Positions 1-64,000 of a stretch of DNA of 64,000 nucleotides are shown here, one piece after another. Position numbers and translations under genes: made by a program. The DNA comes from Ptiloglossa arizonensis. Lineage: Eukaryota > Arthropoda > Insecta > Hymenoptera > Colletidae. The notes under the pieces are model-generated. The model did no database searches. It was not told the origin of the DNA and was given only the letters and a program-made list of their open reading frames with translations. Where the stretch lies: the NCBI RefSeq assembly GCF_051014685.1, contig NC_135055.1, positions 17,100,001-17,164,000 of the forward strand, read 5' to 3'. Position 1 is the first letter of the stretch. The number at the start of each line of letters is the position of its first letter.

Positions 1-1539
1 TTCCGACTGATCGTAAGATATTTATCGAAAGAGCGACAAATTAAGAAAGAAAAATTCATATTTCGTAACAGAAAGTTTGGATATTGTACATAATAGTTAG
101 AAGTGGTCTTCGCGTTTAAAATAGCAAAAAGTTAAAGATAATCGACGAGCGAAAAGTAGCTTACGTAATACGGAAATAAATTGCAAAATTACTTATAACG
201 AATTGGATGTAATAAAAGTAACGAAATACTTCAACGATTGAGACGTCAGCGAGGAGGATATAAATTGTGTTTCTAGGTTGTACATTACGTAAGTTCATTT
301 TCACTCGTCAATTCTCTTTAACCTTTTATTATTTAAGACACGCGGTAATCTTTTAGATTTATTTTTTTATCATTATCCATAATGCAATCGAGATACTTTT
401 GCCTTCTTCTTTGAGAGTTTGTAATAGTTACGTAAATATAAAAATAAATGAGAGAGGTACTTGAATACGTAAGAGTCGAGACGATGTCATTAAAATTTAA
501 TCTATACAAATATACGAATTTATTGCACACGCATACCACGGAAAGGCTCGTAGGAATATTTTACCGTATTTTAGACTCGTTGCCTTCAGAAAACCATCTC
601 TCTAATTCTATTATATATTGGCTTCTCGTAAAATTTTTTTTCATTTTAATTTTCTCTCCTTCGAGTGTGTTCGGTATTCAACCGATAGCTGATTACCGTG
701 AACTCAAAATAAAGGGAGTGGGAGTGCTATTGAGAAGCTAAAGGGCTGAAAGTGCCCTTTGGAGATTCATCCTTGCCTGCGAAATTGTACGAGTCCCTTT
801 GACGTTACAGGAGCTCTCATTGGGTTGGTTTTTTGTTGCATTAAAGTCTCCGGAAGCTTCAAGATTCAAGTCCTCGATTGTTAGAAAATATTTCCTTTAC
901 AGTTACAATGAATTATGTACACTTGGAATTTTTAAAGTAGCTGCATTCACTATACTCTATCGCGAGCCTGGATCTTTCTCGTCGAGGCTACGAAAGGACT
1001 CTTTTGATCACTTTTCTTCTCCTTAGAGTTCCTTTACTCGAGGCTCGACTATTGTATTTTGCGAAATATTTCGCTCGGTGTTACAAATAATCAAGTTCTT
1101 CTACGAAGAAGCAGTACTATCGCGTCTCCGAGTGTGCATTGTCTGAGCTTCGAAATTACATCGAGTTATATTGATTTAAGAGAATGATCCAATTATTGTA
1201 AAAATATTTGAATCGAAGTTGCAAAGTTCAATCTATGCATAGAGAATATTATTCGCACTATTACTCGTCCATTGCGTTACAAGTAATCAAGTAGCGAGTC
1301 TGGATATAGATCAGCTTTGTTTCCATTAGTAGAAAAATATTTGAGACGATATTGCATACTGCAATCTAAAATTCATGGAAAAAGGAAAAATGTTTAATTC
1401 AGTATTCATAAGGAAAGGCAAAGAAAAATTGTCTTGGCTCCAGCAGGACTTGATCTCAAGACCTCCTCGATTTCGATCAGTTCCATGAAAGAGAGCCAAG
1501 AGAGCATCGAGCCATCGAGGTCTTGATTCCGTCCAATGA
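1..1539. other. AT-rich non-coding stretch
   Basis: No supported gene. Open frames are short and mostly lack an ATG. A very diverged local repeat may be present at about 1060-1400: an 'aaaatatttga' plus 'gttgca' combination recurs near 1200 and 1334, and a 'gttacaaataatcaagt' phrase near 1080 and 1274. Nothing else is recognisable. Confidence 0.5.
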
Positions 1540-2210
1540 TTTTTCGAGCATTTCTGTTCACGATGACAGGAAGGACAACTCTTTTCCTCTCTGTTCTTTT
1601 TCGAAGTGATCGATCCTTTTCTTTCTATTTTTCTTCGCAATTACAGAAAGGACAAGTCCTCTTCTTTCTATTTCTTTTCGAAGTGATCAATCTTTTTCTT
1701 TCCACTTCCTCTCGAAGCGATAGAGAGGATGAATTCTTTTCTTCCTATTTTTACTCGCAATTATAGAAAGGACAAATTCTTTCCTTTCAATATTTCCTCA
1801 CAATTATAAAAAAACGACAAGTCCTCTTCTTTCCATTCCTTTTCGAAGAGATCAATCTTCCCCTTTCTATTTTTCCTCGTAATTACAGAAAAGACAAAAC
1901 TCGTCTCTCTGTTTCCTCTCTCGAAGTGATAGAGAGGAAATCCTTTCCTTCCTATTTTTTCCCCGCAATTATAGAAAGGACAAATTCTTTCCTTTTTACT
2001 TTTCCCTCCCACAATTATGAAAACGACAAGTCCCCTTCTCTCTCGCAGCGATAGAAAGGGCAAATCCCTCTCTCTCTCTTTTTATTTTTTCTCCCAATGA
2101 TAAAACGAACCAATTTTTTTCTTTCTGTTTCCTCTCGTAATGACAGAAAGGACAATTCCTTCTCTTTATTCTTCTCCCCGCGATAATAAAAAGAACAAGC
2201 CCATCTGTCC
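1540..2210. repeat. Pyrimidine-rich degenerate tandem repeat
   Basis: The plus strand is dominated by C and T (ctttctt, ctctct). A phrase close to 'aattatagaaaggacaa' recurs near 1640, 1757, 1802, 1881, 1968, 2014 and 2138, separated by 40-125 bases of CT-rich filler. A second phrase, 'tcgaagtgat', alternates with it. The irregular spacing and many substitutions indicate an old, decayed tandem array. Open frames through it on either strand are low-complexity artefacts (Lys/Glu/Arg or Phe/Ser/Leu runs). Confidence 0.7.
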
Positions 2211-4555
2211 CCTCTTTGCTCCTTCTTGCATCGAACTTCCCTTCGAGAGTCTCCGTTCGCTCGCAAAATTCAATTCTCTCGCGACATCGCCCAATATCGC
2301 TCCAGAAAAAAAAGAAAAATTTAAACAAACCGTTTCTGAGCGCGATGACCGCGTTCAAGCTCGTTCCCGCGCACAACGAGGACCTCGATTCACTGATCGT
2401 TGCACCTTTCGATAAGTAGCCACCTAGAAGACCCTAATGTAGTTCCCTCTTGTTCCTCCTGTTGCAACGAAAAGAATTTCCCGCGTGAGATTGAAAGACA
2501 CCTGGACCAGAGAGGGGATAACAGTCTGGTGCGATCAACGACGAGCCTCTCGTATCCCGAAGAATGGTCGAGAAAATCCTCTAATTCGAAACCGGTAGCC
2601 AGAAACGGCTTTGAAGTCTTAACGAATCCCCCAAGATTTTCGCGAGCCATCGAAGCCCCGATTTAAACTGCCTCGTGAACACGGTGCACGCGAAACAGTC
2701 GGAGTCGAACTGGCAGATGGAGTAGAGAGCGAAAAAAAAAAAGAAAGAAAAAAAGAAAGAAAAAGATACCGTTTTCAGGGTAAGCGAACTACGTTCCTAC
2801 TTAGCAGACAGTTTTATCCTTTTCGACTGTTTACTGCCTACGGCTGAACGGCACAAAGGAGAAAATATTTGTCGAAAGCGAACACGGAACGTTCGAGACC
2901 GTCTGCAAACAACGTTTCAAATTAATTAAAACAGAGAAATGCGCTGCAGTTGGAAAAATATCGTCGGTGAAAGTGCATCGCTAATGTTCCGCTGTCAAAG
3001 AGACGCGACCGGCGGGGGAAAAATATTATTTTAAAAAATAAAAGGAACACACGTGGTTAACGTGTACCGGTAATTACACGAGGGTTCTCCACCGGGGTGA
3101 ATTTATCATTTATTTCGCGTTACGTCGACTTAACGATAACGGAACGCGAGTCGGACCTTGACGATAACGATATGGAACTTGGTTAACGCGTTTGTAATTT
3201 TTACGTTGTTCGTGACGATTATGTGTGTGTAATTGAAATAGGCTCGAATAAGGGTACGAAGATTCGATGCATTATCGGGAGAACAATTTCACCGACGACG
3301 CAGCGATAAAAACAAACAATTTAATCCGAATAGATTCCGACAAGTAGACCGTGCGTTAATCCCAGTATATTTTATGGTGATCCGGAAAAGCGTATTGTGT
3401 ACCAAGAGTATTAAAAATAGAACAAACAACGTGGACTCGAGCAGGAAATGCAGTTAAATGCAATCGGGCGTCCACTCTGTTCAATGATTGATCGATCAAA
3501 ATTTTCTGTTTGCCATTGTCAACGAGGGGTGATCATTTTGTTTCAGTTATCGTGGAAACAATTCTTTCGGTTATCCGGAGATTATCCTTCGTGACTAATC
3601 TCGCTTCCATAATCACTGGAAAACTGTGTACGTGTATATAGGGTTCTCTCAATGTACACGATATAATTCCTAGAGACGACGATACGATAACACCATGGAC
3701 CGATGAGAAAAATTCATAATATTCGGATTAAAGAGTGTCCACACCAAAAGCATTATACAAATGTAGAAGATTCGATCAGTAAAGACGAAGAAACGCCATG
3801 AAATCAAATACATGGAACTATGTCCAAGGGTGAACGCGAGAAATCCGTTTAATTCCTTAAAATCATCGATCTAAATGGTAAAATTTAATTTTCAATCGAA
3901 ACATCTCCATTTTCTATCTCCAAAGTTTGCAAACTGTTTCATGGAAAATAGTCCTATTCTGAATGTCATATTCTTATCTTTGGTAAGACTTCTTCGACGT
4001 GACCTGTTTTATATTATTTTTAAGACTTCGAACTAAACTTTTGTACAAAAATATATTCATTTCTTCCCCGTTCCAAAGGTGACGTAACCCAAAAGATTCA
4101 TACGCAATAGTCACTCAGATATTTTTTTCAAACTATAAAATATCAAACGATGGAATATTCCTCGAAGGAGTTAATTTTAGGTATACTTTCAACAAGTGTC
4201 CTAATATTTCCAAACGGGAGTGCTCCGTGTCGCAATTTAAAAAAAAAATCTTCCAAGCTTAGAGAATCAACGAGAACCAATAATAATTCCTTCCTTCTCT
4301 CTTCTTGCTTAATTTTCTAAACGTCCCGGGACCATACTGTTCGCGTAATGGCTGGTTTCTACAATGCTGAGGGGGTGAAAAAAAATACGCTCGCGGATCG
4401 TAAAAATACGCCTGGCTGTTTTACGACCGGAAAGACTTCCTTCCGAGGTCTTTGACGCTGCTGGTAGGCTCCCTAGCCCATTCGCGATTCTCTCTTTATT
4501 CCTGTCGTCACTTTGGGCTCATCAAAGCGGACTCATCGCCAAAAGTGACAATAAA
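2211..4555. other. Unique-looking non-coding sequence
   Basis: No gene, clear repeat or transposon was seen. A short A/G microsatellite-like tract lies near 2730-2766. The sequence alternates CpG-containing and AT-rich stretches, as is ordinary for an insect intergenic or intronic region. Confidence 0.45.
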
Positions 4556-4559
4556 ATGG

Positions 4560-4880
4560 AAGAAAGGTATATATATTTTTTTCTACGTATTTTTCTCTCT
4601 CTCTCTCTTTCTCTTTCTATATATACAAACATATATATTCATATTTATATATATATTTTTATATTTATATTCATAGGCATACATTTTTTTTATATTCTAC
4701 ATATAAATTTATATTATATATACTTTTTTATATCTATATTCATACACATATATTCTTTTTATATTCTATATACAAATTTATATTATATATACATATTTTT
4801 TTATATTTATATTTATACAGATATATTTTTTTACATTCTATATATTTATATTTTTTACATTCCACATATTAGATTTATGT
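4560..4880. repeat. AT-rich low-complexity repeat, about 75-bp units
   Basis: The stretch is nearly pure A/T. It begins with a (CT)n run at about 4591-4612 and continues with TATATTTTTATATT-type sequence. Phrases of the kind 'atattctacatataaattt' recur near 4691 and 4763 and, more degraded, near 4833, suggesting about three copies of a roughly 70-75-bp unit. The tyrosine/isoleucine-rich frame through it is compositional and not a protein. Confidence 0.75.
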
Positions 4881-7375
4881 ATTTCTATTACACACATATA
4901 TGCACCAAGCAACCATTGAAATACAGTGTGCCATCGAATACATGTTCTCCGCAAACCCGCCCCTCCTCACCATAGAACAGCCTAGCAAACGTTTCGCCCT
5001 TTGTGCTCGCAATTTCTCGGCGCATATGCGTGCCACGGGGCAAAGGATGCATACAACCAAGCGAAATATCCAAAGGACCACTTCCGAGTCTCTTGGTTTT
5101 CAGACGTTAAATTGGCAAGGGGACGAATCATCCCCCGGACGTCTTTCCTCTTCCGGATTTCTGGTTCCCTTTCCTTTGACCCGTCGGCGAGTCGTGCTAA
5201 TAAAAATCTCGGGAACTCGAGGTTTTCCACGAGATAAGGGAAAGAGGGGCGATCCGTGGTAGCATCCCCTCTATCGAGGGTCTTGTACAGAGAACACGGT
5301 GTTTATTACGCGGCAGTTGCCTACAGTCGGCTTGGAAACTAATTACGCCGAAGTGCACGTTGCGCGCTCGCGCGACTCTTCAATATTCCCCGAATAAAAT
5401 TTGCGGGAGGTAAGATTTTTTCCAAGATTTCAAGCCGGTGCTTCTTTGTATGCAGGATTTTACGTAGAACGTACGCGTCGTGGTACTTTTGCGGAATGCA
5501 TGCCCCTGAAGATGCAGTTCCCTTTGAATCGTTCACATTTCGAATATTTTTATCCGCCGAGATTGCGCGGAATATATCGCAATCGAGAAGAATTATCAAT
5601 TTTCTTACGAATTCAGTTTCGACATCTTCGATTATATATATAATGTAACGTTTCCACTACGTAGTAATTTAAACAAAAAAAAATATTTTTGACACTTTCG
5701 GTTCTTCGTAAGACTGATATATACACGTATGTAGATCCAACACCGTGGAAAATGTCTCGTCAAATATTCCGAGTTGTTGTGTACCCTCGTGCAATTTACC
5801 CTGAATCCTTAAAAGGGATTCAGATTTTCGTAGGTAGACGCGAGAACAACGGACCACGCTTCGAACGCGCGTAAGTTCTCGCAAAAGATTGCAAAAAGCG
5901 TATCTCTGCAGAGACCTGGCTCAAGGGACTCGCTGTATGACAGTATCGTTTTCGCTACTGTTTAAGGCTTCCGGGTATAAGCCACGTCGGGACTTCGATG
6001 TAAGCCTCGAATATCTTGTTGTTTCGTATTCGAAGTATTAGTACCTCCTTTCCCACGAATTCGTCCAAGATAGGCAAGTTTAAGCACTCCTACAAATATT
6101 AAACTTAATTTCCACTATATACACTTTACCCCTTAAAAATTAAATTTAGCACAAAAAAAAAAAATACTTTTGCATTATTGGAAACTCGCGTTACAAATAT
6201 ACAAAACCTTTTAATTTTTGGAACTTTTCGGTTGCCTAGTATCCCTTGTCAAAAGTAAAGGGAAAGAAACTGATAGACGATATATGCAAAGATCGTAGAA
6301 ATTTTCCAATAGCTTTGTAATTTTATCGCAAAAATCATTTCACTCGATTTCTTCCATTCCTGTTCTCATCGATCGAGATTAGTTACAAATACATCCAGAA
6401 AAATTTCAAGCTTCGTACTTCCGACACTTACAAAACGGTTCGAGAAAACATATATCGAGGTGCTTGAGAGACTTGTGTTAAGGGTTAAGTGTACGGAGGA
6501 ATATTTGCACCCTCTCGAATCGCGAGAGTGAAATTTGCTAAATTTTCTCGGTTCTGGGGTAGGGATGGTTCGAATGAACTCTCTGCTCGATATTCCGCGA
6601 ATATTCGTTCGATATTGAATAAACGTGGTGGCGCAGAGGGGGATGGAAAGATCTTATCGATTTCGATGGTGATTTCTTTTTCGCTCGTTCTCGAACTTGA
6701 GGCCGGTTTGAATCGCGGGGAATTAAAGGTTCTCTCGCTACGGGGGCGGAGGGAGGGAACAAGTTTTCCGCTTTAATGGAGATTAAGAAACGTTTGAGAA
6801 AATACCGCCGATAGGATTTACTTCTCAGGATGAAATCCTTCGGTGGCTTTCACGATCGCGAGCGAGCGAGTGCGTCGGGTAAATTTAAAACGGGCCCCCG
6901 GAGCGCGAGCGAAAACATAAACGCGATTGGATTATCCCCCTTTTTCTTTAGCACGGGAGTTTCCTTGTCGCGAGAACCACCATTTTTTCCCCTCGATTTT
7001 CTCCTCCTCGGTCCACCGCGACGATATTAACGTTCAGTGCCGCGCGTCCGCCTAAGTGCACGGAATGAAAAACGCGAGTTTAAGTCGTTCGGTGGTTCTT
7101 TCAATTAATGTATTAAGCGGACGCTTCTGGGGCTTGCTCCATTGTCCCAATATTTGTTCGAGTATAAGGTGGGGCTGTTTCCACAACCGTGGATACGAGA
7201 ACTCGGCCGAGTTAAGAGAATCCACGAAGGGGGAGGAAAAAGTTTCGATCGAACTTCCCTCTCGTCCGCTTACTCCGCAGTGTGTCATATTTCCGAGTAA
7301 TTGAATTTGTATATTTTTATTCCGAATAAAGGAATAAAGGAGGGATAATTTATGAAGTGGGTCTAGAAACAGGTG
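4881..7375. other. Unique-looking non-coding sequence
   Basis: Short open frames overlap on both strands without conserved features. Richer GC content with CpG-containing words occurs at 4980-5360 and 6480-7050. No gene, RNA or transposon could be supported. Confidence 0.45.
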
Positions 7376-7379
7376 TATA

Positions 7380-7760
7380 TTAATGTTGCAAAATATTTAG
7401 CGACGGTGTTTCTCTTAACAGTGTCATCGTAAATGGCCCAAAAGGTACTCCATATTTCCAAACGTTGAACGTTTGTAATTTATTCGCACAGTGTACACAA
7501 AATATTACTCGCGCTATTGTTAACGATACAAAATATTCAGCGATACTATTCCTCTTTGTTAAAAGGAGAATAGAGTAAGATGTGACCATCGTCGCATCGT
7601 GAATGGCCCAAACAGTCCACTTGGAGCTTCAGTATTTATTCAATATTTATCATTCATATCCTTCGTTCCTCGCAAGAATTATCCTCAAGAGTGAAACCAT
7701 TATTCTCGGAAAGTGTACGATTAACGCTAGAAAATATTCAACGTTAATATTTCTTCCGAC
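7380..7760. repeat. Diverged three-copy tandem repeat
   Basis: A phrase close to 'caaaatatttagcga' occurs near 7387, 7529 and 7730. The first two copies are each followed by 'catcgt' and 'aatggccca' (about 7424-7440 and 7592-7608). Spacing is about 140-200 bp. Divergence is high, so this is a decayed local duplication and not an active element. Confidence 0.45.
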
Positions 7761-8225
7761 AATGACATCCCAGATCCAAAACGACGATCCAGGCGTCAGT
7801 CGGGAAGAAATTCGCTATACTCGCCCAGCGTACCGGGGTGGAAAAAACAATGGTCGACTCTAAGAAAAGCTTTTCCCTCCTCTGGTGGATCTCGGGCGAT
7901 CGAGCCGCTGGACAACGGGGGGCCCGTGCAAGAAAGTTCGGAAAAGCGCCGCGAGAGATTTACCAGCTAACTAATTTGCTGGCTCGGTTTCCGTCCCGGG
8001 CGTGGTTAATCGTCGGAATGCTCGCCGTTCAGAGACCGAGACTGCATGGAAAAACGGACGGCCTCGCTTCTTGCGGTCTCCCGTCGCGCTCGTTTCACCC
8101 AGGATATAAAGCCACCTCTTTAATCTCTGTTATACGGAACGTGGAGAGAGAAAGAAAGAACGCGCGTGGGAGAAAGAAGAAACGCGCGGGGGCGAAAGAA
8201 GGAACCAGCGTGGAGGAGAAAGAAA
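7761..8225. other. GC-richer non-coding sequence
   Basis: No gene was recognised. Sequence becomes progressively purine-rich from about 8140, leading into the homopurine array downstream. Confidence 0.4.
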
Positions 8226-8478
8226 TAACGGGCGAGTGAGGAAGAGAGAGAGAAGAGAGAGAGAAGAGGAGAGAAGATTTAAAGAGAGAAAAGAGAGAGA
8301 AGAGGAGAGAAGATTTAAAGAGAGAAAGAGAGAGAAGAGAGAGAGAAGATTTAAAGAGAGAAAAGAGAGAGAGAAGAGGAGAGAAGATTTAAAGAGAGAA
8401 AGAGATAGAAGAGAGAGAAGATTTAAAGAGAGAAAAGAGAGAGAAGAGTGAAAGAAGAGAGAGGGAAGAGAGAGAGAA
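8226..8478. repeat. Homopurine degenerate repeat, left part
   Basis: Almost exclusively A and G on the plus strand, interrupted by 'gattta' about every 30-55 bases. Units are variable combinations of 'agagag', 'gaagag' and 'gatttaaagagagaaaa'. This is a decayed form of the perfect array that follows. Arg/Glu/Lys-rich frames across it come from purine composition and are not genes. Confidence 0.85.
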
Positions 8479-8870
8479 GATTTAAAAAGAAAAGAAAGAG
8501 AGAGAAGATTTAAAAAGAAAAGAAAGAGAGAGAAGATTTAAAAAGAAAAGAAAGAGAGAGAAGATTTAAAAAGAAAAGAAAGAGAGAGAAGATTTAAAAA
8601 GAAAAGAAAGAGAGAGAAGATTTAAAAAGAAAAGAAAGAGAGAGAAGATTTAAAAAGAAAAGAAAGAGAGAGAAGATTTAAAAAGAAAAGAAAGAGAGAG
8701 AAGATTTAAAAAGAAAAGAAAGAGAGAGAAGATTTAAAAAGAAAAGAAAGAGAGAGAAGATTTAAAAAGAAAAGAAAGAGAGAGAAGATTTAAAAAGAAA
8801 AGAAAGAGAGAGAAGATTTAAAAAGAAAAGAAAGAGAGAGAAGATTTAAAAAGAAAAGAAAGAGAGAGAA
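8479..8870. repeat. Perfect 28-bp homopurine-rich array, 14 copies
   Basis: The unit starts with 'gatttaaaaag', continues 'aaaagaaagagagagaa', and is 28 bp long. Unit starts are at 8479, 8507, 8535 and every 28 bases to 8843, giving 14 copies in which I saw no substitution. Such uniformity inside an otherwise decayed purine tract implies very recent expansion or homogenisation. An assembly artefact is possible. Confidence 0.95.
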
Positions 8871-9490
8871 GAGAGAGAGAGAGAAAATTTAAAGAGAGAG
8901 AAGAGAGAGAAGAGGAGAGAAGATTTAAAGAGAGAAAAGAGAGAGAAGAGAGAGAGAGAAGAGGAGAGAAGATTTAAAGAGAGAAAAGAGAAAGAAGAGA
9001 GAGAGAAGATTTAATGAGAGAAACGAGAGAGAAGATTTAAAAAGAAAAGAAAGAGAGAACAATTTAAAGAAAGAAAATAGAGAGAGAACGATTTAAAGAG
9101 AGAAAATAGAGAGAGAACGATTTAGAGAGAGAAAAGAGAGAGAAAAAATAGAGAGAGAACGATTTAAAGAGAGAAAAGGGAGAGAGAAAATAGAGAGAGA
9201 ACGATTTTAAGAGAGAAAATAGAGAGAGAACGATTTAAAGAGAGAAAATAGAGAGAGAACGATTTTAAGGGAGAAAATAGAGAGAGAACGATTTAAAGAG
9301 AGAAAAGAGATAAAAGAGTGAGAGAGAATGATTTAGAAAGAGAACGATTTGAAGAAAGAAAAGAGAGAGAGAACGATTTAGAAAGAGAAAAGAGAGAGAG
9401 AGAACGATTTAAAGAAAGAAAAGAGAGAGAGAGAGAACGATTTAAAGAGAGAGAAGAGAAAGAGAACGACTGAAAGAGAGAGAGAGCTAC
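8871..9490. repeat. Homopurine degenerate repeat, right part
   Basis: A/G-only sequence continues with units of roughly 28-32 bp. From about 9055 these carry 'gaacgattta', so one C appears per unit, unlike the left part. Copies vary in length by indels of 'ga' pairs. The run stops abruptly near 9490. Confidence 0.85.
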
Positions 9491-11160
9491 TTCTTAAGGC
9501 GTTTATTGCCGAAGAGCAGCTCTTCCGGTGCTCGGTGTATCCCTTCGGTCCATAACCCAGCCTGTGTAGCGCGATTACGGTCTCGCGGACGTTTCATCCC
9601 CTCGAATCGTTTACTATATCGTTCCCGCGTAACCGTGAAACGAGGTTTTTATAATCGGTCCACGGTATTCGAACAACGAACTCGTTCCAGGCGACTTTTA
9701 CGATCTCCCGAACGGTTGCGCGGGATGCACGAGCCTCTTCGAACTTTGCAAATGTAACCGTTTCCCTAGCACGCTTTTGCCACGACAGAAGACCCGTAGT
9801 TCTCCGCGCGGTGTCGTTTGTGTACGTCAGGTGACTGTGGCGCGTCAGGAGACACTGTTCAAAAGTTTGAGGACACTCGACACGGGATCGGTCTTTGAAC
9901 CGTGGCTTCCCGAGAAACGGTCGCGCAGCAATTTTCACGGGGTCATTTCAAACATTGGATTCTCTGCTTTCGTACTCATCGGTTGGATATTCTTAATAAA
10001 TTATTTGCGTCGTGAAACGATTGAGAAAGCAAAGACAGTCTACCCACGAACACTGAACGATTTCAAACCTCTTTCGATTGTTTGACAAATTTTTCAAGCA
10101 ACAAAGCTCATCGTTTCGCATCAAGAGCGAAATCTCCCATTTACAACGATCTGTCAAAAATTCGTACACGATTCTTCTTCACCGTGTTATTCTATCTCAA
10201 GTGAAATTCTCTCGTCGAAAAAGAATCTTAAAACAGTGTTCGTCATCTTTACTCCTCTCATCTCACGACCGAAAAGCTTTCCACTGCTCTAGTCACCGAC
10301 GAAACAATGAAAAACACAATGTCGAATAATTCGAAAAAGAAAAAAGCGAGAAAATTAAAATTTGCCAAAATTGCAATTATTTCGAATTCATTCGGATAGA
10401 AGTGATACTCTGTTTCTCGAGCTCGTCGACTTATCAGCTCCCTACAGTACGCGTTCGGTTAGGATCGGATAGCGACCCCGTGTAATGGCGTTCCGAGAGT
10501 CGATGTCCTCGGCGAGTCGCTCGGGGAATACCCCCCGGTACGGGATAAAAAATTCGAAACCACGAGGGCTCGGGGTCGAAACTCGTCCAGGTTGTCCCGT
10601 TACGAGCATACTAATCAACTTTTTAACGAGTACACGGCCATTGCCGAATATTATGCCCGCGACGACGGTTGCGGCAAATGAACCTGGCGAGGCGTAATGC
10701 CTCGTATGTTGCACCGTGCATAAATACAGCATTACGTGTTAGGTACGGGGAAGGAGAGGGGGTTATACTCGCGCGTATGTACACGAACACGGGTGAAATA
10801 CCAAGGAGCACAGGGCATGTCGTTAGCGCCCTTATCTCGCAAACTCGAAGTCTCCGCATGCTGTGTCTCGTCTACTGGCCGGCGTAACTTACCAGATAGC
10901 GACACACGTGTGCTGCTAACGACTGTTGCATTATACAAATCGCGGCTGCTAAGCTGCGAATGTAAACGAAAATATTTCACTGGGACGCGAGCTCGGTGGC
11001 TTCCTTGCCCTGGTCTACGGTGGACCTTCCGCTCCTCGCACACCGTTAAGTCCAATTTATATGACGAGAAGATTCGCACATCGGAGACACCGACCTTGTC
11101 TTTTACGCTGGCCGAATAATGGACGTGGTACGGACAGGGAAACGGAGTACGATACGATTA
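9491..11160. other. CpG-rich non-coding sequence
   Basis: GC content and CpG density are higher than in the flanks, especially at 10440-11120. That raises random open-frame length on both strands (up to about 127 codons), but the frames overlap each other and show no recognisable domain. Possibly unique regulatory sequence; nothing specific is supported. Confidence 0.4.
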
Positions 11161-11164
11161 ACCG

Positions 11165-11480
11165 GGGAATAGAAATTTTTGAACCTGACCGTCCTTGAGA
11201 CGAAGGTGTACGCTACGAGAAGGAAATCGTTCTCAGCGATTTAACGAAGGATGAGGGATAGGAGGAAATTTTAACGATGGATCGTTTAATCGTGGATATT
11301 TCAATGGTAATATAAACGGAGTACTGTTAACCGGGGAATTTTTGAACCTGATCGTTCTTGAGATAGGAGGTGTACGCTGCGAGAAGGAAATCGTTTTTAG
11401 AGATTTAACGAAGGATGAAGGGCAGGAGAAAATTTTAGTAGTGGATCGTTTAATAATGGATATTTCGATGGTGAGGTTTC
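11165..11480. repeat. Two-copy tandem duplication, about 163 bp
   Basis: Phrases 'tttttgaacctga', 'gtgtacgct.cgagaagg', 'gatttaacgaaggatga' and 'ggatcgtttaat' occur in the same order twice, with starts near 11176 and 11339. The copies differ by scattered substitutions and small indels, so the duplication is fairly old. Confidence 0.8.
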
Positions 11481-11604
11481 AGGTACGTTGTAGTTTATAA
11501 ATTAGGAACCGGGAAGTCGGGAACGAAGGCCTGAGTAGATTTTGTTCCGGGATTGGAGTATCGGGTGAAGAGATTAGGGGAATTGTATCGTTCGTAGGTG
11601 AGAG

Positions 11605-11880
11605 AACAGCTTTAGTCGCTCGAGAATAACGATGCGTCTATTGTTAGAGAGAAGTCCTTTCATTTGGGCGGAAGAATGATTTTAGTCGCTCGAGAATCGA
11701 GGTGTTCACGGTTATGGTATTTATGTGGGAGAAGGACTTTAGTCGAAAATTATGATATTCTCGCTTACAAGTCTTTCGTTTAAGTGGAACAATGGTTTTA
11801 GTTGCTCGAGAATCGTGACGTTCTCGGTTACTTCGTTCAGGTGAGAGAGGAGCTTTAATCGCTCGAGAATTATCTTGTTT
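11605..11880. repeat. Degenerate 57-70-bp repeat with CTCGAGAAT core
   Basis: The core 'tttagtcgctcgagaat' appears near 11611, 11681, 11738 (degraded), 11797 and 11854. Each is preceded by a phrase like 'gtgggagaa' or 'aagtggaa'. Related copies near 12067 and 12242 ('ggctttactttctcgag', 'ggctttactcgctcg') suggest the array once extended to about 12250. Confidence 0.7.
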
Positions 11881-12249
11881 TTATTTACTATAATGTATAG
11901 TAACATTCGAGAAATATTTGGTATTATGTATATCACAAAAATCATAAATATTGTCTCAAGAATATTGCATCGTCTCTCTCAATCACCATTCCTCAATATT
12001 ATAAATATTTTATCACTGTTTCCATAACATCGATTCTCCGTGGATATATTCAAGTGGAAGAACGGCTTTACTTTCTCGAGACTCGCAACGTTCACGCTCG
12101 CAATCGTTTCGTTTGGATACTCACCGATCCAAACTGAAAAAGTGTTCGATATTATTGTCACCACTTCTCAATATTATCAAATAATTATTATTGCCTCCGT
12201 AGCATCGTTCTATCGCGAATAAATTGAAGTGTAAAAACGGCTTTACTCG

Positions 12250-12738
12250 CTCGCGCTCCGAGTCGGCGCGCTCGGTTGGTAGAACAGCTCGAAAGGAAAG
12301 TCGCGAGCGTAGCACGCGCCGAGAGGATTCTAAATTTTCCCACAGGGAGCGTGTTTTCAGGCGTTTAACCCCGTTCCGAGTTTTCTGGCCGCACTTGCCT
12401 ATGTCAATAACATCCAAGCGGATCAGCCGCTGACATCGCAAACAGCCTTCCCCATCGCGCTCCAATGTACACGCGCGCGTTGATCGCGGTCGTATGCGCG
12501 CGCGAACGCGACAGCTTGATGAAACGGAGCGGATCGTTCCGAGCGATCGAGTACACAGAATCTCTTTTATCCGTTTCTGTGTGCGAGCGACACGTACGTC
12601 ACCGACCTGGGAACGCCACGGGGGACGAAACCATGGGCCCAGGGAGTCGTGTAGTAATTCTTTAATGCGTGCAAAACAACGCTGGAGAGATTAATAGGGG
12701 AACACGAGGCCGCTGGGAGAAGCGCATCGCGAGATTCC
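12250..12738. other. CpG-rich non-coding sequence
   Basis: Short, CpG-dense block between two repeats. No gene recognised. Confidence 0.35.
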
Positions 12739-12739
12739 A

Positions 12740-13450
12740 CGACGGTCGGTGCAAGAGAGAGAGAAGAGAGAAGAGAGAGAACCAGGAGAGGGGGAAAGAA
12801 CCAGGAGAGAGAAGAGAGGAAGGATTGATGGAGAGAGACTGTACGAGTAGAGAGAAGAGAGGAGGGAATAATGGAGAGAGGAGATAATCGGGAGAGAGAT
12901 GAGAGAAGGAATTAGTGGAGAGAAGAGATGATCGAGAGAGAACCTGGAGTGGGGGAAAGAACCAGGAGGGAAAAGAGTGGAAGGACTAGTGGAGAGAGAC
13001 TGTACGAGTAGAGAGAAGAGAGAAGGGAATAGTGGAGAGAGGAGAGAACTGGGAGAGAGATGAGAGAAGGAATTAGTGGAGAGAAGAGAGAACCAGGAGA
13101 GTGAAGAGAGAAAGGACTAGTGGAGAGAAGAGAAAATCGGGAGAGAGAAGAGAGAACCAGGTGAGAGAAGAGAAAAAGGACGAGTAGACAGAAGAGAGAA
13201 AGAATTAGTGGCGAAAAAAGAGAACCAGGAGAGAGAAGAGAGAAAGAACGAGTAGATAGAAGAGAGAAAGGACTAGTGGAGAGAGAAAGAACGAGTAGAG
13301 AGAGAAAGAACGAGTAGAGAGAAGAGAGAACGAGGAGAGAGATGAGAGAAAGACCAAGAGAGAGAAGAGAAGGTACAAGTGAGTGAACGAACGAGGAAGA
13401 AAGAACGAAAACCGTGCGAGAGAGAGAGAAAGAAAGGAGGGAGAAGGAAC
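12740..13450. repeat. Second purine-rich degenerate repeat
   Basis: GA-rich plus strand built from phrases such as 'gagagaagagagaaccagga', 'aaggactagtggagaga' and 'gaacgagtagagagaa'. Units are about 40-65 bp and imperfect. It is similar in composition to the block at 8.2-9.5 kb but uses different interrupting words (ccagg, ctagtgg, cgagtag), so it arose independently. The Ser/Leu-rich frame on the minus strand (12912-13526) is compositional. Confidence 0.8.
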
Positions 13451-15640
13451 GAGTGCTACTGAAATGTTTGGAAAATAAACTTTCGAGGATTGCATACGCG
13501 CATACTTCGAAGTGGCTGAGTGGCAACTGGAAGTGTATTTATGCGTACACTTGGTTGGAAGGAGTATAGTCGGTGTACTCGAGGCACGCTCAAGTGGTAT
13601 GTAAAGCGATACTCTTGACGAGGATTGTTAGGCCCACGGACAGGTTTCAACCGCGAAGAAATCTTTTCTGACGCCAGCCAAGTGTCCAGAGTAATGTAAT
13701 ACACTGGAGCTTCCCGTAACTGAACCATTAAGGAGACGGATAAGGTGTGCGGATGATAGAAACACTCTTCTGAAATTAAACACAGTTTGTTTAGATAGAA
13801 ACGAAGAGGAGCAATCGTGTGTTCAGATATTCAAGGATCCTAGGTTTTTGTAACAGCTCTGTTACGTAGACAGTTGTACGTTCAGAGTATTTATCTGTGA
13901 GAGGACTTTACTGTACTAGGTGATTTTAGATGGAAATTTATCGGAAGCGAGTAATTCTAAGAATCTGTCGCATGTAAATATTTTTACAAACTTGTAATCA
14001 ACTGAAAGATCAACGTAGATTTATGAAGTTTGATAGCTGAAGAATCTGAGAAGGTTTTAGCCAAGGTCGATTTCTGTTTTCAAAAAGAAAAAAAAAACAT
14101 TCGACATTTAACTTCTCCTGTCGACTATACACGATTATTCCACTTGTATTTAAAAAACCACTTCTATTTAAAGAAACAATGTATGTCAACCATCCTGCAA
14201 CAAACAAAATGTTTTTCCACCAGAGAAGGTTCCTAATGTAGCAACGTTCTTCCGCATCCGGTTACAAATTACAACTCCCAATGCAATTACACTCCCTCGT
14301 ACAAATTACACATCCCTGCACCATCACTTATTTTCCATACCTTAAACTTTCACCTAAAAAAACAAATGACTTCGCATCAGAAGAAAACACCGGTGTCTCG
14401 TCGTTGTCAAATTTATATAATCTCACCGTCCATGGCGAGATCCTCCATTAAACACACGATTCGTTCGTAGTAAACTCGATAAAAGTTCCGAAAATAAAAG
14501 GTACAGAATACGTTATTGAAGAGCAATTTCACGGGCTCCAAATAGTCCCTTGCAAACGGAATCCCTGAAAACGCTCCGCTCGGATAATCCGCGTCGGACG
14601 CGCGCGCGTGCATCGCGAGGGAACCAGGAGGGACAAGCGGGATCGCCGCTGCAGAAGTTTTCAATGGGTAGGTCGAGCGGTGTCCCTTTTTTCCTCCACC
14701 CTTGTTTTTCTACCCTTTCACGAACGAGCACGCGTTTTTTTTTTCTTTCTTTTTCTTTTTTTTTTCGTTCTTTCTTTTTCGAGCGGACCCGAAGAGGCGC
14801 GTTTCGTCTATACGTTGGCCAGCGTCGTTCAATCGGCAATTCGAATTACGCCGCCGGAACAATCGACTTTGTCGCAACTATGACGAGCTCTCGTTTCCTA
14901 GGCCCGCGTTTGTGCGACTTCGGGCTCGAGTTGTTTTCGTTACCCGATTTGCGATTTCCGAGCTTCGTTTGTGCCCCGAAACGTTCCCCAACCTCTCACG
15001 AACCTGGAGTCTTGCAACGCGGACAATTTCATTTCCAACGTTGCGTTTCCCTCGATTATTCTCCAATTGGTGAATCACCGGATCCGGATAGAATCATATT
15101 CGACGTGATGGAACTCGTGGAAATTTATTAGGTCCTTTTGGATGGGAGAATTTGCGTTCGATTTTTCATTAGAAGCTGGTGATTTTAGTTCGATCACTTT
15201 TTCGGTAAACGGGGATTTTTTTTATATTTACCCGTTGATTTTTACCAGCACGAGAGACGTTTGTTTTAACTTTTGTCGAGATTGGATCAGATGGGATGAA
15301 ATCGTATCCGGAGAGTAGGAGCTCGTGGAAGTTTATTATTTTACTCGAGGATTTTTAGTAGAATAAAAGACACTTGTCTGTTTTAAATTTTGTTAAGGTC
15401 GAATTAGATAAAGTAGCGTGAAATAGAATACTTAGTTAAATTTATAGAATAGAACACTTAATATTGAAATCACATTTTTTGAGAAATTATTATTCGACTA
15501 CCGTATCGTGTATGTGATACTATTATATTACGGTCACTTTGTCATGTTTCGATCTTCGACCATTAAACAAGGCACTATTTAGAGAACATAACACTTTCAC
15601 TGCTGTATATAATTGACGACTTAAATCGAGGCAACTCTAG
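13451..15640. other. Non-coding sequence with a T/C tract
   Basis: No supported gene. A pyrimidine tract lies at about 14736-14780 (T/C only). A faint two-copy similarity ('ctcgtggaa.tttatta' near 15113 and 15333) may be an old duplication. Open frames at 14500-15130 overlap on both strands and the longest lacks an ATG. Confidence 0.4.
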
Positions 15641-16215
15641 ATCCACTTTGAACATAATGTTGCCTCGAGTGAAAGCAATATCGAGGTATCAACTTCCTCG
15701 ATACTCTCTGTTCCACGTTGCATCCAAAACTATACCGACTATATTAATCCTACACATATTATTGACCGTGACAAAGACTCGAGGCTATACATTACGTAAA
15801 TACAATATCCCAGTGAAACTTTTCCAAAGTTCGATTATCCTTAAGCTCCCATCTCCGATCACAATCGATCGCATTAATTTTCGAAAGATTCTTTCTTACA
15901 GATTACATTCAAACCTATATCACGTCCAGCCAACGACAACGACTCGAGGAAAATAAATTACAAAGATAAAACGTGCAGGTGAAACTTTTCCGATATTAAA
16001 AAACAGAGATCAAACTTTATAAAACAAACCCCCTTCCTCCCCGTATCCAAATCAATCGCACTAATGTTTCAAAAACTCTATTCTAGACCACATTTCAAAA
16101 CTATAATAAATTTAGTCTACGAAAAGTACTCGAGAACTTTCTACTCTAATTTACTTAAATTACGTATACAGAGCACCACATGGTAACTTTTCGAAAATGA
16201 AATCGACATTGCACA
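15640..16215. repeat. Diverged three-copy repeat, about 165-200 bp
   Basis: 'gtgaaacttttcc' occurs near 15812 and 15978, with a degraded copy ('gtaacttttcg') near 16181. A 'gactcgagg' phrase occurs near 15776 and 15941, and 'tactcgaga' near 16126. A 'caatcgatcgcattaat' phrase near 15862 matches 'caatcgcactaat' near 16050. The shared order supports an old tandem repeat. Confidence 0.55.
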
Positions 16216-16860
16216 AAGCTCGAACTTGCCCAAAATAAAACTACCCCGTCTCGTCCCTCCTGTCACGGTCAGTCACTTGTAACCGGGTTCGTGGTGCAAT
16301 GGACGATCGTTGTCCGCGCTATCCACCTTCGACAACAATTTCCCACCCCCGTCGGGCGTGTTTCACGTCGGTGGACAGAACCCACGCGACCACCAAATGG
16401 TGGTGTCCACCCCTGTCGATCCACGTCGCCACCGCGACATCGCGAAGAAGGGTTGCGGCGTGAAAAGTTTTCGGTCGGGATTGACGTGACAGGGGTGCTG
16501 CTGCCAGTGCAGGGGTGAAAACGGAGGGCGTTTAATTAATGGAAATTGATCGCCGCTTTGGAACGCGGAAACCGGATCGACGAGGGTTGCGTTTCGTTCG
16601 AGGCTGCGGCGGTGGATTCGCATGATTGGTGGCCGATTTGGCTTGGAGATTTTCAATTGTCGCGCGGTTGGGTGTTCCCGCTCTCTGTCCTCACGATTCC
16701 ACTGGATCGGTGAAGAGTGTAACGAGACCATCGACAACGTTAACCGTTCCACTGTGCAGACTGTTCCAGAATGCATATAAACGAACTTCGTGAAGTTCTC
16801 CGGAAGCTTGTCTCGCTCGTCACCTCATCGACCCGAAAATCGCGCAGAGAAGGCTAATTC
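16216..16860. other. Non-coding, GC-richer sequence
   Basis: No gene supported. Contains CpG-rich sequence at about 16340-16640. A 137-codon minus-strand frame here overlaps a plus-strand one and shows no domain. Confidence 0.35.
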
Positions 16861-17172
16861 ATCTTATCCTTCGGTAGCTGTCACCAAGTAGGAGGTCTGA
16901 CCTCGAATAATTAGTCCTGTTATCTTTCGGTGGCTACCTCCAAGTAGGGAGTTCGACTCTGAACAATTAGGCCTGTTATCCTTTGATAGCTACCTCTGCG
17001 CAGGGAGTTCGACTCTGAACAATTAGGCCCGTTATCCTTTGACAGCTACCTCTAAGCAGGGTGTTTCACTCTGAACAATTAGATCTGTTATCCTTTGGTG
17101 GTTATCCACGAGTAGAGAATTTGACCTTGAATCATTAGATCTCTTGTTCTGTGGCTACCTCTGAGCAGGAGG
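16861..17172. repeat. 56-bp minisatellite, about 5.5 copies
   Basis: The unit begins 'gttatccttt', contains 'gctacctc.aagtaggg' and ends 'gaacaattagg'. Starts at 16919, 16975, 17031 and 17087 are exactly 56 bp apart. A first, more diverged copy begins near 16863 and a last truncated one ends near 17172. Central copies are most alike and edge copies most diverged, as expected for unequal exchange. Confidence 0.93.
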
Positions 17173-19794
17173 TGAAAAAAATATATAATACGAGGAAAAG
17201 ATATTCAAAGAATTGTAACCGGTAACGTTTAAACTTAATTTTTCGTTTCGTTTTTGAAAAACGTGTGACGAGACTATGAAATTAAAATATCTTCCGAAAT
17301 GATCTCCCAAACACACAGAGAATGTTCAAATACCCTGTACAAAGCGTGGCACATCGGGTTACTCAATATACCGAGTCATGGATTTTCGGAGACATCGATG
17401 CCTCGTATTTTCGATCACCTCTGTTAACCACTCCGGGGAATTAGCCATCTTCCGGCGAAGTCGCGTATCACGTAAATTGGGAAATTTAATTACGAATATT
17501 TATTCGCGATCCCCGCGCTTTTAACCCCGGGCGTCGCGATATTTAAAATGATTTTCATTAATTAAACCCGAGTATTTCCGAAGAGATTAATTCCGTATCG
17601 ACGTTTAATGGATAGTAACAGTGGAAACGGTAAATTAATTTTCTAAATTACTCGGTCGGCGCGCAGCGCGAGCTAAGTGCAACGAAAACTTCGACAGCTT
17701 TGTATTTCGATAATACCAACGTTATTCGTTTAATAAAGGGGGAATTTCTACCGCTCGACCCCGCCACCGCCGCCATATTTCCCGCCAGTAATTTGCATTT
17801 TTCCGCGCCAGACAATAGCGCTGCACTCGCAGCGTCCAGAATTTATCGTATTTGAATTGCCCTGGTTATTCATCGGAACGAAAGTCCACGGCGTTAAGTT
17901 CGAAGCTAAATTTTAACTAACGATTACCCCCCCCAACCTTCCCTCCCTTTCTCTCTCTCTCTTCTTTTCTCTACTTCGAAACGGGATTGGCGGAACGCGC
18001 GGTGAGACTCTTGAAAAATTGAATTACGGCGTTCGGAATCGTATCACGTTGTACGAGACGTGCAAACGCCCGTGTAGAACGTAGGATAATTTATCACGGA
18101 GCGAGAGGAGTATAATAAAAATTTTCGTCGTGGCTCACCACGAAATCCAACGTCCCCCCACTCGTTAATTCCCACCGCGGGGAATTTCAACGCGCGGCGA
18201 TTTTCGTCTTTCGGATTCCCCGCGTGATTCGACGCTGGAAATGAAGAAAATTCCTGTCTAGAGCGTCGTATTTCATGCGAGACGCGTGCCACTCGGACTT
18301 ATTACCGGGGTGAAAGTATTCGCGGTTATTGGACGAAAGTTATCCGCTGGATGGAAGTTTACTCGTAAGACGTGTCGGGTTGTTCGTCACCTGGAGATAA
18401 TCATTGTGTTTGAATAAGTCGCTGATGGATTTCGGAGAGACGAAAAATTGAAAAATATCTGTGCAATCGTTTCTCAATTTACAATTCGGAGTAGAGTTTG
18501 CGAAGTATGTTATTGCATCGATTTAAAAGATAAAAAATGATAGCAAAAAATAAGGTAATTGGTTACGAATTAGTGTCAGTATCGGACTGACTTTCTCGAG
18601 AAAAAAATTGTGTCAGAGGAAGTAAAAATGATATATAAATTACTAGAACGAATTTTACCCGTAGAAAGTTTCCTTTTCGAGGAAAACGAGTCGATAAATC
18701 TGAATACACCTGTACAGTCCGTGCGTGAGAAGATTGCTCGCAGAGTTACGGTGCATTCTATCGGTCTCCGGGGCCCCTGAACGAAGAGAACCCGGTCTGT
18801 ACCTCATGTGCAATCTTCTCGCTCGTGCACTGTACGTACTTCGATCTTTTCACTCGCCCCTTCGATACGAAATGTGGTCCGATATAAAAGAGACCTTACC
18901 AAAAGATTCTCGAGAGCATCGTTGGACCATTGCACGCACCCAGAAGAGACAAATCGTTTAATATACGTGTAATGCTCGCCTCGTAACACGTTCCTTTGCA
19001 CACGTTCGCTCATTATACCCATTCACATTTGCATATACATCCAAGTCGCATCTGCCATGAATAGAGAACTATCGAGTTCCTAATGAAAGGCTGCAAGACC
19101 GCAGCAGCAGCAGCCTTCTCTCGACATAATTTTCTATCGAAGAGGTAGCCAAGAATCCAGATGCACGCTCTTTCACTCCGGAGGCACGCGAGAATCGTCT
19201 CCGATCAACAGGTAGGACAGTGAAAGTATCAATTACATCCCGCCTCGATAAATTCACCTTTCTTGTAGCCATCATCGCTCGAATACCACGAGACAGCTTT
19301 ACAACCTCGTATAAAATCCTCATTGATTCAACGCGGGACCGTAATCGCATCGATCGTTAATAACGAAATTATCAATTAAATCCCCGAGGACCAATAAAGT
19401 GTCGACGATCAAAAGGCCTAGAGTGGTGTATCGCGAATTTATTCGTACGCGGATATACACCGTGGTATCTGACCGGACCGACGTTTTCGATGGCGCGTTA
19501 ACGACGTTGCACCATCGAGAAATCTTGGAACGATCGTTAATTAGTCGTGCAACGTCTCCGATAGGCAGCTGAGCACCCGTTCTCTCGAGTTGTTTCGCAA
19601 TCGTTGGAAAACCGGGTCGACCGCGATGCTTCCCGATAGATCGTCTTCATGGACGATCCTGTGCACCAGAGTACATCTTCATCCGGACGAAACTCTCGAG
19701 CTGGGAATAAACAATGAACAGCTCTGCATCCGTTATCGATAGAACGAGAATTAGAAATATTTTTTACAAGGATCGAATTGTAGTTCGGAGAAAG
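17173..19794. other. Unique non-coding sequence
   Basis: No gene supported. The 17.4-18.3 kb part is CpG-containing with many 'aattaa' words and no repeats, so it is a candidate for conserved non-coding sequence. A short (CAG)n-like run occurs at about 19101-19113. Confidence 0.4.
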
Positions 19795-20125
19795 ATAGTG
19801 TAGAGTCTTCTAAACGAAACTTTCTCTCCTTTTCTTCCAACATCATCCACGATCAGTGCACTCGGAAAAGTTGGGACAAATGCAGAGGAAATCTCACTTC
19901 CGAAAACTATGTCCTGATATTCGAAAAATGGAGTATCAGCCCAGAGACTCTTAAATCAAACTTTCTCTTCCTCTCTTCTAACATCATCCACCGCAACTGC
20001 ACCCTGTGAAATCAGGGAAGGGGAGAGGAGATACAAAGGAATCCTCGGTAGACTCGGAGTCTCTCGAGTCGAACTTTCTCTTCTGCTTTTCATCCATCAT
20101 CCACCGTCATTGCATCCTAAAAATT
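19795..20125. repeat. Diverged three-copy repeat, about 110-140 bp
   Basis: The order 'gagtctt... aactttctct... catcatccac... tgca' occurs three times, beginning near 19803, 19945 and 20057. Sequence between the conserved phrases has diverged and changed length. Confidence 0.65.
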
Positions 20126-22790
20126 AGGGCCCCGTAAGAACCTTGTACCGGAGTATTATTACGTTTCGATCTTTATTCCCACGCTCGGCAGAGCCTTCCT
20201 TAACGATTTCTCGACTCTCGGAGCAAAATTCATTCGCTCGGTACGATGGTCTAAACGTGGACCTGTTTACCGCCATTGCGGCCGGTGAATTTCAGAAACT
20301 GTCGGCTGCAATTGCGCGTTATTCGAATGCGCGTTTGTTTACAGAAAACCGAGACGAAACGAAACCGGACGGGCACAACATCCAATCGGAATTGGGAGTC
20401 GAAACGGAAGGACGAGCCCGACGGTTGCACGGATTTGTTCAACCGGTTCCATTTGTGCGCGGATCATCTGCCTTCCAATTTGAGATCCAATCGGTCAGAA
20501 CGATGACAGGCCGATGATACATGCGCGCGTTCCTCGTTCCTAATGCCGTTTGCTGGTCGATGACACGACAGGATTGCGATAGTCTCCATTGTACCGATTG
20601 CTCGTTCGCGTTCATTTTCATCGCGGTGTATCGTAAATTAATTCGTAGAGGTCGCGGCAATTTAACAACGATAGCACCGATTGGCACTATGACCTACAGG
20701 AACTAGAAACATTCGTGTTACATCGTGATGGAAAATATCGGATATTTTTCTGTCGAAATATCAAGATCGATCTTCGTTAATCTTTCGTCTTAAAGTTTCA
20801 TTTTTCTGTAATAAATAATCGTTCGATAACCTTCGGACGATCGTCCGGGAGCCAAAGTTACTTTCGAAAATTAATTCTTTTGTAAAATGTATCGAGACGC
20901 TTTATAGATTATTTACTTCGCGAAGATGTTCAGATACGGTTGAAGTATCAGTAGAATTCTCGTTTGTAGAGAAAAATCATTTCGCCTGATTTTTCCCGCA
21001 GTGGTTAAATTTACTTGGAATTTACACGGGAAAGGAATCCGGTAATTACTCAACGAGTTATGACCCATAATAGAGCCGACGTGTCTCGCTCGTTTCCACC
21101 AGACAAAGGGTTACTTTCGGTTAACGTTAATTCTTCCGACAATGTAAAATTACACTGTACATAGTCGCGTTTTTAATGACGATGAACCTTCTCAACGAAA
21201 CCTGAGCTCGTTTTCGGCGCGAGGAACGTTGACGGTGTTCCTCGAGATAATAACAGGTTCTCCGTTTCGAAAACTCTTTGCGTCTCGTCATCTTCCAGAC
21301 CCGGTAAAGCTTTACCTCGCCTCGGTTAAAGTTCGTTGCGCGACGAGAGAGTGATCGATTTTACTATTATTTTTTTTTACTCGACGAAAGCTTCGATTTC
21401 GTTCCAACAACGTTTCGTTTTCACGGCAACGATATCCGAGCAATTTACACTCCGTCTGACCCCCCTCCTCTCACACCACCTTCGTTTTTTCCTCGTCTGC
21501 CATTTCCCGACATCCTCGAGGAAAGCCGGTAGTTGGTTTAAACCGTAACGGGGCAGCGCGTGAATACGAGCCATTGTCTCTCGTCGAGGGCTACAAGCTG
21601 GAGATAGGACAGTGGAGGGGGTGGAGGTGGGTTAGAAAAAAAAAAGAAGTCGAAGAGGAGCAGAAGAAAGGGTGCGAAACCATGAGAGCATCCTCCTCGA
21701 GGTCCCGAGCAGAATAACTTCGTTGAGCTAGTGGCAGCCGATCGAGCTTTATCAACGGTCGTGAAAGCAACTTTTTCAAAATAAATCCCAAAAACTCGAG
21801 CTTCGCGGGTAATTGTAATGACAATGTCACACTTTGGGTTGGCAGGTTGCAGAATCAATTGAGTACTCCTCGATGATTGTCGCGAGAGGTACGCTACTGT
21901 TCCTTGTTCGAAAGAATTCCGGTGGATGTCATATCGGAGTCGCTGTGTGTAGATTTTTAGTGGTTACGAATGGATAACAGTAGAGAATAGTCTGCTGTGA
22001 ATTTAATTGTCAGAGTACAATTTTTATTGATTATTTAACTATCTGAAAGAGAAGATTTAATAATTCTGTCCAAACTGTGAAATGTTGCGAGTACTGTACA
22101 CATGTGAGAAGATTGCATTTGAAGTCACGGTAGGTCATATGACTCTTGAGCGTGTAGAACCCGCCATGACTCCAGAGTGTAATCTCTCCAGGTGCGTACT
22201 GTACAACTCGTTCAATTAGTGTACTTCACTACTGTCTTTTTAGGGCGATTATCTACGAACGAGATAATTTATCGATGAAATCGTTAAATTCGTAAGTGTC
22301 GAGACTTTGTATTTGCAATAATGTATGCTGGACCCAAGTGCTAAAGCAAATGACATCCTTACAGGAGACTGAACTTTGAATTTACAATATCTGAATATAT
22401 CTATTAGTTTACCAATGCAAAAGAGAGTCATTACGATCAGATATACAGACTCGAAGTTTCTTTCGAGTTATAGTTCTCGTTCCCTGCATCAGACACTAGT
22501 GTTTGTCATCGTTTTCCTTGCGTTGAAATCGCTGTTTACGAGGGAGCCTGATATTATAATCTAATAACGATTGCAGCGAGTATTTACTGTGAAGCTCTCT
22601 CTCGTTTCACTCGTCGAGTATCATGTCATGCATATATGTATGACACTAATGTTTCGGTTACTGGCGTTGTCGTTCCGTAAGATATGCCATTAAAATGCTA
22701 ATAATGTTATACAGAAATCCAAAGCGCGTACGAAAGTGCAACCTGCACACGATACAATCCTTTGCTCGAATTAATCGAAACAAAGATACA
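20126..22790. other. Unique non-coding sequence
   Basis: No gene supported. Overlapping frames of 60-124 codons on both strands at 20.1-20.7 kb are typical of a stop-poor GC-richer segment. A possible degraded relative of the 35.5-35.8 kb repeat lies near 22090-22210 ('tactgtac' followed by 'gagaagattgcattt'). Confidence 0.4.
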
Positions 22791-23170
22791 CTCGACCCTC
22801 CTATAACACGGTAGATTCATCAAATAATCAATACATTCGTGTTCTACGAGGGTCGTTCAAATTTCTCAATCCGTGTTACAGAAACATTACGCGACGTAAG
22901 AAACATAAATATAAATTAAATTTGTCAACAAATCTTAATAAATTCTAAACATTTTCACGAAATTTGATCAATCTTTACACATTTTTTCTAAAATTTTATC
23001 AATTCTTGAACCCGTGTTCAAACTATAAATCTGGATACAAATTTTTACCAAATTTTCAATTTTTAAACGTGTATGTACAAATTATAAATTTATGCATAAA
23101 TTTTACTAAATTTTGATACACATAAGAATACTGTACTACAGAAATATCGTTACAATTTTTTTTCACTGTT
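22791..23170. other. AT-rich sequence with short inverted repeat
   Basis: AT-rich block with repeated 'aaattttac.aaatttt' phrases. An 8-bp inverted pair (CGACCCTC near 22793 and GAGGGTCG near 22848) was noticed, but it is too short to call a transposon end. Confidence 0.35.
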
Positions 23171-23184
23171 TTCAGAGCATCGTG

Positions 23185-23877
23185 TTACAAGAAGTTTGAG
23201 CTGCTTACAATTATGAAACAGCCCGGTCGGGTGAAAACGGATGATGGAGAAAAAACAAGGAAAAAGGAAGGTACGAAGAGCGGAGGGAGACAGAGGATGT
23301 AATGGGGCTCAGAAGAGGGAAGAAACCCGGGGAGACAAGGACGACGAGAATGTATCAGCTGGTGGGGCTGGAATTCTGTTAATTGAACGCCCACTAGATC
23401 CCAGACGGATGTGAACGGTTGCCTTCGACGCTGGGATAACTCGAATCCAACTTTAATCAAATTACATCCGTGACTCGGTGTTTTCAGCGAGTGCCAGTGC
23501 CTTTTTGATAGCCGGGTTGAACCACTTGGGTGTCGGGACCAAGTGCACCCACCTCTCGAGTGGATGCTGCAAGAAGTCGGGCTTTTAATTAAAAATTCTG
23601 ATGTAATCGGGTAGGGATTCCCCCTTTTTTTTTTCACCGCCGAATCCACCGTCTCGTTTTCGCCATTGTTACTTCCGCACGCATCGAACGAACGTTGCTC
23701 CACCTTACTCAGGGATTTCGAAGTGGCACCTGACTTGGGATAGATCATCATCTCGGTAACAAGTGTTGCGTTGCTGATGGAACGTACGAGATTATGGAGA
23801 GTTCCATGACGACGTTGGAGAGTCAACCTGAAGTGGCTGGACGTCTTCGTGTACCCGAAGTTTGCAGTATGGAGCAT
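23185..23877 (-). other. Unassigned 230-codon ATG open frame
   Basis: This is the longest ATG-started open frame outside tandem repeats. Read on the minus strand, the ATG at 23877 is preceded by ACAAA, a favourable insect translation-start context, and the frame ends in TAA at 23185. The predicted protein is rich in Ser, His, Arg and Pro. It has a hydrophobic Pro/Phe/Leu-rich stretch near residues 195-215, no signal peptide and no domain I recognise. There is no obvious polyadenylation signal just downstream and no visible partner exon. A chance open frame in a GC-richer patch is the most likely explanation; an orphan gene or exon is possible. No function is assigned. Confidence 0.12.
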
Positions 23878-23884
23878 TTTGTTT

Positions 23885-24260
23885 ATTTCTACTCAGGGCG
23901 ATGCTCAGGATTTTCTACATTTTTCCAGCAAAATAATTAGAAAGCTTCTCTGTTCTATAATATTTGGACTCTGCTTTTTGTGTACAAGGATAGAGCATAT
24001 TTGCGTAATTTTTTATCCAGAATAATCTTTAGGAAATCTAAAATGATTTTAGTAAGAAAAATAATTTTCTACTCAGGATAATTCCCAGGAGTCCCAAAAT
24101 ATATCCAGAAGCAAACACCAGAAAGCTTCTCTATCCTAACTATTTGGGCTCTAGAGATATCAAACGCGAAACATATTTTCAAGAATCTCAAAATATCAAA
24201 AAAATAAATTAGAAAGCTCCCTAACCTTCTACGCACACTTTTTGCACACCTCGTGGAAAA
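23885..24260. repeat. Two-copy repeat, about 182 bp
   Basis: 'ttctactcagg.......caggagt' is followed by 'agaaagcttctct.t.cta' and 'tttgg.ctct'. The block starts near 23887 and again near 24069. A third partial match ('ttagaaagctccctaacctt') lies near 24209. Divergence is moderate. Confidence 0.65.
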
Positions 24261-25500
24261 TTGAAAGCGTTCCTTAGAGATTCGAACTCTCGTTCTTATT
24301 TTCACAACACATCTCCGGCAGATTCCAATCTCAAGCGCGTGAAATATTTTTGGCAACTCGGAATACTTCCCCCCGCGAATATCTTATACTTCGCACAACC
24401 ATAGTCTTCGTCACAAACTATATCCACCATGGCTTCTCCGAACATAAAATGATCGTTCCAGAAATTTAGAACCGTCTCTCCACGCTTCGTCATCGGGAAA
24501 ATCTCGAGTTCTGGCGTTAGAACTCTTATCGAAACCTACGAGACTTCGAATTAGAATCCGTCGGTGTTGTTCTTCCAACACGGTGAGCGCAACGCGGTTC
24601 CACGGGATTCTGAACACGAGTTCTTAGAGCTGGGAGGTCGGTCGTGTTGTTCACCCGACCGTGAAGAAGTTCGAATTTTCGAGGGGATCGTTACTTCGCA
24701 TGCGCCGCCCGAAATTGTAATTCGCCGCCTCGGGATCTTCGTGGCGCGAGAGTTCGTCGATCGCTCTTCTAACGCGAACCGGGAAGAACTAAATCGAGGG
24801 GGATTCTACCAGTCGAGAAGTGCAAAAAATCACCGGGGATTTTCCCGATACGTGAGCCCGGTTCCACTCCTCCGGGAGTTCTTTGAGTTCTTCCTTTTTT
24901 TTCCTTCCCCCTTTTTTTTTTCTCCTCTCCTCCTTTCTCGCTTTCGTTGCTCCGCCGTGCGAGCGGATCTACGCAATTTCTGTAGAAGCTTTCGATTCCC
25001 CAGCGAAGAGTGGATCCAACGGAAGAGGTCTGGCAGTCGGATAATTCTCGATCCGGCTTTAATGAAATTACGCCCAGGACGCGGTCGGTTCGTCGGGGGT
25101 TTTTAGTTCGGTCCTCGTACCCGATGTTGGCCCGCGGTTGGGATTTCTGCGACCCAACGCAACAGAGGTCACGGGTTTTTCGAGAGTACACTTCTGAGAC
25201 ACCCGTGTAAAGGGTTCGGGTACCGAGGGATTAAAAATTTGTTTCGTTAATCCTGTTCGTATTGGATACAGATCTATGCAACAGATCACTACTGGCGTAG
25301 TATTTACAGTGTACTACGTATTGTATTATTCGTATAAATAACAATTTTGTAGTAGGAACTATTTGGAATATAGGCAGTAATACTGCATGTACGTAGTAAT
25401 AGACAAAATGTCACGTTTTGTTAAATTTTTCGGAAGATTACCGTATGTGGTAATCACACATGGTGTACACGTACACGAGAGTACCTGAGTACGAGTATTC
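24261..25500. other. Non-coding sequence
   Basis: No supported gene. A C/T-rich run lies at about 24890-24945. At about 25290-25500 the sequence is made of 'gtagta', 'gtac' and 'acgtac' words that foreshadow the next repeat. The 180-codon plus-strand frame at 24564-25106 has no ATG at its start. Confidence 0.4.
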
Positions 25501-25506
25501 GTGGGA

Positions 25507-26215
25507 GAAAAAAGACCAATTCTGGAAGTAACTTAGACCAGTATTAAGTCAGACACTCCACTCAGCCTTTGTAATCCCATCGATCGACAAAAATTACTCG
25601 ATCCTCATTGTATTCTATTTACTCAGTATACTCAAGTACACGAGTACACGTGACTTGAATACCTACATACAACATATTTCAGGGAGAGAAATGATCAATC
25701 CTAAAAAATTGTCACTCTTCTGGAATTATACAACCCTCGTCCTCCCTAGTGTATATACATATACAAGTACATGAATACTTACGTACTCGAGTACACGGAG
25801 CCTAGTCTACGAAGAGAAAAGACCAATCCTGAAAGTAACTTAGACCAGTATTAAGTCAGACACTCCACTCAGCCTTCGTAATCCCATCGATCGACAAAAA
25901 TTACTCGATTGTATTCTATTTACTCAGTATACTCAAGTACACGAGTACACGTGACTTGAGTACCTACATACAACATATTGCAGGGAGAGAAAAGATCAAT
26001 CCTAAAAAATTGTCACTCTCCTTGAATTATACGACCCTCGTTCTCCCTAGTGTATACTAGGGATACATATACAAGTACATGAATACTTATGTACTCGAGT
26101 ACACGGAGCCTAGTCTACGAAGAGAAAAGACCAATCCTGAAAGTAACTTAGACCAGTATTAAGTCAGACACTCCACTCAGCCTTCGTAATCCCATCGATC
26201 GACAAAAATTACTCT
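25507..26215. repeat. 307-bp tandem repeat, 2.3 copies
   Basis: The 'gaccaat.ctg.aagtaac' phrase starts at 25514, 25821 and 26129, so the unit is 307-308 bp. The two full copies are highly similar. The third stops at about 26214, where it runs into a CT-rich sequence. Each full unit ends in a region of near-palindromic words such as 'tactcgagtac' and 'gagtacacgtgac', the latter holding a CACGTG E-box (25647-25652 and 25948-25953). The unit core resembles sequences at 35.8 and 63.9 kb. Confidence 0.92.
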
Positions 26216-28140
26216 CTCTCATCTTCATATTCTACTTCCTTGTGGTACCCTTCCCTCCCCCTTGCCCGTAAGAACCCTTAATCTTTCTTTCTCCTCGTAA
26301 TAAAGACTTCCAGCAAGCAACGATGAAAGTCCTCACGATGGAAAGCCGATTCACTGGCACCTCGTCGTCCGTGATGCATAATCCGCGCGAATTAATCGCT
26401 CGCGGTAATTAACGGACGACCGTACTCGCTCGTGTTATTATTCTCGGTCTTGGTACACGCGTGTTCGATTACTCGACACGTCAGAAGCGATAAACGGTCG
26501 GTAAACTCTAAAAGAGAGCAACTGGAAATTCGCGGCCGGCGATCGAATGCAATTAATCGTGGGGCGCATCAGCCGGATGAAATCGCATTGCACCAGATTA
26601 GAAAGTAAGTGGATTCTATGGGCACAAAACCCGTGCAATTAATTGCAGCTGATCCCGGATACGCGGCGCACGATTATTATTTAGTTAATCTGATTACCAG
26701 CTCACCGCTCGTTGTAATCAGACGTCGGATATTTTACGAGGTCAACGCGGCCAGACATTTCACCAGCGTGTTTAATTAAATATCCGGCTCTAACGAAGGA
26801 TCGGCATGTCCAATTATCTCTGACAGAACAATCCGAAGATTGTGCGTTCTGATTGAAATCACCGCACCCCCACCGAAACACCCAACCCTCGATTCCCACG
26901 AGCTCTGCGCATCGACTTTGATGGTTATCGATATGTTTATCGCGAAACGGAACCACCGTTTCGTGCCCACGGTGTATCTACCGCTTACGAGCTCGAACCA
27001 GGATGGGACTTGTTTTCGTGCAGCCTGCGCTACGTAATTGATCAGATGTAATTAACCCGTTCGTATCGCGTTTAAACGGCCCGTGCTAGGATTTAAATAC
27101 GGCAGGTGAAAAGTGCGCGGGGGAATTTGTAAAAAAATCGCGGATAATTCAACGACGCGTGTTTCGCGTTGCAATTTTTTATACGGTGTCTTGGGAGCGT
27201 GGACTTGGAACTGACGCGGAGCTTGAAAGAATATTATCCAACAGGTTGACGTAAAAATAGCGTCTCCGTTCCAGACGATCGAGGAATCAATACTGTCATT
27301 TAGGACGAAGGGATAATTTATTTGAAAAATTCACTATTGAATAGTAAATATTTAGCGTTCAAATTTTTTATATCTTGGACTTAAGATTAGTGTGAAGAAT
27401 ATTATCAAATAGGTTAAAGTTAAGCGTAAATATTAGTAATTTCAATGATTCTCTATTCCAGGTAATTGATAGTGTAATTCCGACACTCAAAATGAGAAGA
27501 TTGTTTTAATGAAATTTCTATATCAGGTACAGGAGTTTCGTACCAAGAAAGAATAATTCGTTAGGTAAACATCTGCTGAAAGTTAACGGTCTTTAAACTC
27601 GAGCTTTCCTCGCGAAGATATATATTTTACAAACTAAAGATCAGCTGACATAATAAATTTCAGCTCGGTTAAACACACAGAGGTAACGTTGCCTTCGTTT
27701 TCCTTACGCGATAAACAGTGTACGTAACACGGAGCCGTAGGGCTCTCGTTGTATGTTTATCGCATCGTTTCACACTTATCAACAACCGACACTACATTTC
27801 TCGTCGACATTCCGCAAGCACCGTGTAAATAAAACTTTACTGTCAATGTTCCAACACCTTCGAGGCAGCAGTTCCCTAGCGCGAAGCAGATTCCCTTTAT
27901 CTCCGTCCTTCGAGGATCCTGGTTCTCACTCCCCGACATTTCCACAGGATCGTAACAATCATTCTTTCGCGTCGATAGCGAAACAACGTCGACAAAGGGA
28001 CTCCGTGGTCCTAGCTCGGAGCGCATCGACGACCATTTGTGCCTCGCGAAACAATTTCCAGCGTCCATTTGTTCCGCGCGTAATCCTCCTACGAACAACA
28101 ACCGGCCCGTTCCGTTGTTCGCGCGGAAACGATGATAATT
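26216..28140. other. Unique non-coding sequence rich in TAAT words
   Basis: The 26.35-27.1 kb segment contains many homeodomain-like TAATTA/AATTAA cores in CpG-containing unique sequence, which would fit a regulatory block. No direct evidence of function. The 198-codon frame starting with ATG at 27753 runs into a repeat element after 28143, so it is unlikely to be a gene. Confidence 0.4.
26635..26646. promoter_or_regulatory. GCAATTAATTGC palindrome, homeodomain-type
   Basis: Perfect 12-bp palindrome with two overlapping TAAT-type cores (ATTA on both strands). This arrangement is typical of sites bound by paired homeodomains. Single sites of this kind arise easily by chance, so function is speculative. 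Confidence 0.25.
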
Positions 28141-28142
28141 CT

Positions 28143-28372
28143 AAAGGTTTCCATGGTGTGCAAAAAAATGAAGAATCCTCAGATCCGATGAACGAATGTA
28201 TTCACGGATTTGAATACGTCGAATACTCGTTCATAGATAGCATCGAAGAGAAAACGATTTTGTTTCGCGTCGAAGAGAAAATATTTCGGAGAATTTACCT
28301 TTTCAAACGAAAAACACGAAAGAATGAAATTAACACCAACGAGTATTAATCAATGTTTATTAGTAAATTGTA
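28143..28372 (+). repeat. Dispersed element, copy A (about 230 bp)
   Basis: Starts with 'aggtttccatggtg', then 'agatccgatgaacga', 'tttcgcgtcgaagagaaaa' and 'gaatgaaattaac', and ends 'tttattagtaaattg'. The same phrases in the same order occur at 38511-38735, and partly at 28400-28545 and 37823-38368. No coding capacity, target-site duplication or terminal repeat was seen, so the class is unknown. Confidence 0.7.
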
Positions 28373-28399
28373 ATAATATTATTCCACGATCTGCACAAA

Positions 28400-28545
28400 A
28401 GTTTCTACAGTGTACAAAAAATTTGAGTGTACATCAGATCGGACAAACAAGAGGATTTGAATATCTACGTTAGCTTTTCTTTTTCGAGCAATACGAAACA
28501 ACGAAATAAACTGAATCGATATTGACGATTATTAATAAATTGGAA
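28400..28545 (+). repeat. Dispersed element, copy B (shortened)
   Basis: Begins 'agtttctacagtgtacaaaaa', then 'cagatcggacaaacaagaggattt', and ends with 'gaaataaactgaatcgatattg' and 'attaataaattgg'. It matches the beginning and end of copy A but is shorter in the middle. It lies about 30 bp after copy A, so the two are tandem. Confidence 0.6.
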
Positions 28546-28624
28546 TATTCTTCTTCTTTACGAACAACTGTTTCTTACAACGACGTCAGTTTCAAGGAGG
28601 TCTACCTGTCGAAACACCCACTAG

Positions 28625-28710
28625 TTTCCAAATGTTTCCTCGCTCCGAAGACACTCCGGAACATTTGTGTCAGATTCGACGAACAAGAGGACACGAACGT
28701 TGTTCCGTCT
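28625..28710 (+). repeat. Dispersed element, copy C (partial)
   Basis: Carries 'gtttccaaatg' and 'cagattcgacgaacaagagga', matching the 5' part of copies A and B. The 3' part is not recognisable. Weakest member of the group. Confidence 0.4.
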
Positions 28711-29084
28711 AATTTTCGTCCACGGATCAAAGAACAACAACAACGGGCCAGTTTTGAAGTTGGCGTGGAAACGTTGACAATTCCTTGGGTGGACATCGTT
28801 GTTCGTCGCGGAGACGATGCCACACGGGTATTCGATAATGGGGAATCATCAGCGACCGTGCGAGGATGCACGCTGACAACGCCAAGCGCACCAACGGGGG
28901 GATGCAGGAGGGTTCGTTAACTGAGTTCCAATTAATTGACAGAGGGTGGCGGTGAATTTGCCAATGGCGGAAGACGGAGGGACAGCTGGCCGGATAATTG
29001 GAATTGGACGAGCGTTTCGGGTGACCTCGGCGAACCCATTCCTCCGGAAGAATTGGGAGGGTTGTAGAAGGTGGGTTACCATGG
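28711..29084. other. Non-coding sequence
   Basis: No gene supported. GC-richer sequence leading into the degenerate repeat that surrounds the large array. Confidence 0.35.
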
Positions 29085-29650
29085 GTGTGTTGACTTTCGG
29101 GAATTAATGAGGCCAAGAGGTGAGAATCTACGGGGAAAGGGAAAATACACGAGAGATCGTAGTTGGTGGTGTTGAGTACTCCGGGTGTGTTGACGTTTAG
29201 GAATTAATATGAAGATCAAAATGGGAAAAGAGAAAAGTGGGATAAAGGTTAGTGTTCAAGGAGAGTCGAGATCATTTCTGACGACGTTTGAGAAGGCAGT
29301 GGATCATCTTGGGTGTTGAGATCTAGAATTTAATAGGGACGTGTGCAAACGGTGACGTAGAAAAGTAACCTGGGTGTGTTGACGATTAGGTATTAATATG
29401 GATGCGTAAATGAAAAAATACTGGGCCATCTAGGGTATTGTAATTAATATGGACATATTCAAACGATGAAGAGAAAAATAAGAAATAATCTAGAAACATT
29501 TGGGATTGGATCAGCGTTTGAGGCGGTCTGAAAGAGGAGTCCATTTCAATGGAGAGCAGCTGGTGAATACCTCGAGTGTTGGAATTCGGGAATTAATATG
29601 GACAAGTGGTGAAAATGGAAAAAGGAGGAACGAAGATAGAGATCACCGTT
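29085..29650 (+). repeat. Degenerate repeat flanking the ETS-motif array, left
   Basis: The phrase 'gggtgtgttgac...aggaattaatatgga' or a close variant recurs near 29083, 29183, 29310, 29371, 29431 and 29571. Each is usually followed by an A/G-rich stretch. Units are 60-140 bp and strongly diverged. The same phrase family resumes after 34085, so the large array sits inside this older repeat. Confidence 0.7.
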
Positions 29651-29660
29651 GAAGCTGTCT

Positions 29661-32600
29661 AAGCTTCCGGTTGGTACCGGAAGTCTTCCGGCTAGTACCG
29701 GAAGTCCTCAACTTCCGGTTGGAACCGGAAGTCCCCTGGCACCGGAAGTCCCCTGGCACCGGAAGTCCCCTGGTACCGGAAGTCCTCAACTTCCGGTTGG
29801 AACCGGAAGTCCCCTGGTACCGGAAGTCCTCAACTTCCGGTTCGAACCGGAAGTCCCCTGGTACCGGAAGTCCTCAACTTCCGGTTGGAACCGGAAGTCC
29901 CCTGGAACCGGAAGTCCTCAACTTCCGGTTGGTACCGGAAGTCTTCGTGCTGGTACCGGAAGTCCTCAACTTCCGGTTGGAACCGGAAGTCCCCTGGTAC
30001 CGGAAGTCCTCAACTTCCGGTTGGAACCGGAAGTCCCCTGGTACCGGAAGTCCTCAACTTCCGGTTGGAACCGGAAGTCCCCTGGTACCGGAAGTCCTCA
30101 ACTTCCGGTTGGAACCGGAAGTCCCCTGGTACCGGAAGTCCTCAACTTCCGGTTGGAACCGGAAGTTCCCTGGTACCGGAAGTCCCCTGGAACCGGAAGT
30201 CCTCAACTTCCGGTTGGAACCGGAAGTCCCCTGGTACCGGAAGTCCTCAACTTCCGGTTGGAACCGGAAGTTCCCTGGTACCGGAAGTCCCCTGGTACCG
30301 GAAGTCCTCAACTTCCGGTTGGAACCGGAAGTCTTCGTGCTGGTACCGGAAGTCCTCAACTTCCGGTTGGAACCGGAAGTCTTCGTGCTGGTACCGGAAG
30401 TCCTCAACTTCCGGTTGGAACCGGAAGTCCCCTGGTACCGGAAGTCCTCAACTTCCGGTTGGAACCGGAAGTCCCCTGGTACCGGAAGTCCCCTGGAACC
30501 GGAAGTCCTCAACTTCCGGTTGGAACCGGAAGTCCCCTGGTACCGGAAGTCCCCTGGTACCGGAAGTCCCCTGGAACCGGAAGTCCTCAACTTCCGGTTG
30601 GAACCGGAAGTCCCCTGGTACCGGAAGTCCCCTGGTACCGGAAGTCCTCAACTTCCGGTTGGAACCGGAAGTCCCCTGGTACCGGAAGTCCTCAACTTCC
30701 GGTTGGAACCGGAAGTCTTCGTGCTGGTACCGGAAGTCCTCAACTTCCGGTTGGAACCGGAAGTCGCCTGGTACCGGAAGTCCTCAACTTCCGGTTGGAA
30801 CCGGAAGTCCCCTGGTACCGGAAGTCCCCTGGGACCGGAAGTCCTCAACTTCCGGTTGGAACCGGAAGTTCCCTGGTACCGGAAGTCCCCTGGAACCGGA
30901 AGTCCCCTGGAACCGGAAGTCCCCTGGAACCGGAAGTCCCCTGGTACCGGAAGTCCTCAACTTCCGGTTGGAACCGGAAGTCGCCTGGTACCGGAAGTCC
31001 TCAACTTCCGGTTGGAACCGGAAGTCCCCTGGTACCGGAAGTCCTCAACTTCCGGTTGGAACCGGAAGTCCCCTGGTACCGGAAGTCCTCAACTTCCGGT
31101 TGGAACCGGAAGTCCCCTGGTACCGGAAGTCCTCAACTTCCGGTTGGAACCGGAAGTCCCCTGGTACCGGAAGTCCCCTGGTACCGGAAGTCCTCAACTT
31201 CCGGTTGGAACCGGAAGTTCCCTGGTACCGGAAGTCCCCTGGTACCGGAAGTCCTCAACTTCCGGTTGGAACCGGAAGTCCCCTGGTACCGGAAGTCCTC
31301 AACTTCCGGTTGGAACCGGAAGTCCCCTGGTACCGGAAGTCCCCTGGTACCGGAAGTCCTCAACTTCCGGTTGGAACCGGAAGTCCCCTGGTACCGGAAG
31401 TCCCCTGGTACCGGAAGTCCCCTGGTACCGGAAGTCCTCTGGTACCGGAAGTCCCCTGGTACCGGAAGTCCTCAACTTCCGGTTGGAACCGGAAGTCCCC
31501 TGGTACCGGAAGTCCTCAACTTCCGGTTGGAACCGGAAGTTCCCTGGTACCGGAAGTCCCCTGGTACCGGAAGTCCTCAACTTCCGGTTGGAACCGGAAG
31601 TCTTCGTGCTGGTACCGGAAGTCCTCAACTTCCGGTTGGAACCGGAAGTCTTCGTGCTGGTACCGGAAGTCCTCAACTTCCGGTTGGAACCGGAAGTCCC
31701 CTGGTACCGGAAGTCCTCAACTTCCGGTTGGAACCGGAAGTCCCCTGGTACCGGAAGTCCCCTGGAACCGGAAGTCCTCAACTTCCGGTTGGAACCGGAA
31801 GTCCCCTGGTACCGGAAGTCCTCAACTTCCGGTTGGAACCGGAAGTCCCCTGGTACCGGAAGTCCTCAACTTCCGGTTGGAACCGGAAGTCCCCTGGTAC
31901 CGGAAGTCCCCTGGTACCGGAAGTCCTCAACTTCCGGTTGGAACCGGAAGTCCCCTGGTACCGGAAGTCCTCAACTTCCGGTTGGAACCGGAAGTCCCCT
32001 GGTACCGGAAGTCCCCTGGTACCGGAAGTCCCCTGGTACCGGAAGTCCTCAACTTCCGGTTGGAACCGGAAGTCCCCTGGTACCGGAAGTCCTCAACTTC
32101 CGGTTGGAACCGGAAGTCCCCTGGTACCGGAAGTCCCCTGGTACCGGAAGTCCTCAACTTCCGGTTGGAACCGGAAGTCCCCTGGTACCGGAAGTCCCCT
32201 GGTACCGGAAGTCCCCTGGTACCGGAAGTCCTCTGGTACCGGAAGTCCCCTGGTACCGGAAGTCCTCAACTTCCGGTTGGAACCGGAAGTCTTCGTGCTG
32301 GTACCGGAAGTCCTCAACTTCCGGTTGGAACCGGAAGTTCCCTGGTACCGGAAGTCCCCTGGAACCGGAAGTCCTCAACTTCCGGTTGGAACCGGAAGTC
32401 CCCTGGTACCGGAAGTCCTCAACTTCCGGTTGGAACCGGAAGTCCCCTGGTACCGGAAGTCCTCAACTTCCGGTTGGAACCGGAAGTCTTCGTGCTGGTA
32501 CCGGAAGTCCTCAACTTCCGGTTGGAACCGGAAGTTCCCTGGTACCGGAAGTCCCCTGGAACCGGAAGTCCTCAACTTCCGGTTGGAACCGGAAGTCCCC

Positions 32601-34064
32601 TGGTACCGGAAGTCCCCTGGTACCGGAAGTCCTCAACTTCCGGTTGGAACCGGAAGTCCCCTGGTACCGGAAGTCCTCAACTTCCGGTTGGAACCGGAAG
32701 TCCCCTGGTACCGGAAGTCCCCTGGTACCGGAAGTCCTCAACTTCCGGTTGGAACCGGAAGTCGCCTGGTACCGGAAGTCCTCAACTTCCGGTTGGAACC
32801 GGAAGTTCCCTGGTACCGGAAGTCCCCTGGTACCGGAAGTCCTCAACTTCCGGTTGGAACCGGAAGTCGCCTGGTACCGGAAGTCCTCAACTTCCGGTTG
32901 GAACCGGAAGTTCCCTGGTACCGGAAGTCCCCTGGAACCGGAAGTCCCCTGGTACCGGAAGTCCTCAACTTCCGGTTGGAACCGGAAGTCCCCTGGTACC
33001 GGAAGTCCCCTGGTACCGGAAGTCCTCAACTTCCGGTTGGAACCGGAAGTCGCCTGGTACCGGAAGTCCTCAACTTCCGGTTGGAACCGGAAGTCCCCTG
33101 GTACCGGAAGTCCTCAACTTCCGGTTGGAACCGGAAGTCCCCTGGTACCGGAAGTCCTCAACTTCCGGTTGGAACCGGAAGTCCCCTGGTACCGGAAGTC
33201 CCCTGGTACCGGAAGTCCTCAACTTCCGGTTGGAACCGGAAGTTCCCTGGTACCGGAAGTCCCCTGGTACCGGAAGTCCTCAACTTCCGGTTGGAACCGG
33301 AAGTTCCCTGGTACCGGAAGTCCCCTGGAACCGGAAGTCCTCAACTTCCGGTTGGAACCGGAAGTCCCCTGGTACCGGAAGTCCCCTGGTACCGGAAGTC
33401 ATCAACTTCCGGTTGGAACCGGAAGTCCCCTGGTACCGGAAGTCCTCAACTTCCGGTTGGAACCGGAAGTCCCCTGGTACCGGAAGTCCTCAACTTCCGG
33501 TTGGAACCGGAAGTCTTCGTGCTGGTACCGGAAGTCCTCAACTTCCGGTTGGAACCGGAAGTCTTCGTGCTGGTACCGGAAGTCCTCAACTTCCGGTTGG
33601 AACCGGAAGTCCCCTGGTACCGGAAGTCCCCTGGTACCGGAAGTCCCCTGGAACCGGAAGTCCTCAACTTCCGGTTGGAACCGGAAGTCCCCTGGAACCG
33701 GAAGTCCTCAACTTCCGGTTGGAACCGGAAGTCGCCTGGTACCGGAAGTCCTCAACTTCCGGTTGGAACCGGAAGTCCCCTGGTACCGGAAGTCCTCAAC
33801 TTCCGGTTGGAACCGGAAGTCCCCTGGTACCGGAAGTCCTCAACTTCCGGTTGGAACCGGAAGTCCCCTGGTACCGGAAGTCCTCAACTTCCGGTTGGAA
33901 CCGGAAGTCCCCTGGTACCGGAAGTCCCCTGGTACCGGAAGTCCTCAACTTCCGGTTGGAACCGGAAGTTCCCTGGTACCGGAAGTCCCCTGGAACCGGA
34001 AGTCCTCAACTTCCGGTTGGAACCGGAAGTCCCCTGGTACCGGAAGTCCTCAGCTTCCGATTGG
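29661..34064 (+). repeat. 4.4-kb GC-rich minisatellite made of ETS-type motifs
   Basis: Built from three unit types that all begin CCGGAAGT. The short unit is 17 bp (CCGGAAGTCCCCTGGTA), the long unit 27 bp and the medium unit 21 bp (CCGGAAGTCTTCGTGCTGG plus TA). The long unit consists of CCGGAAGTCCTCA followed by CTTCCGGTTGGAA, and with the next unit it forms a palindrome with 10-bp arms AACCGGAAGT around a GG spacer. By eye I counted about 80 long and 10 medium units; the remaining length implies about 120 short ones. Short-unit variants include TTCCC, TCGCC and TCCTC in place of TCCCC, and TA or AA at the end. Outermost units (29661-29700 and 34050-34064) are the most diverged. GC is about 60 percent against AT-rich flanks. 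No unit contains ATG or a plus-frame stop, so all three plus frames stay open for more than 1390 codons; this is a by-product of the repeat and not evidence of a gene. Confidence 0.98.
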
Positions 34065-34084
34065 TTGTTATCAAAGAATAAGAA

Positions 34085-34460
34085 AATTACTGGTTATCTT
34101 AGTCGTTGGCTTTTAGACATAAATATGGACCAGCGTCGAAGACGGGAGAAGAAACGAATATGAAAAATAATCTGCAAACGTTCGAGGCTAAGAAAGTTCG
34201 TGTCTAGCGACAAATCGGGGTAGCCTTGGGTGTCCACTGTCAGGAAATACTATGAACGGGAGATAAAAAACGTGGAGAAGAAATCCAGAAATTAATACAA
34301 AAAAAAAGTGGCAGACTGTATAAAAGAAATAAAGATTAGAAATAATCTACATTTGGAAGCAAACTCAAGTCCGGGTCTACCGAAGAATAAGAAGAGTTGT
34401 ACTTGGGTGTTGACTCTCAGGAATTAATATGGATAGAAGATAAAACCGGTGGTGAAGAAA
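34085..34460 (+). repeat. Degenerate repeat flanking the ETS-motif array, right
   Basis: Phrases matching the left flank resume here: 'ggcttttagacataaatatggac' at about 34109, 'ttgggtgtccactgtcaggaaata' at about 34226 and 'ttgggtgttgactctcaggaattaatatgga' at about 34403. Each is followed by a 'gaagaaa' A/G-rich stretch. This places the array within, and not beside, the older repeat. Confidence 0.7.
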
Positions 34461-35435
34461 CGAAGGTAATTGGGATCAATATTTGGACCGAGTCCGTTCG
34501 TTTCGAGCAAAGAACGAGGAAAGCTACATTTTTCTTTCTCCATCGAATTAATACAAAGAATCGCTGATGGCACGGAAGAAATGAAGTTAAGATCTGCGAG
34601 CAATTGGAATCGGACCAGCTCCTCGGTTGACCTCGGTAAACCAGTTTTTATGGATGAACGAGAAAAGTGAAAGGCTGTCTTCAGGGTTGAGTTCCGATGG
34701 CACGCCGATAAGTAAAGAATAATTTACGTGCACTGTTCGAGATGGTATGGGAGATCAAAGAAGTTTAGAAAAATCATTCGCAATGTGGATATTGTACGAT
34801 CGTTTCAAATGTCATAAAACGTGGGTCGACCACGTACGAAACGAAACTTTAATTTACCAACACCCTGTGAAAAATTCGAGATATTTCTCTGAGATTGGCA
34901 GAGTTGCACCAAGCAGAAAGACGAAGATAGCTGAGGGGTTCTGAAAAAAGTTTGGGCGATGGTAGCTCGTGTCAGGACGACGCGCTATCGATCATCGTGC
35001 TGTATAATTAGACGTCACCGATGACTATGGCTCCTAATGACTACACACATCCGTTGGTACATCGAGAGAGCGATGCACACGACGTGTCCGGACATCCCAG
35101 GACGAGGGTCGAGACCGAGTCGGAACATTGTTCGCATGGTTGGAAGCGGTTCGAGGGGTGACAAGTCTCGTGCCTTGTGAAATAGTTTCGTAGTTCGTAA
35201 TGAACGGTATAAGGGGGCTGTTTCGTTGCTACGGGAAATTTATCACCATGGTGCTCGATTGTTTTCCCAAACACCGTGACCGTTTTCACAATATCGAGCC
35301 GCGCCGTCTCGCCAAGGTGCTACCACGGTCGAGAGACTATTACAGTTTCCGGAAACGAAGAGTCGAACAGACGGTTGATATTAATAACCAGTGGTGAGCC
35401 AACGAAACAAAGTCGAGGTTCGATTCTCGAGGCGA
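34461..35435. other. Non-coding sequence
   Basis: No gene, RNA or repeat supported. Confidence 0.4.
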
Positions 35436-35439
35436 CGAG

Positions 35440-35850
35440 TTTTCGTATTTGTAATATTTCCAATAAATTTCCGCTTCGCGAATTTTAGTAATCTCAATAC
35501 TTCGATTATGTTCAGATATACTGTGCGAAGCTGGGAAGATGACCTTTGGAAGAAACTGCAAATCGTGTGGTCGTACATCGTTCATAATTTTACCAATAGA
35601 TTTACCCTTCTCAAGATTTAGTAATTTCGATTAACATAATTCTCTATATGTACTGTGCGCACTTGAGAAGTTGACCTCTGAAAGGAATTATTAATCGTAT
35701 TTATACCATCGTTTATACATTTTCCAACAAATCCACACTTCTCGAGGTTCAGTAATCTCGACATTTCGGTTACCATAATTCTTCGTGTGTACTGTACGAA
35801 ATTGAGAAAATGACCTCTGAAAGGAAACGCGTAGTAGTATTGGATCAGAC
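35440..35850. repeat. Three-copy repeat, about 135 bp
   Basis: 'tactgtgcg.a..tg.gaag.tgacct.tg.aag' begins at 35519, 35651 and 35790. Each copy is preceded by 'agtaat.tcga...t.cgatta', and by 'cttctcaagattta' or a variant. The last copy runs directly into a sequence related to the 307-bp repeat. Confidence 0.75.
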
Positions 35851-35945
35851 TCTTTAGTCAGCCTTCGAAGTCACGTAAACAACAATTACTCGCTGTCCAT
35901 ATTCCCCTTACACACGATCCTACGTTCCACTTAATCCAGGAGTCA
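35817..35945 (+). repeat. Dispersed relative of the 307-bp repeat
   Basis: 'ctgaaagg...agtattggatcagact...agtcagccttcg...acaattactcg' aligns in order with 25525-25605. It continues with 'ctgtccatattcccctta' and 'ccacttaatccagga', which align with 63926-63975. Confidence 0.55.
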
Positions 35946-35949
35946 TATT

Positions 35950-36810
35950 TCCAACTCCCAACTATACTTATCACTATACTAATAATCACATTTCAATGAT
36001 TTCACAGTAAAACATCGTACTCGAGAGTTCACCGACACCGGACTAGCTTCCTACATTAGTTAAACAAAGTTTCCATCTCGCGTGCAAATGATTTTGCATC
36101 ATTTCTGCGGATGCTACCCGGCTCTCGAAAATTTCCCTCGACGAACCGGAACGAAATTACTACGGTAGCCTACCCAGCGACTAGATAAATAGAATATTTC
36201 TTTCTTCTCCGAGTTTCTTCAAGGTAGCTCTATAAATCCACCGCGACGGACAGCTCGGACTGAAATTCACTATTGCATTATGCCACCGTCTCGCGCGTAA
36301 TAAAATGTTGCTTTCCAAGAGAGAATGTGGAACATTCTTGCGAACATAAATTACGAACGGAGCGTTGCCGTTGGGGTCCTGTAATATCGACTGCGCCCCT
36401 CTCTCTCCCTGACGGAAGATCAACGATGCTGCGAGTCATCGTAAGTTATGTAAATGTAACGCGAACGATCCTGTCACTTTTCTCTCGGCTCCCCTTTCGA
36501 ATTCCACCAGTCGAAGAAGGTCTTCCCCGGAACTTCCCCGTTACGCAATTCGTCCTTACCGAGAGATTAATATTTACAGTTATAATTACTCGCCCGGAGA
36601 ACAACGAAGACGATAATTTCGTTAGGATCGTTAGTAAAAGTCAAAACTCGTAAGTTAGGAATACACAGGATGTCTCCAGTGACACGAAAAATATTCGCAG
36701 CACAGTTCGCGTAGTTTTGAAAAAGGACGATCGCGAAAGAAACATTTTTTTAAACGTATTTCTTCACAGTGTCCTTTGGGTTTTTTCAAGGTCATTTATG
36801 TTTCTTATCA
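35950..36810. other. Non-coding sequence
   Basis: No gene supported. A 126-codon plus frame at 36273-36653 and overlapping minus frames have no recognisable features. Confidence 0.4.
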
Positions 36811-36811
36811 A

Positions 36812-37135
36812 GAAATCGTGAGTGTTCTTAGATATACCAGACCTTCTCGTACTCATTTTTCACGTTACACAAATATTTTATATGTTTCGAATAGTCCAGT
36901 AATCGGTTACAACCGAGTTTTCTCGGATATTCCCAAACTTCTTACGCAAACTCTACGTGTCACATAGATACTATTTTATATTTTCATTTCACAAGTGAGT
37001 GTTCTCGGACACTTCAAATCTGTGCTTATCTTTCACCTTACATGTGTGATGTAATTGTCACGAGTCTTCTCAGATACTCTAGACCTTTTCGTACATATTG
37101 TTCGTGTTATTTCTAAGATGTTTTAAATATTCAAA
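36812..37135. repeat. Degenerate repeat with TTCTCGGATA phrase
   Basis: 'gagtgttctcggatattc.aa.cttctt' or a variant recurs near 36818, 36916, 36997 and 37061. Intervening filler contains 'tttcac.ttaca' and 'ttttata'. Spacing shrinks from about 100 to 65 bp. Confidence 0.6.
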
Positions 37136-37820
37136 GAGACGTTTCCTCCCCGACGATTTTTCGATCACCGAACCCTACGATCGAAATTCGTACAGGGATC
37201 TCTGCTTCTCGGTCCTCTTTGTTTCGATAAACGCAAGAGGAACGTCTGTTCGACGGAGAAAAATTACGAAAAATGTTCCCATATGCGTGTCAACGGCGTT
37301 CTTGCGCTTCTGTCGCAACTTTATGAAATTCTGTGGCAGCTCCGGCAGCCTGTACCGTTATCACAACGGTAATACACGCTGGGACGACGGGCCCGTGGAA
37401 GGGCACGTTAGCGAAATTCCACGTGGAAATTCTAAATGGCTCGACGACGGTTCGCCACGGGCTCGACTATGATTTATGTGCCTGTGTACCCGACGGAGTC
37501 ATCGTAATTTAGATTCTGTACAGGCCGCGACAAAATCGATCGCGAATGAAGCCCTCGTAATCTCTCGAACGGGACACGAGTCTCCTTTATGGCGGGTCTT
37601 GGTAAATTGCAACGATGTTCCACGAGGGTTTTTCGACGAGTAATGGCACGTCGAGCAATATTTCAGAAGGCTGATGCTATTCGGAATCTCGCGACGAAGA
37701 GTTTCAGAGAAGACAAGAGTCCTCGGAGTACCGAGAAGCCAGCTGATCTTGACTAATAACGCGATGTTGCTCTAATTTTTGATACTGCTCGCGATCCAAG
37801 AATTTCCTCGTTTACTTTCA
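37136..37820. other. Non-coding, CpG-containing sequence
   Basis: No gene supported. A plus frame ending near 37472 has no domain. Confidence 0.35.
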
Positions 37821-37822
37821 AC

Positions 37823-38368
37823 GGTTTCCACGGTGCACAGGAAAATTGAGAACCTCTGGACGAATTATAAAATGATTGAATTCTTTTTTCCTTCATCTTG
37901 GCTAGGAGAACTTTTCTTTTTAAAGAATGGATATAGGAGGAATTTTTTTTTTTTTTTTTTTGTATGGTAGATATAGAAAAAATTTTATTTTTCAATTGTG
38001 TGTATAGGGGAATTTTTCTTTCCAAACGATAGATATAGAAATTTTGTTTCTATACCGTATATATAGGAGAATTTTTCTTTTTAAACGTTGGATATAGGAG
38101 GAATTTTATTTTTAAATAGTATATATAGGAGAAATTTTATTTCTAAATGGTATGTACAGGAGAATTTTTTTTTTAAACGTCAGATATAGGAGAAAATTTC
38201 TTTTCAAACGACAGATATAGAAGGAATTTTCTTTTTAAACGATACACATGGGAGAATGTTACTTTTCAAAAGGCACATATAGAAGAATATTCATTTTTAA
38301 AAGATGCGAAATAATTGAATTAACTACAAAAATATCGTCGATATTTTATTAGTAAATTGCACTGATAT
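37823..38368 (+). repeat. Dispersed element, copy D, split by a minisatellite
   Basis: Begins 'cggtttccacggtgcacagg' with 'gagaacctc' and ends 'gcgaaataattgaattaac...aaaatatcgtcgatattttattagtaaattg'. Both ends match copies A and E. About 400 bp of short tandem units replace the middle, making this copy more than twice as long. Confidence 0.65.
37890..38305 (+). repeat. Minisatellite of about 39 bp, about 10 copies
   Basis: The unit reads approximately 'gatataggagaattttt' followed by 'ctttttaaacga', with T-run length variation and substitutions in every copy. It includes an 18-base T run near 37940-37960. It lies wholly inside element copy D. Confidence 0.85.
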
Positions 38369-38510
38369 ACTTCGAGAACTTTTCATTAAAGAATGCAATA
38401 TTTTACAGAATGCCGCCACTCCAAAAAGGATCGATTACACTCATTCGAGTTTTCAGTAATATCCACGATCGTGGAATTTACTTGTTGAGGAACCAATTTG
38501 TTCGCTCCCA

Positions 38511-38735
38511 AAGGTTTCCACGGTGCAAGTAAAGTCCAGAACCTTCGGGTTAGATCCGATAAACGAGAGGATTCGAATCCAGATCCATCGAATCTTCCCC
38601 CCTCCACCCCCAACCCCCTCTTCGTTCGTGTCTCGCGTCGAAAAAAGAAACCGTTTAGTAGAACTTTCCTCTCCTTTAAAGGGTACGCGAGAATGAAATT
38701 AGCGACGAAAATATCGACGACACTTTATTAGCAAA
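38511..38735 (+). repeat. Dispersed element, copy E (about 225 bp)
   Basis: Begins 'aaggtttccacggtgcaag', then 'ccagaacctt', 'agatccgataaacgagagga', 'tcgcgtcgaaaaaagaaa' and 'gagaatgaaattagc'. It ends 'aaaatatcgacgacactttattagcaaa'. Best match to copy A. Its start lies about 150 bp after the end of copy D. Confidence 0.7.
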
Positions 38736-40610
38736 GGGACGAACTTCTGAACTCGATTGCTTCGAATTTCCTCGTTCCGCGATGATTGAAAAGTTCGGTG
38801 ATTCGTTTCGTTAGCGAATAAGAGGGGCGTCGGTGAAAGGGAGACGGAGAAAAGTTGGCAAAAATTAGAAAGGAGCTGGAACCCAGTAAACGTCGTCGAT
38901 CCGCGCTTCATCTTCCCACAATCGAATCCTCCTTGTCTGGAGTGCACCACCCAGACGATTTAAAAAAAATCGAAATCTCTTTTCTTTGCATTTTGTTCAA
39001 GTTTCACGTATTTGCATTATTTTACCAAAAAGATGATTAAAACTTCCAACATGTGAAATTGACGCTTATGATGTAACGTTTGGATTTTTTTCAAAATTAT
39101 TATTCTCCATTTTTGCATTATACAATAGAAATAACATCAGAAAACTATCTTACATTTTCTAAACGTATTCTGATAAACTGTACAAAAAGTGACTGTGAGT
39201 AATTTTCGAAAAATTGTACGTTACATTTTAGATAAGTCTCTGCTTTACGAATCAACAATATTTCTTTATTCCAAACTTCCTAGTTCTTGTTCACTGTAAC
39301 GTCCAACGAAAGATCTTATTAATCAACCATCAAACTCTCTGGGAATAGAGAATAACTTCGCCATTTTGTACGATTTTTACTTTCGCAAAATTGTAAAATG
39401 AAACTGAAAGTTATGTTTACATACTCCAAAAAAGACTATATTTTTCGTTCGTTAACTACTTAGGAAAAAAATTGGCAAAATTTACCCATTTTTCGACGTC
39501 TCGGCGTGACGTGCCCCCCTTTAAACGTCGCGTTAAATTATATCCAAAGAGTGCATTAAGGTTGCAACATCGTCTGCTACCTGAGCGCGAATTAACGACG
39601 AGCAATACCGGGACACGGTCGTTGAACAAGCGACAACGTCCTTTCACTCGCGTTTAACCTCGTCCAGTGAGCACACGGGACGACGAAATGGACCAGTTGC
39701 TGGATCCAGAGATCCTGGAAAGAGTTCTCGGGCTCCTTTCACGTGCCCTTGTTCCAGCGACTTCCTCTTCGTGTCCCTCGAAGGAATCTCGCTCCGTTGG
39801 TCCCCCACCCCTTGAAAATTTCACGGGCCCCACATTTCGAACGTATGTTCGATTACACTTGCCTCTTGGAATTTTACGAAGCTCGTGGAGTAGGCGTAAA
39901 AAAGTTTACATCTGGTAGACAGGGATTTTACAACTGGTGTAAAAGATTCGAGAACTCCCCTCTTGGGCCCCCGTTGTGAACAGCTGACGAAGTTTTACAG
40001 CTTGTTTTCCCGAACGACGAGAAGAAAAATTTGTGTCGTTCGTCGTGGAAAGAACGAAGAAGTTTCGGCCTACACGAAGTATGATATTGGATTGGAGAGG
40101 AGGGTCGAATTAGGCTCGTTGGGAGACGGTTTGTCAGGTTCAACGCTTGGGAGCGATTTTTGTTCAGAATTGTAAACAGAAAGACACTCGAATCGAAATT
40201 ATTGTTAATGGATCGTTCGCGAGTCGAGTCGAAATATTTCTGAAACTCTTCTTATTCCTTGCCAGAGAGGTGCGATTTTTTAAATTAAAAATTCATGCAG
40301 TTGTGAATTTATAAAAGTCACGGTTTTTTGATAAATTGTCAAGGAGAACGTGCTACCGTTGCCCGCTGGGAATATTCAGCGGAATTTATGGCAGCATTCA
40401 TTTCGAAAGGAACTTTTTAAAAGTCATGGTTATTAACCACCTTGACGTATCGAAACTGACACCGAGCGTGTTCTTGAACGTTGCCAATTGCCGTGAAAGG
40501 AGCACGAATTAATTAATTCACAGGACAACGTCGAACGAGAACGTTGCTCTGTAGATAATTAATACGATCTCTATGTATATATAATTTGATAAAGTATTGC
40601 AGGAAACAGT
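38736..40610. other. Non-coding sequence
   Basis: No gene supported. AT-rich at 38.95-39.45 kb, CpG-richer at 39.48-40.1 kb. Short frames overlap on both strands. Confidence 0.4.
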
Positions 40611-40612
40611 GT

Positions 40613-40800
40613 AGAACTTTGGAAAATGATTCGATATTTTTCTGGAATTTTAAAACGAATATAGAAGTCGCTGAACAAAAATTTGGAATGATTCGATATT
40701 TTTCTGGAATTTTAAAACGAATATAAAAGTCGTTGAACAAAAATTTAGAATGATTCGATATTTTTCTGGAATTTTTAAACGAATATAGAAGTCGAGGTAC
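40613..40800 (+). repeat. 62-bp tandem repeat, three copies
   Basis: 'gattcgatatttttctgg' starts at 40628, 40690 and 40752, exactly 62 bp apart. The rest of the unit reads 'aattttaaaacgaatata' and 'gaagtcgctgaacaaaaattt'. Only a few substitutions separate the copies. Confidence 0.95.
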
Positions 40801-41194
40801 GAAAGATTCGCGCTTAATCGTTGAGCTCTTCGAAGGGAACACTTTTCTACGAATCAGCTGTGTAAACTTTTAGGTTTCTAGCTGGCTGTCTGCGATTCTC
40901 TCGGGACAGTGGTGCAAACTCGGAAGCGATTTTATTCCTGAACTCGATTTCAACCGACCAGCAATGTCACGGGGTATTATGTACAGTCTAACCAAGCCTT
41001 CGTAATGATTTGTAAACTATGGAGAAACGTAAACCTACGCGCGATCGTCCGAGTCCACTGTGGCTGCACAGTGACCGTCTGTTTCCACTGTGAGTGTCCA
41101 GTGGACTTACCACGGACAAACGTGATCATCGTGCTACGATCTGACAACGTTTACGCATATACCCGGAGAAGGTTTTGTTTTTTTAGTCCTTTTT

Positions 41195-41480
41195 GACACT
41201 TTCTGTCGTCTGTAAAAATCTGCGATCGAGCGACGAGTATAATCGACGACAAAGTCGAAATTTCAATTCGACGTGTTGCATCCTCGTAAGAAAAGTGAAA
41301 GTTAAAAAATTGAAAAAAAAATTAATCGATTCTTTATTGTTATCTACACATACTATACCTATGATCGAATGGGGAGAATAATCGACGACAGTGTCGATAT
41401 TCGAATTCGAGGTATTGCATCCTTGCAGGAGAAGTGAGAAAGTAAAAAAGTGCATAAAGATGCATTCTGCTTGAAAGATC
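41195..41480 (+). repeat. Two-copy repeat, about 139 bp
   Basis: 'ataatcgacgaca' begins at 41239 and 41378. It is followed each time by a 'gtcga.att..aattcga' phrase, 'ttgcatcct' and a 'gaaaagtgaaagt' purine stretch. Moderately diverged. Confidence 0.75.
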
Positions 41481-43065
41481 TGAAGCAATATTTCGGATGA
41501 AATTATGTAACGTAAAATTATTTCGAAGGTTGCAATGTCGGTCGTTTAAATTTTGAAATTTAAATTTTTCCAACAATTTATAAATGCGCTGTCCAATGGA
41601 TAATTCTTTTGACATTTATGACACTCTTTCTCTTGATAACCTGGAGTATTATAAATATGAATAATACTCTCCACAAGCTTGATTATTATTAGAACTTTCT
41701 CGGTCTCTGCCGGTAAAATATCCGAACGATAAACACGCACCATTTATATACATTTATAGGACAAATTATCGGGAAAGCACAGTCGAAGGTAAATATTCCA
41801 GTAATGTACAATACTTATATTTCTTCGTAAATTAACGAATATTTTCTTCCGCTGGAAACTCAAATTACACTACGGTAATATAATTTTCCGTTCCCTTTAT
41901 ATGCTTTCAGCAACCTAATAACAATTTCAAAAACATATTATTGTAATCTATCTACTTATAATCCTTTCTACACTCTCGACTCTCTCGTTTCGAAATACGA
42001 AACACATTAACCAGAAAAAGAGAAAAGATACCAAATTTAATAATCTATATTCGCCACAGATATCCCCATCGTCGAGTAGTTTCATTCCCCATCCGAGTAT
42101 CCACATCCGAGTATCCAAGTATTTACATCGTTCTCCGATAAACAATCGTCATCGGTGTGTCTAGCCTCGCGAGCGCAAAGCACCGAAAGCTCGTTTCCTC
42201 GAAAGAAAGTAGCCTCGTCGACCATCGAGGCAAACACCGGCACCGTGGAAACGAGACTTTTAATAAAACGCAAAGGGGGCACGAGGTTTCCCGCGACGGA
42301 GTTGGAAACGGGTGGTAGTTTTATTCCAACGAGAGAAACACGAACGAGAGCGGTGGCAAAAGGGAGACCGTAATCTTATCGTTGAAAGAATCGTCGCCTC
42401 GCGCTCGACTACAATTTCCCGGAGTATTCCATAAAAATTGTCGAAGCTCCCCCCACCACCACCCTTTCCTTTTCTTTTCGCGCGACATTTTAAATGGATC
42501 CTCGAGATTCGTCGACGATTGCTAGGATTCGGGGAATCATTCTCTCGGACGAGATTGCACGGTATCCTTTCGCGACGACGAGTCGCCGGGCAAATTTAAT
42601 TACGCGATATGTAAATTAATCCTGCGACGGTGAGCGGTGGTCTGAGAGGGGGGCTTTGGTTTGTCCTCTGGTCGCGCGCCTTTGAACGTAAATTACGGCC
42701 ACGCGATAAAATGCTAAAGGGCCGTATGCATTATACATAAGACCGCGGAACGCATCCTGACATATGTAACGCGTCGTGAAAATGATTAAAAGTCAGGTCT
42801 GCGCGAAACTGGTCTGTTGGTGCTCTTTTCAACGGAGGGGGTGTCTGGATAGAGGCTAGAAGGGGTAAACGCGATTTCTACGTTGATTTAGGGAAGTATT
42901 AACGAGGAGAATTATAAATTCAAAGATGGAAATTAATCGCTTTGATAACTTTGTTTGGAGGCAACCCGGTACGTTCCAGCAGGAGTAGAGTGATTCGGTG
43001 TGGGTGTTTATATTTTGGAAATTTGTTTTCCGGTGAAGTGTTTCTCTTGGTCGATCGTTCTGAAG
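41481..43065. other. Non-coding sequence
   Basis: No gene supported. AT-rich to 42.05 kb, then CpG-richer. A tiny duplication 'catccgagtatcca' occurs near 42089 and 42105. Confidence 0.4.
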
Positions 43066-43705
43066 TATATCGGTAATCTTTCCAGATTCGTATAGTATAT
43101 ACTTTACTTAACTTACGAAATTAATTTTTCAAACTTTTCAAGGTACACCATAAGTCTGTTGGTATTCTTTTCAGATTTTTATAGTACATACTTTACTTAA
43201 CTTTCGAAATTAATTTTTAAAAATTTCCAAGGTACACTAAAAGTCTGTAGGTATTCTTCTCAGATTCTTATAGTACACGAAAGGCATATCGAATATTTCT
43301 TTCAGATTCGTGTAGTACATAGAGAGTATATTAGTCTTCTTTTCAGATTCGTCCAGTACATAGAGAGTACATCGGCATTCTTTCGAAGTTTATGTAGTAC
43401 ATAGAAGGCATAACGGCAATCTTCTCAGATTTGTGCAGTACGTTCTTTACGAATTGATAAAATCAGTTTCTTTAGCTCATTCAGAGGACACCGAAAGCCC
43501 ATCAGCATTCTTTCCAGATTCGTACAGTACATAGAAATTATATCGACATTTTTCATATTCACGTAGTACACGGAGAGTGCATCGACATTCTTCTCATAAT
43601 TGTATACAACGCAGAGAGTTTAGCAGTATTCTTCTCAGATTCGTACAGTACCTAGATAGCGCATCGGCATTCTTTTCAGTTGCGTGCAGTACATACCGTT
43701 CGAAA
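43066..43705 (+). repeat. Degenerate short-unit repeat, about 44 bp, about 12 copies
   Basis: The core 'ttctcagattcgtacagtacatag' is followed by 'agagtacatcggcatt'. It recurs near 43082, 43165, 43260, 43302, 43346, 43427, 43513 and 43637, with degraded copies between. Two early units carry an extra insert of about 45 bp ('gaaattaatttttcaaac', 'aaggtacacc.taagtctg'), so longer units alternate with short ones at the left end. Confidence 0.85.
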
Positions 43706-44817
43706 CCTGTTTCTTGATCCGTTACGAGGGTATCGACACACCCCGGCATGGATGTTGCAACATATTTGAAATATTGCGTCACGGAAGAAACGACCGAACA
43801 TTTTTTCGTTCCGACGAACTCAATCTAATCGGGACTCTCAGGCCCCGTACCGAGTTAGAAATCGTAATGCAGTTGTACGATTCGTTTGCACGTAACGTCG
43901 GGAACCTTTTTACATCGATGTCGACGAAAAGTGGTTAAACAATACTTAACCTTTCTCTTTTACCCTTCCCCCTGTTCAATGGGTTCTGCGTCGAACCAAG
44001 GCGGAAAGAAGAAACAACGAGCACGCGTGAAACGCGAGAGGCTCCTTTCGCCAACGCTTCGAGACAGAACGTGCCGCGATTTAATTTTAATTCGACGAGG
44101 AAGTGTGCACGCACGCGGCACGGAATTGTGATTACGAGAAGCGAAACGAGCGGGAGGGTGGAGGACCATCGCCGAGGGGAGGGGAACGCGAAACGCGTGC
44201 ACGCGAGCATAAATCGAAGCCCTACGTGTCTGGCCGCCAGGAGAGAATGGGCACGGTGGAGAATGGTGTTAAGACGCGAAGCCATGAACCGTTTACAACA
44301 TAGGTGCGCAAAATCCGCCCCATGGCCCGATCGTGCCCGTTCGTCGAATTTATCCGCCCGAAACCGAGGAAATTAGTGCGCAATCGTCGCTTCGTTCGCA
44401 ATTTTCACCGAACGACGCGATTACATTTTACGAACGCGTACACGCTTAACAAATATTTCGAATAATTAGCGAGAAGGTACATCTCGGAACATTTTCCGCA
44501 TAAGGTATTTCGAAGTAAGGATATTGATAAAAGGAAAATTAGTTCTAAGTTGACGGATGAGAGTTTCATGTATATTGTGCAATTTGGTGCTGCTTCAAGG
44601 TCGAGATTGTTTTAATCTCTTCGGTATTAATTATACCAAAGTTTACGTAGATATTTTTCTTTTTTGAAAGATATTTACCCTTACGATGAACGAAAATATG
44701 TAATTTTACTCCAATGTTTTCTTTTATTAAAATCAAGCAATTCTAGGTCTTCTGTAATAGCTTCTACGCTAAAGTTAGTCTTCGTGTATTTTCTCAGTCT
44801 CAGGATGTCTATCTATA
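43706..44817. other. Non-coding sequence
   Basis: No gene supported. CpG-rich at 43.97-44.45 kb, where frames on both strands stay open for about 80-115 codons without recognisable features. Confidence 0.4.
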
Positions 44818-45011
44818 TACAAGGTGTCTGTTTTATCTCGACACGGTGAAGTATCTCACAAGCACCTAATGGTATCAAACAAACGTTCGCGCGAGCGTTG
44901 TTTGCTATAGAGGGAATCTCTGTATCGAACACTATTTTTGAGAATATATTTCTTATACGGTTTCTTCGTGAAATATTTCTCCGAGTGTCGAGATAAAATA
45001 TATTGCCTGTA
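44818..45011. mobile_element. Foldback element, possible Tc1/mariner-type MITE
   Basis: A 14-bp perfect inverted pair (TTTTATCTCGACAC at 44831-44844 and its reverse complement at 44985-44998) is extended inward by about 15 further positions with roughly 12 matches. Outward, both ends reach CA/TG flanked by TA (TA-CAAGG on the left, CCTG-TA on the right), the expected signature of TA-targeting transposons. The outermost 10 or so bases match poorly between the ends. The centre holds a second near-palindrome (44876-44904). At 194 bp with no coding capacity it could only be non-autonomous. A chance stem is a weaker alternative. Confidence 0.5.
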
Positions 45012-45280
45012 CAAATTTCTTTTTCTTTAAATGTAAATAATATTACCTTATTATCAAAATACAATACTCTGCAAGTAATATATTTAGACAATAGAGTAAT
45101 ATTAATCTAAACTAAACCGATTCTAAGTCTATTGGCATCAACTCCAAATTCTCAATTTTAGAAAATCTCTCTATATACACTTTTTGCTTTAAATATATAC
45201 AACACTACCTCAAATCAAAATACATTATTTAACTTCAATATTTAGCTTCGACTTCAAACCTAATCTTCCCACACTTTTCC

Positions 45281-45500
45281 AAATTTAGAAAACCCCCACA
45301 TATGTACATATATCTTTAATCTCAAATTTAGAAAATCCCCCACATATATACATACATCTTCAATCTCAAATTTATAAAACCCCCACATACATAAATTTCT
45401 TCTAAATCTCAAACGTAGAAAATCCCCCACATATACAAATAAATCTTCAATCTCAAATTTAGAAAATCCCCGCACGCATATACCCACATCTTTCCCTTAA
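45281..45500 (+). repeat. 43-44-bp minisatellite, five copies
   Basis: 'aaatttagaaaa.cccccacat' begins at 45281, 45324, 45368, 45411 and 45455. The other half of the unit is 'atacatacatcttcaatctc'. A more diverged copy may lie near 45155-45200. A minus-strand frame reads repeatedly through it because the copies share phase; it has no other support. Confidence 0.92.
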
Positions 45501-45886
45501 ACGTATTCAAAGTTACCTCGAATCGAAATTTCAATGTTTACCCGAGACTCGTCTCGTAGCGAATATTATTATATTTCGTTCCACCCATCCAACGAGGAAG
45601 GTTGGGCACCGCTGGTGTACAGGAACCCGACACCTCCGAAGCTCTTATTGGCCCCGCGTGTCTCGTCTCAGCGAAAGACCGCCTAAAACGCGAGAAGCGC
45701 CGGGTGACGCGATTACGTTCGTTAATTGCACCTCCAGGCGGATGGAAATCTGGGACGCGTTCGGGGCTAATTCGCGATATCAACGTTTCCGTCTTATCGA
45801 TCTGGAGGGGAGGAAGAGGGGGTACGATGCATTTTTAATGAAATTCCACGGCACGATTGGGATTAATAACGTCGGTGGTGGTTGGA
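45501..45886. other. CpG-containing non-coding sequence
   Basis: No gene supported; overlapping short frames only. Confidence 0.35.
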
Positions 45887-45916
45887 GGGTGGGGGTGGGT
45901 GGGGTTAAGGGTGGGG
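45887..45916 (+). other. G-quadruplex-forming motif
   Basis: Six runs of three to five G (GGG, GGGGG, GGG, GGGG, GGG, GGGG) lie within 30 bases, separated by single T residues or TTAA. Loops this short are characteristic of very stable quadruplexes. The motif is preceded by 'ggtggtggttgga', which extends the G-rich strand. Folding in vivo and any function are unknown. Confidence 0.75.
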
Positions 45917-47940
45917 TGCCTTTGTTTGGGGAAGAACTAGTCGCGCGATGGTCGCAGACGTTACGGAGACAGAGATTTTCTGCAAACAGCGCCAGGCGGA
46001 ACTCGACTTTAATTAAACGTCGAGTTACATTCGGGGCACGGGACGATGATATTATTGCCCTGGCGCGAGTCTGTGCGTTAATGAGTTTCGCTTAGCATCC
46101 GGTGAAAGAAGGCTCGTTTCGATGAAACGGTACGAGATAGACGAGCTCGCGGCTGTTGTAATCCGTTAACTGGAACAGAAGCGGTTGCGAGGGACTCGTG
46201 CTACCTGTGACTGTTCGATTCAACGTTTATTTACTCGAGAGATCTACGTTCCCGTACCGAAATATTTCTGCAGGGATTAATGTCTACGAGTCGCGCGGAT
46301 GTTTCTCTGCATTGCGAAACAGAAAAGGATCTAGAGAAAAATTGTACCGTCGCCCGTTGTGACCTGTTTAGTGAACAGAAATTGTAAGTTTGTTATTTTG
46401 AGGTACTTCTGTACCACCGTCCATAAATATCGAAGTATTGTGTATTTTTATTCATGTTATTTAGATTACTTATTTACTCAAAGAACTTTGTAACTGTAGC
46501 GAAATATTTGAAGCCAAACCAACAAGGAAAAACGAGCTACTTAATTTTATATTCGAAGATCAAAATTCACATTTACCTTTATTAACTTCAAAGAAATTGA
46601 ACCAAATAGGTATCGTCACGAAATTATCCCGTACTTCGAGTTCTCAGTGGAACACAAGTTTCCAGTCGATGACAAAAGAATCACGTCCAATACTTCTCGA
46701 AAGCTTCGTGCCAAATTTCGCAAAAATCGAAGATCCTCGATCGCGCGATGTTACATCACAGTCACGGTCGTGCAGCGAAAATCTTACTCGCCAGCGAGTC
46801 GCTGGAGTGCTTTCGGCACTCGGCTTTAATCGCCACCGAGCTTTCAGAGCGCGTTGCAATCCCGTATCGTATTGTTAAAAATACATTTACCGGTCCGAGG
46901 AACGTGTCCTCGTCGCTGACGTTGGTTTCCTTTCGGTCGTAAATTCGTGATTTCATGGCCGAAACTGAACAATTGAGATCCTTCATTTTGACATCGATTC
47001 CGCTCTTGATTGTTTTCTCCGATACTTATCCAATCTAACGGAAATCTATGTTCGTTCGTTACTACGACACTCGGCGACACTCGACCTACATTATGTAGAT
47101 ACAATACACGTTCGATAAGCATTCGAAGAAATTCTCGAACAGTACTCACACTATCAGTGAGTACTTACAGTATTGTTGAAAATACTTAGAATTATATCTT
47201 TTTGACAAGAGCTTAAAGTAGTAACAAAAAAGACAATACTTCAAATATATATTATACTACGTATGCAAATCGATACGTACAATTGAAAAATTAACAACCG
47301 TTGGCAATTATTGAATTTTCAGAATCATAATTCAAAATAAGAAAGGTACCAAAATTCGTTTACAAAATACGTCTATATCTAATATCAGTTGGTTGCATTT
47401 AACGTTCGTTCGATTTGTCAAGATCGAGTTACAATTCTGTGATTTCGGTCGCGAAATCGCGAATTTCATCCGGCGTGGGCGTGTCGAGTAGTCGTTGGAA
47501 TATCGAGGGACATCGTGTTATCGATCAAACGTTTCGCGAAGAATCGTAGGGTCGAGAAACGAGGGAACGGGTGGACACGATCTGGAGAAGGGATCGGGAA
47601 TGGCCATTGCGCGTGTCGCAATTATTCGACCGGTTAAGTAATCTGGAAAGAGAACGGATCCGATTCAGCGTGTCACCTTTCACGAATCATCCTCGCGCTC
47701 TCGTGGCCGGTTTGCTCTCGAAACCGCGATTACGCTCGCGGCCCGACGGAATCCCGGAATGCGGTTTCACGAATCGAGTTCACGGATCTCCTGGAATAAT
47801 CGTCGACCAAGTTCTGGACTGCGCTGAAGGAGAATCGACGGAATGCTCCAGTCCAGATTTCGATTCGAGTTTCAGTCACTTCCACGACGATGCATACCGG
47901 AGTGACAGTCTCGTGATCCAACACTGTCTCCCCGTGCTAT
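45917..47940. other. Non-coding sequence
   Basis: No gene supported. The 145-codon frame at 47571-48008 begins at GTG, has no ATG until its last residues and runs into the 198-bp repeat. Sequence at 47.4-47.95 kb is CpG-rich and unique. Confidence 0.4.
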
Positions 47941-47944
47941 TGAA

Positions 47945-49570
47945 ATTCTACGAAGCTCTCACACTGATGGATATGTTCTCCACAGTCACGCGGAACTCGA
48001 GGTTCTAAAATCCGAAGCTATTTTAATCGCCACTGGAGAGTAGTCTTGGAAAGCTTCTTTTTTTTTTTTTTGAATGCAGACCATTTTTAGAAACAGTGGC
48101 TTTGGTTGGTTGTTCATTCGTCTCGAGAGGGAAGTTTTAACGATTTTGAGAAATATATTTTTGCATTCTTTCGAGTGCAAAATTATTCTTTTTAATCGAG
48201 AGATCACAGTCTCTTTAATCGACACTGGAGGAGTCTTGGAAAGTCGAAGTTTGTGGAAAGTTTCTTTTTTTTATTGTAGACCATTTTTAGAAACAGTGGC
48301 TTTAGTTGGTTGTTCATTCGTCTCGAGAGGGAAACTGGCGATTTTGAGAAATATATTTTTACATTCTTTCGAGTGAAAAATTATTCTTTTCAATCGAGAG
48401 ATCACAGTCTCTTTAATCGCCACTAGAGGAGTCTTGGAAAGTCGAAGTTTGTGGAAAGTTTCTTTTTTTTATTGTAAACCATTTTTAGAAACAGTGGCTT
48501 TAGTTGGTTGTTCATTCGTCTCGAGAGGGAAACTGGCGATTTTGAGAAATATATTTTTGCATTCTTTCGAGTGCAAAATTATTCTTTTTAATCGAGAGAT
48601 CACAGTCTCTTTAATCGACACTGGAGGAGTCTTGGAAAGTCGAAGTTTGTGGAAAGTTTCTTTTTTTTATTGTAAACCATTTTTAGAAACAGTGGCTTTA
48701 GTTGGTTGTTCATTCGTCTCGAGAGGGAAACTGGCGATTTTGAGAAATATATTTTTGCATTCTTTCGAGTGCAAAATTATTCTTTTTAATCGAGAGATCA
48801 CAGTCTCTTTAATCGCCACTGGAGGAGTCTTGGAAAGTCGAAGTTTGTGGAAAGTATCTTTTTTTTATTGTAAACCATTTTTAGAAACAGTGGCTTTAGT
48901 TGGTTGTTCATTCGTCTCGAGAGGGAAGTTTTAACGATTTTGAGAAATATATTTTTGCATTCTTTCGAGTGCAAAATTATTCTTTTTAATCGAGAGATCA
49001 CAGTCTCTTTAATCGACACTGGAGGAGTCTTGGAAAGTCGAAGTTTGTGGAAAGTTTCTTTTTTTTATTGTAGACCATTTTTAGAAACAGTGGCTTTAGT
49101 TGGTTGTTCATTCGTCTCGAGAGGGAAACTGGCGATTTTGAGAAATATATTTTTGCATTCTTTCGAGTGCAAAATTATTCTTTTTAATCGAGAGATCACA
49201 GTCTCTTTAATCGACACTGGAGGAGTCTTGGAAAGTCGAAGTTTGTGGAAAGTTTCTTTTTTTTATTGTAGACCATTCTTAGGCAAAGTGACTTTAGTTG
49301 GTTGTTTATTTGTCTCGAGAGGGAAGCTTTGGCGATTTTGAGAAATATATTTTTGCATTCTTTCGAAAATTACGAAGCCCTCACACCGATGGATATATTC
49401 CAGCCTCTTTAATCATAATTGAAGGAGTCTTGGAAAGTTTGTGGAAAGTTTCCTTTTTTAATTGTAGACCATTTTTAAGGAAAGTGACTTTAGCTCATTG
49501 TTTATTTGTCTCGAGAGGGAAGCTTCGATGATTGTACGAAATATCTTCTTTGCATTATTTCGAAAATTTT
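47945..49570 (+). repeat. 198-bp tandem array, about 7.5 copies
   Basis: 'gtcttgga' starts at 48043, 48233, 48431, 48629, 48827, 49027, 49225 and 49427, giving spacings of 190, 198, 198, 198, 200, 198 and 202. Central copies are nearly identical. The unit contains 'ttttagaaacagtggcttt', 'ttcattcgtctcgagaggga' and 'ttgagaaatatatttttg'. The outermost units differ: 'tacgaagc.ctcacac.gatggata' is found only at the left edge (about 47949) and the right edge (about 49369). Because 198 is a multiple of three, frames run through several copies, but they start at non-ATG codons and are not genes. Confidence 0.96.
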
Positions 49571-50210
49571 GAGAGTTTAAAGTTCGTGAAATTTTGTTTC
49601 AATGGTCGACCATCGCCTCGATTTAATCCTCGAGAGCTCGAGTTTCCTGATTACGATTGCAAATACTTTTTCCGGAAGAGTACCGAAATTTTCCACGTGA
49701 AGTGCGACGTTGTTCACCATTAATTAAGTAATCCGAATGTTTCTTATCGCGTCGCACGAGTCGTTGTCGTCAGACGTCGTGTTTTAATACTTGAGAATCC
49801 CCGCGTCTGGAATTAGCGAGTTTCGTCGAACTTGCGTATTCATGGAAATACTAACGACGCCGCCATTCAACGACCCCGTCGTCAAGAAGTCGTTATCGAC
49901 TCTCTGGGCAAGGTCACGTTTGCCTTCTCTCGAAAGTGAATCGTTACAATGCGGAAGCGTGATTTTATGCCGAAGCAAAGTTTTCTCCGCAGTTTCCGCC
50001 AATCTACTGCCAACAATGTCCGATAAACGTCGTTTCTCATTATCGTGGAATCGTAACACGTTACTCGTTCATTTTATAACACAAACAAGAGAAACAAACG
50101 GTACGATACGACTCCATCGATATCGATCTTACGTATTTCTCTAAAATTGTTCAAAAATTAGATTTTCGAAACGTTTACCAAGAAAGCTGTACAATCCTCC
50201 GAATCGACTC
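49571..50210. other. Non-coding sequence
   Basis: No gene supported. Confidence 0.35.
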
Positions 50211-50213
50211 GCA

Positions 50214-50470
50214 ACGATACAGATAATTTATTTAAACGCGATCTACCCGAGAAGAAGAAATTTCTAATTATTCGTCCGAACGAACTAATCATTATTGTAA
50301 ACTCTGACGGAGAAAAATGTACGAAGAATTTGATTTCTATATTCGATACACATAATTTATTTAAACACGATCTACCCGTGAAGAAGAAATTTCTAATTAT
50401 TCGTCCGAACGAACTAATCATTATTGTAAACTCTGACGGAGAAAAATGTACGAGAAGAATTTGATTTCTA
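50214..50470 (+). repeat. 129-bp tandem duplication, two near-identical copies
   Basis: 'aatttatttaaac' occurs at 50225 and 50354. The following approximately 105 bases, including 'gaagaagaaatttctaatta' and 'aactctgacggagaaaaatg', are almost unchanged between copies; visible differences are CGCG/CACG, CGAG/CGTG and a small indel. This is a recent duplication. Confidence 0.95.
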
Positions 50471-50850
50471 TATTCGATCGCACGTAATTTTCGATACTCG
50501 CATTACGTGGAAAAACGTGCTCGAATAATACGTATCGAATTTCCAATTAAAATTTCAGACTCCGCATGTTTAATACTGGTAGCCCAGTTTCCATTAAAAT
50601 TTTTTCTACGAGGGTCCTCGAACCTTCGATATTTTTAATTCCGCGCCGTTTGCACGGTAAATGTGTCCGTATTGTTTCTACGCGATTCATTCTTCACTGT
50701 ACTGGGTGAGTCGATAAGAATTGCTCTTCGAAATATCTCGATATTCATCGATTCGATGAGAAAAGAATTTCAACGTAATGCATCGCATTCGAGGATGCCC
50801 ATTGAATGACCAATATGCCTTTTTAATTTTGTGTGCCATATTCTCGTGGA
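50471..50850. other. Non-coding sequence
   Basis: No gene or repeat seen. Confidence 0.35.
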
Positions 50851-50852
50851 AA

Positions 50853-51146
50853 TCAAGGTGACCTTGAATTCTTTTCAAGTGACTTTTTCACAAAATTCAA
50901 AGTAAGTTCTTTCATTGGATGACTTTTGTAGAAATAAAGGTAATCCTGACTCTTGAGTTCTCTTTTAAGGTTACTTTCACATAGAAATCAAGGTGACCTT
51001 GAATTTTTCAGGCAACTTTCATGGAAATCCATATAACCTTGAGTTTCCTTTTCAGGTAACTTTAAGGTCAACCGAAGGTAACCTTGTCAATGCACTACGA
51101 TACAGTTCGAAATAGAATAATATTTAGAAATAAAATCTCAAGGTCA
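50853..51146. promoter_or_regulatory. Cluster of nuclear-receptor-type motifs in a decayed minisatellite
   Basis: TCAAGGTGACCTTGA occurs twice (50853-50867 and 50988-51002), and the monomer TCAAGGTCA occurs at 51138-51146. Each 15-mer contains TGACCTTGA, the reverse complement of TCAAGGTCA, which is the extended half-site bound by FTZ-F1/SF-1 and ERR-type receptors. Further half-matches (aaggtaatcctga, aaggttac, taaccttga, aaggtcaacc) lie between them as part of a degenerate 40-80-bp repeat. Motif identity is seen directly; binding is inference. Confidence 0.45.
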
Positions 51147-51925
51147 CCTAGAAATCCTTCAAAGTGCAACGCCCAAAAAATTGCAAAGACATTTCGTCTC
51201 GGACACGATGTACGCATTTCGTGCGAAACGTTTATCGATCTCGTCGATGGACACGGTACTGGTTACTTGTTGATGCTCGTTACATGATCGTCTCACCCTG
51301 TATAATCCGCAATATTTTTCACGCGCCGTTTCACGAGTCGTTCGGAGTATTTTCATCGCACCTATTCGAAGTGTAGGGTGAAATACTAACGACGTCCCGG
51401 TTTGGTAACGTCGTCACGTCGTCATTATCGACGCCTTCGGCGAGTCGGTGCCCCTGCCCCCCGCCTCCTCCTCCTCCTCCTCCTCCTCCTCGCGCGATCG
51501 AAGTTAAAACCCCGTTCGTACGAGAGACGCGAAATTTGGCTGGAATCCAAATGGGCGAGTGCCGCCCATCGGCGGACGCCTCCTTTCCGCGGCGAGCTCG
51601 CGCTCCGTAATTATTAAAAGTGGATTAATTGCGCGCTTCCCGAGGACTCGGTTCGTGGACTCCTCCCGTGTCCATTAGACGAATGGGAAACGATAAATAA
51701 AAAGAGGTGGGGTACAGGGAACCCGGACACGGAAATCTTCCGCTGTCCTTTTATCGGTTCACGGGGAAATTGGATTTCACGAATATTAATTCTGTCGGGT
51801 CGACTTGGGCTTATTTCACCGTGAACGACTACCTGAACGCTGGATAACAGAATAGTTGCTATTCGGTGGAATTGAACGAAATGTCGTGTTTTCGCAAACG
51901 AGATCATTTAACGTTTGTTACAGTG
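51147..51925. other. Non-coding sequence with CTC microsatellite
   Basis: No gene supported. CpG- and GC-rich at 51.39-51.65 kb. Confidence 0.4.
51464..51491 (+). repeat. (CCT)n microsatellite
   Basis: About nine uninterrupted CCT triplets within a C-rich stretch. Confidence 0.95.
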
Positions 51926-51929
51926 ACGA

Positions 51930-52610
51930 GGAGTTTGGACATTTTTCGGTTGGCTCGTGGAAAGTAGTTTTTGCGAAGTAACATTTATCGAGTACTTGGT
52001 TATTACACGGTTGAAGTAACGTTCGTTTGAATGTAAGTTTTGTTGCAGTAACGATTAGTTGGATATTTTCGTGGAAAGTAATTTTTGTGAAGTAACATTT
52101 ATCGAGTACTTGGCTATTACACAGTGGAAGTAACGTTCGTTTGAATGTAAGTTTTGTTGCAGTAACGTAGTTGGACATTTTTCGGTTGGCTCGTGGAAAG
52201 TAGTTTTTCTGAAGTAACATTTATCGAGTACTTGGTTATTAGACGGTAGAAGTAACGTTCGTTTGAATGTAAGTTTTGTTGCAGTAAGGATTACTTGGAT
52301 ATTTTCGTGGAAAGTAGTTTTTGCGAAGTAACATTTATCGAGTACTTGGTTATTAGACGGTAGAAATAACGTTCGTTTGAATGTAAGTTTTGTTACAGTA
52401 ACGATTAGTTGGATATTTTTCGGTTGGCTCGTGGAAAGTAGTTTTTCTGAAGTAACATTTATGGAGTACTTGGTTATTAGACGGTGGAAGTAACGTTCGT
52501 TTGAATGTAAGTTTTGTTGCAGTAACGATTAGTTGGATATTTTCGTGGAAAGTAATTTTTGTGAAGTAACATTTATCGAGTACTTGGTTATTACACCGAT
52601 AATTTTACGT
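51930..52610 (+). repeat. Alternating 114/123-bp tandem array, six copies
   Basis: 'aacatttatcgagtacttgg' starts at 51980, 52094, 52216, 52330, 52454 and 52568, giving spacings of 114, 122, 114, 124 and 114. Longer units carry 'tttttcggttggctcgtgg' where the shorter ones have 'tattttcgtgg'. Strict alternation makes a 236-238-bp dimer the real unit. The array is bounded by non-repeat sequence near 52600. Confidence 0.95.
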
Positions 52611-53070
52611 CGTGTAAATTTAAGAAAAGAGTAGTGGGGATAATGTTCGTTTAAATGCTACCTAATTGGTATATTATCTCGGTACGTTTGCAACATTTCA
52701 GTTTCTAATAATTATCGTATTATATACTTATTCTTATTTTCCACTTTCTTTTCCTTTTCTCTTGGCTTTTCTTCGTTCTTTTACTGCACTCTTATATTGC
52801 TTTCAAGGTTAGGTTAATAACAGGATACGGGTTGTAGCGCGGCTTTGTACCAAACGTATATTTAATTTTACTTTCTTCATTCCGCGCTATATTATTATTT
52901 TTCTCCTTTGTAATGTATACAATCTTGGTCCACTACGGGCGTATTATTATTATGAAACAGCTTACTACGGTACACCAGAATGTGAAATTAATTTCACGTT
53001 GTTCATTTTTTCAGCGCGGGTTTGTTGCATTAATTTAATTGGAAATAAAAAGGAGACAATTCTTAATCTT
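52611..53070. other. Non-coding sequence
   Basis: No gene supported. Contains an 'aggttaggtta' word near 52806, too short to interpret. Confidence 0.35.
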
Positions 53071-53074
53071 TTAT

Positions 53075-53560
53075 TCGTTACAATGCTTTGAGTGCACTTG
53101 GTAAAACATAGTCTCACTTTGATAAAGAATACAGATAGAGATGAATTCCTTACCCTAAATGGACAGAGTCCAACTTTCCAGGCCTGTTACCTTAATTTAC
53201 AACACAAACAGCGTGTTACGATACACCAAGTCGTGCACAGAACTAAAAATATAAAAATGATTACAAAGCTACTAATGCACTCGATGCAGAAGCGTTTTAC
53301 TTTGATAAATAACATCTATAGAAATCGACTCCTATCCCTGAGTGGACGGAGTCCAACATTCCAGAAAATTATTTCCTAATAGAAATATCTTGTTACGATA
53401 CACCAGGTCGTACATGAAAAGAAAAATGTAACAATCGTTACAAAGCTTCTAATGCACTTGATGCAGAAGCGTCTTACTTTAATAAGTAACACCAAGGTGG
53501 TGTTTCCACTCCTGTTCCTAAGTGGGCAGAGTCCAGCAGGGGCAGCATTGTGCAATGCTT
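53075..53560 (+). repeat. Three-copy repeat, about 177-183 bp
   Basis: A 'gtgcact' or 'atgcact' phrase at 53092, 53275 and 53452 is followed each time by an 'actttgataaa.aa' phrase, then 'cct.a.t.gacagagtccaac', 'gttacgatacaccaagtcgt' and 'ttacaaagct.ctaatgcact'. The order is fully kept, with moderate divergence. Confidence 0.88.
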
Positions 53561-53940
53561 AAACAACTGGTTCTCGAGGGACTCGTCCAGTGAAAGGATC
53601 GCTTTAACGTAGCGATTCGCCCGAAAGCTTCGCCACATTGTAGCTAAACATCTCCTCGGTGAAAGGCAATAAACGCGAACGCGCGAGTACCCACGGTTGC
53701 TTCTTCTTCCATCGTCGCGTACGAATCGATCCCATACGCCGCTGGCTAGACGATAATTCGGAGCTGCGCGGAGAAAGCGGGCTCATATTTCTTCACCACG
53801 TCGGGCGAAACGCGATAATAAGTGGGATAATAAGTCTGTAACCATTATTCTTCCTTCGACGATGGGTTAAGGTCCTGGTAATCCACCAAGTATAAATAAC
53901 CTTTGAAGAAGGTTCATGTTTCACTGGTTGACCCAAAGTT
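53561..53940. other. Non-coding sequence
   Basis: No gene supported. Confidence 0.35.
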
Positions 53941-53944
53941 TACG

Positions 53945-54285
53945 TATAATAAATTGGATACACGACCTCCTTGTTGCAATATTTAACTTGGTTAACATTT
54001 AGAGGTGGACACTTGATTTCTTCGGTAGATGTCATTTCGAGCAGAGTCTACCATATTCGATAAAAATTAATTTTAATAAATTAGATATACGATCTTCTTG
54101 TGGCAATATTTAACGTGGTTAACATTTAGAGGTGGACACTTGATTTCTTCGGTAGATGTCATTTCGAGCAGAGTCTACCATATTCGATGAAAATTAATTT
54201 TAATAAATTAGATATACGATCTTCTTGTTGCAATATTTAACTTGGTTAACATTTAGAAGTGGAAACTTGATTTCTTTTGTATGTA
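53945..54285 (+). repeat. 127-bp tandem repeat, about 2.6 copies
   Basis: 'agaggtggacacttgatttc' starts at 54001 and 54128; a diverged third, 'agaagtggaaacttgatttc', starts at 54255. The intervening 'cggtagatgtcatttcgagc' and 'agagtctaccatattcgat' are nearly identical between the first two. Confidence 0.94.
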
Positions 54286-55485
54286 TTAAAAAGTAGAAAA
54301 TTATTTTTAACACAGCAGGGGTCCTTGGAACATTAGTACATCGATGTAACTCAATTTGTTTACTTTTCAGATTAAAATAACTCGTGAAATTATATATATA
54401 TAATTCCCAAATAAAAATTTTCTATCCTATTCCAGGTTACAATAATAATCTACAACACCTTGCGTCTCATCTAACATCTATTTTGTAATTATATTAAATA
54501 ACTATTACAGATGAGATCTAGCAACCCATTATCTCTCTCATTAAGTTCTAATTTCCTTCCAACAGTCAGAAATACTGAAAAATTTGCATCATCGATTCAA
54601 TTACCAATTAATTCTCGACCCCAAAAAACAAAACTCTTTCCCCCGACATTACACAAAATTCCAAATAACGATCTTCTCTCCGAGTGCTCCCGTAATTTCT
54701 ATTTCACTTTTACTCTTCGAATCACTCCTCCTCGCCCTCCCTCCGTGGCCCAGAAATCCTCCCGAACATTAATTCGCGCAGACGCGTTCGAGTTTCCCCG
54801 GAAAACACGCGAGTCCGCCAGCAGAGCCGATTCTTCTCGAAACGAGCCCATCGACGTCAAATGTTTATGGGACAGGCCCGTCCCATAATCGTCGCGCGTA
54901 AACACTCCAGGTCGAATAAATATCGGTCCCCTTGTCAGAGTTTCCACGGAGTTGGCTGCAGTCTAATTGCATCGCCGCGTTGGAGTAACTTTTACCCATC
55001 GGGATCGTCCCGTGCACGATCGAAACGGTGTCTTCGATCGCGAAAAAGGAACGATCCGAAATCAAGATGGAGGGAGGAGGGAGGGAGGGAGGCCGCGCCC
55101 GTACACGCGAAACGAGTGTGTATTCCCTGGGTGAAAGTTCCCGAGAAGAAAAAGCGATCGTAATTTATCCAACGAGATGCAGCGACGACGCGGGAATGTC
55201 GAGCGCACGGTCCGTTTCCTGTTTGCGATCGAACGCTCCTCACCGATCGGGAGGAAAGTGAAACTCGCGCCGATTTGGACGACGACGTACGATGCGTCCT
55301 GTTTCGTAATTCGAGAGGATCGGAGCGGATTCCAATCGTTAACGAACTTCGCCCGTCAACTTTTCGCCGAGCCAGATTCCGGGAAAATCGAGCACGGAAA
55401 CATCCACGAGGAAATGCAACGGACGTTCCCGCGAGATCTAATCGATGAAGACTACGTTCAGCTGGGGGGAGGATTCGTTCTTGGG
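54286..55485. other. Non-coding, CpG-richer to the right
   Basis: No gene supported. A run of GGGA repeats occurs near 55070-55090. Frames of 60-126 codons overlap on both strands. Confidence 0.4.
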
Positions 55486-55489
55486 GGGA

Positions 55490-56060
55490 GTTGTTTCGTG
55501 CCGAGTTTAGTGTTTGGGATTTTTTCTCGGCGGTACGGAAGGTGTAGGATGTTTTAAAGTAGGTGATTTTACTGTGTAGGTGGTACGAGCTGAGAATAAT
55601 TCAATGTTTGATGTTTTAAAGGTTCTTTGGGAGAGAGGGTGTGTTTTTGCGCGGAGTCAACCATTTTGGATTTTTTCAACGGGGTACGGAAGGTATAGAA
55701 TGTTTTAAAGTAGGTGATTTTAGTGTGTAAGTGATACGAGTGGAGAATAATTCAATGTTTGATGTTTTAAAGATTCTTTAGAGGAGAGGATGCGTTTTTG
55801 TGCTGAATCGATCATTTTGGATTTTTTCTTTGGATTTTTTTAGACTACAGAGTGTATAGGGTATTTTAAAGCAAATGATTTTGATATGTAAGTGATATGG
55901 GGTGAGAATAATTTAATACTTGATGTTCTGAAGGTTAATTAGACAAGGGGCTGGTTTTTTACGTTAAGATAATTATTTGGGATTTTTTGATGGGAGTTCG
56001 GAAGGTATATGTTATTACAAAAGCAGTAATTTTGCAATCTGTAAGAAAATCCGATAGTTG
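55490..56060 (+). repeat. Diverging repeat, about 151-161 bp, three to four copies
   Basis: 'ggattttttc' is followed by 'ggtacggaaggtatag..tgttttaaagtaggtgatttta'. The 'aggtgatttt' phrase starts at 55561 and 55712, with a weaker 'aaatgatttt' at 55873. A final trace ('gcagtaattttgcaatctgtaag') lies near 56024. Divergence rises steadily from left to right. Confidence 0.8.
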
Positions 56061-56454
56061 ACTTTCAAACAGAGAGTGGATATTCCTCGTGTCTTCGTGG
56101 TATTACCTTGATTTCGACATATCCACATACGCGTGTAACGAAATTATGCAATGATTACTTTCACAATGTAGATCATAGTTATTCAATCACAAATACCTAT
56201 TTGAGCACAATTTACATCGAATAAAGTCCATTCCAAGTATTCTGCTCCTCCAGCAAATATGACGTAACCTGCACTAATATAAATATCGTGATATAATTGA
56301 TCCTCTATTGCATAATACGATCGATTGGGAATCTTAATAAAAAGTTCTACATCCTAATAGGCACACTCAATATCCCCTTAGTTCAATATTATTACTTAGT
56401 GGAAATATTGATCGTTCAAACAACTCCTCGAACCGGATGAAACGAAATTTATAG
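56061..56454. other. AT-rich non-coding sequence
   Basis: No gene or clear repeat. Confidence 0.35.
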
Positions 56455-57262
56455 AATAGTTATAACAGAAATCTCGATTAAGTAATTTCTTTCTCGACGA
56501 ATGAAGTATAATAAAATTCATAGTAGATTGGAACAGAAATCTAGATCAAATAATTTGTTTCTCAACGAATAAAATACGATCAAATTCAAAGGGGACTAAA
56601 GTAGAAATCTCGATTGAATAAATTCTCAAAAATATTAAACAAAACTACCCACGATATAAACGAATATATGTACAATTAATCTCCCCCGGTTAACAGTTTA
56701 TCCTCGTGCTTAGAACAGAAATCTAGATCAAATAATTTCTTTCTCGACGAATAAAATACAATCAAATTCAAAGGGGACTAAAGTATAAATCTCGATTGAA
56801 TAAATTCTCAAAAATAAAAAAGAAACCACCCACGATATAAACGAATATACGTACAATTAATCTTCCCCGGTTAACAAGTTATCCTCGTGCTTAGAACAGA
56901 AATCTAGATCAAATAATTTCTTTCTCGACGAATAAAATACAATCAAATTCAAAGGGGACTAAAGCAGAAATCTCCATTAAATGAATTCTCAAAAAAAAAA
57001 AAAAAAGAAAAACAAAACCACCCACGATATAAACGAATATACGTACAATTAATCTCCCCCGGTTAACAGTTTTTCCTCGTGCTTAGAACAGAAATCTAGA
57101 TCAAATAATTTCTTTCTCGACGAATAAAATACAATCAAATTCAAAGGGGACTAAAGTAGAAATCTCGATTGAATAAATTCTCAAAAATAAAAAAGAAATC
57201 ACCCACGATATAAACGAATATACGTACAATTAATCTTCCCCGGTTAACAGGTTACCCTCGTG
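56455..57262 (+). repeat. 182-bp tandem array, four copies plus a partial
   Basis: 'gaaatctagatcaaataatt' starts at 56536, 56718, 56899 and 57091; 'cggttaaca' starts at 56688, 56868, 57060 and 57241. The unit also holds 'tttctcgacgaataaaata', 'caaattcaaaggggactaaa' and 'ccacgatataaacgaatata'. The third unit is 192 bp because of an A-run expansion near 56990-57010. A degraded half-unit precedes the first copy. Confidence 0.95.
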
Positions 57263-57309
57263 CAGAATACGTGGAGAATCGACGGGGGGTCGAAGCCGAG
57301 GGTAAGCCG

Positions 57310-57324
57310 CCCCCCCCCCCCCCC
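57310..57324 (+). repeat. C15 homopolymer
   Basis: Fifteen consecutive C residues close to the end of the 182-bp array. The opposite strand is a G run able to form quadruplex structures. Length may be unreliable in sequencing. Confidence 0.9.
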
Positions 57325-57900
57325 GGTGGATGTAGGACGATAGAACACGCGTAATCTCGCTGCAAACGCTCCGGGGGCCTGGAATCATCCTTTGGGTCGT
57401 AGAGGAAGAGGGTATTGTGTACGAAACAATCGACGAAGCTGCTTATCGAGATTCGCTCGCTTTCTCGCGGTCGATCGAGCCGATCCGAAGGAAAGGGGAA
57501 GAGAAAGTAGCGGGAGCAGAATGTCGAGCGCGAAAACGGGCATAGAAAAGAAATATCGTGAGGACGAGGTACGGGAGATGGGCCCAGACAGTTCTAACTC
57601 GATGCCAGTGGATGGTAATCGGCGCACGGGGGATTATGCAACGCGAGGTGAGCGGTATTCCACGGAAACCTTTTTTCGAAGCGGATACCTTCACCCGCGG
57701 GGCGGAGCAATCGCGCGCACGTGATTCGAAAGTCTTCGACGTCTTCCTGATAACCGATTTTTCTTTCTTGCGAAAATGCGGGGAAAAGAAGAACCGACCG
57801 CGGTGCCAGTTCTCCGAGCTGAACGTTTCAATTCTTAAACGGAATAGGGGGAACGTGTCGGAGCTGAACCAGGGTGGGGCGTTATTTGAGAGAATATATT
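57325..57900. other. CpG-rich non-coding sequence
   Basis: No gene supported, although plus frames stay open for 110-135 codons here. Confidence 0.35.
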
Positions 57901-57904
57901 TTCA

Positions 57905-58135
57905 CGTGTCGAAAGAAACGGTTTTTTTCTTTCGGAGAAAAGTTTTTTTCACGAGTAGAAGCTGAGTGAGGAACGGTTTATTTTTTGGAGAAAATTTTTG
58001 TTAATGCGTAGAAGCTGAGTGAGGAACGGTTTATTTTTTGGAGAAAATTTTTGTTAATGTGTAGAAGCTGAGTAAGGAACGGTTTATTTTTTGGAGAAAA
58101 TATTTATTCACGTGTCGAAGCTGAGCAGAGGAAGG
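57905..58135 (+). repeat. 53-bp tandem repeat, about four copies
   Basis: 'gaagctgag' starts at 57958, 58011, 58064 and 58117, exactly 53 bp apart. The unit continues 'gaggaacggtttattttttg' and 'gagaaaatttttgttaatg'. Confidence 0.95.
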
Positions 58136-59228
58136 TGCATTTTTTTTTTAAGGAAGTAGACTCTTTTATTTTTTTTTTTTTGTGTAGATAGTTAACTGTT
58201 TGAGATATAATGGGTTTAGAAATGTGTTTTTAATAGAGTATAGTGAGATATTTTTGAATTGACAAAATTAAAAGGAATCAGAACAAGGTGTACAGTAAGG
58301 TTCTTAATATCTCTCGTAATTAAATATCTAATTAATCTATTATTGGTACTTGTCATTTCGTATCGTTTTACGTATTTAACAACCATGACTTGAATGATTA
58401 ACTGCGAAACGTATTAGGATTCTCTTCTCTGTTTCACAAATCTTAATTTGTTCGGTAACAACTGTAATAGAAAGTGTATTCCTCTCCAATGCCATGTTTG
58501 TTCTGCGAGAAGTGCACCACAGCTTGGAAAAAGTGTTCCGCGTGCCTGAATTATAGTTTCAAGTGTAGAATTGTTTTCACACCGAGGTGATCCTTTCGTA
58601 ATTCGTTCTAAAAACAATGCAAGGTATAGTTTCGTAAACGGTACGAAAAAAGCACTCCGAAAATGAATAGATACTTGTCCTTTAGTTTTTCGGAATAATA
58701 AGGACCAAAGTGAACGAAATACAATATTATCCAACGCGTCGTGATGGGACAAAATATTTGAAGATAATCTCGTCGAGATCGGAAAATTTAGTAAAATTTC
58801 TAACTGTGTGCGCAAACTCGAACGATAGTTTAACCCATCGAAAGTGAGTTTGCGCAAGTGATCGGGATCCAACGACGAAACGTGAAACGCGCGAGACCGG
58901 AATGACCAGAACTCGCTGGGAACCGGAAGCAGTCGCAGATTTCACGCGGTATCCGCGCACGCGCCGCCATCGTTCACGATTGAAATTTAATTAAACGACA
59001 GATAGCGTCCTGCTAGCGTTAATCGAAGCCCCGCTTGATTAATCTCAATTAAAACGCGCTCGACTATCACCGGGCAGTCGTCGAGCACTTAAAATCGAAA
59101 TTATTTCGATATCGCTCATTTTTTGGTTAATTTGCAACGAAACGTAGCGAAACACCCGAATTTTCGAAATTAAAAAGAGTAACATAATTTGAAATTAATA
59201 CCTTCGTTCTCTACGTTCATTTAGTACA

Positions 59229-59264
<36 letters not shown>

Positions 59265-60955
59265 TATCCTATCAAGATTGAACAGATTAAAAAGAAATAA
59301 GCAGAACACAATATTTACTGAAGAGAGGAAAAAAGAAGAGAATGAGAACAAAACGTATAACAAAAATTGCTCAAAGAAATATTCTCCGATGTGAAGGAGT
59401 CTGGAAAAATTATTCACACCAATCGAACAATTTTTCAACAAATTCTTCGTATCTTCCATTCTTATGTATTCTAGACACCTCGAGGATACCTTGAAAATAA
59501 TGCAACAAGAATGCTTAAAACAACCAAGAACAAGGAAACCGAAAAAGTGGAAAAACAAAAGAAAACGCACAAGGCGATCAATTTGATAAACCGATAGAAA
59601 CTCGGTAGTCCCAGAAGGAGTGGGGGGAAACTGAAAAATGATTTCCAACAACGCGAATTCTTCCACGACGATTATCCCCGGCAACGAACGTTTCCACGAT
59701 GGTAGACGCCACTCGGTTGGCGTGTTAGGCCTCTATCGAGTGTCCCGAGTCGTGTAAGCGCGATAAAGCTTACAATGCTCGGACATGGTCCGCGATAACC
59801 TGTAATTGCATTACGTTTTCGAAGTACGTAATAGGTATCGTTGAATCGACTGCTTCCCTGTTCTATTTAAAACCCGTGAAAGCTGGACTCGTTTCCCTTT
59901 CTCGTCGTTGGGGATTTTCCAATGATAACGGGCCGTCCTCCCGTGACATTTACCGAGAAACTGGCAACGAATACACGACCCGAACCGCGATTAAACGATG
60001 CACGATCGATCGAACGACAAACCGAATAACCGGGAACAGACGACAACGTTCTCTCCGTGGATCCAATCGCGGTTTTCGACGCCCGCAGACTCCACTGCCG
60101 CGCGCGTTTTTCATCTCGATTCGTCCCGAGGATCCTTTCATCGGGCACCGGTGAATAAGACATCGAACCATCCTCGATCTTTTGTGCACCTTGGCAATGG
60201 TAATAGGCATGCAGCGTGACGCCCGCGATCCAAACCCCACGATAATCGAATTACGTCGAACGGGAGACGTCTGCCACGGAAACGTCTCCATTTTTCACCC
60301 GATCCTTTGCTCTCTATTAAAATCTCCCGTATAAACGATCGACGAACAAACTTAACCACTCGGTGGTCCATTGTTGCGCAGTGTGTGTCGTTCGACGTGG
60401 CTCGAACGATTCCATTTCTAGGGATTTTCAGTGGAATTGTTCTCGAGAAAATGGCACCAAATGGTACTTTTCAAGACGTTTCTTTCTATTGTTGAAATTG
60501 ATTCAGTTGTTTCGGAGGTGGTGGTTTCCTACGGAGTGGTCTTTAACGATTTATTTGAATATCGAGGAATTTTTTAATCGTTTTCTTTTTTTGCTTTTTA
60601 GAGAAATATTGAAACGCTGGTAATGGTCTCGTACTTGATAAAATTGTACTATTTATTAATTTGTTGCGATAAATTTATATTTGAAAATGTATCACCAGTG
60701 ATACACAATTACGACTCTCGTCGTAATACTGTAATAAAGCTATCGTTTCAGCTTTCGCTAAATATTCGCTCTTGTGTACTTTATTTTCTTCATTTCTACA
60801 TTAAAAAGGAAAGTTACACTCGTATTGTAAATTCACTTTTTAAAACATATTTCAACGTCGGTGAAAGCGCCGGGAAGAAATAACTCGTAAATTCTGAATT
60901 TTTTCGCAAAAAAAAAGAAAAGAAAAAACAGGGCAGGCGATATATTAATTCCAGG
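58136..60955. other. Non-coding sequence
   Basis: No gene supported. The 152-codon minus-strand frame at 58414-58872 begins at TTG, so it is not a convincing gene. Reading the plus strand near 58468-58510 gives a short Cys-rich peptide, judged fortuitous. A CpG-rich unique block lies at 59.85-60.4 kb. Confidence 0.4.
59230..59261 (+). repeat. (TAA)n microsatellite
   Basis: About ten perfect TAA/AAT triplets, giving a Tyr run on the opposite strand. Confidence 0.97.
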
Positions 60956-60962
60956 AATTATT

Positions 60963-61125
60963 ATTTTTCAATCTTTGAGGTTTCTCTTTTCTGAATAATA
61001 TTCTCCGACCTTAGAACAAAATATAAGAACCCATAAAGGTTAACAACAAAGGTATCAAAGGTTTCTCTTTGAATAACTTCTTCGATCTTAAGACAAAAAG
61101 ATTCCATAAGTGTTAACGATGCACC
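60963..61125 (+). repeat. Two-copy repeat, about 81 bp
   Basis: 'aggtttctctt' begins at 60978 and 61059. It is followed by 'gaataa..ttct.cga.ctta', an 'agacaaaa' phrase, 'cccataa' or 'ccataa', and 'gttaac'. Confidence 0.7.
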
Positions 61126-61950
61126 AACATCGAATTATCGTTCGATAAATCGCACGATCGAGATTCCCTCGATTCGATTATCATCCACCACATGTTCGTC
61201 GAAAGTCACCAGCAACAAATCGATCGAACCCCGTTAATTCGGGTGCAAAATTCGTGATCCTCGTAATCCTGGAAATACGTTCGGTATACGCGGTTGCACG
61301 ACGACATAACGTGGGTCCATTGACGTCGCGAGTCCACGGTCATTTCTGGAAAATTCCCTTCTCGTCGTTTCGAGAATTCATCGTCGAATAGTCCGCGACA
61401 CAATGGCCGTCTTATTCATAATCGGGGCTCCACGTTGTCGCGAATTACCGTCCGAGAAAGTTAAATGGTCCGCGGCCTTAATTCGGCACAATGGGGTCGT
61501 TGGTACACGCGCGCGGAACGTTCGCGAACGCGCGATTCCGCTTCCATCCACGGAGATCGCGGAACCGGGAGGAGACACCTTTTTCCGCGCGCGAACTCGG
61601 CGGAAATTGAAGTGCATCGAGGCGGATCGAGTGAATTTATTAAACGCTTTACGTCGGCCCGGTCGACCTTTCATTTGACTCTGTAACCAACGACGCCCCC
61701 GCTATTTTATTAACACGTCCTCCCTGGCCCATGGAAAAGCACGGAATTGGTTTTCCACTAGCGACGAATTCACATCGTAAGGGCCACGAGCGCGTTCCCG
61801 CGGCGGAAAAATTGAAAAACTCGTTCCTACATTTCTCAAAATTATTACCTCGGACGAACTCGATTAAAGGCGATATTTTTCTACGCGCGTTCGGCTTCTT
61901 TTCGGGACAGTGTTCTCTTCAACGTGAGGGTCTCCGATGGGACTAGTTCA
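61126..61950. other. CpG-rich non-coding sequence
   Basis: No gene supported. Frames of about 90-98 codons on both strands overlap at 61.38-61.68 kb. Confidence 0.35.
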
Positions 61951-61954
61951 GTGA

Positions 61955-62210
61955 AAAAAAATTTTGGAGGAAAACGTGGAAAGTGCTCGAAGTTCGTTCG
62001 GAAGTACGACGACTGTTATGGAAATTTTGTTCGACCTCTTCTCGTTTGATTTAAAAGTAGTAAATATTTGGTTTCTTTTAAGAGTCTTCGATAGGACCAT
62101 CTGCGTGAAGAATAATTTTAGAGGAAAATGTGGCAAATATTCGACCAAGTTCGTTCGGAGGTACGATGACTTTTATGGAAATTTTATTCTTGTTTCACTC
62201 GGTTGGTAAG
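61955..62210 (+). repeat. Two-copy repeat, about 154 bp
   Basis: 'attttggaggaaaacgtgg' near 61961 matches 'attttagaggaaaatgtgg' near 62114. Each is followed by 'aagttcgttcgga.gtacga' and 'ttatggaaattttgttc' or a close variant. Confidence 0.8.
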
Positions 62211-63840
62211 TCGAAATTTTTGAAAATATTGACTATTTGAATATAGATTCCCGAAGTTTTGGTTCGGGGTTGAATATTTTCCAGAGCGTGTCTAACAATT
62301 GCGAGGGAAATCAAGGTTCTGGTTGAGGCGAAATCGAACTTTCTTTTTATCCATTTTAAAAGTTTACTCCAGGTGAGAGTGCACTCCTAAATTTCTCTCG
62401 GACGCTTCACGATACCGAGAACTAAACAACTGCGAGAGAATATTTTTTGTCACGAAAGAATAATTTCGACGAAGCGGACACGACACAAAATTAATATCTT
62501 TTAATCATTTTTTCGCAATTTTACTTTCCCTTTGGACGAAAGGATAAAAATTCGAGACCGAGCACCAAGCGCATTTCCCTCAATAATGCAACGTTCGACG
62601 AACTGTACGCGCGCGAAAAACTACGGGTACCGTGGACGATCGCGTAAAAGTGAAGCGACGCATCAAGCTCGTGATAAAAAAAAAAAAAAAGAAAGAAAAA
62701 AAAATACCACCATATCCGAGGACCACTTCTCCGCGAAACGTGTATTTCGAAAAACTGGAGCGACTTTGGGAACCCGGGGGAGAAATAAAAGTCGAGGGAC
62801 GGTGCCGATGAAACGCCGGTTCTCAAATATGAAAACTGAACTCTTTGTTTAAACATTGCATTCAACGTTACACACCGTTCCAGAACAAAAATTCCTCCCA
62901 CTTGTTTAAATCTTTCCCTTCGAAAATGTGCTTTTTAATCCGAAAACTGAGTTAAAGTGAGCTCTGACAGACTCTGGTGATCTTGTTATTATCAACAATG
63001 AAATTCATTCAGTTGCTTGACACATTAACAAGAGTGATTCGCAACGTGAGATTTTTCTCTTAAAAATGTCCACGAGTATTTAAATAATTTTACGAGGTCC
63101 TATGTGAGAAAATAATCACAACACCGATAAAGAGTACGAAACTACCATGGATACACGAGGGGGTGTGGAAGAGAGGGGGGACTGGAATAAAACCAGCAGG
63201 TTCCACTTTACGAAATACAGGCCGAGAACCACGAATTCCGCGTGTTAAAACGTGACTCCGGACACGTTGCATCGTTAAAGGACTACACACGTTTTTCCTA
63301 GGTAGGTTCAAGAAATAGGATATATCCCCTTTCGTGTACGTATAGCTTTATTTTTACGCGATGCAGTTGTCGCGCGGACCACGGGGCCCTTATTTTTATA
63401 CGGTCGGGACGATGCACGCCACATAAAAAACATTTTCGCGCACGGTGGATCATGGAATACAACGACCGGATCGAAAAAACAACCGGGAAGCTCGGCGAGG
63501 TTCTAGAGATACACCGATGCTTGCTAACAAACCTACCCCGAAAGAATCGATTCGTAGGAGAGTGGGAACTCGGAGCGACGGAGTAAACGAAGGATCTGTT
63601 TTTCCTGAAAAAGTTTCGCGAAGAATATCGCGGAACACCTTCCCCAAAGTAACCAGAAGTGTATTTTTAGAGAAAATGGAACCGAACTGAAACTCGACAC
63701 GGGATTACACAACTTTCCATTGTCGGGTTTCGCGTGACACGGTGCAAATTGAAAGAAAAGGTTATTAAAATTTTTAGAAAAATATCAAATTGTTCGTTCT
63801 CCCGGCTTTGTAGAATTTTTTACACCGTAAATTGTCTACA
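62211..63840. other. Non-coding sequence
   Basis: No gene supported. An A/G-rich tract lies at about 62678-62703. Confidence 0.4.
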
Positions 63841-63869
63841 TCTGGGTCATTCTGAACTAAATGTATTCT

Positions 63870-64000
63870 ACGCAGGAGAAAAGATTCCACCTGGAAGGAA
63901 TTTCATCCGGTGTCTGACCAAGTACTGTCCATATTCTACTTACCGAAGTGTCACATTCTACTTGATCCAGGACCGAATTTCTTTTATCTCTACAATATAC
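63870..64000 (+). repeat. Dispersed relative of the 25.5 and 35.8 kb repeats, cut by window end
   Basis: 'gagaaaagattccacctggaagg' resembles the start of the 307-bp unit. 'ctgtccatattctacttac' and 'tctacttgatccagga' align in order with 35893-35942. The copy may continue beyond the window. Confidence 0.5.

What the first reader, a model, noticed from the sequence alone, without database searches (positions are those of the whole stretch)
29661..34064. A 4.4-kb array containing hundreds of consensus ETS binding sites
Seen: every one of about 200 units contains CCGGAAGT, almost always as ACCGGAAGT, and about 80 long units add the reverse-oriented site. Known: ACCGGAAGT is the high-affinity core for class I ETS factors (GABPA/ELK/ETS type; Pointed, Aop and Ets97D in flies). 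In human cells, EWS-FLI1 turns simple GGAA repeats into enhancers. Inference: an array this dense could act as an ETS sink or an unusual enhancer. It could also be a neutral satellite whose unit happens to match. I do not know of a described insect satellite of this kind.
Basis: partly seen in the sequence, partly recalled or inferred. Interest (0 to 1): 0.88.

Follow-up and report, generated by a model that had tools for sequence, protein, structure and literature searches.

The report
ETS-motif arrays, one per chromosome
A short block of DNA packed with copies of one nine-letter protein-binding sequence has sister blocks at a single place on at least ten other chromosome-sized pieces of the same genome, which looks more like a chromosome-level landmark than a local gene switch.

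Summary
Positions 29661-34064 carry 208 forward and 80 reverse ACCGGAAGT, none elsewhere in the window, against a shuffled mean of 0.65. Units are 17, 27 and 21 nt.

The larger result lies outside the window. The same family occurs on at least 11 chromosome-scale contigs of the 998.7-Mb assembly (C1, C3-C12). All 360 listed word matches fall at one locus per contig, 58-75% along it; 964 further matches were not listed. Flanks tested are unrelated between chromosomes. Nine arrays read show differing spacer variants, while copies with a mutated motif rarely spread (most copies 11, versus 96 for spacer variants); in decayed edges motif and spacer differ about equally.

I favour a clustered binding site per chromosome, pairing-centre-like or architectural. 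The main rival, nearly as likely, is a neutral minisatellite homogenised within chromosomes and seeded between them.

Not shown: binding; ETS genes in this genome (search did not complete); other insects; C2 and C13-C16. The binder may not be an ETS protein, since the TGG before the motif is also fairly constant.

The parts
29661..34064 (+). Whole array: 208 forward ACCGGAAGT and 80 reverse, in 17-, 27- and 21-nt units
29661..29705 (+). Left edge: irregular first units (AAGCTTCCGGTTGGTACCGGAAGT, then CTTCCGGCTAGTACCGGAAGT)
34048..34064 (+). Right edge: last, broken unit CCTCAGCTTCCGATTGG
30154..30453 (+). 300-nt block with a 99% copy at 31423-31722: several units copied at once
30724..31023 (+). 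300-nt block with a 97% copy at 31239-31538
29087..29616 (+). Left part of a decayed flanking repeat (GTGTTGA...GGAATTAATATGGA) in which the array lies
   Evidence: families D4 and D5 (61-80% identity); short families of this kind can be chance
34098..34447 (+). Right part of the same decayed flanking repeat
   Evidence: families D4 and D5

Best explanation
The array is the C8 member of a dispersed family of ETS-consensus minisatellites with, as far as listed, one locus on each of at least 11 chromosome-scale contigs. SHOWN: shared unit grammar, a single listed locus per contig, interstitial position at 58-75% of contig length, no shared flanks among those tested, homogenisation within arrays, and retention of the nine-base motif in the nine arrays read. 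INFERRED: each array works as one dense multivalent binding site per chromosome for a sequence-specific protein, most simply an ETS-domain factor, although another protein reading TGGNACCGGAAGT fits too. Loading of many molecules would make a chromosomal landmark, used for example to bring homologues together at meiosis (as pairing centres do in C. elegans) or to set a large-scale chromatin boundary (as DXZ4 does on the mammalian X). Unequal exchange grows and homogenises each array, while units with a broken motif fail to spread because they add no binding.
For: One listed locus per contig on C1 and C3-C12 with six different words (complete lists in 45, 80, 95, 139). Narrow relative position, P about 2e-7 under uniform placement, 1.6e-4 ignoring orientation; 11 random loci on 11 different of the 12 largest contigs, P about 5e-4. 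No similarity between 12 flank stretches of 8 arrays, so not one duplicated segment. Motif variants reach 5% of their array in 6 of 55 cases, spacer variants in 39 of 79 (25 of 52 without the base before the motif), Mann-Whitney p 6e-6 and 1.8e-4; 131 decayed edge units show about equal motif and spacer differences, 9.2% and 11.3% (8.4% without the alternating last base). ACCGGAAGT in tandem is an established ETS probe (PMC12183613 passages).
Against: No binding, chromatin or expression data. ETS genes were not confirmed in this genome. The 27-nt spacer and the TGG before the motif are also nearly constant, so the footprint is wider than an ETS site. Variants shared between arrays are not independent, so the p values are optimistic. 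The number of distinct motif variants is only modestly low (35 seen, about 53 expected, eight arrays). Arrays differ about tenfold in size (1.9 to 21 kb). C2 gave no match in any of six words, five of whose lists reach past C2 and one of which is complete with 3 hits; C13-C16 gave none in the complete lists. The reverse matches were mostly not listed.
Confidence: 0.45

Rival explanations
1. Neutral minisatellite: a short GC-rich unit spread between non-homologous chromosomes by ectopic exchange or extrachromosomal circles and is homogenised within each chromosome by unequal exchange. The ETS match is incidental, and the similar position on each chromosome reflects where such arrays persist or how chromosomes touch in the nucleus.
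For: Homogeneous cores, decayed edges on C1, C3, C4, C5 and C6, variants that differ between arrays, and block duplications are all ordinary satellite behaviour. The window is rich in other minisatellites.
Against: One listed locus per contig at 58-75% of its length; motif variants spread far less than spacer variants, with decayed edges as a control.
Confidence: 0.4
2. Local ETS enhancer or ETS sink acting at this locus.
For: Dense consensus sites; GGAA microsatellites serve as EWS-FLI1 response elements (PMC2654724, search listing and abstract start only).
Against: Arrays of the same family on at least 10 other contigs with unrelated flanks; no recognised gene beside it in the 10 open frames scanned.
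Confidence: 0.07
3. Centromeric or pericentromeric repeat, one per chromosome by definition.
For: One listed locus per contig, interstitial and at a similar fraction.
Against: Arrays are only 1.9-21 kb and lie in complex, non-satellite flanks without gaps in the fetched stretches. A 177-nt satellite occurs near contig ends in samples of C4, C8 and C10. The centromere positions are unknown.
Confidence: 0.07
4. A repetitive protein-coding sequence read as DNA.
For: Stop-free over 1461-1507 codons in each plus frame.
Against: All three plus frames are almost stop-free alike (0, 0 and 1 stops here; 0-2 per frame for C3, C4, C5), because the units hold no stop triplet, and units of 17 nt shift the frame. 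No protein relative among the 7992 candidates scored for a 250-aa piece.
Confidence: 0.01

Closest known systems
C. elegans meiotic pairing centres (HIM-8/ZIM sites)
   Same: A specialised region on each chromosome carrying motifs for a DNA-binding protein family (PMC8455136 passages).
   Different: Different motif class; one motif family here for all chromosomes read; one tight tandem array in mid-contig, where the recalled worm centres are dispersed motifs near one chromosome end. No meiotic role shown here.
DXZ4 macrosatellite of the mammalian X
   Same: A single interstitial tandem array of a protein-binding motif on a chromosome (abstract starts).
   Different: DXZ4 has 3-kb units, binds CTCF and is on one chromosome only; here the units are 17-27 nt, ETS-like, on at least 11 contigs.
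GGAA microsatellites bound by EWS-FLI1
   Same: Tandem ETS-core sites.
   Different: Those are simple GGAA runs (titles and abstract starts); here full ACCGGAAGT sites are spaced 17-27 nt, and no fusion protein is involved.
Ordinary satellite or minisatellite families with concerted evolution
   Same: Homogeneous core, decayed edges, variants that differ between arrays.
   Different: A single listed locus per chromosome-scale contig in a narrow relative position, with motif-breaking copies rarely spreading.

Membership tests
Tandem-repeat minisatellite family | Head-to-tail short units with within-array homogenisation | tested here: met
ETS binding-site cluster | Consensus ETS sites far above chance | tested here: met
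   288 against 0.65 expected; probe identity from PMC12183613
ETS binding-site cluster | Bound by ETS protein in vivo; ETS genes present in this genome | not tested
   No chromatin data; the PF00178 search was sent ten times and never answered
EWS-FLI1-type GGAA microsatellite | Uninterrupted GGAA tetranucleotide repeats | tested here: not met
   Units are 17, 21 and 27 nt with one or two full sites each
Meiotic pairing centre | One motif-bearing region on every chromosome | tested here: inconclusive
   One listed locus on C1 and C3-C12; C2 and C13-C16 not found or not settled
Meiotic pairing centre | Recruits proteins that drive homologue pairing | not testable with these tools
   Needs cytology
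DXZ4-type boundary array | Chromatin boundary with CTCF bound | not testable with these tools
   No Hi-C or ChIP data
Centromeric satellite | CENP-A-bound array in a repeat-rich heterochromatic block | tested here: inconclusive
   Flanks fetched are complex DNA; CENP-A not testable

The most novel reading that the evidence does not exclude
An insect (probably hymenopteran) genome carries a one-per-chromosome system of ETS-consensus arrays that act as chromosome-level docking sites, a counterpart of pairing centres, in which a transcription-factor motif has been recruited for chromosome organisation and is kept by selection while the rest of the repeat turns over.
Probability: 0.22. Interest if true: 0.93.

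Novelty: new variant of a known kind. Interest (0 to 1): 0.74.

Why it matters
A repeat family with a consensus transcription-factor motif at a single listed interstitial place on each of at least 11 chromosome-scale contigs, in a narrow relative position, with motif-breaking copies rarely spreading, is either a chromosome-level functional element or an unusually clean case of concerted evolution between chromosomes. Either can be tested directly: the fetched arrays have unrelated flanks, and one oligo probe to the unit should mark one site per chromosome. If a function is confirmed, it would link a conserved transcription-factor motif to chromosome pairing or folding.

Tried and rejected
Protein-coding reading: rejected because all three plus frames are open alike; one protein search scored 7992 candidates, none at E 0.001 or better. 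RNA families and tRNAs: none found in the window. Pfam on 10 open frames of the window: nothing above its cut-off. One 22-nt unit word in viral and prokaryote contigs: 0 matches; this says nothing about other insects. Species: Xylocopa violacea was considered because of genome size, but its assembly (1300 scaffolds, largest 71.42 Mb; PMC11589580, part 1 of 6 and passages) does not match ours (2016 contigs; C1 at 36.13 Mb is the longest of C1-C20). The hymenopteran guess rests on CpG observed/expected of 1.45 and 1.60 outside the array and on recall. Single-strand folding is strong in the one 300-nt stretch tried (z -4.8 as RNA plus strand, -6.2 as DNA minus strand), as expected for inverted repeats, and was not pursued. 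Literature: four searches gave no description of such arrays (2, 0, 1 and 0 papers listed); other wordings were not tried. Composition samples (19 on C8, one of them all N; 10 each on C4 and C10) hinted at an array near a GC change on C4 and C8 but not on C10; dropped.

Full report
CHECK. The window holds 288 ACCGGAAGT on both strands, all inside 29661-34064 (208 forward, 80 reverse), where 100 dinucleotide shuffles of the window give 0.65 on average and 3 at most. Every forward CCGGAAGT of the array is preceded by A. Between successive motifs there are 116 units of 17 nt, 80 of 27 nt and 11 of 21 nt. The 27-nt unit holds an inverted pair of sites, ACTTCCGGTTGGAACCGGAAGT. Two 300-nt blocks have near-copies 0.5 and 1.3 kb away (97% and 99%), so the array grows by copying several units at once.

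BEYOND THE WINDOW. The window lies in an assembly of 998.7 Mb in 2016 contigs, at contig C8 17.10-17.16 Mb. ACCGGAAGT occurs 11,374 times genome-wide, against 635 for the backwards-read control, but the eight loci first fetched from C1 each hold a single isolated site, so the bare nine-mer is not the family marker. Longer words from the units are; each had 0 matches for its backwards-read control. CTTCCGGTTGGAACCGGAAGT gives 312 + 731 matches (first 100 listed: C3, C4, C5). An array-edge word gives 3 of 3 on C3, C4, C5. A 21-nt-unit word gives 121, of which 100 listed, on C1, C3, C4, C5, C6, C8, C9, C10. A second 21-nt form gives 49 of 49 on C3, C4, C8. A 27+17 junction gives 29 of 29 on C4, C8, C9, C10, C11. 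A 27+27 junction gives 79 of 79 on C1, C3-C7, C9-C12. In all 360 listed places each contig has one locus only. 943 places and 21 were not listed, so second loci with other variants, and arrays on C2 or C13-C16, are not excluded; C2 appeared in none of the lists.

SIZES AND PLACES. Extents: C1 1.9 kb, C3 2.8, C4 9.6, C5 2.8, C6 9.2, C8 4.4, C9 17.9, C10 21.3, C11 19.3 kb (the middles of C6, C9, C10 and C11 were not fetched and are taken as continuous from word positions). C7 and C12 were not fetched; their words span about 4 and 7 kb. Fractions of contig length for C1 and C3-C12 in order: 0.591, 0.594, 0.663, 0.682, 0.644, 0.700, 0.700, 0.581, 0.596, 0.752, 0.625. Under uniform placement a range this narrow has P about 2e-7, or 1.6e-4 when contig orientation is ignored; 11 random loci on the 12 largest contigs would all be on different ones with P about 5e-4. 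Contig ends include satellite (a 177-nt repeat in samples of C4, C8, C10), and one C8 sample was all N, so fractions are approximate and contig orientation may not be arbitrary.

ANATOMY OF THE FAMILY. Nine arrays were read, five whole (C1, C3, C4, C5, C8) and four in part (C6, C9, C10, C11). They share 17-nt and 27-nt units (the long unit is mostly 28 nt on C10) and 21-nt units, though the last are rare or absent in some stretches. Spacer variants differ between arrays: for example CCTCTGG is common on C1, C5 and C6, CGCC occurs on C8 and C11, and the 28-nt unit was seen only on C10. Edges of C1, C3, C4, C5 and C6 are decayed 19-nt units (ACTTCCGGTTTGGTCCTCC and relatives), which look like an older form; C8 has no such edge. 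Flanks share nothing between chromosomes in 12 stretches of 0.6-12 kb from 8 arrays, blastn 1e-5. So these arrays are not copies of one duplicated segment.

MOTIF RETENTION. In 1738 tokenised units (C1 50, C3 74, C4 429, C5 108, C6 251, C8 207, C9 157, C10 307, C11 155) I compared variants inside the motif with variants in the spacer. The 55 motif variants reach at most 11 copies, and that case is the first base of the motif on C11; the 79 spacer variants reach up to 96. 6 of 55 motif and 39 of 79 spacer variants reach 5% of their units (25 of 52 without the base just before ACCGG). Mann-Whitney p is 6e-6, or 1.8e-4 without that base. Per-base differences are 0.40% in the motif and 2.5% in the spacer (that base left out). 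In 131 decayed edge units from six edge stretches the figures are 9.2% and 11.3%, or 8.4% for the spacer without its alternating last base, so the motif is not simply less mutable. Limits: unit types with fewer than 8 copies in an array were left out; variants shared between arrays are not independent; most spread spacer variants sit at a few positions; the 27-nt spacer and the TGG before the motif are also fairly constant; and the count of distinct motif variants alone is only modestly low (35 seen, about 53 expected of 90, in the eight arrays). I read this as suggestive of selection, not proof.

MECHANISM. Best supported, by a narrow margin: a clustered, multivalent binding site, one per chromosome. 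The motif is a recognised ETS consensus (three tandem ACCGGAAGT are the ETS probe in PMC12183613, passages). Whether this genome's ETS proteins exist and bind is untested; the Pfam ETS search did not complete. The closest analogy for one motif-bearing site per chromosome is the C. elegans pairing centre (PMC8455136 passages); for one interstitial tandem array it is DXZ4 (abstract starts). Membership in either is not claimed. The neutral-satellite rival is nearly as likely.

SURROUNDINGS. On C8 the array lies within a decayed GTGTTGA...GGAATTAATATGGA repeat found on both sides. The window has many other minisatellites, no Rfam or tRNA hit, and no Pfam hit above cut-off in 10 open frames.

Noticed in passing
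L071 (C4:1000001), L035 (C8:1000001), L090 (C10:18000001): A 177-nt tandem repeat fills these samples near contig ends, so it may be a major satellite of this genome.
   Followed up: no
L081 (C10:500001): A 7-nt tandem repeat fills the sampled 1.2 kb, with CpG observed/expected of 5.3.
   Followed up: no
L055, right edge of the C11 array: Just beyond the array lies a run of AATCC-type repeats (AATCCCCGGCT, AATCCGAT and similar).
   Followed up: no
L031 (C1:21349501-21352500): The C1 array changes orientation near its right end: forward units are followed by reverse ones.
   Followed up: partly
window 48061-49366: A 198-nt repeat, 6.6 copies at 95% match, one of many minisatellites in the window.
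   Followed up: no
window 29640-34163, plus strand: All three plus frames are open over 1461-1507 codons because the units hold no stop triplet; automatic annotation could call a false gene here.
   Followed up: yes
window 29087-29616 and 34098-34447: A decayed repeat with a GTGTTGA...GGAATTAATATGGA core lies on both sides of the array.
   Followed up: partly
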